Source: Amycolatopsis lexingtonensis
GTDB taxonomy: Bacteria > Actinomycetota > Actinomycetes > Mycobacteriales > Pseudonocardiaceae
Assembly: GCF_014873755.1 (NCBI RefSeq)
Contig: NZ_JADBEG010000001.1
Span: forward strand, 7,972,501 to 8,036,500
Length of the DNA stretch: 64,000 nucleotides
Direction of reading: 5' to 3'
Position 1 is the first letter of the stretch. Every line of letters starts with the position of its first letter. The notes beneath the pieces were generated by a model. That model searched no databases. It worked only from the letters and a program-made list of their open reading frames with translations, and had not been told where the DNA came from. A program made the position numbers and the translations under genes. This document shows, piece by piece, positions 1-64,000 of this stretch.

Positions 1-2
1 AA

Positions 3-377
3 GTTCTGCCGCTCCTGGAAGACGTCCTCAACGGCGGGGTGGCGGGCGCGCTCGCCCGCACGGCCGCGCAGCTGCGCGAGGACAACGAGGCGTTGGACAC
101 AGTGGCGGACACGATCTTCACCCGCGCGGGCGGCCCCGAAGGGCTGGATGTCGGAGTGCTCGCGGGCGAGCCGCCGGCACTGCGGCGGCGGGTTCTCCGC
201 AGGTGGCTGCTGGCCTCGGGCGTGCGCGAACTCACCGACGCGCACCTCCGCGCGGTCGACGGACTGGTCGCCCGGTGGCGTGGTCAGGGCGGTGTCTGGT
301 TGCCCGGCAACTTGGAGGCGAGCCGGGCGCATGGCAGGCTCTGCCTCACCTCCCAACCCACCACACGAGGGGAATGA
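3..377 (+). CDS. tilS: tRNA(Ile)-lysidine synthase, C-terminal part
   Basis: This is the 3' end of an open frame that enters from the left edge; the start and the N-terminal PP-loop ATPase domain lie outside the window. The product would ligate lysine to C34 of tRNA-Ile2 so that it reads AUA codons. The visible 124 residues carry the helical segment typical of the TilS C-terminal part (ALARTAAQLREDNEALD). The call also rests on the next gene, hpt, which starts 3 nt after the stop; tilS-hpt is a very common actinobacterial pair. The frame is intact to its TGA. Confidence is limited because no catalytic motif is visible. Confidence 0.85.
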   Translation, partial: VLPLLEDVLNGGVAGALARTAAQLREDNEALDTVADTIFTRAGGPEGLDVGVLAGEPPALRRRVLRRWLLASGVRELTDAHLRAVDGLVARWRGQGGVWLPGNLEASRAHGRLCLTSQPTTRGE

Positions 378-380
378 CCC

Positions 381-932
381 GTGTACGAGGGCGAAATCGC
401 CTCCGTGCTCGTCACCGAGCAGCAGATCAAGGACAAGATCGCGGAGTTGTCGGAGCAGATCGCCGCCGACTACCCGGCCAACGGGCAGGGCGAACTCCTG
501 CTGGTGGGCGTCCTGAAGGGCGCGGTCATGTTCATGACCGACTTCGCCCGTGCGCTGCCGCTGCCGACGCAGCTGGAATTCATGGCCGTCTCCTCGTACG
601 GCTCGGCGACGTCGTCGTCCGGCGTCGTGCGGATCCTCAAGGACCTCGACCGCGACATCGCGGGCCGGGACGTCCTGATCGTCGAAGACATCGTCGACTC
701 CGGCCTCACGCTGTCGTGGCTGCTGAAGAACCTCGCCAGCCGCAACCCGGCGTCGCTCGAGGTCGTTTCGCTGCTGCGCAAGCCCGAAGCCGTGAAGGTG
801 GACGTGCCGGTGAAGTACATCGGCTTCGACATCCCGAACGAGTTCGTCGTCGGCTACGGCCTCGACTACGCCGAGCGCTACCGGGACCTGCCGTACATCG
901 GGACGCTGGACCCGAAGGTGTACACCGCGTAG
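381..932 (+). CDS. hpt: Hypoxanthine phosphoribosyltransferase
   Basis: This cytoplasmic purine-salvage enzyme transfers phosphoribose from PRPP to hypoxanthine or guanine, giving IMP or GMP. The 183-residue protein has the usual family length. The PRPP-binding signature [14 protein letters not shown] lies near residues 94-107, and an SSYGS-type flexible-loop motif precedes it. The start is GTG, preceded by an AGGGG ribosome site that overlaps the end of tilS, so the two are probably co-transcribed and translationally coupled. Nothing in it looks unusual. Confidence 0.97.
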
Positions 933-1076
933 TTCACCGACCGTTCACCGCAACTACCGGATTTGCGGAACCCGGGCGCGCCCATTCGCGTCATACGCTC
1001 TGATCACGTGCGTTAACCTATGCGAAGACCATTCGTGCCCGCGGTGACCGGGTCGGGGGAACGGGAGAGAGCTCAG

Positions 1077-1442
1077 ATGGGGAACAGCAGCGCTGCCGAC
1101 GCGAACGCCTTCAAGGCCGCGGCCGCGGCGGGTCAGGTCGGGATCGACCCGGACGCCGCGCAGACCGTGCTGAACAAGATCCGCACCGGCAAGGACGCCG
1201 TCGAAGCGCTGCTCGCCGGCGCGGGCACGCTCGCCCAGCCGCCGAAGCTCGGCGACAACCCGGTCGGCAACGCGATGGCCGCGAAGTTCGTGCAGCGCGC
1301 CGACGGCGGCGGGGACTCCTACGCCGCCGCGCTGCAGAACCTGCTCGACCAGTACTCGGCCGCGGAGGAGGGCATCGTCACGGCGATGTCCCGCTACCAC
1401 GAGATCGACAACGCCGCCGCCGACCCGTTCCGCAACGCCTGA
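1077..1442 (+). CDS. PE-like small ESX-associated protein
   Basis: This is a 121-residue Ala-rich helical protein with no signal peptide or membrane segment. The ATG at 1077 is chosen because a GGGAGAGA ribosome site precedes it; the frame stays open 19 codons upstream, but without a good site. It lies 22 nt before a PPE-like gene, with EspG-like chaperone genes beyond. That is the logic of a PE/PPE pair: two proteins form a helical heterodimer that a type VII system secretes after EspG recognition. In M. tuberculosis the PE32/PPE65 pair occupies the same interval between hpt and ftsH. The family call rests on context more than on sequence, and no ESX core genes are in view. Confidence 0.6.
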   Translation: MGNSSAADANAFKAAAAAGQVGIDPDAAQTVLNKIRTGKDAVEALLAGAGTLAQPPKLGDNPVGNAMAAKFVQRADGGGDSYAAALQNLLDQYSAAEEGIVTAMSRYHEIDNAAADPFRNA

Positions 1443-1464
1443 GTCCTGAGGGGATTTCGCAGTC

Positions 1465-2856
1465 ATGGCTCCGAACCACAGCGACCAGCCTTCGTCCACC
1501 GACCCGGGTTCGCTCGTCCCGCTCGGTGACAACTCGGCGGCGCAGAACATCGTCGACAACGCCCGCGGTAGCGCCGGCGGCTTCGACATGGGCAGCGACC
1601 GCGCGATCGCGAACCCGCCGAACTGGAACGCGCAGGAAAGCCAGCAGCTCTACGCCGGCGCGGTCAACAACAACGACCCCGGCACGGCCGAGGCGACCGG
1701 GCACGCCTGGGCGCACCACGGCACCGAGCTGAAGCAGGCGTCCGACCACCTGTACAACGCGATCGCCGAGCTCGGCAACGCGTGGGTCGGCCAGGGTGCC
1801 GGCGGTGCGCAGGGCGCGCTGGTGGCCATCGCCAACTCCGGTTCGCAGGCCTCCGATGCCGCGCACACGATGTCCGACCGGCTCGCCCGGCAGGCCGCGG
1901 CGGCCGCCGAGGTCAAGAAGATGCCGGCCCCCAAGGACTACGACCCCAAGCAGTCCATGGCGGCGGCGCTGGCCGGCGGCCCGGCGGCGCTGATCGCGGA
2001 CCAGAAGGCGCAGGCGGACGCGGCCAACGACGTCAAGGCGCAGCAGGTCGCGTTCTTCAACGCCTACACCAAGGCGATGAGCGAGGTCGACAGCTCGACC
2101 CCGAGCTTCGGCCCGGAGTCGCTCGGCATGAAGCCGACGGGCTCGCACAACTCCATCTCGTTCAACTCGGTCCACTCCGTCGGCAGCACCGGTCCGGTCC
2201 AAGGGCTCCCCGGTGGCGCGGGCGACGCGATCTTCGCCTCCAGCGGATCCGGTTTCGGCAGCGGCGGAGCGTTCGGCGCGCAGCACGCGGCCGGCGTGGC
2301 CGGTGCGGGTCACGCGGTGCCCGCCGGCTTCGGGGCCGACGCGGCCTCGCTCGGCAGCGACGCGCCCGGCGGCTCGGTCCCGGGCACCGGTGCCGGTTCC
2401 GTGACCGGGTCCGGCCAGGTCGCCCCGGGCGGCACGGCGGCCGGTGGCAGCAGCCCGCTGGGCAAGATCGGCATGGGGCTCGGCATCGGCGGCGTCGCCG
2501 GCGGCCTCGGCGCGCTGGCGTCGCGGGCGCTCGGCGCGGGCAGCAAGTCCGGCTCGAAGGCCGAGAACGACACGACCCTGGCTTCGGCCGAGGGCCAGAG
2601 CGCCGCTTCGCAGCAGGCGCCGCAGCAGGGCGTCGTCTCGCCCACCGGCACGATCGGCGGGCAGCAGGCCCCGCCGCCGATGAACCCGGGCGGCATGGGC
2701 GGCATGGCCCCGCACGGTGCCCAGGGCGAGCAGGACGAGGAGCACACGCACGCGTCCTTCCTCATCGAGGCGGACCCGGACGAGGCCTTCGGCGCCAACC
2801 AGGCGACCCCGCCGCCGGTCATCGGCGCGTGGTCCGGGGACGACGAAGACCGCTGA
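1465..2856 (+). CDS. PPE-like ESX substrate
   Basis: This 463-residue protein has an N-terminal helical region (about residues 1-210) with a WVGQG-type turn near residue 108. A Gly/Ser/Ala-rich low-complexity region follows (about 215-400), ending in an acidic Pro-rich tail. There is no Sec or Tat signal. It is probably a PPE-type partner of the preceding gene, secreted through an ESX (type VII) pathway encoded elsewhere. The ATG at 1465 follows a GAGGGG site at moderate distance. A strong hairpin follows the stop. The C-terminal half could mediate surface or wall contact, but nothing in the sequence says so directly. Confidence 0.65.
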   Translation: MAPNHSDQPSSTDPGSLVPLGDNSAAQNIVDNARGSAGGFDMGSDRAIANPPNWNAQESQQLYAGAVNNNDPGTAEATGHAWAHHGTELKQASDHLYNAIAELGNAWVGQGAGGAQGALVAIANSGSQASDAAHTMSDRLARQAAAAAEVKKMPAPKDYDPKQSMAAALAGGPAALIADQKAQADAANDVKAQQVAFFNAYTKAMSEVDSSTPSFGPESLGMKPTGSHNSISFNSVHSVGSTGPVQGLPGGAGDAIFASSGSGFGSGGAFGAQHAAGVAGAGHAVPAGFGADAASLGSDAPGGSVPGTGAGSVTGSGQVAPGGTAAGGSSPLGKIGMGLGIGGVAGGLGALASRALGAGSKSGSKAENDTTLASAEGQSAASQQAPQQGVVSPTGTIGGQQAPPPMNPGGMGGMAPHGAQGEQDEEHTHASFLIEADPDEAFGANQATPPPVIGAWSGDDEDR

Positions 2857-2863
2857 TCCTTTT

Positions 2864-2904
2864 CGGGCCGGGCACACCGAGGGTGTGCCCGGCCCGGTTT
2901 CTCT
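2864..2904 (+). terminator. 15-bp perfect hairpin after the PPE-like gene
   Basis: The arms at 2864-2878 and 2882-2896 are perfect inverse complements with a 3-nt loop, followed by a T-rich tail (GTTTCTCTT). It begins 7 nt after the PPE-like stop and ends just before the EspG-like start. It should therefore end or attenuate transcription between substrate and chaperone genes. Confidence 0.8.
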
Positions 2905-2917
2905 TGGGGGTGGCTCG

Positions 2918-3706
2918 ATGCCGAACGCTGAGCTGCTCACCCCGGTCGAGGTGGACTTCCTGTGGGAGTCCGCCGGGCTGGGCGAGCTGCCGTACCCGCT
3001 GCGCATCCGCTCGCACGGCGAGACCGTCGACGAGCGGGCGGTGCTGCGCCGCCGCACGTTGGAGGGCCTCGTCGCGCGCGGCCTCGCCGACGGCCGGGGG
3101 CGGCCCGAACCGCACGTCGAGGACTACTTCGGCGTGCTCGCGGGCGCCGAGCTGAGCCTGGACGCCGTCCAGCTGATCGCGCCGGACGCCGAGCCGCTGC
3201 TCGCGATCGCCGGCGTCCTGGGCGGCCAGGGGCTCTTGGCCGTGCAGGACCGCCGCGGCCTGCACCTGAACCCGTGTCCGACCGACGGCCTGGCCAGCGC
3301 GATCGTCTCGCTGCTGCCGGGTGCGCCGCGTGGCACCGAGAAGTCGATCACGGTCCCGCTGGAGCAGCTGGTCGGCGCGCACGGCGTCGACTTCCTGCAG
3401 CGGCGGGGCAACGGCGACGACCGTTCGTCGGCGGACGAGGACCGCAAGGCGCTGGCCCGGCTGCACGCCCAGCCCCGCCTGCGCGGCGGCCAGATCGCGG
3501 CCAACGCCCGCTCCCGCGTCGGCGGCCGCACCCGGACGCCGGTGCTGAGCTGGTTCGACACCGAGACGGGCCGCTACTTCACCCAGGCGACCCGTGGCCA
3601 CGACGGCCGCGACTGGATCACCATCGCCCCGGCGGACGCGGCGACGCTGCGCCACCGCCTCGGCGAGATGCTGGCGACGGCGGCGAGTTCGACCGCGCCG
3701 GTCTGA
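2918..3706 (+). CDS. EspG-like ESX secretion-associated chaperone (copy 1)
   Basis: EspG proteins are cytoplasmic chaperones that bind the tip of PE-PPE dimers and keep them soluble before type VII secretion. This 262-residue protein has the family's opening (LTPVEVDFLWE, then LPYPLRIRSHG) and its C-terminal layout, with the RGGQIAAN segment and a final FDTETGRYF strand. The ATG at 2918 is used; the frame is open further upstream, but that would read through the preceding terminator hairpin. A second homologue lies at 4142 and is clearly paralogous (shared FLWES, GELPYPLR, RSHG, RGGQ.AAN and WFDT). Two chaperones beside one substrate pair may mean different client specificity. Confidence 0.85.
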   Translation: MPNAELLTPVEVDFLWESAGLGELPYPLRIRSHGETVDERAVLRRRTLEGLVARGLADGRGRPEPHVEDYFGVLAGAELSLDAVQLIAPDAEPLLAIAGVLGGQGLLAVQDRRGLHLNPCPTDGLASAIVSLLPGAPRGTEKSITVPLEQLVGAHGVDFLQRRGNGDDRSSADEDRKALARLHAQPRLRGGQIAANARSRVGGRTRTPVLSWFDTETGRYFTQATRGHDGRDWITIAPADAATLRHRLGEMLATAASSTAPV

Positions 3707-3720
3707 TCCTGGGGGCCGAC

Positions 3721-3743
3721 GTCATGAACGAGTCGTTCACGAC
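3721..3743. repeat. 23-nt palindromic element, copy 1
   Basis: Two 11-nt arms flank a central G and match at 10 of 11 positions (left GTCATGAACGA). This is one of five related 23-nt elements in the window, four of them in this intergenic region and one at 59283-59305. Confidence 0.65.
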
Positions 3744-3812
3744 ATCACGGCCGGGGTCCCGGCAAAGTCGCGCGGCCAGGCCGCTCCGCCGCCGGTAACC
3801 CGCTCGCCCAGT

Positions 3813-3865
3813 GTCTTGAATGAGTCATTCAGGTCTTCGGACGTCCTGAATGACTCATTCAAGAC
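3813..3865. repeat. Nested palindromes: two 23-nt elements forming a 21-bp hairpin
   Basis: The arms at 3813-3833 and 3845-3865 are perfect 21-bp inverse complements around an 11-nt loop. Each arm is itself a palindrome (TGAATGAGTCATTCA and its inverse), so the DNA holds two 23-nt elements (3813-3835, 3843-3865) arranged head to head. There is no clear T tract, so it is not an ordinary terminator. A weaker fifth-family copy lies at 3924-3946. The rest of the gene-free stretch 3707-4141 shows only the promoter-side sequence of the next gene. Confidence 0.7.
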
Positions 3866-3923
3866 GCCGGCGCACCGCTGCGGACCGCACCGACCCGACT
3901 TTGCCGGGGTCCTGTCGTCAGAT

Positions 3924-3946
3924 GCGGTGAAAGGGTCGTTCATGAC
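3924..3946. repeat. Degenerate copy of the 23-nt palindromic element
   Basis: The right half (TCGTTCATGAC) matches the family well. The left half retains only G...GTGAA.G. It lies in the same intergenic region as three better copies. Confidence 0.4.
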
Positions 3947-4141
3947 GTCCGGTTCCGGGAGCAGGGCGACGTGCCTCGACCTCGGCTCGGGGCCCGCTCG
4001 CGCCAAGAAGGTGGCCCCTCATGGCCTAACCCGTCAGCTCTGCCAAGATCGGGCTCCGGCTTCTCCTAGTGTGCTCGGCCGGCGCTCACTTTTTGTCGGT
4101 GGTGCGGGCTACGCTGAGCAAGAGTCCGATCCGGGAGAGTA

Positions 4142-4969
4142 ATGATGCAAGAGTTCTTCTCGCCACTGGCGTTCGACTTCCTCTGGGAGTCGGCGCAGGT
4201 CGGGGAGCTGCCGTACCCGCTGCGCGTCCGGTCGCACGGCGCGACCGAGGACGAGCGCGTTTCGCTGCGCCACCGCGTCGACGTCGAGCTGAAGGCGCGC
4301 GGCATCCGCGAGCAGCGCGGCACGCTGGCGCCCCCGATCGAAGACGCGCTGCACCTGCTGGCCTTCGCCCCGCTGACCATCGACGCGCTGCACATCCCGC
4401 AGTTCGAGGCGCAGACCGTCGGCGTGCTCGCGGCGGCCGACGACAGCAAGGGCGTGCTCGCGGTCCAGGACGCCGACGGCATCTGGCTGCGGGACCTCCC
4501 GCCGGACGCGCTGGTGTCCGCGGTCGTCGACGTGCTGCCCGCCGGCCCGCGCGGCAGCGAGGCGTCGGTCACGCTCCCGCTGGACGACGCCCTGCGCACG
4601 GCCCCGATCCGGGTGCCCGTGTCGCTGCCGTCGTCGCCGGGTGAGGAAGAAGACAAACGCCGGGGCAAGGCCCGCCGGACCCCGCTGAGCGAGCGCGTCA
4701 CGGCCGATCCGCGGGAGGCGTACGGCCGCCTCGCGGGGCAGCCGCGGCAGCGGGGCGGTCAGCTGGCAGCGAACAGCCGTTCGCAGGTCGGGGCCAAGCA
4801 GCGGTCCCGCGTCCTGGCCTGGTTCGACACCGCGACCGGCCGCTACCTGAGCCTCTCCCGCGCAGGTACGGACGGTCGGGAGTGGGTCACGGTGGCCCCG
4901 GCCGACCCGGCGACGCTGCGGACCCGGCTGGGCGAGATGGTGAGCAGTGTGTCCGACGGCACGCGATAG
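4142..4969 (+). CDS. EspG-like ESX secretion-associated chaperone (copy 2)
   Basis: This is a 275-residue paralogue of the protein at 2918. It shares the N-terminal FDFLWESAQ/GELPYPLRVRSHG block and the C-terminal RQRGGQLAANSRS and WFDTATGRYL segments, with a short charged linker near residue 170 absent from copy 1. A GGGAGAG ribosome site precedes tandem ATG codons at 4142 and 4145; the second has better spacing. It is separated from copy 1 by 435 bp of palindromic sequence, so it probably has its own promoter. Its presumed role is a cytoplasmic chaperone for PE/PPE-type ESX substrates. Confidence 0.85.
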   Translation: MMQEFFSPLAFDFLWESAQVGELPYPLRVRSHGATEDERVSLRHRVDVELKARGIREQRGTLAPPIEDALHLLAFAPLTIDALHIPQFEAQTVGVLAAADDSKGVLAVQDADGIWLRDLPPDALVSAVVDVLPAGPRGSEASVTLPLDDALRTAPIRVPVSLPSSPGEEEDKRRGKARRTPLSERVTADPREAYGRLAGQPRQRGGQLAANSRSQVGAKQRSRVLAWFDTATGRYLSLSRAGTDGREWVTVAPADPATLRTRLGEMVSSVSDGTR

Positions 4970-5171
4970 CGTGACCACTGCGGACGCCGGGCGGGAACCC
5001 GGGCGCGGTATCGCCCGTTGACCTGCGAGAGGCTCACAGGGGATGAACGCGGCAGCGGACGGTACCCTGATGGGACGGCAGCCCGGGCACCACGGGTTGT
5101 CAAGATCGTGATGGCGGGTATCACAGGAGCCGCCCAACCAGGGAGGGTCGAGGCCACCAGGGCCGAGTCGT

Positions 5172-7598
5172 ATGAACCGGAAGAGCGTGCTCAGGAACCC
5201 ACTGCTGTGGATCGTCGCGGGGTTGCTGGCGTTGTTCGCGTACAACACGATCTTCGACAGTGATCGTGGGTACACCCAGGCACCCATCTCGGTGGCGAAC
5301 TCCCAGATCTCCTCGAACAACGTCAAGGAAGCCAGCCTCGAGGACAAGGAACAGCAGCTCAAGCTGCTGCTTTCCAAGCCCATCGACGTGGACGGGCAGC
5401 AGGTCACCCAGATCATTTCGCAGTACCCCTCGGACGCCACCCGCCCGATCTACGACTCGTTGATCGCGGCGAAGAACGGCGGCCAGCCGATCAAGTTCAC
5501 CACCAAGGTGACCCAGCAGGGCGTGCTGACGCAGATCCTCATCTTCGCCATCCCGCTGGCCCTCGTCCTGGGCCTGCTGATGTGGATGATGAACAACGCA
5601 CAGGGTGGCGGCAACCGCGTCCTCAACTTCGGCAAGTCCAAGGCCAAGCAGCTGAACAAGGACATGCCCAAGACGACCTTCGGGGACGTCGCGGGTGCCG
5701 ACGAGGCCGTCGAAGAGCTGTACGAGATCAAGGACTTCCTGCAGAACCCGGCGCGCTACCAAGCGCTCGGCGCGAAGATCCCGAAGGGCGTGCTGCTCTA
5801 CGGGCCGCCGGGTACCGGCAAGACGCTGCTCGCGCGAGCCGTCGCCGGTGAAGCGGGCGTGCCGTTCTACACGATCTCCGGCTCGGACTTCGTCGAGATG
5901 TTCGTCGGTGTCGGCGCGTCGCGAGTGCGTGACCTGTTCGAACAGGCCAAGCAGAACGCGCCGTGCATCATCTTCGTCGACGAGATCGACGCGGTCGGCC
6001 GCCAGCGCGGCGCCGGCCTCGGCGGCGGGCACGACGAGCGCGAGCAGACCCTGAACCAGCTGCTCGTCGAGATGGACGGCTTCGACGCCCGCGGCGGCAT
6101 CATCCTGATCGCGGCCACCAACCGGCCCGACATCCTCGACCCGGCGCTGCTGCGCCCCGGCCGGTTCGACCGGCAGATCCCGGTGTCCGCGCCCGACCTG
6201 CGCGGCCGCAAGGCGATCCTCGAGGTCCACGCCAAGGGCAAGCCGATCGCGCAGGGCACCGACCTGGGCAGCCTGGCCAAGCGGACCGTCGGCATGTCCG
6301 GCGCGGACCTGGCCAACGTGCTGAACGAGGCCGCGCTGCTCACCGCCCGCCAGAACGGGCACGTGATCACCGACGTCGCGCTGGAGGAGTCGGTCGACCG
6401 CGTCGTCGGCGGCCCCGCCCGCAAGAGCCGGATCATCTCCGAGAAGGAGAAGAAGATCACGGCCTACCACGAGGGCGGGCACGCGCTCGCCGCGTGGGCG
6501 ATGCCGGACATCGAACCGGTCTACAAGCTGACCATCCTCCCGCGCGGCCGCACCGGCGGGCACGCCTTGATCGTCCCGGAGGACGACAAGGAGTTGATGA
6601 CCCGCTCGGAGATGATCGGCCGGCTGGTCTTCGCGATGGGTGGCCGCACGGCGGAGGAGCTCGTCTTCCACGAGCCCACCACCGGCGCGTCCGCGGACAT
6701 CGAGCAGGCGACGAAGATCGCCCGCGCGATGGTGATGGAGTACGGCATGAGCGCCCGCCTCGGCGCGGTCAAGTACGGCCAGGAGCAGGGCGACCCGTTC
6801 CTCGGCCGGTCGGCCGGGCGGCAGGCGGACTACTCGCTCGAGGTGGCGCACGAGATCGACGAGGAGGTGCGCAAGCTCATCGAGACGGCGCACACCGAGG
6901 CGTGGCACGTGCTGAACACCTACCGCGACGTCCTCGACGAGCTGGTCATCGAGCTCCTGGAGAAGGAGACGCTGCAGCGCAAGGACCTCGAGCGGATCTT
7001 CGCGACCGTCGAGAAGCGCCCGCACATCACCGTCTTCAACGAGTTCGGCGAGCGGACCCCGTCGGACAAGCCGCCGATCAAGACCCCGGGCGAGCTGGCG
7101 ATGGAGCGCGGCGAGCCGTGGCCGCCGCCGGAGAAGGAGCCGAAGCCGGCCCTCAAGCCGGAGCCGACCCCGGTCGGCACGGCCCAGGGCGCGGGCGACC
7201 TGCCCGGCGGCCCGCCGTACCCGGCCCCGACGCCGGCGGACCCGAACGCCAACCCGTACGCCCCGCCGCAGCCGGGCGCCTACCCGAACGGCGGCCGTCC
7301 CTACGGCGGTCCGAACGGCGGCCCCAACGGCACGGCGCACTGGCCGCAGTCCTACGGCGGCGGCCAGCAGCCCGGCGGCTACCCGGGCGGCCCGGCCGGC
7401 GGCCAGAGCGGCCCGCCGAACTACGGTGCCCCTCCGGGCTGGACCCCCGCGACCTCCCCCGGCGGTCAGCCGGGCCAGTCGTGGCGGCCCGGTGGTGAAG
7501 AACGCCCTCGTGAGCACGGCTGGTTCGCCGATCAGGCGGGCAACCAGCAGAACGAGGGAGAACGACGTGACGTGGATGGACCAGACAAGCCCCAGTGA
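5172..7598 (+). CDS. ftsH: ATP-dependent zinc metalloprotease FtsH
   Basis: This membrane-anchored AAA protease degrades misassembled membrane proteins and short-lived regulators. The order is: N-terminal membrane segment (about 10-25), extracytoplasmic domain, second membrane segment (about 115-140), AAA module with Walker A GPPGTGKT at residues 211-218 and Walker B IIFVDEID, then the M41 peptidase domain with zinc motif HEGGH at 433-437. Residues from about 640 to 808 form a Pro/Gly-rich tail typical of actinobacterial FtsH. The 3' end overlaps the probable folE start by 32 nt, tying proteostasis to the folate operon as in mycobacteria. Confidence 0.98.
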
Positions 7599-8181
7599 CG
7601 CCGGCCGCCCGGTCTTCGACCAGGACCGGGCGGAGAAGGCGATTCGCGAGCTTCTCCTGGCGTGCGGTGAAGACCCGGAGCGGGACGGTCTCAAGGAGAC
7701 CCCCGCCCGGGTGGCCCGCGCGTACCACGAGATGTTCGCCGGCTTGTACACCGAGCCCGACTCGGTGCTGGACCGCACGTTCGACGAGTCCCACGAAGAG
7801 CTGGTGCTGGTCACGGACATCCCGATGTTCAGCCAGTGTGAACACCACCTGGTCCCCTTCCACGGCGTCGCGCACGTCGGGTACATCCCGAACGCCGCCG
7901 GGAAGGTGACCGGGCTGTCGAAGCTGGCCCGGCTCGTCGACCTCTACGCGAAGCGCCCGCAGGTGCAGGAGCGCCTCACGTCGCAGGTCGCCGACGCCAT
8001 CGTGCGGAAGCTGGAGCCGCGCGGGGTGATCGTCGTGATCGAGGCCGAGCACCTCTGCATGGCCATGCGCGGCATCCGCAAGCCGGGCGCGCGCACCACC
8101 ACCTCGGCGGTGCGCGGGCAGCTGAAGAATTCGCCGTCGTCGCGGGCGGAGGCGCTCGACCTGATCAAGGCGCGCCGGTGA
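7567..8181 (+). CDS. folE: GTP cyclohydrolase I
   Basis: This enzyme opens the folate pathway, converting GTP to 7,8-dihydroneopterin triphosphate. The protein has the type I zinc ligands in [13 protein letters not shown] and in [11 protein letters not shown], and the conserved [11 protein letters not shown] loop. I place the start at GTG 7567 because a GAGGGAG site lies 6 nt upstream. ATG 7576 is an alternative that shortens the protein by three residues. The gene overlaps ftsH by 32 nt and folP by 4 nt, so it heads a tightly coupled folE-folP-folB-folK operon. The length (204 residues) is normal. Confidence 0.96.
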
Positions 8182-9023
8182 GCGTGGGGCTTCCCGCTCC
8201 CGGCCGGTGCGTCGTGATGGGCGTACTGAACGTGACGCCCGATTCCTTTTCGGACGGTGGCCGCTACCTCGGGCTCGACCAGGCCTTGGAGCACGCGCGC
8301 GAGATGTGGGCGCGCGGCGCCGACCTGATCGACGTCGGCGGCGAGTCGACGCGGCCGGGCGCGGCCCGGGTGGACGCCGAGACCGAGCTGGCGCGCATCC
8401 TGCCGGTGATCCGGACGCTCGCCGGCGAAGGCGTGGCGCTGTCGGTCGACACCACGCGCGCGGCTGTCGCCGCCGCGGCGCTCGAAGCCGGCGCGCACGT
8501 GATCAACGACGTCTCGGGTGGCCTGGCCGATCCGGACATGGCGCGGGTCGCGGCCGAAACCGGCGTGCCGTGGGTGCTGATGCACTGGCGCGGGCACAGC
8601 AAGGACATGCAGGCGCTCGCGTCCTACACCGACGTTGTCGCCGATGTCCGGTCCGAGCTGCTGTCCCGGGTGGACGAAGCACTGGCGGCGGGCGTAGCCG
8701 AGAGCGCGATCGTGCTGGACCCCGGGCTCGGGTTCGCGAAGAACGCCGAGCACGACTGGGCGTTGCTGCGCGGGCTGGACTCGTTGCTGTCATTGGGTTT
8801 CCCGGTGCTCGTCGGCGCCTCGCGCAAGCGGTTCCTCGGCCGCCTGCTGTCCGAAAAGGACGGCACACCCCGCCCACCGGACGGCCGCGAGGACGCGACG
8901 GCGGCGATTTCCGCCCTCGCCGCCGCGGCCGGCGCGTGGGGCGTGCGGGTGCACGAGGTCGGAGCGTCGCTGGACGCGGTCGCGGTGGCCGCGGCGTGGT
9001 GGAAGGGTTCCCCGGATGTCTGA
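8178..9023 (+). CDS. folP: Dihydropteroate synthase
   Basis: This enzyme condenses 6-hydroxymethyl-dihydropterin pyrophosphate with p-aminobenzoate and is the sulfonamide target. The 281-residue protein shows the two family signatures: [14 protein letters not shown] near residue 15 and the [12 protein letters not shown] loop near residue 50. The downstream GASRKRFLG segment contributes to the pterin and PABA site. The start is a GTG in a GTGA overlap with the folE stop, and the stop overlaps folB by 8 nt. The length and motifs indicate the functional FolP1 type rather than the non-catalytic paralogue of some actinobacteria. Confidence 0.97.
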
Positions 9024-9375
9024 CCGGATCACGCTGACCGGCCTGCGCGTGTTCGGCCGCCACGGTGTGTTCGAGCACGAGAAGCGCGACGGCCAGGAGT
9101 TCGTCGTCGACATCACGGCGTGGCTCGACCTCGGGCCCGCCGCCGCGTCGGACGACCTGACCAAGACCCTGCACTACGGCGAGCTGGCCGAGCTGGCGGC
9201 GGGCATCGTCGCGGGCGAACCGTACGACCTGATCGAGAGCGTCGCGGGCAAGATCGCCGACGAGGTCATGCGCGACGAGCGCCTGAGCGCGATCGAGGTG
9301 ACGGTCCACAAGCCGTCGGCCCCGATCCCGCTGACGTTCGACGACGTCGCGGTGACGGTCCGGCGCGACCGATGA
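9016..9375 (+). CDS. folB: Dihydroneopterin aldolase
   Basis: This enzyme converts dihydroneopterin to 6-hydroxymethyl-dihydropterin and glycolaldehyde. The 119-residue protein has the standard length and the family motifs: [14 protein letters not shown] near residue 10, LHYGELAEL in the middle, and the C-terminal [11 protein letters not shown] segment with its catalytic lysine. It overlaps folP upstream and shares an ATGA with folK downstream, so translation of all four folate genes is probably coupled. Confidence 0.97.
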
Positions 9376-9863
9376 CCCGCGCGGTCCTCTCCCTGGGCTC
9401 GAACCTGGGCGATCGCCTCGGCTACCTGAAGCTGGCCCTGGACGCGGTCCGCCCGGCGCTGGTCGCGGTGTCGAGCGTGTACGAGACCAAGGCCTGGGGC
9501 GTCGAAGACCAGCCGGACTTCTTGAACGCGGTCTGCGTGGTCGACGACCCGGCCCGCGACCACTGGGCGTGGCTGCGCACGGGCCAGTCGGCCGAACAGG
9601 CGGCCGGCCGCGTCCGCGAGCTCCGCTGGGGCCCGCGCACCCTGGACGTCGACGTGGTCGCGGTGGACGGCGTGACGTCCGACGACCCCGAGCTGCTCCT
9701 CCCGCACCCGGGAACCCCGGACCGAGCCAGCGTGCTGGTGCCGTGGGCGGAGATCGAGCCGGAAGCGGTGCTGCCGGGCCACGGCTCGATCGCGGCCCTG
9801 CTGGCGGCCCGCCCGGCGGACGAAGTGGCGACCGTCCGCCGGACGAACCTCGATCTCAGCTGA
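9372..9863 (+). CDS. folK: 6-hydroxymethyl-7,8-dihydropterin pyrophosphokinase
   Basis: This enzyme transfers pyrophosphate from ATP to hydroxymethyl-dihydropterin, making the substrate of FolP. The 163-residue protein begins [14 protein letters not shown] and contains the signature [12 protein letters not shown] with the metal-binding aspartates, plus the late [21 protein letters not shown] block. The ATG lies in an ATGA overlap with folB. It ends the folate operon. A weak CCCGGC...GCCGGG hairpin lies in the 90 bp before the convergent MerR gene. Confidence 0.97.
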
Positions 9864-9953
9864 GCCGGTCAGCGAATCCGCCCGGCCAAGTCAACCCCCG
9901 CCGGGCCACCGATCGCCGAGCAGCGCTCCGCGGTCGGTGACAGACATCCGCCG

Positions 9954-10898
9954 TCACCCGCGCAGGGCGTCGACCATGAACCGGACCGCGGGCTGGGCCG
10001 TCGGGACCGGGGGCCAGCCGTTGATCGTCGCCAGCAGCTGCCAGTAGCGCTCCGCACGGGGGTCGCCGCTCGTCTCGAAGCGGTCCGCCATCTCCGCGCG
10101 GAACTCCGGTGATGCCGGGTCCTGGTCGGGGCGGGCCGTCGCCGCCGCGATGTCGGCCGCAAGCGTTTGCCCCGCTTCCGACGTGGGCGAATCGCCCGCC
10201 GCCACCGCCGCTTCCGCGCGGGACACCCAGCCCGGCCAGTTCTGCTGCCACGCGTCCGACGGCTGCTGGAACTCGCCCGCCTTGATCTGCTGGGACTGCT
10301 GCTCGCTCATGCCGCGGATCAGCGCGCGGAACGACGGCTCCTGCACCAGCTCCGCGAACTCGATCCACGCTTCCAGCTGCTCCGGCGTCGGGTCGTCCGG
10401 CAGCTCCGGCTTACCCGCGCGCATCCGCTGGTAGAACTCCTGGTCCACGTCGAGCCCGGCGACCATCTCGTCCCAGAACTCGTCCACCAGCCGCTTGCGC
10501 TCCTCGTCCGACATCGACGCGAGACGGTTCATCAGGTTCACTTCCTCCAACTCGGAATTGCGTTTGGCCACCGCGCGCAGCACCGCCCGGCGCAGCCGCA
10601 GCCGCCGGATCTGCTCGTCCAGGGCCTCGACGTGCCGGGCCGCCAGCTCGCCGACCGTCGCCGGCTGCGCCAACGCCGCCGAGACGTCGGCCAGGCCCAG
10701 GCCCAGCTCCCGCAGTGTGCGGACCAGCTCCAGGCGGGCCATCGCCGCCGCGTCGTAGAGGCGGTAGCCGGCGTCCGTCCGCTCGGTCGGGGGCAGCAGG
10801 CCCTCGTCCGAGTAGAAGCGGATGGTCTTGACCGGCAGGCCGGTCCGCCGGGCCAGCTCGCCGATGGTGAATGTCGCGGTGGTGCCCACTAGACGCAT
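9954..10898 (-). CDS. MerR-family transcriptional regulator
   Basis: This 314-residue regulator starts FTIGELARRTGLPVKTIRFYSDEGLLPP, the MerR winged-helix with its tyrosine-containing recognition segment. A coiled-coil dimerisation helix follows near residues 80-115. The long C-terminal region (about residues 130-314) is helical and not a known ligand pocket to my eye; it has no cysteine pair for metal sensing. The ATG at 10898 is chosen because the domain begins 10 residues later. It is inserted between folK and DUF3180 and is divergent from the latter. A good operator dyad lies in the shared 52-bp promoter, so it probably regulates itself and perhaps the DUF3180 gene. Confidence 0.88.
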   Translation of the reverse strand: MRLVGTTATFTIGELARRTGLPVKTIRFYSDEGLLPPTERTDAGYRLYDAAAMARLELVRTLRELGLGLADVSAALAQPATVGELAARHVEALDEQIRRLRLRRAVLRAVAKRNSELEEVNLMNRLASMSDEERKRLVDEFWDEMVAGLDVDQEFYQRMRAGKPELPDDPTPEQLEAWIEFAELVQEPSFRALIRGMSEQQSQQIKAGEFQQPSDAWQQNWPGWVSRAEAAVAAGDSPTSEAGQTLAADIAAATARPDQDPASPEFRAEMADRFETSGDPRAERYWQLLATINGWPPVPTAQPAVRFMVDALRG

Positions 10899-10903
10899 GG
10901 TGA

Positions 10904-10924
10904 ACTCTCCAGTCGGGGGAGAGT
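10904..10924. promoter_or_regulatory. MerR-type operator dyad
   Basis: ACTCTCC (10904-10910) and GGAGAGT (10918-10924) are perfect inverse repeats separated by 7 nt, lying directly upstream of the MerR start and between the divergent genes. This matches the spacer dyads bound by MerR-family activators. Confidence 0.7.
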
Positions 10925-10950
10925 CAAGGTTCTCACGGTACGGTTGTCGT

Positions 10951-11412
10951 ATGCACTTCACGCGGCCCCGTGACCTGGTCGTCGCCGGGCTGCTCGGCCT
11001 GGCGATCGGCTACCTGCTGTTCCAGCTCGCCTACGGCTCGCTGCCCCAGCTGCCGCTGCTCGCCGGCATCACCTTGGCCGTCCTGGCGGTGATCGAGGCC
11101 GTGCTCGCGTTCTCCATCCGCTCGCGGATCAAGAACGGCCGCGTCGTCGCCGCGATCGGGATCGCCCGATCGGTGGCCTTGGCGAAAGCGTCGTCACTCG
11201 CCGGAGCGTTCATGGCGGGCGCCTGGCTGGCCGCGCTGGCCTACCTTTTCCCGAGACGTGACGAACTCGTCGCCGCGGTGCTCGACACCCGCGCGGCGGT
11301 CGTCGGCGTCGCGTCCGCCGCGGCCCTGGTAGCAGCGGGTTTGTGGCTCGAACACTGCTGCCGGACCCCGCACGACCAAGATCGTGAGCACACCCGCGGG
11401 ACGACCGGTTAG
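10951..11412 (+). CDS. DUF3180 family membrane protein
   Basis: This 153-residue protein has four predicted membrane segments (about 9-27, 33-52, 80-100 and 112-132) with short loops, and a His/Cys/Arg-rich cytoplasmic tail. Proteins of this family lie immediately after folK in most Actinobacteria, as at Rv3605c. The function is unknown. The ATG at 10951 follows the MerR operator region with no obvious ribosome site. In this genome the MerR gene has been inserted between it and folK, which probably gives it a separate promoter. Confidence 0.85.
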   Translation: MHFTRPRDLVVAGLLGLAIGYLLFQLAYGSLPQLPLLAGITLAVLAVIEAVLAFSIRSRIKNGRVVAAIGIARSVALAKASSLAGAFMAGAWLAALAYLFPRRDELVAAVLDTRAAVVGVASAAALVAAGLWLEHCCRTPHDQDREHTRGTTG

Positions 11413-11481
11413 CGCTGGAATCCCACCGCTCGCTGGACCGAGTAGGTCTCGTTCGGATTACGAGCAGGTACGGTGTCAGTC

Positions 11482-13623
11482 ATGACCGGCGTGGGTGACG
11501 ACTCGCGCGGCCGCCTCTTGGGCAGGCCGTGGCTCGTCGTCGGATTCGTCCTCGCCATCGGAGCCACCCTCGCACTGGTGCTCAGCGACGATCTCCGCTA
11601 TCTCCGGCTGGGGATCGTCGCGGCCCTCTGGGCTGCCCTGATCGGCGCTTTCCTCGCCGTGAAGTACCGCAAGCACGCGGCACAGAGCGAGGACGCGGTC
11701 GCCGAGGCGCAGGCTGTGTACGAGTTGGAGCTGGAACGCGAGATCGCGGCCCGGCGTGAGTACGAGCTGGAGATGGAGGCGGACAACCGCAGTGCCGCCG
11801 ACTCCCGCGGGCGCGAGGAGCTGGAGGCGCTGCGCGCCGAGGTGTCCGCGCTGCGGGACAGCCTCCAGTCGCTGTTCGGCGGCGAGGTGCTGCTCGAACG
11901 CGTCGCGCTGACCGCGCAGGCGACCCGGATGCGCAAGCTGTCCGACGAGAACCGGATGATCCCCGACGCCGCGCCGAAGAAGAAGCCGGCGCAGCTGATG
12001 GCCGGGAAGAAGCCCGCCGAGCAGGGCGACCGGCCGACCGAGCTGATCGACCGCGTCCTCGACGAGCGCCGCCGCAAGGCGTCGAACGGCAAGCCCGCGA
12101 ACGGCAAGGGGCTCGGCAAGGGCTTCGGCGGCAAGGCCGTCCCGAAGGCCCCGGCGAACGTCTCGGTGCAGAGCACCCAGCAGATGGCCCGGCCGAAGCC
12201 GCTGAGCGAACGCCGTCCGCCGGTGCCGGCGGTCGACCCGGCGCTGAACGCCGCGCAGCGCGAGCTGAAGGCCGCCGAGCTGCGGGCCGAGGCGGCGCGC
12301 CGCCAGGCCGAGTCGCAGCCGATGCGGCTGCCGAAGCCGGACGAGGTCGCGAAGCAGCCCGAGCGCCGTCCGGAAGCCGCCGCCGAGCCGACGCGGCAGG
12401 TGCCGCGGCCCGAGCCCAAGACCGAGATCCGGCGTGCGCCGGAGCCGAAGACGGAGATCCGCCGTCCCGAGCCGCCGCCCGCGCGCCGCGCGGAGCTGTC
12501 GCGCCCGGCGATGCGGCCCGCCGAGGTGTCCCGGTCGGACATTCCGCGGGTGGAGATGTCGCGTCCGGACATTCCGCGGGTGGAGATGTCGCGTCCGGAC
12601 ATTCCGCGGGTGGAGATGTCGCGTCCGGACATCCCGCGGGTCGAGATGTCCCGTCCGGACATTCCCCGGGTGGAGATGTCGCGTCCGGACATCCCGCGGG
12701 TGGAAATGTCGCGGCCGGACCTGCCGCGCGTCGGCCCGAAGCCGAACGGCGCGCGCCCCGAGCCGCGCAAGGCGCCCGAGCCGCCGCGTGCCGCGCCGGG
12801 ACGTCCGGCGGCCAGCGTGCCGCCGCCGAAGCCGTCGGAGATGTCGCGGTCGGACATCCGGCCGGTCAAGGACCTCAGCGCGGCCTTCCAGAACCGCGAC
12901 GACTTCGCCGAGCGGCAGCGTCCGCACCGGCCGAAGCCGCCGGAGCCGAAGCCGGCCCCGCCGATGCCGCGGGACGCCACGGCGTCGCGCAACGACATCC
13001 CGCCGGTCGTCCCGCCGACGACGCCGGTGCCGAGCAAGAGCCCGTCGCCGCGGCAGCCGTCGCGGACGGACCTGCCGCCGGTGGTCCCGCCGACCACGCC
13101 GGTCCCGGCCGCCGACGGCCGCCGTCCGTCGCGGCTGGAGCAGTTCTCGCGGGCCGACATGTCGCCGATCCTCGACGAGCCGTCGTCCCGGCACAGCGGT
13201 TCGCACCGCGCGCCGGCGGAGGGCGCCCACGAGGCGCCGATGGCGAACCCGACGCTTCCGGAGTCGGTCCGCAACTTCCAGGGCCGTTCCGGCGGCCGCC
13301 GCCGCAAGCCGGACGAGTCGCAGCAGATGCCGCCGGTCCCCGCGCCGGAGCCGACGGGAGGCGGCCGCCGCCGTCGCCCGGACGGCGAGCCCCCGGCGTG
13401 GGAGGGCATGATCGCCGAGCGCGCCTCGATGTCCCGGCGCAACATGGCCCCGGTCGACCCGGCGGACGTCGAGCAGAACGGCAACGGCCACAACGGCCAC
13501 CGTTCGGCCGAGCCGCCCCCGGGCAGCGGGTCGCACGCGGCGGGCCGCTCGGTGAGCGAGCTCCTGGCGGCGAACGGCGGAACCGGCGCGACCCCGCGCC
13601 GCCGCCGACGCGCGGAGGACTGA
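11482..13623 (+). CDS. Membrane-anchored Ala/Pro/Arg-rich repeat protein (DUF6779-like)
   Basis: This 713-residue protein has two membrane segments near residues 14-32 and 40-58, a Glu/Arg-rich coiled coil (about 65-140), and a very long Pro/Arg-rich, probably disordered cytoplasmic tail. Residues about 349-419 hold seven copies of a 10-residue unit, consensus SRPDIPRVEM. Looser relatives recur to the end (SRSDIRPV, SRNDIPPV, SRTDLPPV, SRADMSPI, SRRNMAPV). Position matches Rv3604c of M. tuberculosis, an Ala/Arg/Pro-rich membrane protein. GTG 11473 is an alternative start. The function is unknown; the repeats look like a multivalent binding or phosphorylation scaffold. Confidence 0.8.
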   Translation: MTGVGDDSRGRLLGRPWLVVGFVLAIGATLALVLSDDLRYLRLGIVAALWAALIGAFLAVKYRKHAAQSEDAVAEAQAVYELELEREIAARREYELEMEADNRSAADSRGREELEALRAEVSALRDSLQSLFGGEVLLERVALTAQATRMRKLSDENRMIPDAAPKKKPAQLMAGKKPAEQGDRPTELIDRVLDERRRKASNGKPANGKGLGKGFGGKAVPKAPANVSVQSTQQMARPKPLSERRPPVPAVDPALNAAQRELKAAELRAEAARRQAESQPMRLPKPDEVAKQPERRPEAAAEPTRQVPRPEPKTEIRRAPEPKTEIRRPEPPPARRAELSRPAMRPAEVSRSDIPRVEMSRPDIPRVEMSRPDIPRVEMSRPDIPRVEMSRPDIPRVEMSRPDIPRVEMSRPDLPRVGPKPNGARPEPRKAPEPPRAAPGRPAASVPPPKPSEMSRSDIRPVKDLSAAFQNRDDFAERQRPHRPKPPEPKPAPPMPRDATASRNDIPPVVPPTTPVPSKSPSPRQPSRTDLPPVVPPTTPVPAADGRRPSRLEQFSRADMSPILDEPSSRHSGSHRAPAEGAHEAPMANPTLPESVRNFQGRSGGRRRKPDESQQMPPVPAPEPTGGGRRRRPDGEPPAWEGMIAERASMSRRNMAPVDPADVEQNGNGHNGHRSAEPPPGSGSHAAGRSVSELLAANGGTGATPRRRRRAED
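12522..12738 (+). repeat. Tandem 30-bp coding repeat, about seven units
   Basis: The repeat has a period of exactly 30 bp (unit boundaries at 12541, 12571, 12601, 12631, 12661 and 12691, with partial units on either side). Neighbouring units differ by zero to a few silent bases. The near identity at DNA level suggests recent expansion by slippage or unequal exchange. Confidence 0.95.
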
Positions 13624-13634
13624 GACGCAGGCCC

Positions 13635-13695
13635 CAAGCACCCCAATGTGGCGTTCGGTGCGTCCAGCGCACCGAACGCCACATTGGGGTGCTTG
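13635..13695. terminator. 28-bp perfect hairpin
   Basis: The arms at 13635-13662 and 13668-13695 are perfect complements with a 5-nt loop, 11 nt after the repeat-protein stop. There is no T tract. The arm contains GAACGCCACATT (13674-13685), which recurs with one change in the hairpin at 32621-32671. Confidence 0.75.
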
Positions 13696-13782
13696 CCGAC
13701 ACCCCTGGGGCTGGCACGGGCGGCACGCCGAGGGGCGAGGTGGCGTTCCGTCTCCTGTCCGGTCTGCGTAGGGTGACCGCCT

Positions 13783-14949
13783 GTGAGCGGAACCCTCTCG
13801 CCCGCGACGGGACTCGACCGTGGCCGGCGGCCTCGCCGGATCACCGTGCTGCTGCCGGTGTTCGGGCTGATCGTGGTGGCCCTGTGCGGCCTGTTCCTGT
13901 TCGGGCTGGCCACCGCGCGGGTCGGGCCGCTCGCCGTCACCATCGGGGTGCTGGCCGCGCTCGTGCCGGTCGCCGGCGTGGTCGCCGGGTTCCTCTGGGT
14001 CGACCGGTGGGAGCCCGAGCCCGCCAAGTTCCTGCTCCTCGCCTTCGCCTGGGGCGCCTGCATCGCCACCATCACCGCGCTGCTCATCAACACCACCGCC
14101 GAGGCCGTTGGCGAAGAGCTGCTCGGGACCGGCAACGGCAACACGCTCGCCGCGCTCGTCTCGGCTCCCGTGGTCGAGGAGGCGGCGAAGGCGCTGTTCG
14201 TCGTGCTCATCGCGTGGCGCCGCTCCAGCGAGTTCGACGGCGTCGTGGACGGGGTCGTCTACGCCGGGTTCAGCGCCGCCGGGTTCGCCTTCACCGAGAA
14301 CATCTACTACTTCGGGCGCGCGTTCGCCGACTACGGCTTCGGCGACGGCCACAGCCAGGGCGTCATCACGGCGTTCTTCCTGCGTGGCGTGCTCGCGCCG
14401 TTCACGCACCCGCTGTTCGCGGTGCTGACCGGCATCGGGATCGGCATCGCCGCGCGGACGACCACCAAGGCGCTCAAGTTCGTCGCGCCGATCGCCGGCT
14501 ACCTGGCCGCCGTCTGCCTGCACGCGCTGTGGAACAGCGCCGCGCTGCTCGGCGGGTCGAAGTTCCTGACCGTCTACTTCCTGATCATGGTTCCGTTGTT
14601 CCTCGGCGTCGTCTACCTGGTCATCCTGCAGCGGCGGCGGGAGCAGCGGATCATCGCCGCCGCGCTGCCGCACATGGCGTCGGCGCGCTGGATCGCGCCG
14701 TCGGAGGTCGAGCTGCTGGCCAGCCTGCCCGGGCGGCGGGCGTGGCGTAGGCAGGCGAAGCGGCAGTCCGGCAAGCAGGCCGCGAAGGCCGTCGCCCTCT
14801 ACCAGGCGAGCGTGACGGAGCTCGCGTTCCTCGACCGGCACCAGCTCACCAGCGACACCGACCGGCAGCGCCAGCAGGAGCTGCTGCGCACGTTGAAGGC
14901 CGCTCGCGCGGAGGCGACGCGCCTCGCCGACGAGGCCGCCCGAGGGTGA
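13783..14949 (+). CDS. PrsW-family intramembrane metalloprotease
   Basis: This 388-residue membrane protein has about eight hydrophobic segments. It carries the PrsW/CAAX-protease-like motifs in order: VVEEAAKAL (EExxK type), GFAFTENIYY (FxxxEN), FTHPLFAVLTG, and a late LHALWNSAAL. These supply the presumed metal-binding Glu and His residues inside the membrane. Family members cut anti-sigma factors or other membrane proteins. The C-terminal 110 residues are cytoplasmic, basic and helical. The start is GTG 13783. No anti-sigma gene is nearby, so the substrate is unknown. Confidence 0.88.
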   Translation: MSGTLSPATGLDRGRRPRRITVLLPVFGLIVVALCGLFLFGLATARVGPLAVTIGVLAALVPVAGVVAGFLWVDRWEPEPAKFLLLAFAWGACIATITALLINTTAEAVGEELLGTGNGNTLAALVSAPVVEEAAKALFVVLIAWRRSSEFDGVVDGVVYAGFSAAGFAFTENIYYFGRAFADYGFGDGHSQGVITAFFLRGVLAPFTHPLFAVLTGIGIGIAARTTTKALKFVAPIAGYLAAVCLHALWNSAALLGGSKFLTVYFLIMVPLFLGVVYLVILQRRREQRIIAAALPHMASARWIAPSEVELLASLPGRRAWRRQAKRQSGKQAAKAVALYQASVTELAFLDRHQLTSDTDRQRQQELLRTLKAARAEATRLADEAARG

Positions 14950-14975
14950 CCCGGTCCGGGTGAAGCTGGTCACCC
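14944..14975 (+). terminator. Hairpin at the end of the PrsW gene
   Basis: GGGTGACC (14944-14951) pairs perfectly with GGTCACCC (14968-14975). It spans the PrsW stop codon and lies before the promoter region of the pantothenate operon. Confidence 0.5.
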
Positions 14976-15069
14976 GGGTTCAACACCTCGCGCTTAATCG
15001 AGTTAGTCTCGCGCCGTTCGTCCGGTACCCGGAGCGGGACTGGAACGAGAGCAGAGGGAGTCTGCCACC

Positions 15070-15096
15070 ATGAGCGTCCACAGGCGCACGCCATGA
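15070..15096 (+). CDS. 8-codon leader ORF overlapping the DUF2520 start
   Basis: An ATG at 15070 has the best ribosome site of the region (GAGGGAG at 15054-15060, 9 nt upstream). It reads eight codons (MSVHRRTP) and stops at a TGA overlapping the ATG of the DUF2520 gene (ATGA at 15093-15096). The DUF2520 ATG has no good site of its own. Translation of the pantothenate operon may therefore depend on terminating ribosomes from this leader. Confidence 0.5.
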   Translation: MSVHRRTP

Positions 15097-16001
15097 TGAG
15101 GCCCGCCCGCCTCGCGGTCGGCGTCGTGTCCGCCGGCCGGGTGGGCAGTGTGCTCGGCGCCGCGCTGGCCCGGGCGGGACACACCGTCGTCGCCGCGTCC
15201 GGCCTCTCCGCGGCGTCGCTGGCCCGAGCCGAACGCCTCCTCCCCGACGTGCCCCTCCTGCCGCCCGACGAAACCGTCGGCCGGGCGGACCTGGTGCTGC
15301 TCGCCCTCCCCGACGACGCGCTGGCCGGGATGGTCCGCGGGCTCGTCGCCACGGGGTCGCTGCGGCCGGGGCAGATCGTCGTGCACACCTCCGGCGCGCA
15401 GGGCATCGACGTGCTGGCCCCCGCGGCCGAAGCGGGGGCGCTGCCGCTCGCGCTGCACCCGGTGATGACGTTCACCGGCCGCGAGGAGGACCTCGAGCGG
15501 CTGGCGGCGTGCAGCATCGGCGTCACCGCGGCCGAGGACGACGAAGCGGCTTGGAACGTCGGCGAGGCGCTCGCGGTCGAGATGGGTGCCGAGCCGGTGC
15601 GCATCCCCGACTCCGCGCGAGCGCTCTACCACGCTGCGTTGACCCACGGCGCGAACCACCTGATGACACTGGTCGCCGACTGCACGGAAGTCTTGCGGGA
15701 AGCGGGAATCGGGCATTCCGAACGCCTGGTCGCACCGCTGCTTTCGGCGGCGTTGGATAATGTGCTGCGACATGGCGACCGCGCGCTCACCGGCCCGGTC
15801 GCCCGTGGCGATCTCGGCACCGTCCGCAAGCACCTCGCGGTGCTCACGGACCGGGCGCCGGACGTGGCGCCGGCCTACCGGGCGCTGGCCAAGCGCACGG
15901 TGGCGCGTTCCCTGGCAGCAGGAGTGCTGCAGGACACCGCGGCCGCGAAAGACCTCACCGAACTCCTCGACGATCCCGCCGAAGGGCAGCAAGACCAGTG
16001 A
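15093..16001 (+). CDS. Rossmann-fold/DUF2520 oxidoreductase, possible ketopantoate reductase
   Basis: This 302-residue protein has an N-terminal Rossmann domain (GVVSAGRVGSVLGAALARAGH, the dinucleotide-binding turn near residues 10-20) and a C-terminal helical DUF2520 domain containing the LYHAALTHGANHL segment. This is the layout of F420- or NADP-dependent short oxidoreductases and ketopantoate reductases. It overlaps panC by 4 nt and heads panC-panD-coaX. No other ketopantoate reductase (panE) is in view, so a role in making pantoate is plausible (a PanG-like role), but that is inference from position. The equivalent gene in M. tuberculosis is Rv3603c. Confidence 0.75.
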   Translation: MMRPARLAVGVVSAGRVGSVLGAALARAGHTVVAASGLSAASLARAERLLPDVPLLPPDETVGRADLVLLALPDDALAGMVRGLVATGSLRPGQIVVHTSGAQGIDVLAPAAEAGALPLALHPVMTFTGREEDLERLAACSIGVTAAEDDEAAWNVGEALAVEMGAEPVRIPDSARALYHAALTHGANHLMTLVADCTEVLREAGIGHSERLVAPLLSAALDNVLRHGDRALTGPVARGDLGTVRKHLAVLTDRAPDVAPAYRALAKRTVARSLAAGVLQDTAAAKDLTELLDDPAEGQQDQ

Positions 16002-16903
16002 CCACACCGAAATTCACCCGCGGCACGCTGAACGCGTTCGCGCCGCCCGAGCACGTCAGCCAGGTCAGCCGCGCGCTGCACGGCGTCGGGCGCAAGGTCG
16101 CCCTCGTGCCCACCATGGGCGCGCTGCACGCCGGGCACCGCGAGCTGATCCGCCGCGCGAAGCGGCTGCCGAACACCGTCGTGGCCACCTCGATCTTCGT
16201 CAACCCGCTGCAGTTCGGCGAGGGCGAGGACTTCGAGGCGTACCCGCGGCCCCTGGAAGCCGACCTGGCCGTGCTGCGCGAGGACGGCGTCGAAATCGCG
16301 TTCACCCCGACCGCCGACGCCCTGTACGCCGACGGCGCCGCGGTGACCGTGCACCCGGGCCCGCTCGGCGACGAGCTCGAGGGCGTCGTCCGGCCCGGCC
16401 ACTTCGCCGGCGTGCTGACCGTCGTGGCGAAGCTGTTCAACCTGGTGCGCCCGGACTACGCGTTCTTCGGCGAAAAGGACTACCAGCAGCTGGTGCTGAT
16501 CAAGCGGATGGTGCGGGACCTGAACATCGACACGCGCGTCATCGGCGTGCCGACCGTGCGGGAACGCGACGGGCTGGCGCTGTCGTCGCGCAACGTCTAC
16601 CTGACGCCCGAGCAGCGCGAAGACGCTGTCGTCCTGTCGGCCGCCCTCACCGCGGGGGCGTTCGTCGGCCGGGACGGGGCCGACGCGGTCCTCGAGGCCG
16701 CGTGGAAGACCCTCGCCGCCCGGCCGGCGGTCGAGGTGGATTACCTCGAGTTGCGGGGAACCGACCTCGGGCCCGCGCCCGTCGACGGTGAGGCACGACT
16801 GTTGATCGCGGCCCGGGTGGGGAGTACCCGGCTGATCGACAACGCCCCGGTGCTGCTCGGCAAGGCCGTCGAGCACCCGGAGCGGCTGGACGCAGGGGAA
16901 TAG
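15998..16903 (+). CDS. panC: Pantothenate synthetase (pantoate-beta-alanine ligase)
   Basis: This enzyme joins pantoate and beta-alanine with ATP to give pantothenate. The 301-residue protein has the nucleotidyl-transferase motif LVPTMGALHAGH (HxGH type) near residues 34-45, the pantoate-binding IFVNPLQFG segment, FGEKDYQQL, and the LALSSRNVYL loop equivalent to KMSKS. The start is GTG in a GTGA overlap with the preceding gene. panD follows after 9 nt. Confidence 0.97.
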   Translation: MTTPKFTRGTLNAFAPPEHVSQVSRALHGVGRKVALVPTMGALHAGHRELIRRAKRLPNTVVATSIFVNPLQFGEGEDFEAYPRPLEADLAVLREDGVEIAFTPTADALYADGAAVTVHPGPLGDELEGVVRPGHFAGVLTVVAKLFNLVRPDYAFFGEKDYQQLVLIKRMVRDLNIDTRVIGVPTVRERDGLALSSRNVYLTPEQREDAVVLSAALTAGAFVGRDGADAVLEAAWKTLAARPAVEVDYLELRGTDLGPAPVDGEARLLIAARVGSTRLIDNAPVLLGKAVEHPERLDAGE

Positions 16904-16912
16904 GAGTCCACG

Positions 16913-17407
16913 ATGTACCGCACGATGCTCAAGTCGAAGATCCACCGGGTCACGGTGACCCAGGCCGACCTGCACTACGTCGGATCGGTGACGGTCGACG
17001 AAGACCTGATGGAGGCCGCGGACCTCCTGCCCGGGGAACAGGTGTCCATTGTGGACGTCACCAACGGCGCCCGGCTGGAGACCTACGTCATCAAGGGCGA
17101 ACGCGGCAGCGGCGTCCTCGGCATCAACGGCGCGGCGGCGCACCTGGTGCACCCGGGTGACCTGGTCATCCTCATTTCGTACGGCCAGATGGAGGACGCC
17201 GAGGCCGCGACGTACGAACCGCGCGTGGTGTTCGTCGACGCGGACAACCGGATCGTCCACCGGCACAGCGACCCCGGCCACGCGCCGGAGGGTTCGGGCC
17301 TGCTGAGCGGCACCGTGACGCTGCCGGACGACGAGACGGCGGTCTTCCCGGTCGCGGAGACGGCGGACGCCCGCCGCCTCGACGCGTTGCTGCACGCGGA
17401 AAGCTGA
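16913..17407 (+). CDS. panD: Aspartate 1-decarboxylase proenzyme
   Basis: This enzyme makes beta-alanine from aspartate. It is a pyruvoyl enzyme produced by self-cleavage between Gly24 and Ser25, visible here as HYVGSVTVD. The core also has Lys9, Tyr22, and the [14 protein letters not shown] and VILISYGQM segments. At 164 residues it is longer than the M. tuberculosis enzyme (139 residues, from memory). The extra C-terminal stretch after residue 115 resembles the flexible tail that pyrazinoic acid acts on in mycobacteria. It lies in the panC-panD-coaX operon. Confidence 0.97.
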
Positions 17408-17412
17408 CCCGC

Positions 17413-18192
17413 TTGCTGCTCACCGTCGACGTCGGCAACACGAACATCGTCCTGGGACTCTGGTCCGGTCAGTCACTCGTGGGTGACTGGCGCATGCGCA
17501 CGGACGCGCGCATGACGGCCGACGAGCTGGCGTTGACGGTGCGCGGCCTGCTGGGCCCGCACGCGGATTCGGTGACGGGCATCAGCGCGCTGTCGACCGT
17601 GCCCGCGGTGCTGCGCGAACTGCGCGTGATGCTTTCGCGGTACTACGCGGACGTGCCGAAGATCGTGGTGGAACCGGGTGTCCGCACGGGTGTGCCGCTG
17701 TTGGTGGACAACCCGAAGGAGGTGGGCGCGGACCGGCTGGCGAACACGCTGGCCGCGCACCACCTCCACAGCGGCACGGCGTGCGTGGTGGTCGACTTCG
17801 GGACGTCCACGAACGTGGACGCGATTTCCGCTCGCGGGGAGTTCCTGGGTGGCGCGTTCGCACCGGGCATCGAGATTTCGGTGGACGCACTGGCGTTGCG
17901 CGCGGCGGCGCTGCGGAAGGTCGAGCTGGTGCCGCCGCGGTCGGTGATCGGGAAGAACACCGTGGAGTGCCTGCAGTCGGGGATCCTGTACGGGTTCGCC
18001 GGGCAGGTCGACGGGCTCGTGAAGCGGATCGTGCGGGAGCTTTCGCCGAGTGGTACGGAACCGGTCGCGGTGCTGGCGACCGGTGGGCTGGCGCCGTTGG
18101 TGCTCGAGGAGTCGGAGACGATCACCGAGCATGTGCCGGATTTGACGTTGCTCGGGTTGCGGTTGGTGTACGAGCGGAACATTCGTTCCTGA
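17413..18192 (+). CDS. coaX: Type III pantothenate kinase
   Basis: This enzyme phosphorylates pantothenate, the first committed step of coenzyme A synthesis. The 259-residue protein opens with the ASKHA phosphate motif TVDVGNTNIVLGLW and has the GADRLANTLAAHHL pantothenate-binding loop, VVDFGTSTNVD, and a GGAFAPGIEIS segment. The only start near the first motif is a TTG at 17413, 5 nt after the panD stop, which suggests translational coupling and modest expression. It completes a beta-alanine-to-phosphopantothenate gene set with panC and panD. Confidence 0.96.
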   Translation: MLLTVDVGNTNIVLGLWSGQSLVGDWRMRTDARMTADELALTVRGLLGPHADSVTGISALSTVPAVLRELRVMLSRYYADVPKIVVEPGVRTGVPLLVDNPKEVGADRLANTLAAHHLHSGTACVVVDFGTSTNVDAISARGEFLGGAFAPGIEISVDALALRAAALRKVELVPPRSVIGKNTVECLQSGILYGFAGQVDGLVKRIVRELSPSGTEPVAVLATGGLAPLVLEESETITEHVPDLTLLGLRLVYERNIRS

Positions 18193-18217
18193 CGGTCGTC
18201 TTCCGGCTCGTCGTTGG

Positions 18218-18622
18218 TCAGCCGCGGGCCAGCCTGCGCCGCTCCAGCACGTACCCGAGCGCCGTCACCGCCAGCGCCGGGAAGGCCACCTTCGCCTGCG
18301 GAAACCGCGCCTCCCCCGGGGGATCGACCGCGCGCGACCCCGGATAAGCCAGCGCCGAAATCTGCGTCACCCAGTACAACGACGCCAGCACGGCACCCGC
18401 GTCAAGACCCGTTCGCCCCGAAAACGGCCGCCACAGCTGCCACAAGCTGGTGGCGCCCAGTGCCAGTCCCAGGCTCATCGTCTGGCCGTTGTGGAACTTC
18501 GCGTGCGGTGGCCACGCGGGGTTGTACACGTGGGTCTCGTTCCAGTCGGCGCGGTACGGGCCCGCCGCCGTCAAGAGGGAAGTCAGCGAGATCAGCGCTC
18601 GCCCCAAGGGTTTCCGGCTCAT
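18218..18622 (-). CDS. Small membrane protein (possibly DUF6640)
   Basis: This 134-residue protein has about four hydrophobic segments and a distinctive conserved-looking loop after the first (ADWNETHVYNPAWPPHAKFH, residues about 25-44). Several His, Trp and Asn residues there could bind a ligand or metal. Similar proteins occur as single genes in actinobacteria; the DUF6640 name is from memory and uncertain. It lies downstream of the guanidinium exporter on the same strand with a 33-bp gap, so it may be co-transcribed. The function is unknown. Confidence 0.65.
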   Translation of the reverse strand: MSRKPLGRALISLTSLLTAAGPYRADWNETHVYNPAWPPHAKFHNGQTMSLGLALGATSLWQLWRPFSGRTGLDAGAVLASLYWVTQISALAYPGSRAVDPPGEARFPQAKVAFPALAVTALGYVLERRRLARG

Positions 18623-18655
18623 CCCGTCAGTATCGAACCTCGACCTTGATCGAGG

Positions 18656-18970
18656 TCAATGCAGCAGTTTGAGCCCCACGACACCCGCCACGATCAGCGC
18701 CAGGCAGGTGATTCGCGCGGCCGTCGCGGGGTCGCCGAGGACCAGCATCCCGTACGCAGCCGTGCCGATCGTGCCGATGCCGACCCAGATCGCGTAACCG
18801 GTGCCGAGCGGGATTTCGCGGAGTGCGTACGCCAGCCCGGCCATGCTCAGCGCGAGCGCGAGCACGAACGTCACCGTGGGAACCGGGCGGGAGAACCCCT
18901 TGGACGCGCCGAGCGCGGCCGCCCAGATCGTTTCGAACACTCCGGACAGGACGAGGACGAGCCAGGACAT
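18656..18970 (-). CDS. gdx: Small multidrug resistance-family guanidinium exporter
   Basis: This 104-residue protein has four membrane helices. The essential glutamate of the SMR family lies in helix 1 (LSGVFETIWAAALG, Glu13), where the Trp and the surrounding residues fit the SugE/Gdx subgroup that exports guanidinium in exchange for protons. The ATG at 18970 has a GAAAGG site. The upstream leader is a guanidine-III riboswitch, which strongly supports guanidinium rather than drugs as the natural substrate. SMR subunits usually form antiparallel dimers; no second subunit gene is adjacent, consistent with a homodimer. Confidence 0.93.
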   Translation of the reverse strand: MSWLVLVLSGVFETIWAAALGASKGFSRPVPTVTFVLALALSMAGLAYALREIPLGTGYAIWVGIGTIGTAAYGMLVLGDPATAARITCLALIVAGVVGLKLLH

Positions 18971-18981
18971 GACGAGCCTTT

Positions 18982-19003
18982 CGCAGTGTGTGGAACCACT
19001 GCG
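18982..19003 (-). promoter_or_regulatory. Switching hairpin next to the gdx ribosome site
   Basis: CGCAGTG and CACTGCG arms (7 bp) form a hairpin immediately before the GAAAGG ribosome site. Its 5' arm shares 3 nt with the end of the riboswitch aptamer. Formation of one structure would exclude full formation of the other, which fits an expression platform controlling translation. Confidence 0.45.
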
Positions 19004-19040
19004 CCGTCTTGTCCTGACCGGGTACGACGCGCTCGTCCGG
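19001..19040 (-). ncRNA. Guanidine-III (ykkC-III) riboswitch
   Basis: Read on the minus strand, the 40 nt begin CCGGACGAGC and continue through GTACCCGGTCAGGACAAGAC to GGCGC. From memory this is nearly the class consensus, including the invariant ACCCGGUCAGGACAAGACGGCGC core that folds into a pseudoknot around guanidinium. It ends 31 nt before the exporter start. This class controls translation, raising expression when guanidine is bound. The only changes I see are in the variable loop (GAGCGCGTC). Confidence 0.93.
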
Positions 19041-19085
19041 GGCAGCCGCGGACGCGGAGCCACTTCCGAAGCTAGCACGCGAAAG

Positions 19086-19838
19086 CTACCGGCGGCGGGC
19101 GCGCAGCCCCCAGGTGATCAACGGGAGGTCGAACTCACCATTCGCCGTGGCCGGATTGGCCGCGAGAAACTCGCGAAGGCGCGTCAAGAGCGCGGACGAC
19201 TCCTCCGGGGACGAGACGATCACGAGGGAATAGGTCGCGATCGTTTCCAGCAGGGTCTCCGCGGTGCGCCGTTGCGCATGGTGAAACCGTTCCTCGTCGA
19301 ACGGCTCGAACGCCGGGTGCGCCACCTCGCGCAAATCGTCGGTCGACGCCGGCTTGCGGGCGCCGTCGCGGCCCAGTTCGGTGAACTCGGCCACCCAGGG
19401 CACCGATTCGTCTTCGTAGTTCCACATCGGCACCAGCACGCCGCCGGGACGCAGCACGCGGGCGATCTCCGTCATCGCCGCCGGCACGTCGAACCAATGG
19501 AACGCCTGGCCGACGAATACCGCGTCGACCGCGGCGTCGGGCACCGGGATCCGTTCCGCCCGGCCGGGCAGCGCCGTCGCCGCCGGCACGCGGCGCGCCA
19601 GTTCCGCGCGCATTTCCGGGTCGGGTTCGACGGCGGTGACGTCGAGGCCGAGGCCGGTGAGGCCGAGGGTCAGCTTGCCCGTTCCGGCGCCGAGGTCGAG
19701 CACCCGCCGCGGGGTTCCGGTGGCCCCGGAAAGCCCCCACTCGATCGCTGTCCGCGGGTAATCGGGCCGGTGCTCGGCGTACGCGGCCGCGCGGCTGCCG
19801 AAGGAAGAAGCGCGGCGGGCGTGTGTGGGATCACTCAC
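19086..19838 (-). CDS. Class I SAM-dependent methyltransferase
   Basis: This 250-residue enzyme has the SAM-binding motif VLDLGAGTGKLTLGL near residues 45-60, an acidic motif II (VTAVEPDPEM), VFVGQAFHWFD, and the LRPGGVLVPMW motif III. The N-terminal FGSRAAAYAEHRPDYP is typical of the UbiE/COQ5-like or trans-aconitate-methyltransferase-like group. The substrate cannot be told from sequence. It ends 45 nt upstream of the guanidine riboswitch on the same strand, so it could share read-through, but the riboswitch acts only on the downstream gene. Confidence 0.88.
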   Translation of the reverse strand: MSDPTHARRASSFGSRAAAYAEHRPDYPRTAIEWGLSGATGTPRRVLDLGAGTGKLTLGLTGLGLDVTAVEPDPEMRAELARRVPAATALPGRAERIPVPDAAVDAVFVGQAFHWFDVPAAMTEIARVLRPGGVLVPMWNYEDESVPWVAEFTELGRDGARKPASTDDLREVAHPAFEPFDEERFHHAQRRTAETLLETIATYSLVIVSSPEESSALLTRLREFLAANPATANGEFDLPLITWGLRARRR

Positions 19839-19914
19839 CGGGCCAGGTTAATGGAAGGAAAGTAAAGGTAATCCGGTTGGCGTAGCGCGCGGCGGGGTTC
19901 GTACCCTATGGGCC

Positions 19915-21426
19915 ATGACCGAAAACCCCGCTTCCACCAGCGAGCCCGCCGAAGACGAACTGCCCGAGCAGATGCGGGTGCGCCGGGAGAAGCGCGACCG
20001 GATCCTCGCCGAGGGCATCGATCCCTACCCGGTCGAGGTGCCGCGCACGCACTCGCTCGCCGAAGTGCGGGCGGCGCACGAAGGGCTGCCCACCGACACC
20101 GCCACCGGCGAGACGGTCGGCGTCACGGGCCGGGTCATGTTCCTGCGCAACACCGGCAAACTGTGCTTCGCCAGCCTGCGCGAGGGCGACGGCACCGAGC
20201 TGCAGGCGATGATCAGCCTGGCGAAGGTCGGCGAAGACGCGCTGGCGGCGTGGAAGGCCGACGTCGACCTCGGCGACCACGTGTTCGTGCAGGGCGAGGT
20301 CATCACGTCCAAGCGCGGCGAGCTGTCGGTGATGGCCGACGCCTGGCGCCTCACGTCGAAGGCGCTGCGCCCGCTGCCCAACGCGCACAAGGAACTCGCC
20401 GAGGAAACGCGGATCCGCCAGCGCTACGTCGACCTCATCATGCGCCCGCGCGCGCGGGACGTCGTGCGCACCCGCGCCGGCGTGGCCCGGTCGCTGCGGG
20501 AGTCGTTCCACCGCCGGGGGTTCACCGAGGTCGAGACGCCGATGCTGCAGACGCTGCACGGCGGCGCCGCGGCCCGCCCGTTCGTCACGCACTCGAACGC
20601 GTTCGACATGGAGCTGTTCCTGCGGATCGCACCGGAGCTGTACCTCAAGCGCTGCGTCGTCGGCGGCATCGAGAAGGTCTTCGAGATCAACCGCAATTTC
20701 CGGAACGAGGGCAGCGACTCGTCGCACTCGCCGGAGTTCGCGATGGTCGAGTACTACGAAGCGTATGCGACGTACGAGACCAATGCGGTGATGACGCGGG
20801 AGCTGATCCAGGAGGCCGCGCAGTCGGTGCTGGACACCCAGGTGGTCACCCTGCCCGACGGTTCGGAGTACGACCTGTCCGGCGAATGGACCACGCTCGG
20901 AATGTACGAGTCGTTGTCCGATTCACTCGGTGAAGAGGTGACGCCGGAGACGCCCGCCCCCAAACTGCACGGATTCGCGCAGGCCAGGGGCCTCGAAGTG
21001 GATCCGAAGCTCGGGCACGGCAAGCTGGTCGAGGAACTGTGGGAACACCTCGTCGGAGATCACCTGCACGCCCCCACCTTTGTGCGTGATTTTCCGCTGG
21101 AGACGTCACCATTGACGAGGCAGCACCGCTCGCGGCCGGGCGTGGCCGAGAAGTGGGACCTCTACGTGCGCGGATTCGAACTCGCCACCGGTTACTCCGA
21201 GCTGGTCGATCCGGCCGTCCAACGGGAACGGCTCACCGAACAGTCGCTGCTGGCCGCGCAGGGTGATAGCGAAGCCATGCGGCTGGACGAGGATTTCCTC
21301 CGGGCCCTGGAGTACGGAATGCCGCCGAGCGGCGGCGTCGGAATGGGGATCGACCGGCTGCTCATGGCGCTGACCGGTCTCGGTATCCGGGAGACGATCC
21401 TCTTCCCGCTGGTACGTCCGGAATAA
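19915..21426 (+). CDS. lysS: Lysyl-tRNA synthetase, class II
   Basis: This 503-residue synthetase has an N-terminal OB-fold anticodon-binding domain (about 60-170) and a class II core. Motif 2 reads [14 protein letters not shown], with the conserved arginine and glutamate, and motif 3 is GVGMGIDRL near the C-terminus. The TACCCT sequence just upstream resembles a -10 element a few bases before the ATG, suggesting a leaderless or short-leader transcript. No frameshift is seen. It stands before lsr2 and clpC as in M. tuberculosis. Confidence 0.97.
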
Positions 21427-21573
21427 CCCGCCCGTGTGAGGATAGCGGGCGGTTATCGCATAGAGATTTGCGCTGCACTCCCGGAGCGGGTACTAATGTT
21501 CTAGACAAAGTCTTCTGTCCCCGGGGCTCGCCCCGTCACCAGATCATTGAGTAAGCCCCGCAGGAGGAAACAG

Positions 21574-21924
21574 ATGGCGCAGAAGGTGCTCGTCTCGCTG
21601 GTGGACGACCTGGACGGCAGCGAGGCCGAAGAGACCGTCGAGTTCGGTTTGGACGGCGTCAGCTACCAGATCGATCTCTCCTCGGAAAACGCCGAGGAGC
21701 TGCGGGACGCCCTCGCCCAGTATGTCGAGCACGCGCGGCGCGCGGGTGGCCGCAAGCGCGCTTCCGTGCGTCCGGTCTCGGGCAAGGGATCGGCCCGCCC
21801 GGCCGCGGTGGACCGTGAGCAGAACCAGGCCATTCGCGCTTGGGCGCGCAAGAACGGTTACGCGGTTTCGGACCGGGGCCGCATCCCCTCCGAGGTCGTC
21901 GAGGCCTACCACAAGAAGAACTGA
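21574..21924 (+). CDS. lsr2: Lsr2 nucleoid-associated xenogeneic silencer
   Basis: This 116-residue protein is an H-NS analogue that coats and silences AT-rich DNA. The N-terminal half (1-60) is the dimerisation domain ([13 protein letters not shown]). A basic linker follows. The C-terminal DNA-binding domain contains [19 protein letters not shown], with the minor-groove RGR at residues 101-103. The ATG at 21574 has an excellent AGGAGG site. A perfect hairpin terminator follows. Lower-GC genes in this window (42984, 53764) would be natural targets. Confidence 0.98.
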
Positions 21925-21947
21925 GGACCGTTCACGAGGTGCTGGTG

Positions 21948-21980
21948 GCCGCCGGGCGAATTCGCCCGGCGGCTTTCTTC
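21948..21980 (+). terminator. lsr2 intrinsic terminator
   Basis: A perfect 26-nt palindrome (21948-21973, arms GCCGCCGGGCGAA and its inverse) is followed by TTTCTTC. It lies 23 nt after the lsr2 stop and could also serve the convergent AraC gene. Confidence 0.9.
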
Positions 21981-22800
21981 ATGTCCGATCTCTGTCCGGT
22001 TCGGCCGCGAGAGCCGTTCGGGCGTACTCGGCAGGCGACTGGCCGGTCACCGTCCGGAAATCGCGGATGAAGTGCGACTGGTCGCTATAGCCCAGTCGAA
22101 CCGCCAGTCCGGCGTAATCCGGCTGGCCTTCCGTGACCAACCGCTGCGCAGCGTCGTTGAGGCGGTATATCCGGATCGCCCACTTGGGCGGGCAGCCGAC
22201 GTGTTCGGCGAACAACCGCTGGATGGACCGGGTGGTTAGTCCAGTATCCGCGCACAGTTGCGCCACCCGGGTAATTCCCGGATCACGCGCGATTGATTCC
22301 ACCGCCGCGGCGGCGTGGCGCGCGGCCGGGGTGAGCCGTACCGGATTTGCGATCAGCAAGTTGTCGATCGCACCGACCATTTGCGCGTCGCCGGCCGCGG
22401 TCCGCACCGATTCCGCGGCCCGGATCGCCGCCGGCCCGAAAACATCCGTGAGCGGGACGGATCGGTCGGCGATGTCACGCACCGGGCGGCCGAGGAACGC
22501 GCGGAAGCAGCCGGGCCGGAAACGCACGCCCAAGCCGTGCACGCGGCCGGTCAGGCGGTGCGAAAAGACGTCGTGCGACGGGCCGTACACGCCGGACGCG
22601 CCGGGGAAGAACGTCGCGTGCACCGAGAGGTTCGGCAACACCCGCTGCTCGTGGGCCGGTTCGCCGCGCCGGTCCCAGCGCAGGACCCAGTGGTATTCGA
22701 CGAAATCCGCCAGCTCGGGGGCGGGCGGGTGCCTCGTCAGCGTGAACATCGTGCGCGCGGTGGCCTCGGCCACGATGCCGCGCGGGATCCGGTGCGCCAC
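21979..22800 (-). CDS. AraC-family transcriptional regulator
   Basis: This 273-residue regulator has an N-terminal cupin-like sensing domain (VEYHWVLRWD, RVLPNLSVHATFF, GVRFRPGCFRAFLG) and a C-terminal double helix-turn-helix. The latter contains TGLTTRSIQRLFAEHVG and LGYSDQSHFIRDFRTVTGQSPAEYA. I start at GTG 22800 because the residues just after it (HRIPRGIV) fit the usual opening of this subgroup; ATG 22749 is the alternative. It is divergent from the DinB-like gene at 22866, with 65 bp between, and may regulate it. The ligand is unknown. Confidence 0.9.
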   Translation of the reverse strand: MAHRIPRGIVAEATARTMFTLTRHPPAPELADFVEYHWVLRWDRRGEPAHEQRVLPNLSVHATFFPGASGVYGPSHDVFSHRLTGRVHGLGVRFRPGCFRAFLGRPVRDIADRSVPLTDVFGPAAIRAAESVRTAAGDAQMVGAIDNLLIANPVRLTPAARHAAAAVESIARDPGITRVAQLCADTGLTTRSIQRLFAEHVGCPPKWAIRIYRLNDAAQRLVTEGQPDYAGLAVRLGYSDQSHFIRDFRTVTGQSPAEYARTALAAEPDRDRT

Positions 22801-22865
22801 GCCGCACACGGTAGCTGTCGCGTTTGTCCAAGACGGGCCGCCGGACACCGGCTTGGCTCTCCGGC

Positions 22866-23432
22866 ATGACTGCCGAGCTGCTGCGGCCCGCCGCAAGCGA
22901 ATTCCTCCGGGTCGCCACCGCCGTGACCGAGCTGACCGCGCCGACGCCGTGCGCCGGCTACGACGTCCGCGGGCTGCTGAACCACCTCTTGTACTGGGGA
23001 CCGTGGCTGCTGGCCGCGGGACGGCGCGAGGAACCGCCGCCCGCGGGGGCCGAGGCGGAGGCGGCGCTGGTCGGCGACGACTGGCGTGCGGCCCTGGAGA
23101 AGCAGACGGAGACGCTCGTGGACGTCTTCGGGACGCCGTCGGCGTGGACGGGCGCGACGGCGCTGGGCACGGCGCGGCTGCCCGCCTCGGTGGTCGGCGC
23201 CATGGTGCTGGGCGAGTTCGTGCTGCACGGCTGGGACCTGGCCCGGGCGAGCGGCCAGGAGCTCACCTGCGCCCCCGGAGCGGCGACGGCGGTGTACGAG
23301 TCCGCGGTGCTCATGGGCGAGCAGGCGCGCTCGATGGGCGTCTACGGGCCCGAGGTGGCCGTACCCGCCGATGCGCCGGCGCTGGACCGGGCGCTCGGCG
23401 CGTCCGGGCGCGACCCGTCCTGGCCGTCCTGA
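22866..23432 (+). CDS. DinB/maleylpyruvate-isomerase-like metal-binding protein (TIGR03086 type)
   Basis: This 188-residue four-helix protein has the fold of mycothiol-dependent enzymes. The metal-ligand positions appear in YDVRGLLNHLLYW (His near residue 39) and in GEFVLHGWDLA (Glu and His near 117-122). The CAGYDVR opening is typical of the TIGR03086 subgroup. It may act in a mycothiol-dependent isomerisation or detoxification, but the substrate is unknown. Its 3' end overlaps the convergent FhuF-like gene by 91 bp, an unusually long tail-to-tail overlap. The AraC gene is divergent upstream. Confidence 0.8.
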   Translation: MTAELLRPAASEFLRVATAVTELTAPTPCAGYDVRGLLNHLLYWGPWLLAAGRREEPPPAGAEAEAALVGDDWRAALEKQTETLVDVFGTPSAWTGATALGTARLPASVVGAMVLGEFVLHGWDLARASGQELTCAPGAATAVYESAVLMGEQARSMGVYGPEVAVPADAPALDRALGASGRDPSWPS

Positions 23433-24259
23433 GCCCGCGGCGAGCAGGTGCGCGGGCAGCCGTCGCACTCCGACTCGGCCGGGAGCAGGTAGGAGAAGCA
23501 GCAGCTCTCGCGGCGCCGCGTCCACTCGCGGTGGCCGTCGGGACCCTCCACCAGGCGCAACGTCGACGCCGACGTCAGCGGCGGGTAGCGCGCGTCGAGG
23601 ACCAGCGCCGCGTCGGCGACGCCCGCGCCCTCCGCCTCCGGCGTGCCGCCCTGGCGGCCGGCCCACCACAGCGAGTTCTCCAGCGCGTCGGTCGCCGCCG
23701 CCCAGAGCATCCGGCGGCCGAGCCCGCCGACCGGCGCGTACGCGCGGACGAACTGGGCCGCGTGGGCCAGGTAGCGGGCCCGCAGGACCGCCGCCAGGGC
23801 GCGCTCGTCGCGCACCACGGTGGCCTCCGGGCGGGCCGAGCCCGGATCCGTCGGCAGGCAGTGGAACGCGTCACCCAGCACGGCCATGCCGTCGGGGTGC
23901 GGGCGGTCGTCGGCCAGCCGGAACGCCAGCTCCGCCGGCTTCAGCGACGGCACCCGGCGCTCGTGGTGCAGCAGCAGCGCGCCGACGTACGCCGGGACGT
24001 GCAGGTACCAGGTCATCACCCAGCTGGCCGTGGTCCGGGACGGCGTCGCGTCGTGCTCGCGCAGCAGCCAGTCGCCGAGGAGGCCGCGCCACTCGTCGAA
24101 GTACGCGGGCGTCTCCAGCAGCTCCGAGCAGCGGATCCAGCCCGCCGGGACGTCGCGCCGCAGCTCGGTGCGCTCCTGGCGGCCGGAGACCCGCCGCAAC
24201 GACGACGCGAGGCCGTCTCCGACCTCGCGCGCGTCTCGGAAGGACCGCTGCTGGTTCAA
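23342..24259 (-). CDS. FhuF-like [2Fe-2S] ferric-siderophore reductase
   Basis: This 305-residue protein ends its conserved part with ESCCFSYLLPAESECDGC, the CC-x10-C-x2-C cluster motif of siderophore-iron reductases of the FhuF family. The upstream body (WYLHVPAYVGALLLHHERRVP, a helical pocket) is also family-like. It would release iron from imported siderophores by reduction in the cytoplasm. The last 35 residues are Ser/Ala/Gly-rich and overlap the convergent gene. An IdeR/DtxR-like iron box lies 30 bp upstream of the start, indicating induction by iron starvation. No siderophore uptake genes are adjacent. Confidence 0.85.
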   Translation of the reverse strand: MNQQRSFRDAREVGDGLASSLRRVSGRQERTELRRDVPAGWIRCSELLETPAYFDEWRGLLGDWLLREHDATPSRTTASWVMTWYLHVPAYVGALLLHHERRVPSLKPAELAFRLADDRPHPDGMAVLGDAFHCLPTDPGSARPEATVVRDERALAAVLRARYLAHAAQFVRAYAPVGGLGRRMLWAAATDALENSLWWAGRQGGTPEAEGAGVADAALVLDARYPPLTSASTLRLVEGPDGHREWTRRRESCCFSYLLPAESECDGCPRTCSPRAQDGQDGSRPDAPSARSSAGASAGTATSGP

Positions 24260-24288
24260 CCGCGGCCCTCCTTCGCAGCCGTAGTGGA

Positions 24289-24307
24289 TTAGGCGTGCCT
24301 AACCTTA
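24289..24307 (-). promoter_or_regulatory. IdeR/DtxR iron box
   Basis: A 19-bp site contains the perfect inverted repeat TTAGGC-GT-GCCTAA (24289-24302). It agrees with the DtxR/IdeR consensus at 14 of 19 positions by my count. It lies just upstream of the FhuF-like reductase. Confidence 0.75.
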
Positions 24308-24629
24308 CAGGCAGACGGCTACTGCGCCAATCGGGTGGCACCGTGATCCGGCACTCCCAGGTTGCGGACTGTTCGCGGTGAGCGGACACCGCGCGGATGG
24401 CGGAATCCGGGCGGCTCTCCGCACGTTGGGCTTGACGTAAAGGTGCAGGGCAACATGAAGATGGGAGCACCCGGGAGATGGCACGTCCGGGTGCGGAAAA
24501 GGCCACTGTCGGCCGTAGTGGTACGCCAGCGCGACCACTTGGCTACTAGAGTGGTCTCACGGTGCTGAATCCATCGCGGTGAAAGCACGATGGAAACGGG
24601 CCGCCGGCGCAGCAGTCGAGGGAGTGCAC
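24308..24629 (+). other. Gene-free clpC upstream region
   Basis: About 320 bp without a credible gene. It holds a TTGACG hexamer at 24432-24437 and a TACTAGAGT stretch near 24544 that could be a -10 element for clpC. The GAGGGAG ribosome site sits just before the ATG. I see no clear ClgR or HspR operator and no riboswitch-like structure. Confidence 0.4.
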
Positions 24630-27188
24630 ATGTTTGAGAGGTTCACCGACCGCGCGAGGCGGGTGGTCGTCCTGGCTCAAGAAGAGGCCAGGATGCTCAA
24701 CCACAACTACATCGGCACCGAGCACATCCTCCTGGGTCTGATCCACGAGGGTGAGGGTGTCGCCGCCAAGGCGCTGGAGTCGCTGGGCATCGCCCTGGAG
24801 GGCGTGCGCCAGCAGGTCGAAGAGATCATCGGCCAGGGCCAGCAGGCGCCGAGCGGGCACATCCCGTTCACGCCGCGCGCCAAGAAGGTGCTGGAGCTGT
24901 CACTGCGCGAAGCGCTGCAGCTCGGCCACAACTACATCGGCACCGAGCACATCCTGCTGGGCCTGATCCGCGAGGGCGAGGGCGTCGCCGCGCAGGTGCT
25001 GGTCAAGCTGGGTGCGGACCTCAACCGGGTCCGCCAGCAGGTGCTGCAGCTGCTCTCGGGCTACCAGGGCGGCAAGGAGTCCACCGAAACCGGTTCCGGC
25101 CGCGGTGAGGGCACCCCGTCGTCGTCGCTGGTCCTGGACCAGTTCGGCCGCAACATGACCGTGCTCGCCCGCGAGGGCAAGCTCGACCCGGTCATCGGGC
25201 GCGGCAAGGAGATCGAGCGGGTCATGCAGGTGCTGTCCCGCCGGACCAAGAACAACCCGGTGCTCATCGGCGAGCCCGGCGTCGGCAAGACCGCCGTCGT
25301 CGAGGGCCTCGCGCAGAGCATCGTCAAGGGCGAGGTGCCCGAGACGCTCAAGGACAAGCAGCTCTACACGCTGGACCTGGGCTCCCTGGTCGCCGGCTCC
25401 CGCTACCGCGGTGACTTCGAAGAGCGCCTGAAGAAGGTGCTCAAGGAGATCAAGACCCGCGGCGACATCATCCTGTTCATCGACGAGCTGCACACGCTGG
25501 TCGGGGCGGGTGCCGCCGAGGGCGCGATCGACGCGGCTTCGATCCTGAAGCCGATGCTCGCCCGCGGTGAGCTGCAGACGATCGGCGCGACCACGCTCGA
25601 GGAGTACCGCAAGTACATCGAGAAGGACGCCGCCCTCGAGCGCCGGTTCCAGCCGATCCAGGTCGGCGAGCCGTCGCTGGAGCACACGATCGAGATCCTC
25701 AAGGGCCTGCGCGACCGGTACGAGGCGCACCACCGCGTCTCGATCACCGACTCGGCGCTGGTCGCCGCCGCGACCCTGGCGGACCGGTACATCAACGACC
25801 GGTTCCTCCCGGACAAGGCGATCGACCTGATCGACGAGGCCGGCGCCCGGATGCGCATCCGCCGGATGACCGCGCCGCCGGACCTGCGCGAGTTCGACGA
25901 GAAGATCGCGAACGTCCGCCGCGACAAGGAGTCCGCGATCGACGCGCAGGACTTCGAGCGGGCCGCCCGCCTGCGTGACGAGGAGAAGACCCTCCTCGGC
26001 CAGAAGGGCGAGCGGGAGAAGCAGTGGAAGGACGGCGACCTCGACGTCGTCGCCGAGGTCGACGACGAGCAGATCGCGGAGGTGCTGGCCAACTGGACCG
26101 GCATCCCGGTGTTCAAGCTGACCGAGGAGGAGACCACCCGGCTGCTGCGCATGGAGGACGAGCTCCACAAGCGCATCATCGGCCAGGAGGACGCGGTCAA
26201 GGCCGTCTCGCAGGCGATCCGCCGTACGCGTGCGGGCCTGAAGGACCCGAAGCGCCCGTCGGGCTCGTTCATCTTCGCCGGCCCGTCCGGTGTCGGTAAG
26301 ACCGAGCTGTCCAAGGCGCTGGCCTCGTTCCTGTTCGGCGAGGACGACGCGCTCATCCAGATCGACATGGGCGAGTTCCACGACCGCTACACCGCTTCGC
26401 GGCTCTTCGGTGCCCCTCCGGGCTACGTGGGCTACGAAGAGGGCGGCCAGCTGACGGAGAAGGTGCGTCGCAAGCCGTTCTCGGTGGTCCTGTTCGACGA
26501 GATCGAGAAGGCGCACCAGGAGATCTACAACACGCTCCTGCAGGTGCTGGAGGACGGCCGCCTGACCGACGGTCAGGGCCGCACGGTCGACTTCAAGAAC
26601 ACGGTCCTCATCTTCACGTCCAACCTGGGCACGTCGGACATCTCGAAGTCCGTCTCCCTCGGGTTCGCCGGTGCCAACGACACCACGAACCGGTACGAGA
26701 AGATGAAGCAGAAGGTCAACGAGGAAATGAAGAAGCATTTCCGCCCGGAGTTCCTGAACCGGATCGATGACATCATCGTGTTCCACCAGCTGACGCAGGA
26801 ACAGATCATCATGATGGTCGACCTGATGATCGGCCGCGTGGAGACCCAGCTGCGCGCCAAGGACATGGAGCTGGAGCTGACCGAGAAGGCCAAGTCCCTC
26901 CTGGCCAAGCGCGGCTTCGACCCGGTGCTGGGCGCCCGCCCGCTGCGCCGGACGATCCAGCGCGAGATCGAAGACCAGCTGTCGGAGAAGATCCTGTTCG
27001 GCGAGGTCGAGCCGGGTCAGATCATCCTGGTCGACGTCGAAGGCTGGAGCGGCAACCCGGAGGACAAGGACGACCAGGCGAAGTTCACCTTCCGCGGTGA
27101 GCGCAAGCCGTCGTCGGTCCCGGACGCCCCGCCGGTGAGCATCGGCGCGGGCCACGAGGAGCAGGGCGGCGAAGCCGAAGGCGAGTGA
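24630..27188 (+). CDS. clpC: Clp protease ATP-binding subunit ClpC
   Basis: This 852-residue Hsp100 unfoldase feeds substrates to ClpP. The layout is: two N-domain repeats (each with [14 protein letters not shown] or [14 protein letters not shown], residues about 1-145), first AAA module with Walker A GEPGVGKT, a UVR-type coiled middle domain near 420-480, and second AAA module with GPSGVGKT. The conserved C-terminal [16 protein letters not shown] follows. The ATG at 24630 has a GAGGGAG site. A clear terminator follows. The gene is essential in mycobacteria, where it is the target of cyclomarin and related peptides. Confidence 0.98.
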
Positions 27189-27205
27189 TCGGCTGAGCAG
27201 TGCGT

Positions 27206-27249
27206 GAGAAGGGCGGTTTCCCCGGTTTCGGGGGAGCCGCCCTTTCTCG
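27206..27249 (+). terminator. clpC intrinsic terminator
   Basis: GAGAAGGGCGGTTTCCCC pairs imperfectly with GGGGGAGCCGCCCTTTCTC around a short loop, ending in CTTTCTCGT, 18 nt after the clpC stop. Confidence 0.85.
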
Positions 27250-27293
27250 TGTCTGGCGCAATCTCGCCATAACGTCTACATTATAGTTGCTGG

Positions 27294-27668
27294 ATGGAGT
27301 GGGAGATCGAACTGCACGACGAGGTCGACCAGTGGTTCGTGGACCTGTGCCGGGCGGACCCGGTCTCCGCGGATCGGGTCGAAGAGGCGATCGACATGCT
27401 CGCTCGAGAAGGTCCCGGCCTCGGGCGGCCGCTCGTCGATCGGGTGCACGGTTCGAGGCTGCACAACCTGAAAGAACTGCGACCTGCTTCCGCGGGCAGC
27501 AGCGAGATCAGGATCCTTTTCGCCTTCGACCCCGTCCGGCGAGCGTTGCTCCTTGTCGCCGGCGACAAGGCCGGGAACTGGAAGGGCTGGTACGACCGGA
27601 ACGTCCCGGTCGCCGAGCAGCGGTTCCGAGAACACCTGAGGCACGGAGAGGAGCGCGGGGCGCGATGA
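27294..27668 (+). CDS. HigB/RelE-like toxin (Gp49 family)
   Basis: This 124-residue protein begins MEWEIELHDEVDQWFVDL and has LGRPLVDRVHGSRLHNLKELR, then IRILFAFDPVRRALLLVAGDKAGNWKGWYDR, the RelE-superfamily fold seen in phage-derived Gp49/HigB toxins. These are ribosome-dependent mRNA endonucleases. The promoter region 27262-27290 is AT-rich (TACATTATAGTT) against a GC-rich background. The toxin comes first and overlaps the antitoxin by 4 nt (ATGA), the usual HigBA order. Confidence 0.85.
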   Translation: MEWEIELHDEVDQWFVDLCRADPVSADRVEEAIDMLAREGPGLGRPLVDRVHGSRLHNLKELRPASAGSSEIRILFAFDPVRRALLLVAGDKAGNWKGWYDRNVPVAEQRFREHLRHGEERGAR

Positions 27669-28021
27669 GCCGGTCCTGGAAGGACGTGAAGGCGGACAAG
27701 GCTGCCCTCGATCGGGGCGCCGGCCGGGACGTAGAGGGTGCCCGTGCCGCTGCTCGCGAAGCCACCGAGGCCTACGTGCTCGGGTTCCGCCTCGCTCAGC
27801 TCCGCGAGGACGCCGGCCTCAGCCAGACCGAACTCGCCCGGCGCATGGGGGTGAGCCAGCCGAGGATCAGTCAGCTCGAGCAAGGGGATCCCGGGCAGAT
27901 GGAACTGGACACGCTCCGGCGCTACATCACGGCTCTCGGCGGCCGGCTGCGGGTGGTCGCGGACTTCGACGACCACGACGTCACGGTCTCAACCGCCGAG
28001 CGCGGGGGCGCCTGCGCCTGA
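27665..28021 (+). CDS. XRE-family HigA-like antitoxin
   Basis: This 118-residue protein has a helix-turn-helix in residues about 42-75 (LREDAGLSQTELARRMGVSQ, then PRISQLEQG). A DTLRRYITALGGRLRVVADF segment follows, as is common in antitoxins paired with Gp49-type toxins. The ATG overlaps the toxin stop. It should bind and neutralise the toxin and repress the operon through the AT-rich promoter. The N-terminal 40 residues are Ala/Arg-rich and probably contact the toxin. Confidence 0.85.
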   Translation: MSRSWKDVKADKAALDRGAGRDVEGARAAAREATEAYVLGFRLAQLREDAGLSQTELARRMGVSQPRISQLEQGDPGQMELDTLRRYITALGGRLRVVADFDDHDVTVSTAERGGACA

Positions 28022-28080
28022 GCACGGCCGCTCCCGTCACGCGTGAGACGATGCCCGCGGGCCTTGGGAGGGGAATCCGC

Positions 28081-29274
28081 GTGGATGTGCTGGCGATCGA
28101 CTTCGGGACTTCCAGCACCGTGGGTGTGCTCTCCGCCGCCGGGCACGCGCCACGTGCCGTCGAGGTCGATGGGTCGGTCACCATGGCCTCCGCCGTCTTC
28201 CTCAACGACGATGGCCTGCTCGTCGTCGGCCAGGAGGCGGAGCGGCGGGCCCGGATCGATCCCAGCCGGTTCGAACCCAATCCCAAGCGCCGGATCGGCG
28301 AAGGCACCCTGCGGCTCGGGGACACCGATGTCCCGGTCACCGACGCCTTCGCCGCCGTGTTGCGGCGGATGCGGGAGGAAGCCGAACGGCAGTCGCAGCG
28401 GCCCGCTGGGCAGACGCGGATCTCGCACCCCGCCGGGTGGGGTGCCGCGCGGCAGGAGGCGATCCGGACCGCCGCCGCCAAGGCCGGGCTGCCCGATGTG
28501 CGGCTGATCCCCGAGCCAGTGGCCGCCGCCGCGCACTACGCGAGTCTCGGGAACTCCGGGGGCGGGCCGATCGGGGTTTACGACCTCGGGGCCGGGACCT
28601 TCGACTGCGCCGTCGTCGGGGTGAGCCGGCAGGGGTTCGCCGTGCTCGCCGAGAGCGGGCTGCCGGATCTCGGGAGCCTCGACATCGACCAGGCGCTGCT
28701 CGTGCACATCGGGCGCGCGGTGTCGCACGCCGATCCCGCGCAGTGGCAACGGCTGCTGCGCCCGCAGACCACCGCCGACCGGCGGACGCGGCGAGCGCTC
28801 CTCCAAGATGTCCGTGACGCCAAGGAAAGCCTCTCCCGGCACGCGCAGACCCACGTCCCCATGCCCGAGCCGTTCGGGGACGTCCTCGTCAGCCGGGACG
28901 AGCTCGAAGCGCTTGTGCGGCCGAGCCTGCTGCGCAGCGCCGAACTGCTCGGGACGACGATCCGCCGCGCCGGGCTGGTGCCCGCGCAGCTCGCCGGGAT
29001 CCACCTCGTCGGCGGGCCGAGCCGGATGCCGTTGCTGGCGGCGCTGCTCGGGCGGCAGCTCGGGGTCGCGCCGACAACGCAGGACCAGCCCGAGACGGCG
29101 GTCGCGTTCGGGCTGCACCACGTGCCGCTCGACACCTCGGACCTCACCGTGCCCGCGTTCGCGCCGGTCCGGCCGCCGGTGCCGCCGCCGCGGCCGCAGC
29201 CGTGGCAGCAGCAAGCCGTGCGGCCGCCGTACGCGCCGCCGGAACCGCCGCGCAAGCGGTGGTGGTCGCGGTGA
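28081..29274 (+). CDS. Hsp70-family ATPase lacking the substrate-binding domain
   Basis: This 397-residue protein contains an actin/Hsp70 nucleotide-binding domain: phosphate 1 AIDFGTSSTVGVL, phosphate 2 GVYDLGAGTFDCAVVG, and the adenosine motif IHLVGGPSRMPLL. It ends in about 55 Pro-rich residues with a basic tip instead of a peptide-binding domain. It is therefore not a canonical DnaK. Such short Hsp70s are common in actinomycetes and their role is unknown. The GTG at 28081 has a GGGAGGGG site. It converges on the ESX-like cluster, ending 4 bp from it. Confidence 0.85.
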   Translation: MDVLAIDFGTSSTVGVLSAAGHAPRAVEVDGSVTMASAVFLNDDGLLVVGQEAERRARIDPSRFEPNPKRRIGEGTLRLGDTDVPVTDAFAAVLRRMREEAERQSQRPAGQTRISHPAGWGAARQEAIRTAAAKAGLPDVRLIPEPVAAAAHYASLGNSGGGPIGVYDLGAGTFDCAVVGVSRQGFAVLAESGLPDLGSLDIDQALLVHIGRAVSHADPAQWQRLLRPQTTADRRTRRALLQDVRDAKESLSRHAQTHVPMPEPFGDVLVSRDELEALVRPSLLRSAELLGTTIRRAGLVPAQLAGIHLVGGPSRMPLLAALLGRQLGVAPTTQDQPETAVAFGLHHVPLDTSDLTVPAFAPVRPPVPPPRPQPWQQQAVRPPYAPPEPPRKRWWSR

Positions 29275-29278
29275 CCGC

Positions 29279-29737
29279 TCACCAAGCCTGCTCGAACCGC
29301 ATGCCCTTGCCGTAGTAGTCGTCGTCCGGCACGGGCCCGGCCGGCGGCGGCGCGGCCGGCGCGTCCGAAGACCGGTCCTTGAGCACCTTTCCGTCGTCCG
29401 CGCGGGGAACGACGGCCGGCGGCGCGACCGGAACCGGCTCCGGCTCGAACTGGACCCGCCAGCGCAGCCGGTCCATCAGGTACCCGCCACTTCCCAACGG
29501 CGCCAGCAGCTGCCCCGTCCGCTTCGCCGACTCGCGTTGCGCGGCAACGTACGTCCGCAGCACGGCGTCCGCGATCTCGGTGGGCGACATCCCCGAGACG
29601 GCGTCGGTGAGCCGCAGCCGGGTCAGCACGCCGTCGGTGTTGACCGACAGCGAAACCGCGCCGTCGTCGGACGTCGCCGTCGCCGACAGCGCGGAAAGCT
29701 CGGCCAGCAGGGCCTCGCGGTCCGGCTGGTCAGCCAT
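29279..29737 (-). CDS. YbaB/EbfC-like protein with Pro-rich tail
   Basis: This is a 152-residue protein. Residues 1-80 resemble the YbaB/EbfC fold (REALLAELSAL, then a VSLSVNTDGVLTRLRL hairpin and SPTEIADAVLRTYVAAQRES helix), a family of small DNA-binding or ESX-associated proteins. The remainder is Pro/Asp-rich. The ATG overlaps the preceding gene's stop by 8 nt. It ends a three-gene operon with two WXG100-type proteins; in actinomycetes YbaB-like proteins often accompany such genes. A role in ESX export rather than nucleoid binding is possible. Confidence 0.65.
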   Translation of the reverse strand: MADQPDREALLAELSALSATATSDDGAVSLSVNTDGVLTRLRLTDAVSGMSPTEIADAVLRTYVAAQRESAKRTGQLLAPLGSGGYLMDRLRWRVQFEPEPVPVAPPAVVPRADDGKVLKDRSSDAPAAPPPAGPVPDDDYYGKGMRFEQAW

Positions 29738-30788
29738 CCAGCCTCCCGGCGTGCGTCGCGCCGCTGGACAGCCGGCCGTCGGGCGCGATGTCGACGTTCG
29801 CGTCGCGGACGTTCTTCTCGGTCCGCCGCGAAGTGTGGTCGGTCTCGAAGTTCGACGGGTCGAAGCTCGACCCCGGGCTGACGTCCGGCGCGTCCGGGAT
29901 CTTCGGCAGGTCGACGGACTCGTCGCCGATGCGGTCCGCCAGCGTCTGTGCCGCGTCCTCGGCGCCACTGCGGATCTTGCCCGCGCTCTCGGCGAAGCTC
30001 TGGTACAGGTCGAAAGCGTTGTCGCCCTTGATCTCCGCCTGGTTGGCCACGACGGCGGTGATCGCACCGCCGGCCGCGTTCCCGGCGATCAGCGCGCCGT
30101 TGGCGGCCGTGAAGACCGACGCGCCCGCGACCGCACCCGCGCCCGCGGTCGCCACCGTGAGCAGCCCGGTGACCGCGCCCGCGAACGTCGCCGCCAGCAC
30201 CTTCGACATGGCCGCTTCGCGCTGGCGCTCCTGCGCCTTCTGGTAGTCCTCGGCCGTCTGCTTGAACGTCGAACCGAGGTTGTTCAGGTCTTGCCGGGCG
30301 GACGCGATCGCTTCGCGCGCCGCGACGATGTCGCTCTCCAGCACCGTGATCTTGGTTTCGACCTCGGTGAAGGCGTCGGCGAGCTCGTTCAGGTAGGCCT
30401 TGACGGCGTTCGCCGCGGAGCCGCGCCAGACGTCGAGGAACTGCCGCGCGTCGTCGAGCTTCGGCTTCGAGTCGCGCTGCAGCGCCTTCCAGACGGCGTC
30501 GTGCTTCATGATCAGGTGCTGCAGGCCGTCGGCCGACTCGTGGTCGATGTCGGCGTCGGAGAACTCGCGGTAGACGCCGGCGGTGTCGTCCTGCATCTTC
30601 TTGAACCCGGCTTCGTCGCTGCCCATGCCGAAGATCCAGTCGGTCACCCGCAGGATTTCGAGGGCGTCGAGCGCGTCGTTCGCCCCTTCCTGCAGGTCCT
30701 CGGAGATGCCTTCGAGCAGTTCCGCGCGGCGGTCGTCACCGCTGGACATCGGCTGGGCGTCGAGCCCGGAGTCGAAGTAGCCGTCCAC
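29730..30788 (-). CDS. Large WXG100-type/ESX-like helical protein
   Basis: This 352-residue protein has helical N- and C-terminal parts. A WRG turn (FLDVWRGSAANAVKAYLNEL, near residue 120) fits the WXG motif of ESX substrates. A long coiled segment follows (about 130-190), then a hydrophobic Ala/Gly-rich stretch (about 195-245) that could insert in a membrane. The C-terminal 60 residues are Asp/Ser/Pro-rich. There is no signal peptide. It is probably a type VII-secreted effector or pore-like protein. The downstream YbaB-like gene and upstream small helical gene overlap it or lie within 2 nt. Confidence 0.6.
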   Translation of the reverse strand: MDGYFDSGLDAQPMSSGDDRRAELLEGISEDLQEGANDALDALEILRVTDWIFGMGSDEAGFKKMQDDTAGVYREFSDADIDHESADGLQHLIMKHDAVWKALQRDSKPKLDDARQFLDVWRGSAANAVKAYLNELADAFTEVETKITVLESDIVAAREAIASARQDLNNLGSTFKQTAEDYQKAQERQREAAMSKVLAATFAGAVTGLLTVATAGAGAVAGASVFTAANGALIAGNAAGGAITAVVANQAEIKGDNAFDLYQSFAESAGKIRSGAEDAAQTLADRIGDESVDLPKIPDAPDVSPGSSFDPSNFETDHTSRRTEKNVRDANVDIAPDGRLSSGATHAGRLDG

Positions 30789-30789
30789 G

Positions 30790-31170
30790 TCAGTTCCCCT
30801 CCAGGCCGGCGGCCGCGCGGTTGACGCGCTGCTTCGAGTCCTCGTCGGCCTTCTCGTACAGCTCCGCGATCCGCATCAGCGCGTGGCTGGTGTCGGCGGT
30901 CGTCTGGTGCAGCTGCGCGACCAGCTTCTGGATCTTCGCCAGGTGGTCGTTGTAGGCCTTCGCGACGGCGGGCATGCCGAGGGTGCGGCCGAAGGCGTTG
31001 GCCACGGGGATCATCCCCGCGATGCCGCCGAAGATGCCGTCACCGCCGGAGGAGACGGGGACGTCGGTGCCACGCAGGCCGTTCGACGCGGCTTCCGCGG
31101 CGTCGGCCGCGCCCTGCAGCGCACCGGCCGAATCCCGCAGGTCCTGCAGGTCGGTCTCGAATCCGATCAT
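30790..31170 (-). CDS. Small ESX-like helical protein
   Basis: This 126-residue protein has a helical N-terminal part (MIGFETDLQDLRDSAGALQGAAD), a Gly/Pro-containing hydrophobic middle (IFGGIAGMIPVANAFGRTL) and a C-terminal helix with a LYEKADEDSKQRV end. The architecture and partner gene suggest an EsxA/EspC-like protein, but no clean WXG is present. An in-frame GTG two codons upstream is an alternative start. It leads a three-gene cluster reading away from the membrane Ig-like gene at 31306. Confidence 0.6.
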   Translation of the reverse strand: MIGFETDLQDLRDSAGALQGAADAAEAASNGLRGTDVPVSSGGDGIFGGIAGMIPVANAFGRTLGMPAVAKAYNDHLAKIQKLVAQLHQTTADTSHALMRIAELYEKADEDSKQRVNRAAAGLEGN

Positions 31171-31305
31171 CCGCACATGAAAACACCGTTCGATCGCCCG
31201 ACAGGGGGATTCCACAATGGTGTGCCTCAGATCACGAACGGGGTCGCCGTACCGCCGAACGGGGGAATCTCGTCCGTGCGCGGGGTGCTCGGCGCTCTTA
31301 CCTGC

Positions 31306-31968
31306 ATGAGTACCGCGACCAAGCCCCGGCCGCCGACCGTGCGGAGGCAGCTGCGCGAGGCGAAACGCTTTTCCTGGACCGGGTTCGCCGTCACCGTCGC
31401 GGCGTCGCTGCTCGGCACGCTCGTCCCGGCCGCGATCGGCGCCGGCCCCAGCGCGACGCTGATTTCGACGCTGGTGGTCACCGTGCTGGCGGCCGGCGGG
31501 TTCACCGCCAAGGACGGCGCCGCCCGCGGCATCAAGGCCATCGCGATCGTGCTGCTGGCCGCCGGCGCGCTGGTGCTGACGGTGACCGGGGTGACCGTGC
31601 TGGACCTCGTGCGCGGGAAGCCGGCGACGTTCCCGGGGGTGCCGGAGACGGCCGCGGAGGCCAAAGTCGTCGTCCCGGAGTCGGTCGCCTGCGGCACGAC
31701 CCCGGTGCACACGACGACGACCTGCACGGTGGCGGTCCGCAGCGTCGGCGCGAGCGTGCTGCGCGTGAGCGGGATCGAGCTGGACAGCACGGACTTCGCG
31801 GTGGACGCGCGCGGCTGCGTGAACCAGGACATCGCCCCGGGCCGCCGGTGCACGCTGGTGGTCAGCTTCACGCCGGGGTGGAGCGGCGACCGGGTCGCGG
31901 ACCTGACGGTGCACCACAACGTCCCGGGCCCGGCGGCGTTCGTGGAGCTCACCGGCCGCGGCGGTTAG
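31306..31968 (+). CDS. Membrane protein with Ig-like (choice-of-anchor D-type) domain
   Basis: This 220-residue protein has three hydrophobic segments in residues 25-110 and a C-terminal extracytoplasmic domain of about 100 residues. The latter has paired cysteines (SVACGTT, TTTCTVAVRS, ARGCVNQDIAPGRRCTLVVSF) in a pattern typical of ASPM/HYDIN-like beta-sandwich domains. The function is unknown; an adhesive or structural cell-surface role is a guess. It is divergent from the ESX-like cluster and overlaps the convergent pcp stop by 4 nt. Confidence 0.7.
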   Translation: MSTATKPRPPTVRRQLREAKRFSWTGFAVTVAASLLGTLVPAAIGAGPSATLISTLVVTVLAAGGFTAKDGAARGIKAIAIVLLAAGALVLTVTGVTVLDLVRGKPATFPGVPETAAEAKVVVPESVACGTTPVHTTTTCTVAVRSVGASVLRVSGIELDSTDFAVDARGCVNQDIAPGRRCTLVVSFTPGWSGDRVADLTVHHNVPGPAAFVELTGRGG

Positions 31969-32606
31969 TGCTCCGCGCCCGCGCTGATCACCAGGTCGTC
32001 GGTCGTCTTCAATGCCGTGTCCGCCAGGACTTCCAGCGCGTCGGCGATCCGGTCCACCCCGAGCGAGGGTGCCTGCTTGCCCGAGGCCGCGACCTGCTCC
32101 GGGCTGAACGGCACGTGCACGAACCCGCCGCGCACGCCCGGGAATTCCGTGGCCAGCAAGTGCATCAGGCCGTAGAAGACCTGGTTGCACACGTAGGTCC
32201 CGGCGGTGTGGGACACCGACGCGGGCACGCCCGCCGCGCGGATCGCCGCCACGCAGGCCTTCACCGGCAGCGTCGAGAAGTAGGCCGCCGGGCCGTCCGG
32301 GACCACGGGGACGTCGATCGGCCGCGCGCCCGCGTTGTCCGCGATGCGGGCGTCGACGAGGTTGATCGCGACGCGCTCCGGCGTGACGTCGGACCGCCCG
32401 CCGGCCTGGCCGACGCACACGACGAGCGACGGCCGGTGCTCCTCGACCGCGGCGCGCAGCGCGGGCAGCGACGCCCCGAACTCGCAGGGCAGCTCGACCG
32501 CGGCGACGTCGTCCCGGCGCGCGCCGAGCCGCGAAACCGCCTGCCACGACGGGTTCACCGGCTCACCGCCGAACGGCGCGAACCCCGTCATCAGCACCTT
32601 GGCCAT
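31965..32606 (-). CDS. pcp: Pyrrolidone-carboxylate peptidase
   Basis: This C15 cysteine peptidase removes N-terminal pyroglutamate. The 213-residue protein opens VLMTGFAPFGGEPVNPSW. It contains the Glu of the triad in GGRSDVTPERVAINL, the catalytic Cys in GTYVCNQVFYGLMH, and the His in FVHVPFSPEQV. The ATG at 32606 is chosen because the family opening begins there. It lies downstream of the secreted M1 peptidase but is separated from it by a hairpin, so the two are probably separate units. Confidence 0.95.
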   Translation of the reverse strand: MAKVLMTGFAPFGGEPVNPSWQAVSRLGARRDDVAAVELPCEFGASLPALRAAVEEHRPSLVVCVGQAGGRSDVTPERVAINLVDARIADNAGARPIDVPVVPDGPAAYFSTLPVKACVAAIRAAGVPASVSHTAGTYVCNQVFYGLMHLLATEFPGVRGGFVHVPFSPEQVAASGKQAPSLGVDRIADALEVLADTALKTTDDLVISAGAEH

Positions 32607-32620
32607 GCCACCTCCGAAAG

Positions 32621-32671
32621 CCGTGAATGCCACATTTAGAGACCTTAAGTCCCTCGATGTGGCATTCACGG
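32621..32671 (-). terminator. Hairpin after the M1 peptidase gene
   Basis: The 15-bp perfect arms (32621-32635 and 32657-32671) enclose a 21-nt loop with its own short inner stem. It starts 8 nt after the M1 stop. The arm phrase GAATGCCACATT (32625-32636) matches GAACGCCACATT in the hairpin at 13635-13695. Confidence 0.75.
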
Positions 32672-32679
32672 ACTACGGG

Positions 32680-34110
32680 TCAGGCGGCGGGCTTGAGGCC
32701 GCCCGGGTACAGGTACTGGTCGGCGGGCTTGCCGGTGCCGTACACCCACGCGTCGAAGAACCCCTGGAGGTTCTTGTGCGAGACGGCTTCGGTGTACCGC
32801 TGGAACTGCTGCATGCTCGCGTTCCCGTCGCGGTGCAGCGACGGCCAGGTCTTCAGGACCCGGGAGAACGCCTGCTCGCCGACGTAGTTGCGCAGCGCGT
32901 GCAGCATCATCGGGCCCTTCGAGTACACGTACGTGAACTCGTTGCCCTGCCCCATGTCGTAGAGCTTGCCGTTCCAGAACGTCGTCGTGGCCTTCTTGAC
33001 GTCGTCCGCGTACTGCTTGTCCAGGTCGACGCCTTCCTTGCCCTCGTCCCACAACCACGTGGCGTAGGAGGCGAAGCACTCGTTGAGGCAGACGTCCTTC
33101 CAGTGCTCGACCGCCACCGAGTCGCCGTACCACTGGTGGGCGTTCTCGTGGACGATCGTCGGCACCGTGCCGGCCCAGCCCGCGGAGTAGATCGGCCGGC
33201 TCATCGTCTCCAGCGAGAAGCCGATCTGCTCGTTGAGGAAGATGCCGCCGGCGGCGTCGATCGGGTACTTGCCGAACTTCGACTCGAGGAAGTCGAGGAT
33301 CTCCGGCAGCCGCGCTTCGGCCTGCTTCGTCGAGTCGGGCACACCGGGGGCGAACGCGCTGACGATCGGCGTTCCGTCCTTGCGGGTCTGCCGGTCGAAC
33401 GTCCACTTGTCGATCGCGACCGTCGTCAGGTACGGCACGATCGGCGTTTCCTCGGCCCAGACGTGCGTGGTGCCGCCCGGTGCCTTGAAGGACGGCTTCT
33501 CGCGGCCGTTGGCGATCACGCCCCACTCGTCGGGCACGGTGATCGCCAGGTGGAACGTGGCCTTGTCGAGCGGGGTGTCGTTGACCGGGTACCAGGTGGT
33601 CGCCGACCGCGGCTCGCCGGCGGCGAACGCGCCGCCCGCCTGGGCGAACTGCCAGCCGTTGTTGCCGAGCGCCGGATCGTTGATCGGTGCGGGCACCCCG
33701 TGGTAGGCGATCTCGACCTTGAAGTTCCGGCCGCGCCACAGCGCCCGCGAGGGCGTGACGACCAGCTCGTGGTCGCCGGTCCGGGCGAACTTCGCGGCCC
33801 GGCCGTCGACCTTCACCGAGTCGACGGTCAGGCCCTTGAAGTCCAGGTCGAACGAGCTGAGCGACTGGGTCGCCCGCGCGGAGATGTCCTGTTTCCCGGT
33901 GAGCTGGTGCGACGCCGGGTCGTAGGTGACCTTGAGGTTGTAGTCGGCGACGTCGTAGCCGCCGTTGCCGTCCTGCGGGTAGTAGCTGTCCCCGGCGCCG
34001 TCGCTGCCGGGCTGCGCGCCCCAGCCGTCGCCCGCCGCGGCGACGCCGGTGCCCAGGCAGAGGCTGGCGACCACGGCGGCCGCGACGACGACCGGTTTCT
34101 GTCCCCTCAT
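32680..34110 (-). CDS. Secreted M1-family metallopeptidase
   Basis: This 476-residue aminopeptidase-type enzyme has a Sec signal peptide (residues 1-25, cleaved near GVAAAGD). The zinc motif is HENAH at residues 321-325, with the third ligand Glu344 in CLNECF, an exact 18-residue spacing. It lacks the long C-terminal arch of PepN and is the compact secreted type. The ATG at 34110 has an AGGAG site. A paralogue that is a lipoprotein lies at 43846-45252, and both share the YYPxDGNGGYD opening. It is divergent from the AfsR-like regulator, with 158 bp between. Confidence 0.92.
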   Translation of the reverse strand: MRGQKPVVVAAAVVASLCLGTGVAAAGDGWGAQPGSDGAGDSYYPQDGNGGYDVADYNLKVTYDPASHQLTGKQDISARATQSLSSFDLDFKGLTVDSVKVDGRAAKFARTGDHELVVTPSRALWRGRNFKVEIAYHGVPAPINDPALGNNGWQFAQAGGAFAAGEPRSATTWYPVNDTPLDKATFHLAITVPDEWGVIANGREKPSFKAPGGTTHVWAEETPIVPYLTTVAIDKWTFDRQTRKDGTPIVSAFAPGVPDSTKQAEARLPEILDFLESKFGKYPIDAAGGIFLNEQIGFSLETMSRPIYSAGWAGTVPTIVHENAHQWYGDSVAVEHWKDVCLNECFASYATWLWDEGKEGVDLDKQYADDVKKATTTFWNGKLYDMGQGNEFTYVYSKGPMMLHALRNYVGEQAFSRVLKTWPSLHRDGNASMQQFQRYTEAVSHKNLQGFFDAWVYGTGKPADQYLYPGGLKPAA

Positions 34111-34268
34111 GAACGCTCCTGTCCTATCGGGTGACCTCGGTCGCAAGGTAGTGCCAAGATCACGTACGCCTGGGAGTTGCGTCGCATTTGTCCGGATAAT
34201 CCGCACTTACGTCGGCCCGTCCGGGCCGCCCGGCTCGGCGCCGTCCCGCCGTCTGGAAAGCTGGACGC

Positions 34269-37200
34269 ATGCGCGTCGCGCTGCTGGGCCCGCTGCGTGC
34301 GGCGGAAGACGACGGCACCCCGATCGACATCGGCGGTGCGCGCCTCCGCATGCTCTTGGCCCGGCTCGCGCTGGACGCCGGGCGCGCGGTGCCCGCCGAC
34401 GCGCTCGTCGACGGCCTGTGGGGCGGCGAACCGCCGTCCGATGCGGCCAACGCCCTCCAGTCGCTGGTTTCGCGGCTGCGGAAAGCGCTGCCGGTGGCGG
34501 TCGAATCCGGGCCGGGCGGCTACCGGCTGGCGGTCGCGCGGGAAGACGTCGACGCGGAGCGGTTCGAACGGCTCGCCGCCGAGGGCCGCCGCGAGCTGGC
34601 CGCGGGCCGGGACGGCTACGCGGCCGAGCTGCTCGCCGAGGCGCTCGGGCTGTGGCACGGCGACGCGCTCGCCGACGTCCTCGACGCGCCCTTCGCGCAG
34701 GCGCCCGCTCGGCGGCTCGCCGGGCTGCGGGCCGAAGCGGCCGAGGACCGGTTCGAAGCCCTGATCCGGCTGGGCGAGCACAACGGCGTCCTGGCCGACC
34801 TCACCGCCGCGGCCGAGGCCGACCCGCTGCGCGAACGGCTCGCCGGGCTGCGGATGCGCGCGCTCTGCGCGGCCGGGCGGCAGTCGGAAGCGCTGTCGGT
34901 GTACGCCGGGATCCGCCGCACGCTGGCCGACCAGCTCGGCGTCGACCCGTCGGCCGAGCTGCAGGAGATCCACGTCGCCGCGCTGCGGGGCGAGCTGGCG
35001 CCGCCGTCGCCGGTGGCCGACCGGCTGCCGACCCGGCTGACGACGTTCATCGGCCGCGACGACGAGCTCAAGCTGCTGGCCGAACTGCTCGGCGGCGCCC
35101 GGCTGGTCACCCTGACCGGGCCGGGCGGGGCGGGCAAGACCCGGCTGGCCACCGAAGCGGCGTCCCGGCACCCGGCGCAGCAGCGCGGCCGCGTCTGGTT
35201 CGCCGCGCTGGCCGGCGTCCGCGACCCGGACGACCTCGGCGGCGCGCTGCTGAGCGCGCTGGAGGTCCGCGACATCCGCAGCACCGACACCGAGATCCGC
35301 CGCCCGCTGGACCCGCTCGACCAGGTCGTCGAGGTGCTCGGCGGCGCGGAAGCCCTGCTGGTGCTGGACAACTGCGAGCACGTCGTCGACGCCGCCGCGG
35401 CGCTGGCCGACGAGCTGCTGCAGCGCGCGCCGCGGCTGCGGATCCTGGCCACCAGCCGCGAGCCGCTCGCCATCACCGGGGAAGCGCTGTGCCCGCTCGG
35501 CCCGCTGCCGGTGCCCGCGGAACGCGCCGCGCCCGCGGAGGCCGCCGAGCTCGACTCGACGCGGTTGTTCCTCGACCGGGCCGCGGCCGTGCGCCCCGAC
35601 TTCGTGCTCGACGAGTCCACTGTGGACCAGGTCGGCGAGATCTGCCGCCGGCTCGACGGGATGCCGCTGGCGCTGGAGCTGGCCGCCGCCCGGCTGCGGT
35701 CGATGACCGTGGCCCAGATCGCCGGGCGGCTCGGCGACCGGTTCCGGCTGCTCACCTCGGGCAGCCGGACGGCGCTGCCCCGGCAGCGGACGCTGCGCGC
35801 GGTCGTCGAGTGGAGCTGGGACCTGCTGACCGAGGCCGAGCTGGTGCTGGCCCGCCGGCTCGCGGTGTTCGCCGGCGGGGCCGAGCTGGCGCCGGTCGAA
35901 GCCGTTTGCGCGGACGAGCTGCTGCCCGCGGCCGACGTCCCGTACGTGCTCGGCAGCCTGGTCGAGAAGTCCATTGTGGACACCGTGGAAGGCGCGTCCG
36001 GCGAGCCGCGGTACCGGATGCTCGAGACGTTGCGCGCCTACGCCACCGAGCGGCTGGTGGAATCGGGTGAGCACGACCGGATGCGCCGGGCGATGGCCTC
36101 CTTCTACGCGGAGCTGGCGCAGCGGCTGGAGCCGACGCTGCGCACCGCCGAGCAGCTGCGCGCGATCGACCAGTACGAGGCCGAGAACGCGAACATGGTC
36201 GCCGCCCTGCGCGGCGCGATCGAGATGTCCGATGTGGACAACGCGGTCGAGCTGCTGGACGGGATGTTCTGGTACCTGACCATCCTCGGCCAGGGCAGCC
36301 GGGTCGGCGGGCTGATCCGCGAGACCCTCGACTTCGGCGACCGGCTGCCGCCCGCGGTCGGGGCGGCCTACCGGGCGCTCGTCTACCTGATGGACGCGAT
36401 CCCGGTCCGGTCCGACCAGAGCGAGATCCTCCGGCTGGTCGACGAATGCGTGCGCACGAACGCGGTGGAGCGGTACCCGGGGCTCGCGGTCGCGCTGCCG
36501 ATGCTGGCCTTCCTGGGTGGCGACCGCGAGATCGCCCTCCGTGAGGTGCACCGGGCCCAGACGAGCGCGGACGCGTGGACGCGCGCCGGCGGGCACTGGG
36601 TGGAGAGCTTCCTGCTCGACGACGCGGGCGACGTCGCGGGCGCGGACCGGGCGCGCGACCTGGCGCACGCCGGGTTCCAATCGGTCGGCGACCGCTGGGG
36701 CACCGCGATGACGCTGAGTTTCAAGGCGTACGCGCTGTCCCAGGACGGCGACAGCGCGAAGGCCATCGAGATCTACCAGGAGGGCCTGGCGCTGTCGATC
36801 GAGCTGCGGTCCTACGAGGACGCCGTGCAGCACTGGTGGCGGCTGGCCGTCGAGCGGGCGCGCGCCGGCGACTTCGAGGGTGCGTGGCGCGACCAAGAAG
36901 CCGCGGAGCGCTACGGCGAACACATCACGAACCTGCAGCACCGCGCGATCCTGATGTTCGGGCGGCTCGAACTGCTGTTGCGCACGGGCGAGCTGACCGA
37001 GGCGCGGGCGCTGCTCGACCGCGTCACCGCGATGGGCGGCGACGACTGGTTCCCCGGCGGGATCGGCGACGAGTTCGTGCACGCCTTCGAGGCGCGGATC
37101 CTGCTGGCCCAGGGACGCGCCGACGAGGCGGAATCGCACGCGGTCGTCGCGATCCGGGCGACGAGCCGGCGGGGCGACATGCCGGACATGGCGGGCGCGG

Positions 37201-37430
37201 TGGAACTGCTGGCGATGATCCGCGCGCGGCAGGGCAAACCCGAGACGGCGGCCCGGGTGCTCGCCGCGTCGGCGGTCATCCGCGGGCGGCTCGACCTCGG
37301 CAGCCCGGAGGTCCGGGAACTCGTCGACGACCTCCGCGCGGCGCTCCCGGACTACGACGCCGTCCACGACGAAACCCGCGCGCTGTCCAAACAGGACGCG
37401 ATCGACTGGCTCATGGCCGGACTGGACTGA
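34269..37430 (+). CDS. AfsR/SARP-type regulator with BTAD, NTPase and TPR-like domains
   Basis: This 1053-residue regulator has an N-terminal OmpR-type winged helix (about 1-90), a bacterial transcriptional activation (BTAD) domain (about 95-245), an STAND/NB-ARC-like ATPase with Walker A LTGPGGAGKTRLA near residue 280 and LLVLDNCEHV as Walker B. A helical TPR-like repeat region runs to the end. Such proteins activate secondary-metabolite or stress genes. No biosynthetic cluster is in view; the divergent M1 peptidase and the convergent DrrAB exporter are the nearest candidate targets. A convergent-gene hairpin follows. Confidence 0.92.
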   Translation: MRVALLGPLRAAEDDGTPIDIGGARLRMLLARLALDAGRAVPADALVDGLWGGEPPSDAANALQSLVSRLRKALPVAVESGPGGYRLAVAREDVDAERFERLAAEGRRELAAGRDGYAAELLAEALGLWHGDALADVLDAPFAQAPARRLAGLRAEAAEDRFEALIRLGEHNGVLADLTAAAEADPLRERLAGLRMRALCAAGRQSEALSVYAGIRRTLADQLGVDPSAELQEIHVAALRGELAPPSPVADRLPTRLTTFIGRDDELKLLAELLGGARLVTLTGPGGAGKTRLATEAASRHPAQQRGRVWFAALAGVRDPDDLGGALLSALEVRDIRSTDTEIRRPLDPLDQVVEVLGGAEALLVLDNCEHVVDAAAALADELLQRAPRLRILATSREPLAITGEALCPLGPLPVPAERAAPAEAAELDSTRLFLDRAAAVRPDFVLDESTVDQVGEICRRLDGMPLALELAAARLRSMTVAQIAGRLGDRFRLLTSGSRTALPRQRTLRAVVEWSWDLLTEAELVLARRLAVFAGGAELAPVEAVCADELLPAADVPYVLGSLVEKSIVDTVEGASGEPRYRMLETLRAYATERLVESGEHDRMRRAMASFYAELAQRLEPTLRTAEQLRAIDQYEAENANMVAALRGAIEMSDVDNAVELLDGMFWYLTILGQGSRVGGLIRETLDFGDRLPPAVGAAYRALVYLMDAIPVRSDQSEILRLVDECVRTNAVERYPGLAVALPMLAFLGGDREIALREVHRAQTSADAWTRAGGHWVESFLLDDAGDVAGADRARDLAHAGFQSVGDRWGTAMTLSFKAYALSQDGDSAKAIEIYQEGLALSIELRSYEDAVQHWWRLAVERARAGDFEGAWRDQEAAERYGEHITNLQHRAILMFGRLELLLRTGELTEARALLDRVTAMGGDDWFPGGIGDEFVHAFEARILLAQGRADEAESHAVVAIRATSRRGDMPDMAGAVELLAMIRARQGKPETAARVLAASAVIRGRLDLGSPEVRELVDDLRAALPDYDAVHDETRALSKQDAIDWLMAGLD

Positions 37431-37434
37431 AAAC

Positions 37435-37482
37435 GGTCGTGAGTGGCTGGTCGGGTTCTAACCCGACCAGCCACTCACGACC
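37435..37482. terminator. 23-bp bidirectional terminator hairpin
   Basis: The arms at 37435-37457 and 37460-37482 are perfect complements (GTCGTGAGTGG...). They lie between the convergent regulator and drrB genes, with TTCCCCTT on one side and a T4 run for the minus-strand transcript on the other. Confidence 0.85.
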
Positions 37483-37520
37483 TTCCCCTTGGTGCGGAAC
37501 ACCCCCGTGTCTCCGCGCCC

Positions 37521-38327
37521 TCACACCCGCCGGCGGTAGGCCCACGTGGCCAGCGGGAAGAACACCACGACCGCACCGGCCATCCAGGCCAGCGCACCGG
37601 CCAGCGGCCCGGCGACCGCGCCGCCGTTCATCAGGCCGCGCAGCGCGTTCGCCATCAGGCTGACCGGGCTGATGTCGGCCCACGCCCGCAGCCAGCCCGG
37701 CATGGTCGACGTCTGCACGAACACGTTGCTGCCGAACGTCAGCGGCATGATGAAGACGAACATCAGCGCCTGCGCCGAACCCGGCGTCTTCATCAGCATG
37801 CCGACGAACACCGAGCCCCAGCAGAAGCTCAGCCCGAACGCCAGCGCGAGCAGGATGGCCACGGCGAACTCGCCGGGGCTGGTCGCGATCCGGTAGCCCA
37901 TCAGCGTCGCGACGACCATCAGCACGGCCAGGCACACGACGTACCGCACGACGTCGGCGAGCACCGCGCCGATCAGCGGTGCCGAGCGGGCGATCGGCAT
38001 GCTGCGGAAGCGGTCGAACACGCCCTTGGTGACGTCGGTGTTGAGCTGCACGCCGACGGTCAGGCAGGCCTGCAGGATGTTCATCACGATGATGCCGGGC
38101 ACGACCATCTGCAGGTAGGCGTCGGTCGAGCCGGACAGCGCGCCGCCGAACAGGTAGACGAAGATGACCAGGAAGACGATCGGCATCAACGTGACGTCGG
38201 CGAGCTGTTCGGGGTTCTTGCGGATCTTCAGGATGCCGCGCCAGGCCAGCGAAAGCGCGTGCTGGAAGCCCTTGGCGGGGCTGATGTGCCGCGGCGGGGC
38301 CGGGCGGTCGAGTGCCAGGGTCGTCAT
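37521..38327 (-). CDS. DrrB-like ABC-2 transporter permease
   Basis: This 268-residue permease has six membrane helices and the ABC-2 signature region (GVFDRFRSMPIARSAPLIG, then SPVSLMANALRGL near the C-terminus). It pairs with the ATPase gene upstream through an ATGA overlap. This DrrAB type exports hydrophobic compounds such as anthracyclines or lipids; the substrate here is unknown. It is convergent with the AfsR-type regulator. Confidence 0.92.
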   Translation of the reverse strand: MTTLALDRPAPPRHISPAKGFQHALSLAWRGILKIRKNPEQLADVTLMPIVFLVIFVYLFGGALSGSTDAYLQMVVPGIIVMNILQACLTVGVQLNTDVTKGVFDRFRSMPIARSAPLIGAVLADVVRYVVCLAVLMVVATLMGYRIATSPGEFAVAILLALAFGLSFCWGSVFVGMLMKTPGSAQALMFVFIMPLTFGSNVFVQTSTMPGWLRAWADISPVSLMANALRGLMNGGAVAGPLAGALAWMAGAVVVFFPLATWAYRRRV

Positions 38328-39307
38328 GCCAGGCTCCCTTCGAGGTCGCGGGTGGTGTCCTCAGTGGACGCTTCGGCGGTGTGCCCGGTCAGGGCGAGGA
38401 ACACCTCGTCGAGGCTGGGCAGCCGCAGCGCCAGCTCGTCCGCGGTGATCCCGGCTTCGTCCAGCTTGCGGACCAAAGTGGACAGCAGGACGGGGTCGTT
38501 GACCGGCGCGGTGAGCAGCCCGGTCCCGTTGTCGCGGGTCGGGCGCACCCCGGCCAGGTCGGCGAGGATCCGGTCGACGGCGTCCATGTCGGCCAGCTGC
38601 GTCGGGCGCACCTGCAGCGTCTGCCCGCCGACGCGGCGCTTCAGCTCGTCGGCACGGCCGTCGGCGACGACGCGGCCGTGGTCGAACACGGTGATCTTGT
38701 CGGCCAGCTGGTCGGCTTCTTCGAGGTACTGCGTGGTCAGCAGCACCGTCGCACCTTCGGCGACGAGGCCGCGGACGACGTCCCAGACCTCGTTGCGGGC
38801 GTGCGGGTCGAGCCCGGTGGTCGGCTCGTCGAGGTAGAGCACCTCCGGGCCGCCGACGAGGCTGGCGGCCAGGTCGAGCCGCCGCCGCATGCCGCCCGAG
38901 TACGTCCGGATCGGCCGTTTGGCCGCCTTGGTCAGCTCGAACCGCTCGATCAGCTCGGCGGCCCGCTTCTTGGCGTGCGCGCGGGGCATCCCGTAGAGCC
39001 GTCCGATGAGGACCAGGTTCTCGGTCCCGTTCAGGTCCTCGTCGACCGAGGCGTACTGCCCGGTCAGCCCGATCAGGCTGCGGACCCGGACGGGATCCTT
39101 GACGACGTCGTAGCCGCCGACGGTGGCTCTCCCTTCGTCGGGTTTCATCAGGGTCGCCAGGATCCGGACGGCGGTCGTCTTGCCGGCGCCGTTCGGCCCG
39201 AGCACCCCGACCACCTGGCCGAACGGGACCTCGAGGTCCACCCCGTCCAGCGCCTTGGTTTCCCCGAAGTGTTTGACCAGGCCCTCGGCCTGGATCGCGT
39301 GCGACAT
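38324..39307 (-). CDS. DrrA-like ABC transporter ATP-binding protein
   Basis: This 327-residue ATPase has Walker A GPNGAGKTTAV near residue 37, signature YSGGMRRRLDLA and Walker B VLYLDEPTTGLDP. The C-terminal DrrA domain (LPSLDEVFLALTGHTAE) interacts with DrrB. The ATG at 39307 has an AAGGAGG site. It is co-transcribed with the permease. A 17-bp perfect palindrome lies 78 bp upstream, in the divergent promoter region shared with the EEP gene. Confidence 0.95.
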   Translation of the reverse strand: MSHAIQAEGLVKHFGETKALDGVDLEVPFGQVVGVLGPNGAGKTTAVRILATLMKPDEGRATVGGYDVVKDPVRVRSLIGLTGQYASVDEDLNGTENLVLIGRLYGMPRAHAKKRAAELIERFELTKAAKRPIRTYSGGMRRRLDLAASLVGGPEVLYLDEPTTGLDPHARNEVWDVVRGLVAEGATVLLTTQYLEEADQLADKITVFDHGRVVADGRADELKRRVGGQTLQVRPTQLADMDAVDRILADLAGVRPTRDNGTGLLTAPVNDPVLLSTLVRKLDEAGITADELALRLPSLDEVFLALTGHTAEASTEDTTRDLEGSLA

Positions 39308-39384
39308 GGGCGTCCTCCTTCGCTGTCGCGTTGTGAGGACGACTGTGGACGCCGGCGCTGGTAGCCCGCGCACAGCGCGCTGGC

Positions 39385-39401
39385 AGCGGCTGGCAGCCGC
39401 T
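39385..39401. promoter_or_regulatory. 17-bp perfect palindrome upstream of drrA
   Basis: AGCGGCTG-G-CAGCCGCT is perfectly symmetrical, flanked by further CGCTGG repeats, between divergent drrA (39307) and EEP (39471) genes. It is a plausible operator for an unlinked regulator. Confidence 0.5.
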
Positions 39402-39470
39402 GGTGGAGATCTTGTGGAGGTGTGGCCGGTACCCGAGCCCCCGGCGGCGGTCGTCGGCATACTCGGCGGC

Positions 39471-40430
39471 ATGGTCCTTGCGGAAGAGACGCGGTCACGG
39501 CGGAAGAACCCGCTGGTCACGGCCCTGCTGGTGGTACCCGTCGTGCCGCTGGCCGGCCTGGCGGCGCTGCGCCTGATCGGCTTCGACGGCAACTGGTACA
39601 CCCTGATCGCGCTGTCGCTGACGCCGTACGCGGTGGTCGCGGGCCTGCTCGCCGGTGGCCTGGCGCTGGCCTTCCGGCGCTGGTGGACCGGTGGGGTCGC
39701 GCTGGTGCTGTCGATCGCGCTGGCCGTCCTCGTGGTCCCGCGGCTGTCCGCGAGCGAGCAGCGCGAGGTGCACGGCAAGACGCTGCGCGTGCTCTCGTCG
39801 AACCTGCTCTACGGCCAGGCGGACCCGAAGGCCGTCGTCGACCTGGTGCGCGAGCAGCGGATCGACGTGCTGAACCTGGTCGAGATGACGCCACGGGTGG
39901 TCGACGGGCTGACCGCGGCCGGGCTGTTCCAGCTGCTGCCGTACCGGGTGCTGCACCCGGCGCCGGGCGCGTTCGGCTCGGGGATCGTGTCGCGCTTCCC
40001 GCTCAAGGAGGTCAACCTGACCGGCGATTCGGCGGCCAAGCAGCCGGGCGCGCAGGCCGACCTCGGCGACGGCGTGGTGGCGGAGATCGTCGCCGTGCAC
40101 CCGATCTCCCCGGACGTCGACACCCCGCAGTGGGAGCGCGAGATGAAGGACCTTTCGCGCGCGGCGGGCGAGCACGGCCTGCGCATCCTGGCGGGCGACT
40201 TCAACGCGACGCTGGACCACGCGGCGTTCCGGACCGTGCTGTCCCGCGGCTACAACGACGCGGCCGAGGAGCACGGCTCGGCGCTGACCCCGACGTGGCC
40301 CTCGTCGCTGCCGGTGGTGACGATCGACCACGTCGTCGTCGACAACCGCGCGGCGGTGCTGGACTACCGGGTGTTCGACGTCCCGGGCAGCGACCACCGG
40401 GCGGTGTTCGCCGAGGTGCGCCTGCCTTAG
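39471..40430 (+). CDS. Membrane-anchored endonuclease/exonuclease/phosphatase-family protein
   Basis: This 319-residue protein has three N-terminal membrane segments (about 15-95) and an extracytoplasmic EEP domain. The domain carries VLSSNLLYGQAD, DVLNLVEMTP (catalytic Glu), LAGDFNATLDHAAF, and a final PGSDHRAVFAEV with the catalytic Asp-His. These metal-dependent phosphodiesterases act on nucleic acids, lipids or inositol phosphates; outside the membrane a lipid or cell-wall substrate is likelier. Its stop overlaps the convergent sirtuin stop by 4 nt. Confidence 0.88.
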   Translation: MVLAEETRSRRKNPLVTALLVVPVVPLAGLAALRLIGFDGNWYTLIALSLTPYAVVAGLLAGGLALAFRRWWTGGVALVLSIALAVLVVPRLSASEQREVHGKTLRVLSSNLLYGQADPKAVVDLVREQRIDVLNLVEMTPRVVDGLTAAGLFQLLPYRVLHPAPGAFGSGIVSRFPLKEVNLTGDSAAKQPGAQADLGDGVVAEIVAVHPISPDVDTPQWEREMKDLSRAAGEHGLRILAGDFNATLDHAAFRTVLSRGYNDAAEEHGSALTPTWPSSLPVVTIDHVVVDNRAAVLDYRVFDVPGSDHRAVFAEVRLP

Positions 40431-41224
40431 GCCAGCAAGGCGGTCAACGTCTCCAGCGCGCCGGCCGCGATCGAGACGCCGTGGTTGTGGCGGATCTCGG
40501 GTTCGCGCGGGTTGATCCGGATCAGCGCCCCGGTCGCCGCGCTGGCCAGTTCGCTGTAGCGGCGGACCGTCGGGACCGCCCGGCCCGCGCCCAGTTCCAC
40601 CACCACGAGGTCGCGTGCCGTCCGGCGCCACGCCGTCAGCTCGTCGAGCTGGGCCTGGCTGCGGTGCGGGAGCCAGTCGTAGTCGCCGAACATCAGGATG
40701 TTCGGCCGGGCCAGCCCGCCGCAGCGGGGGCACGACGGCAGCGGCGGCACCGCGCGCATGGTCTCTTCGTCGATGTCGACGTCGAGGCCGGCCGCGGGCC
40801 AGATGTCCGTGGTGCAGCCGGCGAGGCACTGCAGGTGGTGGATCGAGCCGTGCGCTTCGGCGACGTGCTCGAAGCCCGCCTCCTGGAACTGCCCGTCCAC
40901 ATTGGACGTGAAGACGCGGGTGCCGCCGGGCGGGGCGACGCCGAGCAGCAGCCGGAACCCGTCGTGCGGCACGGTTTTCCGGTACAGCGAAAGCCGGTGC
41001 CCGTAGAAACCCCAAGCCAGCTCGGGGTCTTCGGCGAAGTGGCGCGGGTCGGCGAGCTCCTCGAACCGCAGCCCGAGCCGGGCGTACGGCGGGTACTCGC
41101 GCCAGAACCCTTCGCCGCCGCGGAAGTCCGGGAGGCCGGAGTCGACGCCCATGCCGGCGCCGGCGCAGATCAGCAGCGCGCCGGCGCCGTCGAGCAGCTC
41201 CGCGGCACGAGCGAGGTCACTCAC
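40427..41224 (-). CDS. SIR2-family NAD-dependent protein deacylase
   Basis: This 265-residue enzyme has the NAD-binding motif CAGAGMGVDSGLPDFRGGEG near residues 20-39, TSNVDGQF, the catalytic His in AHGSIHHLQC, and zinc cysteines in CLAGC and CPRCGG. It resembles the bacterial group with an altered zinc module (Cx3C plus Cx2C). It overlaps the upstream haem oxygenase gene by 8 nt, so the two are co-translated. The target protein is unknown. Confidence 0.92.
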   Translation of the reverse strand: MSDLARAAELLDGAGALLICAGAGMGVDSGLPDFRGGEGFWREYPPYARLGLRFEELADPRHFAEDPELAWGFYGHRLSLYRKTVPHDGFRLLLGVAPPGGTRVFTSNVDGQFQEAGFEHVAEAHGSIHHLQCLAGCTTDIWPAAGLDVDIDEETMRAVPPLPSCPRCGGLARPNILMFGDYDWLPHRSQAQLDELTAWRRTARDLVVVELGAGRAVPTVRRYSELASAATGALIRINPREPEIRHNHGVSIAAGALETLTALLA

Positions 41225-41528
41225 CCGGCTGCGAACCGAGGACGACCTCGAACTCCAGGAGGTTCGCCCCGGTGGACACCGGCTTGGCGCGCTCGCCCGA
41301 GTGCGCCGCCGCGGCCGGGCCGCCCTTCGCCCACGCCTGGTAGGCCTCTTCCGTCTCCCACTTCGTGTACACGAAGTAGCGCGTCTCGCCGGAAACCGGG
41401 CGCAGCAGCTCGAATCCGAGGAACCCGGGCTGCTGGTCGACCGCGTGCATGCGGGCGGCGAAGCGCTTCTCCAGCTCGGGGCCGGCGCCTTCGGGAACTT
41501 CGATCGCGTTGATCTTCACGACACTCAT
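41217..41528 (-). CDS. mhuD: MhuD-type haem-degrading monooxygenase
   Basis: This 103-residue dimeric ferredoxin-like enzyme closely matches what I recall of M. tuberculosis MhuD (Rv3592): VVKINAIEVPEGAGPELEKRF, PGFLGFELLRPV, and a GANLLEFEVVLG end. The key residues Asn7, Arg26 and Trp66 are present. The haem-ligand His appears at 76 instead of 75 because of a one-residue insertion (KGGP). MhuD releases iron from haem as mycobilin without CO. Its place in the conserved block also fits. It is divergent from the AAA ATPase, with 51 bp between. Confidence 0.88.
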   Translation of the reverse strand: MSVVKINAIEVPEGAGPELEKRFAARMHAVDQQPGFLGFELLRPVSGETRYFVYTKWETEEAYQAWAKGGPAAAAHSGERAKPVSTGANLLEFEVVLGSQPGE

Positions 41529-41579
41529 GGGTGACAGCCTAGTTGGCCCCGGCATGTGATCCGTGCCACTGTGAAACCC

Positions 41580-42947
<1,368 letters not shown>

Positions 42948-42965
<18 letters not shown>

Positions 42966-42985
42966 GCCGGGGAAGAGGTCGGCGT
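42948..42985. repeat. 38-bp direct repeat, left copy
   Basis: This copy is identical to 43843-43880 at 36 of 38 positions. It contains the end of the AAA gene (CAGTGA) and supplies the ribosome site and GTG start of the unknown gene. Confidence 0.95.
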
Positions 42986-43844
42986 GACGAACGCACCGGA
43001 TAGTTGGTCACCTGCGGACAATCCGTACGCGATCGCGGTTTCCGAAGCGTACTGGTGGCTGCAGTGCGTAGAGCTGAACGAAGCTCGAATCCATGAGGAT
43101 GATGACCCACGGACTGCGTTCAGCTCACGCCAGATCGACGCTCGTCAGCTGGTCGTGGCCTTGTGGGAGCTGTGCATGGCGGAGAAGCTGCAGCAAACGG
43201 CCTTGCGGGAATTGAAGATGGAGTTGGCGGTGATCGCCGAGCTGAGCCGTGCCCGGGTGGCGTTCGACGAGGCTGTTCCCGGCCTCCAGCAGATGCGGAA
43301 CGGTTTGCTGCACTTCGACCAGTGGACCCGCGGCGTCGGCGAAGGACCGCAGAAGAAGGAGGTCAAGGCGGGGGCGGATCCGCGGCTCGTCGCGAGCAAG
43401 TACTCGCGCTTTGGCTACGACCCGGCCAACGATGAAGTCGAGTTTGGGCCGTACTCCTTCCGAGTAGCCACTGCGGTCGAAGCCGCGAAGGATCTCGTTC
43501 GTGCTATCCATCGTGCGGCGCAAGCGGTCGACTTGCGTGCAGCCGCCGAATTGCGGACTCGGACGATCGCGGCAATGACGGCTTCGTCCATCCAGACGGA
43601 AGGAACTATTCGGGTATCGACCGGCGTGGATACCCGAGTTTGGGTATCGCTGGCCGCCACTGCTCCGGAAACCAATCGTGAGGTGCTGGCCGAGCAGGTG
43701 ATCGGTGTGCTCGTGGAGGCCGGATTGCGACTTGTGTCGTCTATGGAACCGCAAAGCGACAATCCGGCGGAGCGCTTGCGGAGCGGCGAGTCCCTCTGCG
43801 TTGAGTCGGTCGATTCGACGCCACGACCCGAGATCGCCAAGTAG
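42984..43844 (+). CDS. Unknown protein, lower-GC, flanked by direct repeats
   Basis: This 286-residue soluble protein is not recognised. It is helical and Ala/Glu-rich, with a Trp-rich start (EAYWWLQCVELNEARI), an LRELKMELAVIAELSRARVAFDEA helix, a QMRNGLLHFDQW motif that recalls the RNxLxH/HEPN-like type, and a C-terminal domain with strands (RVSTGVDTRVWVSLAAT). Codon use is less GC-biased than its neighbours'. The GTG start lies in the left 38-bp repeat and the TAG stop in the right copy, so the gene fills the insert exactly. It was probably acquired; a defence or toxin-like role is only a guess. Confidence 0.75.
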   Translation: MTNAPDSWSPADNPYAIAVSEAYWWLQCVELNEARIHEDDDPRTAFSSRQIDARQLVVALWELCMAEKLQQTALRELKMELAVIAELSRARVAFDEAVPGLQQMRNGLLHFDQWTRGVGEGPQKKEVKAGADPRLVASKYSRFGYDPANDEVEFGPYSFRVATAVEAAKDLVRAIHRAAQAVDLRAAAELRTRTIAAMTASSIQTEGTIRVSTGVDTRVWVSLAATAPETNREVLAEQVIGVLVEAGLRLVSSMEPQSDNPAERLRSGESLCVESVDSTPRPEIAK

Positions 43845-43880
43845 TTCAGCTGCGCAGTGAGCCCGGGTAGAGGTCGGCGT
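43843..43880. repeat. 38-bp direct repeat, right copy (in the M1 3' end)
   Basis: This copy includes the C-terminal codons and stop of the M1 lipoprotein gene (minus strand) and is probably the original site. The left copy at 42948-42985 differs at two bases. The repeat period is 895 bp. Confidence 0.95.
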
Positions 43881-45252
43881 CCGCGGGGAGCGTCGTGCCG
43901 TGGAACCACGCGGCGAAGAACTCCTTCAGGTTCTTGCCGCTGACCTGTGTCGCCATCGTCTCGAAGTCCGCCCAGGCCGCGTTGGCGTGCCGGTACCGGG
44001 ACGGCCATTCCTTCAACAGCCGGTCGAACGCCGGGTCGCCGATCTCGCGGCGCAGCGCGTGCAGCGCCAGGATTCCCTTGTTGTAGACGCCTTCGAACTC
44101 GTGGCCCTGCCCCATCGCGACGAGCTTCTGCGCCCAGAAGTCCGTGCTGCCATGGGTGATTTCGATCGCCGCGCGGTAGCGGTCGTCCAGGTTCTGGCCC
44201 TCGCGCTCGGCCCACAGCCACTGCGCGTACGACGCGAAGCACTCGTTCAGGCAGATGTCGGACCAATCGCGCAGCGAGACCGAGTCGCCGAACCACTCGT
44301 GGGCGTTCTCGTGCACCAGTGTCGGCAGGTCGGCCCACTTCGCGTACGTCGGGCGGGTCTGCGTCTCGAGCGAGAAGTGGACGTCCTCGTTCAGGAAGAT
44401 GCCGCCGGCCGCCGATTGCGGGTACGGGCCGAACTTGCCGCTCAGGAAGCCGAGGACCTCGGGCAGGCGCTCGCCGATCGCGCGGTGGCCTTCGGCGCCG
44501 GGGGCGTACGCCGAGACCACCGGGGTGCCGTCCGGCAGTGTCGACTTGTCGACGCTGAACTTGCCGATCGCGATCGTCGTCAGGTAGCTCGCCACCGGGT
44601 TCGGCTCGGTCCACGTGCCCGGCGGGCCTTCCCGGCCGTTCGAAATGACCGTCCACCCGGCCGGGACATGCGCGGTGAGCGTGAAGGTGGCCTTGTCGCG
44701 CGGGGTTTCGTTCACGGGGTACCAGAACGCGGCCGAGTGCGGCTCGCCGACCATGAACGCGCCGCCGTCGGCCGAGTGCTGCCAGCCGTTCTCGCTGCCG
44801 CCTTCGTGCGGGGTCTTCGCTGGGTCGCCGCCGTAGCGCACCCGCGTGCGGAACGTCGTCCCGGCGCGGATCGGCGACGACGGCGTGATCACCAGCTCGT
44901 GCGCCTTCTCCCGGCTGAAGCGCGCCGGCCGCCCGTCGACGTCGACGCCGCGCACGTCCAGCCCGCGCAGGTCGAGGTCGAAGCGGCTCAGGTCCTGGGT
45001 CGCCTGAGCGGTGATCGTCGTGTCGCCGTCGAGGTGGCCGCTCGGCGGGTCGTAGGTGACGCCGACCTGGTAGCCGAGGGCGTCGTAGCCGCCATTGCCG
45101 TCGTCCGGGTAGTACGCGTCACCGCCGCCGGACGCTCCCGGCGTGGCGTGCAGGGGCGGGGGCTGGGGCACGCCGGAGACGGCGTCACCGCTGCAGGCCG
45201 CGGCGAGGATCACCGCGGCGCAGACGGCGAGGGCAGCGAGTCGGCGGCGCAT
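43846..45252 (-). CDS. M1-family metallopeptidase, lipoprotein
   Basis: This 468-residue enzyme is a paralogue of the protein at 32680-34110. The N-terminus is a lipoprotein signal (LAVCAAVILAAACSG, lipid-modified Cys near residue 20), so it is anchored on the outer face of the membrane. The zinc motif is HENAH at 314-318 with Glu337, at the correct 18-residue spacing. The YYPDDGNGGYD opening and AGGIFLNE segment match the paralogue. Its 3' end was duplicated as the left direct repeat when the unknown gene entered. Confidence 0.92.
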   Translation of the reverse strand: MRRRLAALAVCAAVILAAACSGDAVSGVPQPPPLHATPGASGGGDAYYPDDGNGGYDALGYQVGVTYDPPSGHLDGDTTITAQATQDLSRFDLDLRGLDVRGVDVDGRPARFSREKAHELVITPSSPIRAGTTFRTRVRYGGDPAKTPHEGGSENGWQHSADGGAFMVGEPHSAAFWYPVNETPRDKATFTLTAHVPAGWTVISNGREGPPGTWTEPNPVASYLTTIAIGKFSVDKSTLPDGTPVVSAYAPGAEGHRAIGERLPEVLGFLSGKFGPYPQSAAGGIFLNEDVHFSLETQTRPTYAKWADLPTLVHENAHEWFGDSVSLRDWSDICLNECFASYAQWLWAEREGQNLDDRYRAAIEITHGSTDFWAQKLVAMGQGHEFEGVYNKGILALHALRREIGDPAFDRLLKEWPSRYRHANAAWADFETMATQVSGKNLKEFFAAWFHGTTLPADADLYPGSLRS

Positions 45253-45326
45253 ACGACCACCATAGGTGATGGATTGCGATCACTTGGTCACGTTCCGCAC
45301 CTGCGGTTTTGTGGTTAGGTGGCCGC

Positions 45327-46073
45327 GTGCTCTGTTTCGGCGGCACGGGCGTGCCGATCGTTCTGCTCCACGGCCTGATGGGCCGCGCGCGGACGTGGTG
45401 GCGGGTCGCGGAGTGGCTCCGGCCCTACGGCGCGGTGTACGGCTTCGACGCGCGCGGCCACGGGAGCGCCCCGCGGGTCGGGCCGTGGACGACCGAGCGG
45501 TTCGCCGACGACGTCGCCGAAGCGCTCCGGACCCTGGACGCGGGCCCGGCCGTGCTCATCGGCCACTCGATGGGCGGGCTGCACGCGTGGGCGACCGCCG
45601 CGCGGTACCCGGAGCTGGTGCGCGCGGTCGTGTCCGAGGACTTCGCGCCGGACCAGCGCGGCCGGACCGTCGAAACCTGGCGCGGGTACTTCGAGAGCTG
45701 GCCGGTGCCGTTCAAGTCCCTCGACCGCGTCCGTGAGTTCTTCGGCGACGCGGGCGAGTACTTCGCGGACTGCGTCGAGGAACGCGAATACGGCTACCAC
45801 CTGGTCTCGGACCTCGAAGACCTCTACGTCATCGCGGCCGAATGGGGCCGGCGCGACTACTGGGACCTCGTCGACGCCATCCGCTGCCCGCTGCTGCTGA
45901 TCGAGGGCGAGCACACGGCGATGCCGCCCGGCCAGCAGGCCGCCGTCGCCGCGCGGGTGCCGGGCGCGAAACACCTCGTGGTGCCGGGTTCGGCGCACCT
46001 GCCCCACGACGAAGCCCCGGAGACCTACCGCGGCGCGGTGGAAGCCTTCCTGTCCGACGTCTTACTGCGCTAA
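45327..46073 (+). CDS. Alpha/beta hydrolase
   Basis: This 248-residue enzyme has VVLLHGLMGRARTWW (oxyanion region), FDARGHGSA, nucleophile elbow GHSMGG (Ser near residue 85), acid EGEHTAMP and a final SAHLPHDEAP with the catalytic His. The position, in the conserved block between mhuD and mutY, matches Rv3591c. I place the start at GTG 45327 as a likely leaderless transcript after a GGTTAGGT stretch; TTG 45309 is an in-frame alternative. The substrate is unknown. Confidence 0.88.
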   Translation: MLCFGGTGVPIVLLHGLMGRARTWWRVAEWLRPYGAVYGFDARGHGSAPRVGPWTTERFADDVAEALRTLDAGPAVLIGHSMGGLHAWATAARYPELVRAVVSEDFAPDQRGRTVETWRGYFESWPVPFKSLDRVREFFGDAGEYFADCVEEREYGYHLVSDLEDLYVIAAEWGRRDYWDLVDAIRCPLLLIEGEHTAMPPGQQAAVAARVPGAKHLVVPGSAHLPHDEAPETYRGAVEAFLSDVLLR

Positions 46074-46104
46074 CCCGCATCTTTCTCGGCGAAAGATGCG
46101 GGTT
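46072..46104. terminator. 14-bp bidirectional terminator
   Basis: AACCCGCATCTTTC (46072-46085) pairs perfectly with 46091-46104 around a 5-nt loop. It starts within the hydrolase stop codon and lies between convergent genes. Confidence 0.85.
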
Positions 46105-46124
46105 TGGCACCCAAGTGGGGGAGG

Positions 46125-47075
46125 CTAGATTTGGGAAAGGTCGGATCGCCAAGCGGCGGCCGAGCGGCCGGCCGGGACGATCAGCGGCCAGACGTCGGCG
46201 CCGAGGAAGCCGGTTTCGCCGGCCGCCGCGGTGCACGTGTCCCGCTGGAGACCGGCCCGGGCCGAGAGCGCCGCGACTGCGTCCTTTGTGGACTGCCCGA
46301 AGACGCCGTCGGTCGGCACGTCGAAGCCGGCCGAGCGCAGGAACTCCTGCGCCAGCTGGACCTTCCTGCCGGTGGCGCCGGGCTTGAGCAACGGCCATTC
46401 CGCCTCGCTGCGCGCGACCGAGACGCCGAGTACGCGGCCCACCGCCGTCCGTAGTTCCGGCAGCCGGTCGTAGAGCACCTGGCCGGGGCATTCGGTCGAG
46501 TTGAAGTCGCGGTGGCCCTTGATGAACTCGGGCGAAATGCCGTACTGGTGGGCGATGTAGGCGACCAGGCCGACCAGCGAGTCCCACAGCGCCTGCGGCA
46601 CGTCGACCGTGCTGTAGAGGCCCTCGTTCTCGATGCCGATGACCTCGCTGTTGTGGTTGGCGACGTTCGCGCCCTGGACGTGCTGGGTGCCGCCGCGCAG
46701 GATTTCCAGGCTGCGGTGCCTGCCCTCGGTGACGAACCCGCCGCGGCTGTTCGTGAACTGCTGGCCGCTGTCGATCCAGCCGTTCTTGTCCATGTGCAGG
46801 TTCTGGATGTACCGCGCGACGTAGAACGCGCGCGCCAGCGAGAAGTCGTCGTTCATCGGCGGATCGACGGCGTGGTGCACGACGATGTAGGTCGGCTTGT
46901 GGTTCTCCACCACGATCGTGCCCGAGGGGGGCCGCGCGCCCCACTCGGAGCAGCCGTGGATCGTCGGTGTCGGCACGGCCGCGGCGGCCGTCCCCGTGGT
47001 CGTCATCCCCAGTGCGCCGGCCGCCGTAGCGGTCACCCCCGCTTTGAACAGGGTCCGGCGGTCAACAGTGACCAT
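46125..47075 (-). CDS. Tat-exported N-acetylmuramoyl-L-alanine amidase (PGRP type)
   Basis: This is a 316-residue protein. The signal peptide has a twin-arginine motif (DRRTLFKAG) and a hydrophobic Ala-rich core. The amidase-2/PGRP domain shows SEWGARPPSG, IVVHHAV (zinc His), GIENEG and FIKGHRDFNSTECPG (zinc His and Cys). The C-terminal part (WPLLKPGATGRKVQLAQEFLRSAGF) is a peptidoglycan-binding domain. It cleaves the bond between muramic acid and L-alanine outside the cell. The ATG at 47075 is chosen because it gives a clean Tat signal. The counterpart in M. tuberculosis appears to be Rv3594. Confidence 0.93.
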   Translation of the reverse strand: MVTVDRRTLFKAGVTATAAGALGMTTTGTAAAAVPTPTIHGCSEWGARPPSGTIVVENHKPTYIVVHHAVDPPMNDDFSLARAFYVARYIQNLHMDKNGWIDSGQQFTNSRGGFVTEGRHRSLEILRGGTQHVQGANVANHNSEVIGIENEGLYSTVDVPQALWDSLVGLVAYIAHQYGISPEFIKGHRDFNSTECPGQVLYDRLPELRTAVGRVLGVSVARSEAEWPLLKPGATGRKVQLAQEFLRSAGFDVPTDGVFGQSTKDAVAALSARAGLQRDTCTAAAGETGFLGADVWPLIVPAGRSAAAWRSDLSQI

Positions 47076-47138
47076 GCGGAGAACGGTAACTCCGGAACGC
47101 GTCGACGACAACTATTGACCAACTTTGGTCGTAGTGCG

Positions 47139-48014
47139 TCAGTGTTCACCCGGCAGCGCGAAGAGACCGTCGCGGGTCTGTTCGAGGAGGCCGTCGACCA
47201 GCAGTGAGTCCAGGCAGCGGTCGCGCTGCCCGGCGTCGTGCCAGACGAGGTCCAGCTTCGCCTTCTCGACCGGCCCTTCGCTGCCGCGCAGGACGTCCAG
47301 CAGCCGCCCGCGGACCTGCCGGTCGGTGCCGGCGAACTTCTGCACCGGCTTGGCCGGGCCGGCGTACTCCGGACGGCCGGCCAGCTGCCACGCACATTCG
47401 TCGTAGACCGGGCAGTCCGCGCACTTCGGCGCGCGAGCGGTGCAGATCAGCGCGCCGAGCTCCATGATCGCGGCGGAGAACTTCGCGGCGGGCGCGTCTT
47501 CGACCGGCAGCAGCGCTTCGACGTCGGCCATGTCCCGGGTGTTCGACGCGGGCCCGGCGTCCCCGGCCCCGTGCACCGCCCGCGCGACGACCCGCCGCAC
47601 GTTGGTGTCGACGACGGGCGCGCGCCGCCCGTAGGCGAACGCGGCGACGGCGCGCGCGGTGTAGGCGCCGATCCCGGGCAGCGCGAGCAGGGTGTCCACA
47701 TCGGACGGCACGACGTCTCCGTGGTCGCGGGCGATCACCCCGGCGGCTTCGTGGAGCCGCAGCGCGCGGCGCGGGTAGCCGAGCTTCCCCCAGGCGCGGA
47801 CGACCTCGCCCTGCGTCGACGCGGCCAGCGCCGAGGGCACCGGCCAGCGCGCCATCCACTCGTGCCAGATCGGCTGCACGCGGGCGACCGGCGTCTGCTG
47901 CAGCATGATCTCGCTGACCAGCACACCCCACGCCGAGCAGTCCGGTTCGCGCCAGGGCAGGTCCCGGCCGTGCGCGGAGAACCAGTCGAGCAGTACGTCA
48001 GCGTCCACAGCCAC
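47139..48014 (-). CDS. mutY: A/G-specific adenine glycosylase
   Basis: This enzyme removes adenine mispaired with 8-oxoguanine. The 291-residue protein has the catalytic Glu in SEIMLQQTPVARV, the helix-hairpin-helix LPGIGAYTARAVAAFA, the catalytic Asp in VVDTNVRRV, and the [4Fe-4S] ligands C-x6-C-x2-C-x5-C in ICTARAPKCADCPVYDEC. A shortened C-terminal region replaces the NUDIX-like domain of E. coli MutY, as is usual in actinobacteria. A 9-nt gap separates it from the glycosyltransferase pseudogene upstream. Confidence 0.97.
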   Translation of the reverse strand: MAVDADVLLDWFSAHGRDLPWREPDCSAWGVLVSEIMLQQTPVARVQPIWHEWMARWPVPSALAASTQGEVVRAWGKLGYPRRALRLHEAAGVIARDHGDVVPSDVDTLLALPGIGAYTARAVAAFAYGRRAPVVDTNVRRVVARAVHGAGDAGPASNTRDMADVEALLPVEDAPAAKFSAAIMELGALICTARAPKCADCPVYDECAWQLAGRPEYAGPAKPVQKFAGTDRQVRGRLLDVLRGSEGPVEKAKLDLVWHDAGQRDRCLDSLLVDGLLEQTRDGLFALPGEH

Positions 48015-48023
48015 GCCGGGAGG

Positions 48024-48826
48024 CTACTTCGCGTGCTCCGGCAGCTCGCGAGCGACCTCGTCGGGCGACGGCATGGCGGCGATCTCCGCGGCGATCGCGC
48101 GGGCCGCGTCGCGGCAGGAGGACGCCTTCCGAGCTTGTTCGGCGACGGCGTCCGCGCTCAGCTCGCCCGGCAGGAGACGCAGCGCGGCACCGGCGTCGAC
48201 GAGCGCCGCGGCGTTGGCGAACTGGTCGGCGCCCTGGGGCAGGACCAGCTGCGGGACGCCGGCGGCGAGCGCGCCGAGCGTCGTGCCGCTGCCGCCGTGG
48301 TGCACGACGAGGTCGGCACGTGGCAGCAGTTCGGCCTGGTTCACCCACGCCCGGGCCGTGACGTTGCCCGGCAGGCCGCCGAGTTCCTCCGGGCGCACCC
48401 GGCCGGTGGCGACGACGACGTGCGTGCCGAGGGCGGCCATGCCGCGGATCGCCGTGGTGAGGACTTGCGGGGTGCCGAACGCGGTGCCGAGGGTCAGGTA
48501 GACCAGCGGGCCGCCGGCCACCGGTGGCGCCGGTTCCGAGAAGGGGACCGGGCGCAGGGCGATCCGGTCGGCGGTCGCGAGGAAGTCCGCGTCCTGCAGG
48601 GACGGCGGGCAGATGTCCAGGTGGCGCCCGCCGTCCGGCCGCGTGAGCCCGATGCCTTCGGGGAAGAGCCTGCCGAAACCGTGCCAGAGGACGGGGATCC
48701 CGGCGCGCCGCCCGGCTGCGGCGACCTCCGGGACACCCCACCCGGCCACGACCAGGTCCGGCCGCAGCCGAGCCAGGTCGGGTACGTGTGACCGGCCGAC
48801 GCGAGGGCCGCGAAGAGGACGCGCAA
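48024..48826 (-). pseudogene. MGT-type glycosyltransferase, N-terminal deletion with frameshift
   Basis: The 3' 250 codons encode a good GT-B C-terminal domain (VYLTLGTAFG, WVNQAELLPRADLVVHHGGSGTTLGALAAGVPQLVLPQGADQ). The first 16 codons, starting at TTG 48826, read MRVLFAALASAGHTYP, the normal N-terminus of the same family. The two parts are in different frames, and about 90 residues that should separate them are missing. The junction falls near 48775-48785. The TTG is 4 nt after the carbonic anhydrase stop. The remaining C-domain could still be translated from an internal GTG but would lack the acceptor domain. Confidence 0.75.
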
Positions 48827-48829
48827 GGC

Positions 48830-49321
48830 TTACTGGACCTCGGTGAGCCGCCCGGTCTTCACGTCGTAGACGAAGCCGCGCACGGTCTCCGTGTGCGGCA
48901 GGTAAGCGCTGCGGCGCACCCGCTCCACCGACGTCCGGACGCTGTTCTCGACGTTGCGGAACGCCTCGACCGACCAGGTCGGGCGCAGGCCGGTGTCGCT
49001 CTCCAGCTCGTCCTTGAAGTCGTCCTCGGTGACCATCGACAGGCCGCACTCGGTGTGCTGCACGATCAGCACCTCGCGGGTGCCGAGCTTGCGCTGCGAG
49101 AGGGCCAGCGAACGGATCATGTCGTCGGTCACGACGCCGCCCGCGTTGCGGAGGACGTGCGATTCGCCCTGCAGGAGGCCGAACAGCTCGAACACCCGGA
49201 TCCGGGCGTCCATGCAGGTCAGGATGGCCACCTGGAGCGACGGCTTCGGGGACGACCGGTCGCCGGGCGTGACCTCGCCGAGTTCCTGGTTGCGCTTGAG
49301 CAGTACGTCGATCGAGGTCAT
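48830..49321 (-). CDS. Beta-class carbonic anhydrase
   Basis: This enzyme interconverts CO2 and bicarbonate. The 163-residue protein has zinc ligands Cys in ILTCMDARI (with the catalytic Asp-Arg pair), His and Cys in VQHTECGLSM, and HVLRNAGGVVTDD. The length and motifs match the short actinobacterial class; the position next to mutY matches canB (Rv3588c). The glycosyltransferase remnant follows 3 nt after the stop. Confidence 0.93.
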   Translation of the reverse strand: MTSIDVLLKRNQELGEVTPGDRSSPKPSLQVAILTCMDARIRVFELFGLLQGESHVLRNAGGVVTDDMIRSLALSQRKLGTREVLIVQHTECGLSMVTEDDFKDELESDTGLRPTWSVEAFRNVENSVRTSVERVRRSAYLPHTETVRGFVYDVKTGRLTEVQ

Positions 49322-49424
49322 CGGTCACCTTCCGGCCAGTGGCCCCGCGGCGCGGGCTTGTCCCCTCCATTGGACCGGCCGGCGCGCGATCGAGCAATGC
49401 ACTACGAGCAATGTCACGGCGTTT

Positions 49425-50525
49425 TCAGCCGCCGAACCAGGGCTCCTCGACCGTCCGCGGCGGCGCCGACGTGCGCCCGACGCGCAGTTCGGTGGGCAGC
49501 GTGATCACCTTCGGCGCGCTGCGCTCGGCCGAGCCGAGCAGCAGGCGACCGGCCATCTTGCCCTTTTCGAGCACCGGCTGGTGGACCGTGGTGAGCCCGA
49601 TCCGCTCGGCTTCGGCGATGCCGTCGAAGCCGGTGACGGTCAGGTCCTGCGGCACGCGCAGGCCCCGCCGCTCGGCCTCGGCCATGGCGCCGAGCGCGAG
49701 GATGTCGGAGGTGCAGATCACGGCCGTGATCTGCGGGTACGCGTCCAGCAGCTGGCGGGCGGCGGACGCGCCGTCGTCCACGGTGTGGTCGAAGCGCTCG
49801 ACCACCGGGACGCCCGCCCAGTCGACGCCGGCCGCCGAGAACGCCACGGCCAGTGCTTCCAGGCGGGTGCGCTGCACGTGGAAGTGCGCGCCGCTCTGCC
49901 GGGTCGCGGACACGAAGTCGTCGTTGCGCTCGCGGGCGAGCCGCATGCAGATGACGCCGACCTGCCGGTGGCCGAGTGAGACGAGGTGCTCGGCGATCTT
50001 GCCGACGGCCGCCGCGTCGTCCGGGCCGACGCGGTCGATGCCCTCGATGCTCGGCTGGTCGATGATCACCGTCGGCACCGGGCGCTCCAGCACGGCGGCC
50101 AGGTGCGGGTCGTCGTCCGGCACGGAGTAGACGACGAAGCCGTCGACCCCCGCGCGGTGCACCGCGGCGACGTCCTCGCGGCCCGGGCTGGCCGGCACCA
50201 GGTGCAGGCCGACGCCGGCGTCTTCGCAGGCCAGGGCCAGTCCTTCGAGCACGCCGACGGCGGCGGGGTCGCGGAAGGCGTAGGAGAGGTTCTCGGTGAG
50301 CAGCAGCCCGACCGCGCCCGCCTTGCGCGTGCGCAGGGAGCGGGCGACCGGGTCGGGTCCGGGGTAGCCGAGCCGCCGCGCGGTCTCGAGGACGCGGCGG
50401 CGCAGTTCGGGGGACAGCTGGTCCGGCCGGTTGTAGGCGTTGGACACCGTGGTCCTGGACACACCGAGCTCCGCCGCGAGCGACGCCAGCGTCGCCTGCC
50501 TCCGGGTGCGAATAGGACGTCCCAT
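49425..50525 (-). CDS. LacI-family transcriptional regulator
   Basis: This 366-residue repressor has an N-terminal helix-turn-helix and hinge (ATLASLAAELGVSRTTVSNAYNRPDQLS) and a periplasmic-binding-like ligand domain ending in VTGFDGIAEAERIGLTTVHQP. The ATG at 50525 is used. A 13-bp palindrome lies 6-18 bp upstream and is probably its own operator. The ligand is likely a sugar or nucleoside but cannot be read from sequence. It is divergent from znuA, which has its own Zur-like site, so the two are probably independent. Confidence 0.93.
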   Translation of the reverse strand: MGRPIRTRRQATLASLAAELGVSRTTVSNAYNRPDQLSPELRRRVLETARRLGYPGPDPVARSLRTRKAGAVGLLLTENLSYAFRDPAAVGVLEGLALACEDAGVGLHLVPASPGREDVAAVHRAGVDGFVVYSVPDDDPHLAAVLERPVPTVIIDQPSIEGIDRVGPDDAAAVGKIAEHLVSLGHRQVGVICMRLARERNDDFVSATRQSGAHFHVQRTRLEALAVAFSAAGVDWAGVPVVERFDHTVDDGASAARQLLDAYPQITAVICTSDILALGAMAEAERRGLRVPQDLTVTGFDGIAEAERIGLTTVHQPVLEKGKMAGRLLLGSAERSAPKVITLPTELRVGRTSAPPRTVEEPWFGG

Positions 50526-50530
50526 CAGCA

Positions 50531-50543
50531 AACCGTAACGGTT
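50531..50543. promoter_or_regulatory. LacI-type palindromic operator
   Basis: AACCGT-A-ACGGTT is a perfect 13-bp palindrome immediately upstream of the LacI-family gene, as expected for an autoregulatory site. Confidence 0.6.
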
Positions 50544-50664
50544 CAGATCGTTTTGTTGAAGAGACACCCCGGGTGGTCGATGTCTCGATCCGCATGCATG
50601 AAGTCGCATACACCAAAACCGGATCGGATGGCCAGGAAGTCATCCGGATGGGGTAAGCTGAATC

Positions 50665-50682
50665 TGACAACGGTTTCCATTA
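50665..50682 (+). promoter_or_regulatory. Zur-box-like site upstream of znuA
   Basis: TGACAACGGTTTCCATTA resembles, from memory, the actinobacterial Zur operator (TGA.AACGGTTT.CATTA). It lies 22 bp before the znuA ATG, ahead of an AGGAGAG ribosome site. Confidence 0.65.
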
Positions 50683-50703
50683 GCGTCTGCAGGAGAGTTC
50701 TCG

Positions 50704-51612
50704 ATGAGTTCCCGCCGCACCAGGAGCGCGCTCGCCGCCGCTTCGGCCCTGTCCGTGCTCGCCCTGGCCGCGTGCTCCGGTGGCACCGCCGCCGAGGGCG
50801 GTGGGCAGTCCGGCGGCGCCGACAAGATCAAGGTCGTGGCCTCGACGGACGTCTGGGGCAGCGTCGTGAACGCCGTCGGCGGCGACAAGGTCGAGGTCAA
50901 GTCGGTCATCCACGACCCGTCGGCCGACCCGCACTCGTACGAGACCACCGCCGACGACGCCCTCGCGGCGAAGGACGCGAAGCTGCTCCTGTCCAACGGC
51001 GGCGGGTACGACGAGTTCTTCGACAAGCTCACCGGCCAGGCCGGGGACGCGAAGAAGCTCGTCGCCTACGACATCGCCGCGACCGGCGACGAGAACGAGC
51101 ACGTCTGGTACGACCTGCCCGGCGTCGGCAAGGTCGCCGACCAGGTCGCGGCGCAGCTCGGCGAGCTGCAGCCCGCGTCGAAGCAGGCGTTCAACGACAA
51201 CGCGGCCGCGTTCAAGGCGAAGGTCGGCGAGCTGGAGAAGCGCCTCGGCGAGCTGGGCACCACGCACCCGGGCACGAAGGTCGTCGTCACCGAGCCGGTC
51301 GCGCACTACCTGCTCCAGAGCGCGAAGCTGACGGACGCGACGCCCAAGGCGTTCTCGGACGCGGTGGAGAACGACACCGACGTCCCGGCCGGCGCGGTGA
51401 ACGAGTACCAGCAGCTCATCGCCACCAAGCAGGTCAAGGCGCTGATCAACAACGCGCAGACGGTGACCCCGCTGACCCAGGACGTCGTCGGGCAGGCGAA
51501 GGCCGCCGGCATCGGCGTCGTGGACGTGACCGAGACGCTGCCGCAGGGTGTGACGGACTACATTGTCTGGATGACCGGGGAAGTCGACGAGCTGGCGGGG
51601 GCGTTGAAGTAG
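50704..51612 (+). CDS. znuA: Zinc ABC transporter substrate-binding lipoprotein
   Basis: This 302-residue protein has a lipoprotein signal (LAAASALSVLALAACSG, Cys near residue 24) and a cluster A-I metal-binding fold. Candidate metal histidines lie in DPSADPHSYE, GDENEHVWYDL and EPVAHYLLQ, with a late acidic ligand. It captures zinc (or manganese) outside the membrane. The AGGAGAG site is close to the ATG. It leads znuA-znuC-znuB. Confidence 0.93.
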   Translation: MSSRRTRSALAAASALSVLALAACSGGTAAEGGGQSGGADKIKVVASTDVWGSVVNAVGGDKVEVKSVIHDPSADPHSYETTADDALAAKDAKLLLSNGGGYDEFFDKLTGQAGDAKKLVAYDIAATGDENEHVWYDLPGVGKVADQVAAQLGELQPASKQAFNDNAAAFKAKVGELEKRLGELGTTHPGTKVVVTEPVAHYLLQSAKLTDATPKAFSDAVENDTDVPAGAVNEYQQLIATKQVKALINNAQTVTPLTQDVVGQAKAAGIGVVDVTETLPQGVTDYIVWMTGEVDELAGALK

Positions 51613-51614
51613 TC

Positions 51615-52460
51615 ATGTCTCCCGTCTCCGACGACGTACGCCCCGCGGTCCGGGTCCGCGGGGCGGGTTTGGCCTTCGGTTCCCGGACCCTCTGGTCGGG
51701 GCTGGACCTGGTCGTCGAGCCGGGCGAGTTCCTCGCCGTCCTCGGCCCGAACGGGTCCGGCAAGAGCAGCCTGCTGAAGGCGCTGCTCGGCATGCAGGGC
51801 CTCTCGGCAGGCACGGTCGAGATCGCGGGCGGGCGCCCGGGCGGCGCGAACCGCAAGATCGGCTACATCCCGCAGCAGCGCGCGATCGACGAGTCGCTGA
51901 CGCTGCGGGGCGTCGACCTGGTCGGGCTGGGCCTCGACGGCCACCGCTGGGGCCCCGGCCTGTTCGGCATGGCGGCCCGGCGCCGTCTCGTCGCTTCGGC
52001 GATCGACGCGGTGGGCGCGACCCGGTACGCGAAGCAGCCGGTCGGGCGGTTGTCCGGTGGCGAGCAGCAGCGGCTGCGGGTGGCGCAGGCCCTGGTCGGC
52101 GACCCCGAGGTGCTGCTCTGCGACGAGCCGCTGCTGTCCCTCGACCTGGCGCACCAGCGCGCGATCAGCGAGCTGATCGACCGGCGCCGGCGCACGGCGG
52201 AGACCGCGGTGCTGTTCGTGACGCACGAGATCAACCCGGTGCTGCCGTTCGTCGACCGGGTGCTGTACCTGGTCAACGGCCAGTTCCGGATCGGCAAGCC
52301 GGACGAGGTCATGACCACGGCGACCCTGTCCGAGCTGTACGGGACCCGCGTCGAGGTGCTGAAGGTGGGCGGGCAGATCCACATCGCGGGCGCGCAGAGC
52401 GCGTTGTGCGAGGAGGAGCCGCACCACCACGAACACGACGTCGAAGAGCAAGTGGGCTGA
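51615..52460 (+). CDS. znuC: Zinc ABC transporter ATP-binding protein
   Basis: This 281-residue ATPase has Walker A GPNGSGKSSLL near residue 44, Q-loop GYIPQQRAI, signature LSGGEQQRLRVAQ and Walker B VLLCDEPLLSLD. The C-terminal tail carries a His/Glu cluster (EEEPHHHEHDVEE) that could bind zinc. The ATG lies 2 nt after the znuA stop. It powers the importer with ZnuB. Confidence 0.95.
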   Translation: MSPVSDDVRPAVRVRGAGLAFGSRTLWSGLDLVVEPGEFLAVLGPNGSGKSSLLKALLGMQGLSAGTVEIAGGRPGGANRKIGYIPQQRAIDESLTLRGVDLVGLGLDGHRWGPGLFGMAARRRLVASAIDAVGATRYAKQPVGRLSGGEQQRLRVAQALVGDPEVLLCDEPLLSLDLAHQRAISELIDRRRRTAETAVLFVTHEINPVLPFVDRVLYLVNGQFRIGKPDEVMTTATLSELYGTRVEVLKVGGQIHIAGAQSALCEEEPHHHEHDVEEQVG

Positions 52461-52463
52461 GTC

Positions 52464-53345
52464 TTGGATCTGTTCGACTTCGGCAAGACGTGGGAGCTGA
52501 TCACGGAGCTCTCCGGCGTGCAGACCGCCCTGCTGGCGGCGTTGATCCTCGGTCTGGTGGCCGGGATGCTCGGCCCGCTGATCGTGATGCGGCGGATGTC
52601 GTTCGCGGTGCACGGCACGTCCGAGCTGGCGTTCACCGGCGGCGCGGCAGCCCTGCTGCTGGGGATCGGCGTCGAGTACGGCGCGCTGATCGGCGCGGTG
52701 GTGGCGGCGCTGCTGCTGGGCATCCTGGGCGCGCGCGACGCGGACCGCGACTCGGTGATCGGCGTGATCCTCTCGTTCGGCCTCGGCATGGGCGTGCTGT
52801 TCCTGTCCTTCTACAAAGGACGGTCCGGGAACAAGTTCGGGATCCTGACCGGGCAGATCATCACGATCGACTCGACGAACCTGACGTTGTTCGTGGTGTC
52901 GTCGGTGGTCGTGCTGGCGGTGCTGGCGGTGGTCTACCGGCCGCTGCTGTTCGCCTCGGTGGACCGGAACGTGGCGGTCGCGCGCGGGGTCCCGGTGAAG
53001 ACGCTGACGGTGGTGTTCGCGCTGCTGGTGGGCGTCTCGACGGCGTTGAGCGTGAAGGTCGTCGGGTCGCTGCTGGTGGTCGCGTTGATGGTGACGCCCG
53101 CCGCGGCGGCGGCCCGCGTGACCGCGTCGCCGTGGAAGGCCACGGTGCTGTCGGTGGTCTTCGCGGAGGTGTCGGCGATCGGCGGGATCGTGCTGTCCCT
53201 GGCGCCCGGCCTGCCGGTGAGCGCGTTCGTGACGGCGATTTCGTTCTTGATCTACGTCGTGTGCCGGGTGATCGCCTGGCAGCGCGACCGACGGACGCGG
53301 GTCCGGGCGGTCGACCCGGCCCCGGACCTCGTCGCGGCAGCTTGA
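52464..53345 (+). CDS. znuB: Zinc ABC transporter permease
   Basis: This 293-residue permease has about eight membrane helices and the ABC-3 family segments (MSFAVHGTSELAFTG, VKVVGSLLVVALMVTPAAAA). It begins with TTG at 52464, 3 nt after znuC, with no closer ATG, so translation is coupled. It completes the znuACB importer. Confidence 0.94.
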   Translation: MDLFDFGKTWELITELSGVQTALLAALILGLVAGMLGPLIVMRRMSFAVHGTSELAFTGGAAALLLGIGVEYGALIGAVVAALLLGILGARDADRDSVIGVILSFGLGMGVLFLSFYKGRSGNKFGILTGQIITIDSTNLTLFVVSSVVVLAVLAVVYRPLLFASVDRNVAVARGVPVKTLTVVFALLVGVSTALSVKVVGSLLVVALMVTPAAAAARVTASPWKATVLSVVFAEVSAIGGIVLSLAPGLPVSAFVTAISFLIYVVCRVIAWQRDRRTRVRAVDPAPDLVAAA

Positions 53346-53457
53346 TTGCGCGGCTTGCCCGCCATGGAGCGGTCGAGTTAGGTAACCCGAGCGGGGGACG
53401 ACGCGACACGCCACCCCTTGGGTCCCGCGCGCGCGCCGACCCCTACATGTAGTCTCT

Positions 53458-53574
53458 GGGTATCGGCGGCTCGATCATATGGTCGAGCTGCCGCTGGCGG
53501 TCTTCGACGCACAGCTCGATCCGTCGCGTTACCGGCAGTGCGCCACCCCTGGGGCACTGCCGGGATTCGTACCC
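53458..53574 (+). ncRNA. Candidate structured RNA
   Basis: The segment is closed by GGGTA/TACCC (53458-53462, 53570-53574). It contains a 12-bp hairpin with a 4-nt loop (53465-53492, one G-T pair beside an otherwise near-perfect stem) and a 9-bp hairpin (53533-53541 with 53554-53562). A weaker CGACG/CGTCG stem sits between. A classic terminator follows 7 nt later. No credible reading frame covers it. It could be a small RNA or the leader of the orphan gene at 53764; I recognise no known family. This and the neighbouring hairpins account for most of the gene-free stretch 53346-53763. Confidence 0.4.
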
Positions 53575-53581
53575 AAACAAA

Positions 53582-53613
53582 AAGTCCGAACCCCCGGCCA
53601 GGGGTTCGGACTT
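53582..53613 (+). terminator. 13-bp terminator after the candidate RNA
   Basis: AAGTCCGAACCCC (53582-53594) pairs perfectly with 53601-53613 around a 6-nt loop. It is preceded by an A-run (AAACAAAA), so on the minus strand it would have a T-rich tail; on the plus strand it ends in ACTTACC. Confidence 0.7.
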
Positions 53614-53635
53614 ACCGGTGAGCGCGCTCAGCCAG

Positions 53636-53664
53636 TAGCTTTCGAACTAGACACTTGAAAGCTA
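53636..53664. promoter_or_regulatory. Palindrome upstream of the orphan gene
   Basis: TAGCTTTC (53636-53643) and GAAAGCTA (53657-53664) are perfect 8-bp inverse repeats 100 bp before the orphan gene's start. They lie in an AT-richer stretch suitable for an operator. A CCGGA/TCCGG stem follows at about 53689-53702. Confidence 0.4.
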
Positions 53665-53763
53665 GTCTCCCGCTTGGAGAGAGTCAAACCGGAGCTATCC
53701 GGATGTGACTGGTTACACGACACAAGCTCGTGCACGGCGCGCTCCTCCCCAAGGAGAAGCGAT

Positions 53764-54393
53764 ATGACCAACAACGCCGCCGAAGTCGGCGGGTTTCAGT
53801 TCCTTGACTTCATCGTGGCAGGACCGCGACAGTCGACGCGCGTGGTGACCGACCAGAAGGAGCGTTATCTCGGCCAGCAGGGGCCGGGGTGGATTTACTA
53901 CGGGGACCTCTACGCCGGGCTGCGGGTTGCAATGGGCTCAGTCAACCCCCGAGCCAAGCTCGAGCAAGTGGTTCGGCACGCCGCGGCTGCGGACGAGAGT
54001 CGGGGACGTGCGTACGAGGAGGCGGTGGCCGGATTTTTCCGGCTCCTGCCGAAGGCGTCGACTGGCATTCCGGTCAAGCTGGAACGGTGGCAGGACGACG
54101 ACCTCACCGTCGTGATGCGGCGAATGATCGGTATCCGGCAGGCAGGCGGAAAGCAGCTATTTGTCGCCCCTTACGTGAAGGCGACTGCTCTCGATCAGAA
54201 TGGTGCCGACGTGCTGTTGTACCTGATGGAGAGCGTCCTCGATCAAGCGTTGCCTGGCGCTACTCCAGTGGTGTGGGATCTGCGACAGGGGCGAGAGTTC
54301 AAGCTTCGACGCAACACCAACCGGACGGCGTTGGAACAGCACGTTCGTGCTCAGGCCAAGGCGTACATGTACGTCTGGAACACCGCCGCGTAG
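53764..54393 (+). CDS. Unknown orphan protein, lower GC
   Basis: This 209-residue soluble protein is not recognised. It contains FQFLDFIVAGPRQSTRVV, a GPGWIYYGDLYAGLRVAMGS segment, a helical AAADESRGRAYEEAVAGFF region, and a basic C-terminus (EFKLRRNTNRTALEQHV). It has no signal or membrane segment. An AAGGAGAAG ribosome site supports ATG 53764. Codon choice is less GC-rich than that of flanking genes, suggesting transfer. A perfect 36-bp palindrome follows the stop. It resembles the inserted gene at 42984 in base composition but shares no visible sequence with it. Confidence 0.7.
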   Translation: MTNNAAEVGGFQFLDFIVAGPRQSTRVVTDQKERYLGQQGPGWIYYGDLYAGLRVAMGSVNPRAKLEQVVRHAAAADESRGRAYEEAVAGFFRLLPKASTGIPVKLERWQDDDLTVVMRRMIGIRQAGGKQLFVAPYVKATALDQNGADVLLYLMESVLDQALPGATPVVWDLRQGREFKLRRNTNRTALEQHVRAQAKAYMYVWNTAA

Positions 54394-54401
54394 TGCTCGA
54401 G

Positions 54402-54437
54402 CCTTGTGGGCCGGCAGCGCGCTGCCGGCCCACAAGG
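54402..54437. terminator. 36-bp perfect palindrome between convergent genes
   Basis: The 18-bp arms (CCTTGTGGGCCGGCAGCG and its inverse) are perfect with no spacer, between the orphan gene stop and the end of the first DUF445 gene. It probably terminates both transcripts. Confidence 0.8.
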
Positions 54438-54439
54438 GG

Positions 54440-55648
54440 TCAGCCGAGCATCAGCAGGACCTGCAGCTCACCCACGACGAACCCGATCACACCGCCGACG
54501 GCGATGAGCTTCCACTCGTCCTGCCGGAACGCGGGCCGCAGGAGCCCCTCGAATTCGAGGGGCGTCAGCGCCAGCATCCGCTGCTCGATGACCTTCGCGA
54601 CGTCCATCGCCTCGGTCAGGTAGCCCTCGGCGTACCGGGCCGTGTCGGGCAGCTGCTCCAGCGCCTTCAACGCCGCCGCGTGCTTCATCTCCTTCAGCCG
54701 CGTGCCGCCGACCGTCCAGGAGAGGGGCATCTGCTTGTCGACCGCGTCGGAAACGAGGTGCTCGACCAGCGCGGCCAGGCGGTCGGCGCGGGGGCCGCGC
54801 AGCACGGCGTCCAGCAGGTTCTGGACCGTCAGGACCTCGGTCGCGATCAGCTCGCCGTACTGCCGCGCCACCTCCGCGCGCCGCCGCTGGAACTTGCCCT
54901 GGAAGATCACCCGCCCGACGCGGACCGGCTCGCGCGGGACGAAGATCAGCTTGATCGCCAGCCAGTCGGTGAACAGCCCGATCGCGCCGCCGAAGATCGG
55001 GAGCACCCACGGCTCGCGCGTGAACGCCCAGACGATCGTCTGCACCAGGCCCAGCCCGAAGCCGAAGTAGATGCCCATCCGCGCGATGAACGCCATCTCC
55101 GGGCGGGACGTCTCGCGGATCAGCCGCACCAGCAGGGCCTTGTCGCGGGTCAGGCGCTGGACCGTCATGTGCTGGACGTCGAGAACCTCGTCGAGGTGCT
55201 CGCGGACGTCGTCGAGGAACTCCCGCACCAGCTTCGGCGCCGACGCCTGGACCTGCTTGATCAGCATTTCCTGGGCCAGCGTCGGCATGACCTCCCACAG
55301 CCGCGGGTGGTGCTCGGCGAGCACCTCGCGCGCGATGTGGTCGACCGCGCGCAGCAGCGGCTGCTCCAGCTCGGTCGTGATGATCACCGGGTCGATCCGG
55401 TCGAGCACTTCGCGCAGGTCGAGGAGGTTCTCGGTCAGCAGCTCGGTGGCGACCGCCGCCATCCGGCCGCCGTGTTTCGGGACGACGCCCTGCCAGCCGA
55501 GCAGCGGCGGGATCCCGATGAACTCCAGGGGCCGGAACATCATCTCGATGGCCACGCGCTTGGTGACGTAGCCGATCAGCGCCGCGATGAACGGCATCGC
55601 CGCGTACACCGGCCAGTGCCGGGCGAGGTCGTGCAGGACAGCGTCCAC
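54440..55648 (-). CDS. DUF445 membrane protein, copy 3
   Basis: This 402-residue protein has an N-terminal membrane segment (PVYAAMPFIAALIGYVTKRVAIEMMF), a large helical amphipathic middle, a second hydrophobic pair near 215-255, and a C-terminal membrane segment (EWKLIAVGGVIGFVVGELQVLL). This is the DUF445/YjiN-like layout. The start is GTG at 55648 with a GGGAGG site. It is the last of three tandem paralogues on this strand. The function is unknown, perhaps membrane organisation. Confidence 0.85.
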   Translation of the reverse strand: MDAVLHDLARHWPVYAAMPFIAALIGYVTKRVAIEMMFRPLEFIGIPPLLGWQGVVPKHGGRMAAVATELLTENLLDLREVLDRIDPVIITTELEQPLLRAVDHIAREVLAEHHPRLWEVMPTLAQEMLIKQVQASAPKLVREFLDDVREHLDEVLDVQHMTVQRLTRDKALLVRLIRETSRPEMAFIARMGIYFGFGLGLVQTIVWAFTREPWVLPIFGGAIGLFTDWLAIKLIFVPREPVRVGRVIFQGKFQRRRAEVARQYGELIATEVLTVQNLLDAVLRGPRADRLAALVEHLVSDAVDKQMPLSWTVGGTRLKEMKHAAALKALEQLPDTARYAEGYLTEAMDVAKVIEQRMLALTPLEFEGLLRPAFRQDEWKLIAVGGVIGFVVGELQVLLMLG

Positions 55649-55688
55649 CCCGACCTCCCTCGCAGTCCCGAGAGCGAAACCGTACCGG

Positions 55689-56897
55689 CTAGCCCAGCAG
55701 CGCGAGCACCTGCAGTTCGCCAACGAGCCCGCCGATCACCGCGCCGACCGCGATCAGCTTCCACTCGTCCTGCCGGAACGCCGGCCGCAGCAGCTGCTCG
55801 AACTCGAGCGCGCTCAGCTTCCGCATCCGCTCGACGATCGTGTTGCGCACGTCGAGGGCGTTGATCGCGTAGTTCTCCGCGTACCGGATCGTCTCCGGGA
55901 CGCGCTCCGCGGCCTTCGCCGCCGCCGTCTGCTTCATCTCCTGGAACTTCTTCGTGCCCACGGCGATGGCGACGAACGGCTTGACCACGCTGGCCTGCGC
56001 GTCGATCGTCTTCTGCACCTCGCGGGTGATCATCGCGAACAGCTTGTCGGACTTCGGCCCGCGCAGCACGGCCTCCAGCAGGTTGGGAATGGTGATGATC
56101 TCGCGCGCGATCATGTCGCCGTAGTCGGCGGCCACCTGGTCGCGGCGCTTCTGGAAGACGCCCTGCCAGGTGTAGACGCCGAAGAACCGGCGCGGCTCGC
56201 GGGGCAGGAAGATCATCTTGAGGGCCAGCCAGTCGGTGAGCCAGCCGATGCCGAGGCCGAACAGCGGGAGCACGATCGGCGACTTCGTCAGCGCCCACAC
56301 GACCAGCTGCACGCAGCCGAGGCTGAACCCGAACCAGATCCCGGAGCGGGCGATGAACCGCATCTCCGGCCGGGAGATGTCGCGGATCAGCCGGTTCAGC
56401 AGCGCTTTGTCGCGGACGAGGTTCGTCACGACCATGTGCTTGAGGTCGAGGACGTCCTCGATGTTGTCGGCGATCTCCCGCATGATCTTGGTGATCGCCT
56501 TCGGCGCTTCGGCCTGGACGCGCTTGAGCAGCAGCTGCTGAGCGCCGTTCGGCAGGACCTCCCACAGCCGGGGTTGGTAGGTCTCCATCACCTCGCGGGT
56601 GACGTCCTCGACGACGCGCAGCAGCGGCTGCTCGATCTCCTTCGCCACCTGCGCCGGGTCGAGCCGGGCGAAGATCTCCTTGGGGTCGACGAGGTTGGTG
56701 GTCAGCATCTCGGTGGCGGTGGCCGCCATGCGCTCGGCGTTGGCCGGCAGCACCCCCTGCCAGCCGAAGGGTTTGACGCCGACGAACTCGAGGGGCCGGA
56801 ACATCATCTCGATGGCGACGCGCTTGGTGACGTACCCGATCAGCGCCGCGATGAACGGCATGGTGACGTACACCTGCCAGTGCGTGCCGAAGTCCAC
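55689..56897 (-). CDS. DUF445 membrane protein, copy 2
   Basis: This 402-residue protein aligns along its full length with its neighbours: VTMPFIAALIGYVTKRVAIEMMFRPLEF, then EIFARLDP, PQRLWEVLP-type helices and a final DEWKLIAVGAVIGGLVGEL. It begins with GTG at 56897, with only a weak ribosome site. The gene is separated by 23 bp from copy 1 and 40 bp from copy 3, so all three are probably one operon. The function is unknown. Confidence 0.85.
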   Translation of the reverse strand: MDFGTHWQVYVTMPFIAALIGYVTKRVAIEMMFRPLEFVGVKPFGWQGVLPANAERMAATATEMLTTNLVDPKEIFARLDPAQVAKEIEQPLLRVVEDVTREVMETYQPRLWEVLPNGAQQLLLKRVQAEAPKAITKIMREIADNIEDVLDLKHMVVTNLVRDKALLNRLIRDISRPEMRFIARSGIWFGFSLGCVQLVVWALTKSPIVLPLFGLGIGWLTDWLALKMIFLPREPRRFFGVYTWQGVFQKRRDQVAADYGDMIAREIITIPNLLEAVLRGPKSDKLFAMITREVQKTIDAQASVVKPFVAIAVGTKKFQEMKQTAAAKAAERVPETIRYAENYAINALDVRNTIVERMRKLSALEFEQLLRPAFRQDEWKLIAVGAVIGGLVGELQVLALLG

Positions 56898-56920
56898 CCG
56901 CGCACGCTATCGGCCCGTGA

Positions 56921-58150
56921 TCAGTGCAGCAGGAGCAGCACCTGGAGTTCACCCACCAGGCCACCGATGACCGCCCCGACGGCGATGAGCTTCCATTCGT
57001 CCTGCTTGAAGGCCGGCCGCAGGATCCCCTCGAACTCGATGGGCGTCAGCTGCTGCATCTTCTCGACGATCGTGTTCCGGACGTCGAGGGCGCCGGTGGC
57101 GTAGCTCTCGACGTGCTTCACCGTTTCGGGGAGGTACGCGATGACCTTCTCCGCCGCCGCGCGCTTCATCTCCTGGTACTGCCGGCCGCCGATGGTGAGC
57201 GCGACGAGCGGCTTGGCGATGCTCGCCTGCTGGTCGACGGTGCGCTGGACCTCGCGGGTGATCATCGCGAACAGCTTGTCGGCGCGCGGCCCGGTGAGCA
57301 CGGCCTCCAGCACGTTCCGCACGGTGAGCACCTCGTCGGCGATCAGCGCGCCGTAGTCGGCGGCGACCTCCTGGCGGCGCTTCTGGAACATGCCCTGCCA
57401 GCGGAAGAAGCCGAACCCGCGCGGCTCGCGCGGGTAGAAGATCATCTTGAGCGCGAGCCAGTCCGTGACGAACCCCGTGACGAAACCGAAGATCGGCATG
57501 ATGAGCGGCTGTTTGGTCAGCGCCCACGCGACGAACTGGACGAGCCCGATCACGAACCCGAACCAGATCCCGGACCGCGCGATGAACTTGAACTCGGGCG
57601 CGGCGACCTCGCGGATCAGCCGGCAGGTCAGCGACTTGTCGCGGACCATCGCCCCGATGAGCATGTCGTTGACGTCGAGGACGTCGTCGATGTTGGCCGA
57701 GACCTCCCGCATCAGCCGCTTGACGACGGCCGGCGCCTGCGCCTGTACCTGCTCGACGAGCAGCCGCTGCGCCCGCGCCGGCAGCAGTTCCCAGAGGCGC
57801 GGCTGGTAGGTCTCCATGACTTCGCGGGTGACTTCTTCGACGGCCTTGAGCAGCGGCGGTTCGAGCTCTTTGACCATTTCCTCCGGATCGAGCCTGCTGA
57901 AGATCTCCTGCGGGTCGACGAGGTTTCGGGTCAGCAGGTCGACGGCGGTGGTGGCCATCCGCCGCGCGTTCGCCGGGATGACGCCCTGCCAGCCGAGGAA
58001 CGGCCGGATCCCGACGAAGTCGAGGGGCCGGAACATCATCTCGATCGCCACCCGTTTGGTCAGGTAGCCGATCAGGGCGGCGATGAGCGGCATGGTGGCG
58101 TAGACGTGCCAGTGCGCGCCGATGTCCGCGAGGATCGCCTGGATGTCCAC
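56921..58150 (-). CDS. DUF445 membrane protein, copy 1
   Basis: This 409-residue member leads the tandem set. It has the same opening (YATMPLIAALIGYLTKRVAIEMMFRPLDFVG) and ending (EWKLIAVGAVIGGLVGELQVLLLLH). The GTG start has a GAGGAGG site. It is divergent from the DivIVA-like gene across 123 bp, suggesting linked roles at the envelope. The conserved EMMFRPL motif after the first membrane segment is shared by all three copies and probably marks the functional core. Confidence 0.86.
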   Translation of the reverse strand: MDIQAILADIGAHWHVYATMPLIAALIGYLTKRVAIEMMFRPLDFVGIRPFLGWQGVIPANARRMATTAVDLLTRNLVDPQEIFSRLDPEEMVKELEPPLLKAVEEVTREVMETYQPRLWELLPARAQRLLVEQVQAQAPAVVKRLMREVSANIDDVLDVNDMLIGAMVRDKSLTCRLIREVAAPEFKFIARSGIWFGFVIGLVQFVAWALTKQPLIMPIFGFVTGFVTDWLALKMIFYPREPRGFGFFRWQGMFQKRRQEVAADYGALIADEVLTVRNVLEAVLTGPRADKLFAMITREVQRTVDQQASIAKPLVALTIGGRQYQEMKRAAAEKVIAYLPETVKHVESYATGALDVRNTIVEKMQQLTPIEFEGILRPAFKQDEWKLIAVGAVIGGLVGELQVLLLLH

Positions 58151-58279
58151 AGTGGCCTCCTCGCGTCAACCGCTGGTCAACAACGGTCAGGATGCCATGC
58201 GTCACCGGGGGTTCCAAAATCCGTGATGCATCCGTTTGGCGGTACGTGCGGACGGTCCCCGGCTCACTAAGGTGTGCCG

Positions 58280-59194
58280 ATGGTCGCGCCTGAGAAGCCC
58301 CAGTCCGCCCCGAAGACCACCCAGTTCGCGGTCGGTGTCCGCGGCTACAACCAGCGCCAGGTCGACGAGCGTCTCGCCGAACTGACCAAGGAGATGCGCG
58401 AAACGTCGCGCAGCCGCGACGAAGCCGTCGCGACGTCCTCGGACCTCTCGAAAGCCCTCGCGTACGCGCAGAAGGAGCTGGCCGAGACGAAGGCCGCCCT
58501 CGCGCGGATGAGCTCGAGCCCGTCCGGCGCCGGCGCGATGGCCGAGCGCGTCCGCATGATGATGCAGCTCGCCGAGGAGGAGATCGCCGACCTGCGCGCG
58601 GCCGCCGAAGCCGACGCGGCGTCGACCCGCGACCAGGCCGACAAGTACGCGCACGAAACCCGCCGCACGGCCGACAAGCTCGCGAAGGACGCGGAGGAAG
58701 AGCGCGCCCGGCTGCTGTCGGAGGCGAAGGGCGAGATCGAGAAGCTGAACGCGGCGGCGGGCGCGAAGCGCGTCGAGCAGGCCGCGGCGGCGGAGCGGGC
58801 CCGCAAGGAAGCGGACGCGAAGGCCGAAGCGGCGGCGGCTGCGGCCCGCCAGGAAGCCGACCGGGTGGCTTCGGAGGAGCTGGCGCGGAAGAAGAAGGCG
58901 TTCGAGGACGAGGTCGCGCGGAAGCAGCAGGAGACGGAGTCGGCGTTGCGGTCGGCGCGGGCTCAGCAGGCGGAAGCCGATCAGAACCGGAAACTCGCGC
59001 TCGATCTGCGCAAGAAGGTCGCCGAGCGGATCGCGGCTACGGATGTCGCGGTCCAGGAAGCCATGCGGCTGCTGGCTCCGGTGGAGGAGGCTTCGGGGAA
59101 CGGGGACCGCAAGCCCAGCCCGGCTCCTTCTGCTGCTCCGGCTCCGGCTCCCGCGGCGAAGACGCCTACCTCGGCTCCGGCGGCCAAGGGCTGA
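58280..59194 (+). CDS. DivIVA/Wag31-like coiled-coil protein
   Basis: This 304-residue protein starts with a DivIVA-type membrane-curvature motif (FAVGVRGYNQRQVDERLAEL). It continues as an almost unbroken coiled coil (about 30-260, Ala/Glu/Lys/Arg heptads) and ends in a Pro/Ala-rich tail. Such proteins sit at poles or septa and organise cell-wall growth. It is shorter in its first domain than Wag31 and is probably a paralogue. GTG 58274 is an alternative start; a CACTAAGGT sequence just upstream suggests a leaderless transcript. Confidence 0.8.
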   Translation: MVAPEKPQSAPKTTQFAVGVRGYNQRQVDERLAELTKEMRETSRSRDEAVATSSDLSKALAYAQKELAETKAALARMSSSPSGAGAMAERVRMMMQLAEEEIADLRAAAEADAASTRDQADKYAHETRRTADKLAKDAEEERARLLSEAKGEIEKLNAAAGAKRVEQAAAAERARKEADAKAEAAAAAARQEADRVASEELARKKKAFEDEVARKQQETESALRSARAQQAEADQNRKLALDLRKKVAERIAATDVAVQEAMRLLAPVEEASGNGDRKPSPAPSAAPAPAPAAKTPTSAPAAKG

Positions 59195-59282
59195 GCAGCG
59201 GACGCGACCCGCGGAGTTTTCCTGGCCCGGCTCGGCGTCTCGTCGAGGCGCCGGGCCCACTCCGTTTCCGGGGCTCGCCGAG

Positions 59283-59305
59283 GTCGCGAATGACTCATTG
59301 GCGAC
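59283..59305. repeat. 23-nt palindromic element, distant copy
   Basis: The arms GTCGCGAATGA and TCATTGGCGAC around a central C match at 10 of 11 positions. The length and centre match the cluster at 3721-3946, 55 kb away. Confidence 0.6.
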
Positions 59306-59349
59306 ACTGCAAAGCCCACCTCAGCTCCGACGGCGCAGGCCAGCCGGAG

Positions 59350-59388
59350 TTGTCCACAGTTCCCGCGGACCCCGCCGAGTTGTCCACA
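59350..59388 (+). promoter_or_regulatory. Two perfect DnaA boxes
   Basis: TTGTCCACA occurs at 59350-59358 and 59380-59388, in the same orientation and exactly 30 bp apart. This is the preferred actinobacterial DnaA box. They lie in the 294-bp gap (59195-59488) between the DivIVA-like gene and the aldolase, with GCGG/CCGC and CCGGA/TCCGG inverted repeats around them. Too few boxes are present for an origin; replication-linked regulation or DnaA titration is likelier. Confidence 0.7.
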
Positions 59389-59488
59389 GATTTCCGGAAC
59401 CGCCGTTTTGGCAGGTAGGAGCCGATAGACTGGACAAGGGCCGCCCCCCGGAGGAGGGCGGGGGCGTGTCTGGACCAGAGTGGTGTGC

Positions 59489-60139
59489 ATGATCCTCGAG
59501 ACCGAGCGGGCCACCGTGTGCGCGTACGCCCGCCGGATGGTCGGTGACGGCCTCGTCGTCGGTACTTCCGGGAACGTGTCCGTGCGGGCCGGTGACCTCG
59601 TCGCCGTCACGCCGACCGGGGTCGCGTATTCGAGCATGACGCCGGCGGACGTCGCCGTCGTCGATCTCGGCGGGCAGGTCGTCGACGGCACGCTCAAGCC
59701 GACCAGTGAGCTGCCGATGCACCTGTCGGTCTACTGGGACGTGCGCGACCCGGACGGCGAGCCCGTGACCGCGGTCGTCCACACGCACGCGCCGCACGCC
59801 ACCGCCGCGTCGACGCTCGTGCGCGAGCTGCCGCCGATCCACTACATGATCGCCACGATCGGCCCGTCGGTGCGCGTCGCGCGCTACGCGACGTACGGCA
59901 CCCCCGAGCTGGCCACCGCGGTGCTCGAGGCACTGGACGGCCGCCGGGGGTGCCTGATGGCCAACCACGGCACGCTCACCTACGGCGACGGCCTGGAAGC
60001 CGCCTACCACCGCGCGCAACAGCTCGAGTGGGCGTGCCGCGTGTGGCTGCTCGCGCAGAGCGCCGGCCGGCCGAGCCTGCTCCCGCCGCCCGAGGTGGCG
60101 AAGGTCGTCGACCGGCTGCGCGGCTACGGGCAGGGTTAG
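59489..60139 (+). CDS. Class II aldolase/adducin-family protein
   Basis: This 216-residue enzyme has the family layout: GTSGNVSVR phosphate loop near residue 28, ELPMHLSVY, zinc HTHAPH, and MANHGTLTYG with the third zinc His. It resembles L-fuculose-phosphate or ribulose-phosphate aldolases/epimerases. The substrate is unclear and no sugar kinase is adjacent. The ATG at 59489 is used; it follows DnaA boxes by about 100 bp. Its stop overlaps the convergent HD-domain gene by 4 nt. Confidence 0.9.
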   Translation: MILETERATVCAYARRMVGDGLVVGTSGNVSVRAGDLVAVTPTGVAYSSMTPADVAVVDLGGQVVDGTLKPTSELPMHLSVYWDVRDPDGEPVTAVVHTHAPHATAASTLVRELPPIHYMIATIGPSVRVARYATYGTPELATAVLEALDGRRGCLMANHGTLTYGDGLEAAYHRAQQLEWACRVWLLAQSAGRPSLLPPPEVAKVVDRLRGYGQG

Positions 60140-60807
60140 GACGCCAGCGCGTCGACCTCGTGCACCGCGTCCAGCAGCTCCACCACCGTCGGGTCGTCGA
60201 CCGCCTCCTTGATGCACTGCCACAGCTGGAGGTTCGCCGTCGCCCAGCGCGAGTACGTCGCGGCCGCCTCCGGGTTGTAGAAGTAGTAACCCTCGTCGTG
60301 GACGTCGCACTGCTCGCCGACGATCTTGTTCGCCAGCTCGCGCAGGCTCAGCCCGTTCTCGCGCAGGTACCGGTGGGCCAGCACCACCGGCGTCACCGGG
60401 AGCGCCTTGAACAACGTGTCCGCGTCGCTCAGCGCCTGCGCCTCCAGCGAAATGTCGCGGCCGCGGGTGGCCATTTCCGCTTCGTCGACGATCTCGTCGA
60501 TCCACCGCGAAACGTGCGGCGGCACCCCGCATTCGGCGAGGATTTCCAGACGGAGGTTCCGGCCCGCCGACGCGGGTGAGTTCCGGAGCACCAGGTAGTT
60601 GACGTCGTGCACGAGCGCGGCCACTTCGACCACGGCGGGGTCGGCCCCGTTGTGGCGGGCGAAGCCACCTGCTTTCGCGCGGACGAAACTGACGTGGTGC
60701 CAGCCGTGGAACTGCAGCCGCTCGGCGTACTGGCGGCAAAGCCGGTGGACCCGGTCTTCGACGACGTCGACGATCACGTGGTCGATCGTGCTTTCCTGCG
60801 TGCGCAT
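60136..60807 (-). CDS. HD-domain phosphohydrolase
   Basis: This 223-residue protein has the HD signature: a His in FHGWHHVSFV (near residue 37), then VAALVHDVNYL (His-Asp near 67-68) and a later SDADTLFKAL with the final Asp. It may act on nucleotides or (p)ppGpp-like molecules, but specificity is unknown. It is convergent with the aldolase, and its start faces a short AT-richer gap before the cupin gene. Confidence 0.85.
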   Translation of the reverse strand: MRTQESTIDHVIVDVVEDRVHRLCRQYAERLQFHGWHHVSFVRAKAGGFARHNGADPAVVEVAALVHDVNYLVLRNSPASAGRNLRLEILAECGVPPHVSRWIDEIVDEAEMATRGRDISLEAQALSDADTLFKALPVTPVVLAHRYLRENGLSLRELANKIVGEQCDVHDEGYYFYNPEAAATYSRWATANLQLWQCIKEAVDDPTVVELLDAVHEVDALAS

Positions 60808-60880
60808 ACACCTCTCCCATCCCGGCCGTGGTGTTCAGACGGGTGGAGTAATGGTAAGCGCCGCTGACGCCGGTGTGTAG

Positions 60881-61519
60881 CTAGATGCGGTCGGCCAATT
60901 CCCCCAATCGGCTCTCCACCGGAACGTGACGATGCCCGATTCCGCTGGCCGGATCGAAAGAAAGGCTGAAACTGCTCACGGGCCGTGATTTCACGAGGAA
61001 AGTCATCGTCCCGGCGGCCGCTTCGGGGATCCGGTGGAACTCGTCGGCGAGCATGGTGGCGCAGTCGCCGGCCTGGCACAGGGCCCGGCGGCGCAGCCGC
61101 GCGGACGCGATCAGCCCGGTGCCGGGGTCGATCGTCGTTTCGTACCTTTCGTGGAAGTAGTCACCACGGAGAATGGTGGTGCAGAAGTGGTACCTGTGGT
61201 TGTGCACCGAATCGGCGTAGCCCTCCCGCCAGTCCTCCTGCGCCTTGTATTCGTGCAGCCAGAAGGAAAACGGGTCGGCCGGCGAATCCAGCAGGCACCA
61301 GGCGAAGTGCGTGGTCGTTTCTCTGGACGAGCGCAGCACCTTCGTGGCCTGCGCGCCGGACAGCGTGCGCAGCTGGGTCCGCAGTTCGTCGCGCAGGCCG
61401 GATTGCGCGGCCCACGGCCGGAACCAGCCGTCGACCGCGCGCCATTCGGTGGCGAGCGGGAACTGGGCGGTGCGCAGGCGCGTGGCCAGTTCGGAGAGGG
61501 GGGACAGGCGGGTGAGCAA
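60881..61519 (-). CDS. Cupin-like metal-binding protein (partner of membrane protein)
   Basis: This 212-residue protein has no assigned family by eye. It carries a cupin/cysteine-dioxygenase-like metal motif: VHNHRYHF (His106 and His108), a Glu (Glu124 in DYFHERY) and a late His162 (ADEFHRIPEAAAG). The N-terminal 100 residues are helical and Trp-rich (EWRAVDGWFRPWA). The start is TTG 61519, because GGGAG lies 7 nt upstream and the previous gene's stop is 2 nt before it, so it is translationally coupled to the membrane protein. The function is unknown. Confidence 0.7.
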   Translation of the reverse strand: MLTRLSPLSELATRLRTAQFPLATEWRAVDGWFRPWAAQSGLRDELRTQLRTLSGAQATKVLRSSRETTTHFAWCLLDSPADPFSFWLHEYKAQEDWREGYADSVHNHRYHFCTTILRGDYFHERYETTIDPGTGLIASARLRRRALCQAGDCATMLADEFHRIPEAAAGTMTFLVKSRPVSSFSLSFDPASGIGHRHVPVESRLGELADRI

Positions 61520-61521
61520 GG

Positions 61522-62526
61522 TCAGCTCCCTAGCTCGGCGACTTCGGAGAACTCCGCGCGGAAGGCGTGGAACTTGGCCTCCAGCTCGCGGAACTGCTCC
61601 TCGGACAGCGGGGATCCGGTGATCTTTTCGAACAGCGCCAGGAAATCCGTCCGCGTCGTCGCGGACGTGATGCGGAAGTGGCGGCCGGTCCGGGACTGCG
61701 AGACGCGCACGAATTCGGCGCGCTCCATGTTGTAGAGGAAGGAACCCTCGGTGAACCGCAGGGACCGCGGGTACAGCTTCGTGGCGCCGCGGACGTCGCT
61801 GTAGAGCGACACCCACACGCTGTCGTCGAACAGCTCGAGCCGGTCCAGCGGCGGGTCGGCGACCACGGTGATGTCGACCGACGCGCAGCGGCTGCGCGCC
61901 AGGAAGAGGCCGACGAGCCCGATCCGGATCTCTTCGTCGAGCCGGGTCTGGATTTGTTCGGAGTCGACGTCGCCCGCCTCACGGCGCAGCAGGTAGCGGG
62001 CGCGCCCGCTGATCGAGCTGGCGTCACGCGGGTCGGCGATGACGGCCCGGAGTTCGCGTTCGGTGCGGGAGAGCAACAGGCGGGCGGCCGCGTGGCGCCC
62101 GGAGAAGCCGCGGAAGAAGTACTGCCGGGTCGCGTTGAGGTCGGCCATCAGCAACCGGTTGAAGCCGGGGTCGGGGTCGGTGGTCGCCTCGAACACGTCG
62201 GTGGGGAAGAACTCCTTGTTGAGCGCGCGGTATTCGGCGCTGAGGTCTTCCAGCGCGCGCCTGCTTTCCTCGATCACTGGAGTCACCAGCGCTTTCTGCG
62301 AAGCGCTGGCGGTGATCAGCGTGGTGCCGAACCCCACGATCGCGGAGATCAGGGTGCCGGTGCCCAGCGACGTCACCAGGTTCTTCCCGGTGCCGGGGTC
62401 CATCAGGCCGGCGAGCCACAGGCTGAGGCCGGCGACGACGACGAGCACGGTGAGGAGCAAGCTCGTCCTGGTCCAGAAGATCTCCTGCAGTGGGGTGCGG
62501 CGGCGGGGTCCGCCATCCGCGGCCAC
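61522..62526 (-). CDS. Unknown membrane protein (two TM) with cytoplasmic domain
   Basis: This 334-residue protein has two membrane helices (about residues 19-45 and 52-75) and a cytoplasmic domain of about 260 residues. The domain has RQYFFRGFSGRHAAARLLL, SGRARYLLRREAG, LVGLFLARSRCASVDITVVADPPLDRLEL and a FRITSATTRTDFLALFEKI end, a pattern that recalls PLD-like or nucleotide-sensing domains but is not a match I can name. GTG 62526 is the likely start since GGGAGGTGA precedes it; GTG 62535 would bury the ribosome site. It is coupled to the cupin gene at 60881 and may form a sensor-effector pair with it. Confidence 0.65.
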   Translation of the reverse strand: MAADGGPRRRTPLQEIFWTRTSLLLTVLVVVAGLSLWLAGLMDPGTGKNLVTSLGTGTLISAIVGFGTTLITASASQKALVTPVIEESRRALEDLSAEYRALNKEFFPTDVFEATTDPDPGFNRLLMADLNATRQYFFRGFSGRHAAARLLLSRTERELRAVIADPRDASSISGRARYLLRREAGDVDSEQIQTRLDEEIRIGLVGLFLARSRCASVDITVVADPPLDRLELFDDSVWVSLYSDVRGATKLYPRSLRFTEGSFLYNMERAEFVRVSQSRTGRHFRITSATTRTDFLALFEKITGSPLSEEQFRELEAKFHAFRAEFSEVAELGS

Positions 62527-62687
62527 TTGCTTCACCTCCCTCGAACCACCCGAACGGACGAATGCAAATAGTGTCTGTTCGAGTGCGCGGAGTCACTTTA
62601 CGCGCCTGAGGGGGCCTGCGAAATAAGAAGTTCGGGGGACAGCGCGGGCCGCGGAACGTCACTCTCGGCAATAATTAACCAGATCTC

Positions 62688-62716
62688 CCAGTTTCCCGAA
62701 AACGCCGGGAAACTGG
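62688..62716 (-). terminator. Terminator of the transglutaminase gene
   Basis: CCAGTTTCCCG (62688-62698) pairs perfectly with 62706-62716. On the minus strand it begins 2 nt after the stop and is followed by a T-rich tail (TTAATTATTG). Confidence 0.8.
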
Positions 62717-62718
62717 CG

Positions 62719-63291
62719 TCAGAGCGTGGCCGGGAGGCCGTTTTCGTACCAGCCGGGGCCCGGTCGGACGGTCATCAGGAACTCGACGACGACCGGCGCG
62801 GGTGCCGGGTGGATCTCCCGGAGATCGCGCTCGCCGCGTGCGGTGTCGACCGGCCAGGCCAGTTTCTCCTCGTCGAGCGAAAACTCCCCGCGCGCGCCCG
62901 TGCGGTTGCCGCGGGCGTCCAGGCGCGCCCATTTGCCGTGCAGGTACACGGCATTCAGCCCGTGCAGCGCGGAGAGCTCCTGGTAGCAGAATCCGGCCGG
63001 AATCCCTTGTGCCCGAAGCAAAGCGGCGAGCAGGTGCGCCTTCGCGTAGCAGATCCCCACGCGCTCGCGGAGCACGTCCGACGCGCGCCAGGTGACACGC
63101 GGATCCCGCGCGTCGATGACGTGTTCGACTTCGTCCCGCACGAACCGGAACGCGGCCTCGGCGGGATCTTCGTTCGTGGCCCGCAAAGCGTCCACTCGCG
63201 CGCGGATCAGCGGGTGCCGGTGGTCGACGACGTCATCGGCGGCGAGGTAGTCGCTGAGCCGATCGGAGGTGGGCGACGGAACGGGACTCAT
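62719..63291 (-). CDS. Transglutaminase-like protein
   Basis: This 190-residue protein has a transglutaminase-like core: GICYAKAHLLAALLRAQGIPAGFCYQEL (nucleophile Cys near residue 80), LHGLNAVYL (His), and a WARLDARGN segment. These folds act as proteases, peptide N-glycanases or cross-linking enzymes. No signal peptide is visible. The ATG at 63291 begins the family-like part. The role is unknown. Confidence 0.85.
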   Translation of the reverse strand: MSPVPSPTSDRLSDYLAADDVVDHRHPLIRARVDALRATNEDPAEAAFRFVRDEVEHVIDARDPRVTWRASDVLRERVGICYAKAHLLAALLRAQGIPAGFCYQELSALHGLNAVYLHGKWARLDARGNRTGARGEFSLDEEKLAWPVDTARGERDLREIHPAPAPVVVEFLMTVRPGPGWYENGLPATL

Positions 63292-63364
63292 CCGGCCATC
63301 GTGACAGGTACGGCCATTCGGGCGAGACCTGTTTTTCGCCGCGGACACACTCCGCGTCCGGCGA

Positions 63365-63970
63365 TTACGGAACGTAGAAATCGGGCGGGAACCCGGTCCA
63401 GCACAGTTCGGCGGGCAGGTGACTCTGGTCGTTGTAGGTCAGCAGCGCGGCGGGCCGCGCCGGCGAGTACCGGATGACGGTGAGGGCGGCGTTGGCGTGG
63501 TTGAGCGCGAGCCACCGCCACGGCGGCGCGTCCTGCGACGCGCGGACGAGCCACCCGACGAGGAAGTTGTGCGTGACGAGAACTTCGTACCGCGGCTCGG
63601 TTCCCGGCACCGGCCCGCTGAACCGACGTTCGGCCTCGGCGGCGAGTTCTTCGTCGGCGGGCGGGAGGCTGCGGGCGAAGGCCAGGAGGACACCGGCGGC
63701 GGTTTCGGGGAGTTCCTCGCGCTTGGGCACGTAGGGAACGAAGTCACCGGCGGCTTTGTGCTCGTGGACGGGGACACCGGGAAGCTGCGTGGCGATGAGC
63801 GAGGCGGTCTGGGTGGTGCGCGGGAGCGGACCGTGGTGGATGGCGGTGACGGGAACGTCCCGGAGGCGGCGTCCGAGGAGGACGGCTTGGCGTTGGCCGG
63901 CTTCGGTGAGTTCGCCGGACGGGGTCGCTTCGCCGTGCCGGGTGAGGAACAGGTACCGCGTGGTCAGCAC
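63365..63970 (-). CDS. Histidine phosphatase-family protein
   Basis: This 201-residue protein has the RHGE motif (LFLTRHGEATPSG, catalytic His near residue 11), the HHGPLPRTTQTA segment with its conserved Arg, a Glu-rich helix, and VLVTHNFLVGWLVR containing the second His. It resembles phosphoglycerate mutase-like phosphatases. The GTG start at 63970 sits close to the window edge but the gene looks complete. The substrate is unknown. Confidence 0.88.
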   Translation of the reverse strand: MLTTRYLFLTRHGEATPSGELTEAGQRQAVLLGRRLRDVPVTAIHHGPLPRTTQTASLIATQLPGVPVHEHKAAGDFVPYVPKREELPETAAGVLLAFARSLPPADEELAAEAERRFSGPVPGTEPRYEVLVTHNFLVGWLVRASQDAPPWRWLALNHANAALTVIRYSPARPAALLTYNDQSHLPAELCWTGFPPDFYVP

Positions 63971-64000
63971 GGGCCTCAGGCTTTCACGTCCCGATCTTGC

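What the first reader, a model, noticed from the sequence alone, without database searches (positions are those of the whole stretch)
42948..43880. Single unknown gene inserted exactly between two 38-bp direct repeats
Copies at 42948-42985 and 43843-43880 agree at 36 of 38 positions. The right copy is the 3' end of the M1 lipoprotein gene. The left copy supplies the AAA gene's last codons and the start of the unknown gene, whose stop lies in the right copy. This looks like insertion of a one-gene cassette (about 895 bp) at the 3' end of a conserved gene, duplicating that end. No integrase is present, and the gene's codon use is less GC-biased than its neighbours'. It may be the reduced form of a larger element, or a mobile gene type with an unrecognised mover.
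Basis: partly seen in the sequence, partly recalled or inferred. Interest (0 to 1): 0.75.

Follow-up and report, generated by a model that had tools for sequence, protein, structure and literature searches.

The report
Single-gene insertion between overlapping convergent genes
A lone gene that looks like a bacterial RNA-cutting defence gene has slipped into the seam where two neighbouring genes overlap tail to tail, copying the overlap so that both neighbours survive; close relatives still show the empty seam.

Summary
Confirmed: two 38-bp direct repeats (36/38), unique in the 10.7-Mb genome, bracket one 286-aa ORF. The repeat is the overlap of two convergent genes (AAA, M1): in 28 of 32 junctions examined these genes overlap by 15 or 25 bp with no ORF, the nearest relative G068 included. 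Three genomes carry the ORF here (one broken). By flanking genes the three are not one clade, and their ORFs are about equally divergent (dN 0.30-0.32) while their flanks are not (dN 0.03-0.13), so ORF alleles were gained separately or exchanged. No mover is seen; 19 other family loci lack such repeats. The protein matches no Pfam, NCBIfam, PADLOC or PHROG family but has an invariant R-x4-H motif placed as in HEPN RNases; fold comparison was inconclusive. In Streptomyces-type prophages the family sits in a variable terminase-portal slot that also holds kinase, Mrr-type and PD-Lambda-3-like genes. Best reading: a prophage-type, probably anti-phage HEPN-like gene captured at a chromosomal seam, the overlap duplicated so both neighbours survive, spread and lost by host recombination. 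Route and function are inferred. Ordinary in kind; the unannotated family is the better lead.

The parts
41580..42965 (+). AAA ATPase gene (left conserved neighbour); its last codons and TGA lie in the left repeat
   Evidence: ORF; Pfam AAA E 1.6e-16; found in 34 of 80 genus genomes at E<=1e-100
42948..42985 (+). left 38-bp repeat copy: AAA 3' end plus 20 bp beyond its stop; supplies a GAAGAGG Shine-Dalgarno-like stretch and the first two bases of the ORF's GTG
   Evidence: same as the empty site of G068 except one base
42984..43844 (+). inserted ORF, 286 aa, HEPN-like (R105-N-G-L-L-H110), member of an unannotated family
   Evidence: ORF; 203 matching proteins, the window's own among them; alignments; model; motif counts; no family match
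43843..43880 (+). right 38-bp repeat copy: 3' end of the M1 gene (read on the minus strand)
43846..45252 (-). M1-family peptidase-like lipoprotein gene (right conserved neighbour)
   Evidence: ORF; Pfam Peptidase_M1 E 3.4e-19; M1-family matches in 60 of 60 genomes searched, own included

Best explanation
An accessory gene of a prophage-associated, HEPN-like (probably RNase, probably anti-phage) family was inserted into the tail-to-tail overlap of AAA and M1. The event duplicated the 38-bp overlap segment, so each neighbour kept an intact 3' end; insertions here that did not duplicate it would truncate a gene and be lost. The gene has no mover. The occupied junction is gained, exchanged between species and lost through host recombination: homology in AAA, M1 or the repeat on one side, possibly a short microhomology (GGCGT) on the other; deletion between the direct repeats would restore the exact empty site. 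SHOWN: repeats, empty sites, three occupied sites, carriers not one clade by flanks, ORF divergence not following flank divergence, atypical GC3, prophage slot for the family, invariant R-x4-H. INFERRED: the recombination route, loss through the repeats, RNase and anti-phage function.
For: Overlapping junctions without the ORF: 18 genomes with 15 bp and 10 with 25 bp overlap, of 32 examined. On the tree of the flanks G068 is the sister of G000 (88/92, below the starred level) and is empty; the three carriers as one clade are rejected, p-AU 4e-5; the fewest changes of state are 3. ORF G000/G005: pS 0.62, dN 0.32, against pS 0.15 and dN 0.03 in both neighbours; ORF dN is 0.298-0.316 for all three carrier pairs whatever the flank distance (G082 pairs rest on 115-126 codons). 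In the ORF tree G005 groups with G082, not with its nearer genome G000 (88/91). G082's ORF frame runs into the AAA-derived stop (read). The G000 left copy is the G068 allele but for one base, while the right copy differs from the left at two positions. G005 and G082 share the left breakpoint GGGAA|T and a related leader. R105 and H110 in 68 of 68 rows, residue 106 D or N; helix 101-109 ends just before H110 in a model with pLDDT 91.8. Family between terminase and portal in 6 of 6 viral loci and in 4 of the 26 genome loci in which the ORF was found again; in 22 related prophages the interval is 425-3624 bp (portal found in 21) and holds the ORF in 7, two of them fragments.
Against: No clear imported tract in AAA or M1 beside the insertion: the 250 bp of M1 next to it differ by 10.0% between G000 and G068 against 4.8% beyond, but the two empty genomes G003 and G068 show 8.4% against 5.2%. 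G000 and G005 as one clade by flanks is not rejected (p-AU 0.155), and G005 with G082 in the ORF tree is not a starred branch. dS of the ORF is near saturation, and low-GC3 genes may change faster. The shared GGCGTG is only 6 bp. HEPN is not reached by any sequence profile, and the fold hits are tied with unrelated helical bundles. No phage gene was recognised beside the window copy. Of 10 slot cargo proteins only 3 have clear links to defence families, and 22 of the 26 genome loci show no portal or terminase. Positions of the closest relatives (P0003, P0004, P0017, P0018, P0024) are unknown.
Confidence: 0.55

Rival explanations
1. Ancestral presence: the ORF sat between AAA and M1 in the common ancestor and was lost many times by recombination between the repeats, which leaves a perfect empty site.
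For: Deletion between direct repeats would regenerate exactly the 15-bp overlap seen in relatives. All three carriers use the same junction, and G005 and G082 the same left breakpoint. The three carrier ORFs fall in one clade of 8 rows (100/98).
Against: 28 of the 31 other examined junctions overlap with no ORF, and the more distant ones overlap by 25 bp with other sequence. ORF dN is the same for near and far genome pairs, and the ORF tree differs from the flank tree, so exchange is needed anyway.
Confidence: 0.2
2. Separate insertions of different family members into the same junction in each lineage (a true insertion hotspot), each duplicating 27-38 bp.
For: Deep ORF divergence with native-looking flanks. 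Repeat length differs: 38 bp in G000, 27-28 bp in G005 and G082. G065 shows another junction-spanning partial duplication, so the seam allows such events.
Against: The carriers' right boundaries coincide within a few bases, and G005 and G082 share the left breakpoint and a similar leader. Carrier ORFs lie in one well-supported clade, although G091 of the same genus carries another lineage elsewhere.
Confidence: 0.25
3. Remnant of a larger integrative element whose attachment site is the 38-bp repeat.
For: The repeat lies at gene 3' ends, as attachment sites often do (recalled).
Against: The repeats hold only this ORF, no integrase. No other copy of the 38-bp sequence in the genome. Both other occupied sites also hold only this ORF. 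No tblastn match of the ORF in 72,556 plasmid or 50,697 phage records.
Confidence: 0.03

Closest known systems
Minimal mobile element (Saunders and Snyder 2002; not read, seen as citations and passages in PMC1538595 and PMC2649163)
   Same: One accessory gene between two conserved genes, present, absent or different between strains, moved without a mobility gene of its own (definition mostly recalled; the PMC2649163 passage says it facilitates horizontal exchange of gene cassettes).
   Different: Here direct repeats made from a gene overlap bound the cassette, and no clear exchange tract in the flanks was seen; natural transformation of the host is unknown.
Small variable segments with flanking direct repeats (PMC2884548, section 10 and passages read)
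   Same: Short variable segments between backbone genes; 10-18% of them repeat-flanked, with empty versions explained by deletion between repeats.
   Different: There 66-94% of the repeats are under 30 bp. Here the repeat is 38 bp and is the coding overlap of two convergent genes.
Prophage defence hotspots (PMC9122126, passages read)
   Same: Small variable loci between two conserved phage genes that hold defence genes; the family's prophage members sit in such a slot.
   Different: The window copy is chromosomal with no recognised phage gene beside it; the function of the slot here is untested.
Tha, prophage HEPN anti-phage RNase (PMC11087260, passages read)
   Same: Prophage-encoded protein of similar length (301 aa) with motif R265NSIMH270, against R105NGLLH110 here.
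   Different: HEPN is C-terminal in Tha and N-terminal here; no sequence relation shown.
HEPN superfamily (PMC3710099, passages read)
   Same: R-x4-6-H at the end of helix 3, polar residue after R.
   Different: No profile match; extra C-terminal alpha-beta part in the model.

Membership tests
HEPN superfamily | R-x4-6-H motif with polar residue after R | tested here: met
   68 of 68 rows R105 and H110; residue 106 D (61) or N (7)
[quoted passage not shown]
   model helices 14-36, 48-76, 81-97 and 101-109 (taken by me as a kinked helix 3), later a long helix 161-200; feature from PMC3710099
HEPN superfamily | HEPN helical-bundle fold | tested here: inconclusive
HEPN superfamily | profile match to a HEPN family | tested here: not met
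   0 Pfam families for the ORF at E<=1; no HEPN family among the 19 weak families hit by 36 members at E<=10
HEPN superfamily | RNase activity | not testable with these tools
   -
Minimal mobile element | variable gene between two conserved genes, absent in relatives | tested here: met
   3 occupied of 32 junctions
Minimal mobile element | no mobility gene in the cassette | tested here: met
Minimal mobile element | exchange by homologous recombination in the flanks | tested here: inconclusive
   ORF history conflicts with flanks but no clear imported tract seen
Integrase-driven element | integrase or recombinase within the repeats | tested here: not met
   only the ORF, without a family match, lies between the repeats
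Prophage defence cargo | family members in a variable slot between conserved phage genes | tested here: met
Prophage defence cargo | window copy inside a prophage | tested here: not met
   its two neighbours are AAA and M1 genes found as a chromosomal pair in relatives

The most novel reading that the evidence does not exclude
The duplicated overlap acts as a self-made, integrase-free attachment site: the single HEPN-like gene leaves as a circle through the 38-bp repeats and re-enters empty AAA-M1 seams in other strains by the same short homology, so that a target-derived repeat alone makes a one-gene mobile defence element.
Probability: 0.12. Interest if true: 0.7.

Novelty: new member of a known kind. 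Interest (0 to 1): 0.42.

Why it matters
It shows how a gene can enter a seam where two genes overlap without harming either, with occupied and empty states in close relatives. It also exposes an unannotated, patchily distributed actinobacterial protein family with a HEPN active-site motif and a home in a prophage cargo slot, a concrete candidate for a new anti-phage RNase.

Tried and rejected
Integrase-type element: rejected, see rivals. Family-wide insertion signature: tested on 19 other loci with ungapped direct repeats; none above its shuffle control. Fragmentary loci (L090, L093-L096, L098-L101) were not given to that test. L077 showed a weak imperfect repeat (score 10, control maximum 12); its upstream half resembles the leader of the prophage copies, so it is not used as evidence. 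Excess divergence beside the insertion as a trace of import: not clear. Plasmid and phage records: no match. Solved structures by sequence: none at E<=10. The first genome-contig scan with the single protein found nothing; the alignment scan gave 28 loci, in two of which (L100, L101) the ORF was not found again at E<=1e-8. Holding the G000, G005 and G082 ORFs as one clade is rejected (p-AU 1.3e-7), but only because database proteins of unknown position fall among them, so it does not speak about the site. Fold search: unrelated helical bundles rank above the HEPN chains; Foldseek had no hit of any kind at E<=0.001.

Paper searches. The search for Streptomyces prophage terminase-portal hotspots returned one paper, on Sinorhizobium prophages (listing only); the Amycolatopsis insertion search returned none. 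These are the only grounds for saying that I saw nothing in print on this site or slot.

Full report
WHAT IS THERE. Two direct repeats of 38 bp, 36 of 38 identical, stand at 42948-42985 and 43843-43880. They occur nowhere else in the window or in the 10.7-Mb genome, with up to 3 mismatches allowed. Between them lies one ORF, 42984-43844, 286 aa. Left is an AAA ATPase gene on the same strand, right an M1 peptidase-like lipoprotein gene on the opposite strand. AAA's stop ends at repeat position 18 and M1's stop begins at repeat position 4: collapsed to one copy, the genes would overlap tail to tail by 15 bp. The left copy also gives the ORF a GAAGAGG stretch just upstream of its GTG and the first two bases of that codon (sequence).

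EMPTY AND OCCUPIED SITES. The AAA gene is found in 34 of 80 held genomes of the genus at E<=1e-100. I examined 32 of these junctions, the window's included (G077 was not fetched; G093 had no M1 in its stretch). 18 overlap by exactly 15 bp, 10 by 25 bp, G094 has a 96-bp gap, and three are occupied: G000 (the window), G005 and G082. One of the 28 overlapping ones, G065, carries in addition a partial tandem copy of the junction. G005 (contig length as that of an Amycolatopsis solani protein record) has a 282-aa ORF, 60% identical, in the same junction with a repeat of 27 bp. A fourth genome, G091, carries a family member elsewhere, and its own junction is empty. In all, 4 of 80 genomes in the genus, 8 of 390 in the family and 3 of 394 drawn from the class have a match, the window's genome counted each time.

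HISTORY. On a tree of the two flanking genes (21 genomes) the window's sister G068 is empty (88/92, not starred), the three carriers as one clade are rejected (p-AU 4e-5), and the fewest changes of state are three; G000 and G005 alone as one clade are not rejected (p-AU 0.155). Between G000 and G005 the flanks differ at pS 0.15 and dN 0.03, the ORF at pS 0.62 and dN 0.32. ORF dN is 0.298-0.316 for all three pairs (those with G082 on 115-126 codons), whereas flank dN is 0.03 for G000/G005 and 0.065-0.13 for pairs with G082. dN is not saturated, so a uniformly fast-evolving, vertically inherited gene does not fit well; dS alone would not decide, being near saturation. In the ORF tree G005 groups with G082, P0004 and P0017 (88/91), and G000 with database proteins P0003 (named Amycolatopsis camponoti) and P0024 (99/98), all in one clade of eight (100/98) that leaves out G091. 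ORF dN/dS between G000 and G005 is about 0.25 from the values, so those copies look selected. Against the exchange reading, no clear excess divergence beside the insertion was seen in the carriers. M1 of G000 is less like G068 (92.7%) than AAA is (97.6%), a faint hint of import on the right only.

HOW IT PROBABLY HAPPENED. An insertion into an overlap of two genes spares both only if the overlap is duplicated, so the long repeat needs no special mover: it is what selection would keep. In G000 the left copy equals the G068 empty-site allele but for one base, while the right copy differs from the left at two positions, as expected if the left side is native and the right side came with, or changed after, the cassette. 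The left join lies at GGCGT|G; the leaders of G005 and G082 also contain GGCGTG. A homologous join on the right and a microhomology join on the left would give this structure. That is inference, and the microhomology is short. The seam in G065, with a second partial AAA 3' end preceded by about 85-90 bp of M1 sequence, shows that additive events occur here. Loss by deletion between repeats would leave no scar.

WHAT THE GENE IS. 203 proteins match at E<=1e-3 among 7999 scored candidates (the best 120 listed, the window's own among them); the ORF matches none of Pfam, NCBIfam, PADLOC or PHROGs. R105 and H110 are invariant in 68 rows, with D or N after R. The model (pLDDT 91.8) is a helical bundle followed by a small alpha-beta part, with the motif where PMC3710099 places it, at the end of helix 3. 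The structural comparison lists several HEPN proteins but cannot set them apart from other bundles. So HEPN-like is supported by motif and its place, not by profile or fold rank.

WHERE ITS RELATIVES LIVE. Ten of the 43 loci checked have a phage portal gene on one side and a terminase gene on the other, in some with further cargo between: all 6 viral loci and 4 of the 26 genome loci in which the ORF was found again (two pairs are probably the same genomes). The nine loci have only short flanks and showed neither. In 22 related prophages the terminase-portal interval is 425-3624 bp (portal found in 21) and holds the ORF in 7, two of them fragments. Ten cargo proteins were scanned: three have clear links to defence families, namely a kinase like PD-T4-6 (a generic kinase match), a PD-Lambda-3_B/Hypoth_Ymh protein and an Mrr-type nuclease; the rest are weak or have no match. 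This resembles the prophage defence hotspots of PMC9122126. A copy 78% identical to a prophage one (L077) lies in a chromosome between a convergent melibiase and ROK pair; 7 of 12 loci fetched from the genus of G793 show both genes, their aligned parts 56-154 bp apart, and no ORF; in the other 5 the melibiase was not found in the stretch.

VERDICT. A real single-gene insertion of a known kind (small variable segment, minimal-mobile-element-like), with the instructive twist that the target-site repeat is a gene overlap. The unannotated HEPN-like family in a prophage slot is the more promising lead.

Noticed in passing
window about 32692-34092, minus strand: A second M1 lipoprotein gene, 54% identical to the M1 gene at the insertion (G000:C1:8005192-8006592), about 10 kb away; a similar second gene near the first recurs in many relatives in that list.
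   Followed up: no
L117 (G065) 3180-3660: AAA 3' end duplicated: full AAA, about 85-90 bp of M1 3' end, then a second 107-codon AAA end that overlaps M1 by 25 bp.
   Followed up: partly
L073 (G082): The AAA gene beside the broken ORF also matches in two pieces in different frames (residues 1-289 and 285-461), so it may be frameshifted there.
   Followed up: no
L139-L160: Prophage family whose terminase-portal interval is a variable cargo slot (425-3624 bp) with kinase, Mrr-type and Ymh-type genes.
   Followed up: partly
L077 5995-6852: Family member in a chromosomal convergent melibiase-ROK junction, 78% identical to a prophage copy.
   Followed up: partly
P0095, P0108: Longer relatives (471 and 483 aa) carry an added C-terminal region with its own R-N-L-V-V-H motif (motif read by eye).
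   Followed up: no
window 41580-42965: The AAA gene itself is patchy: 46 of 80 genus genomes have no match at E<=1e-100; weak PADLOC match to IetA, E 9.6e-13, likely the general AAA core.
   Followed up: no
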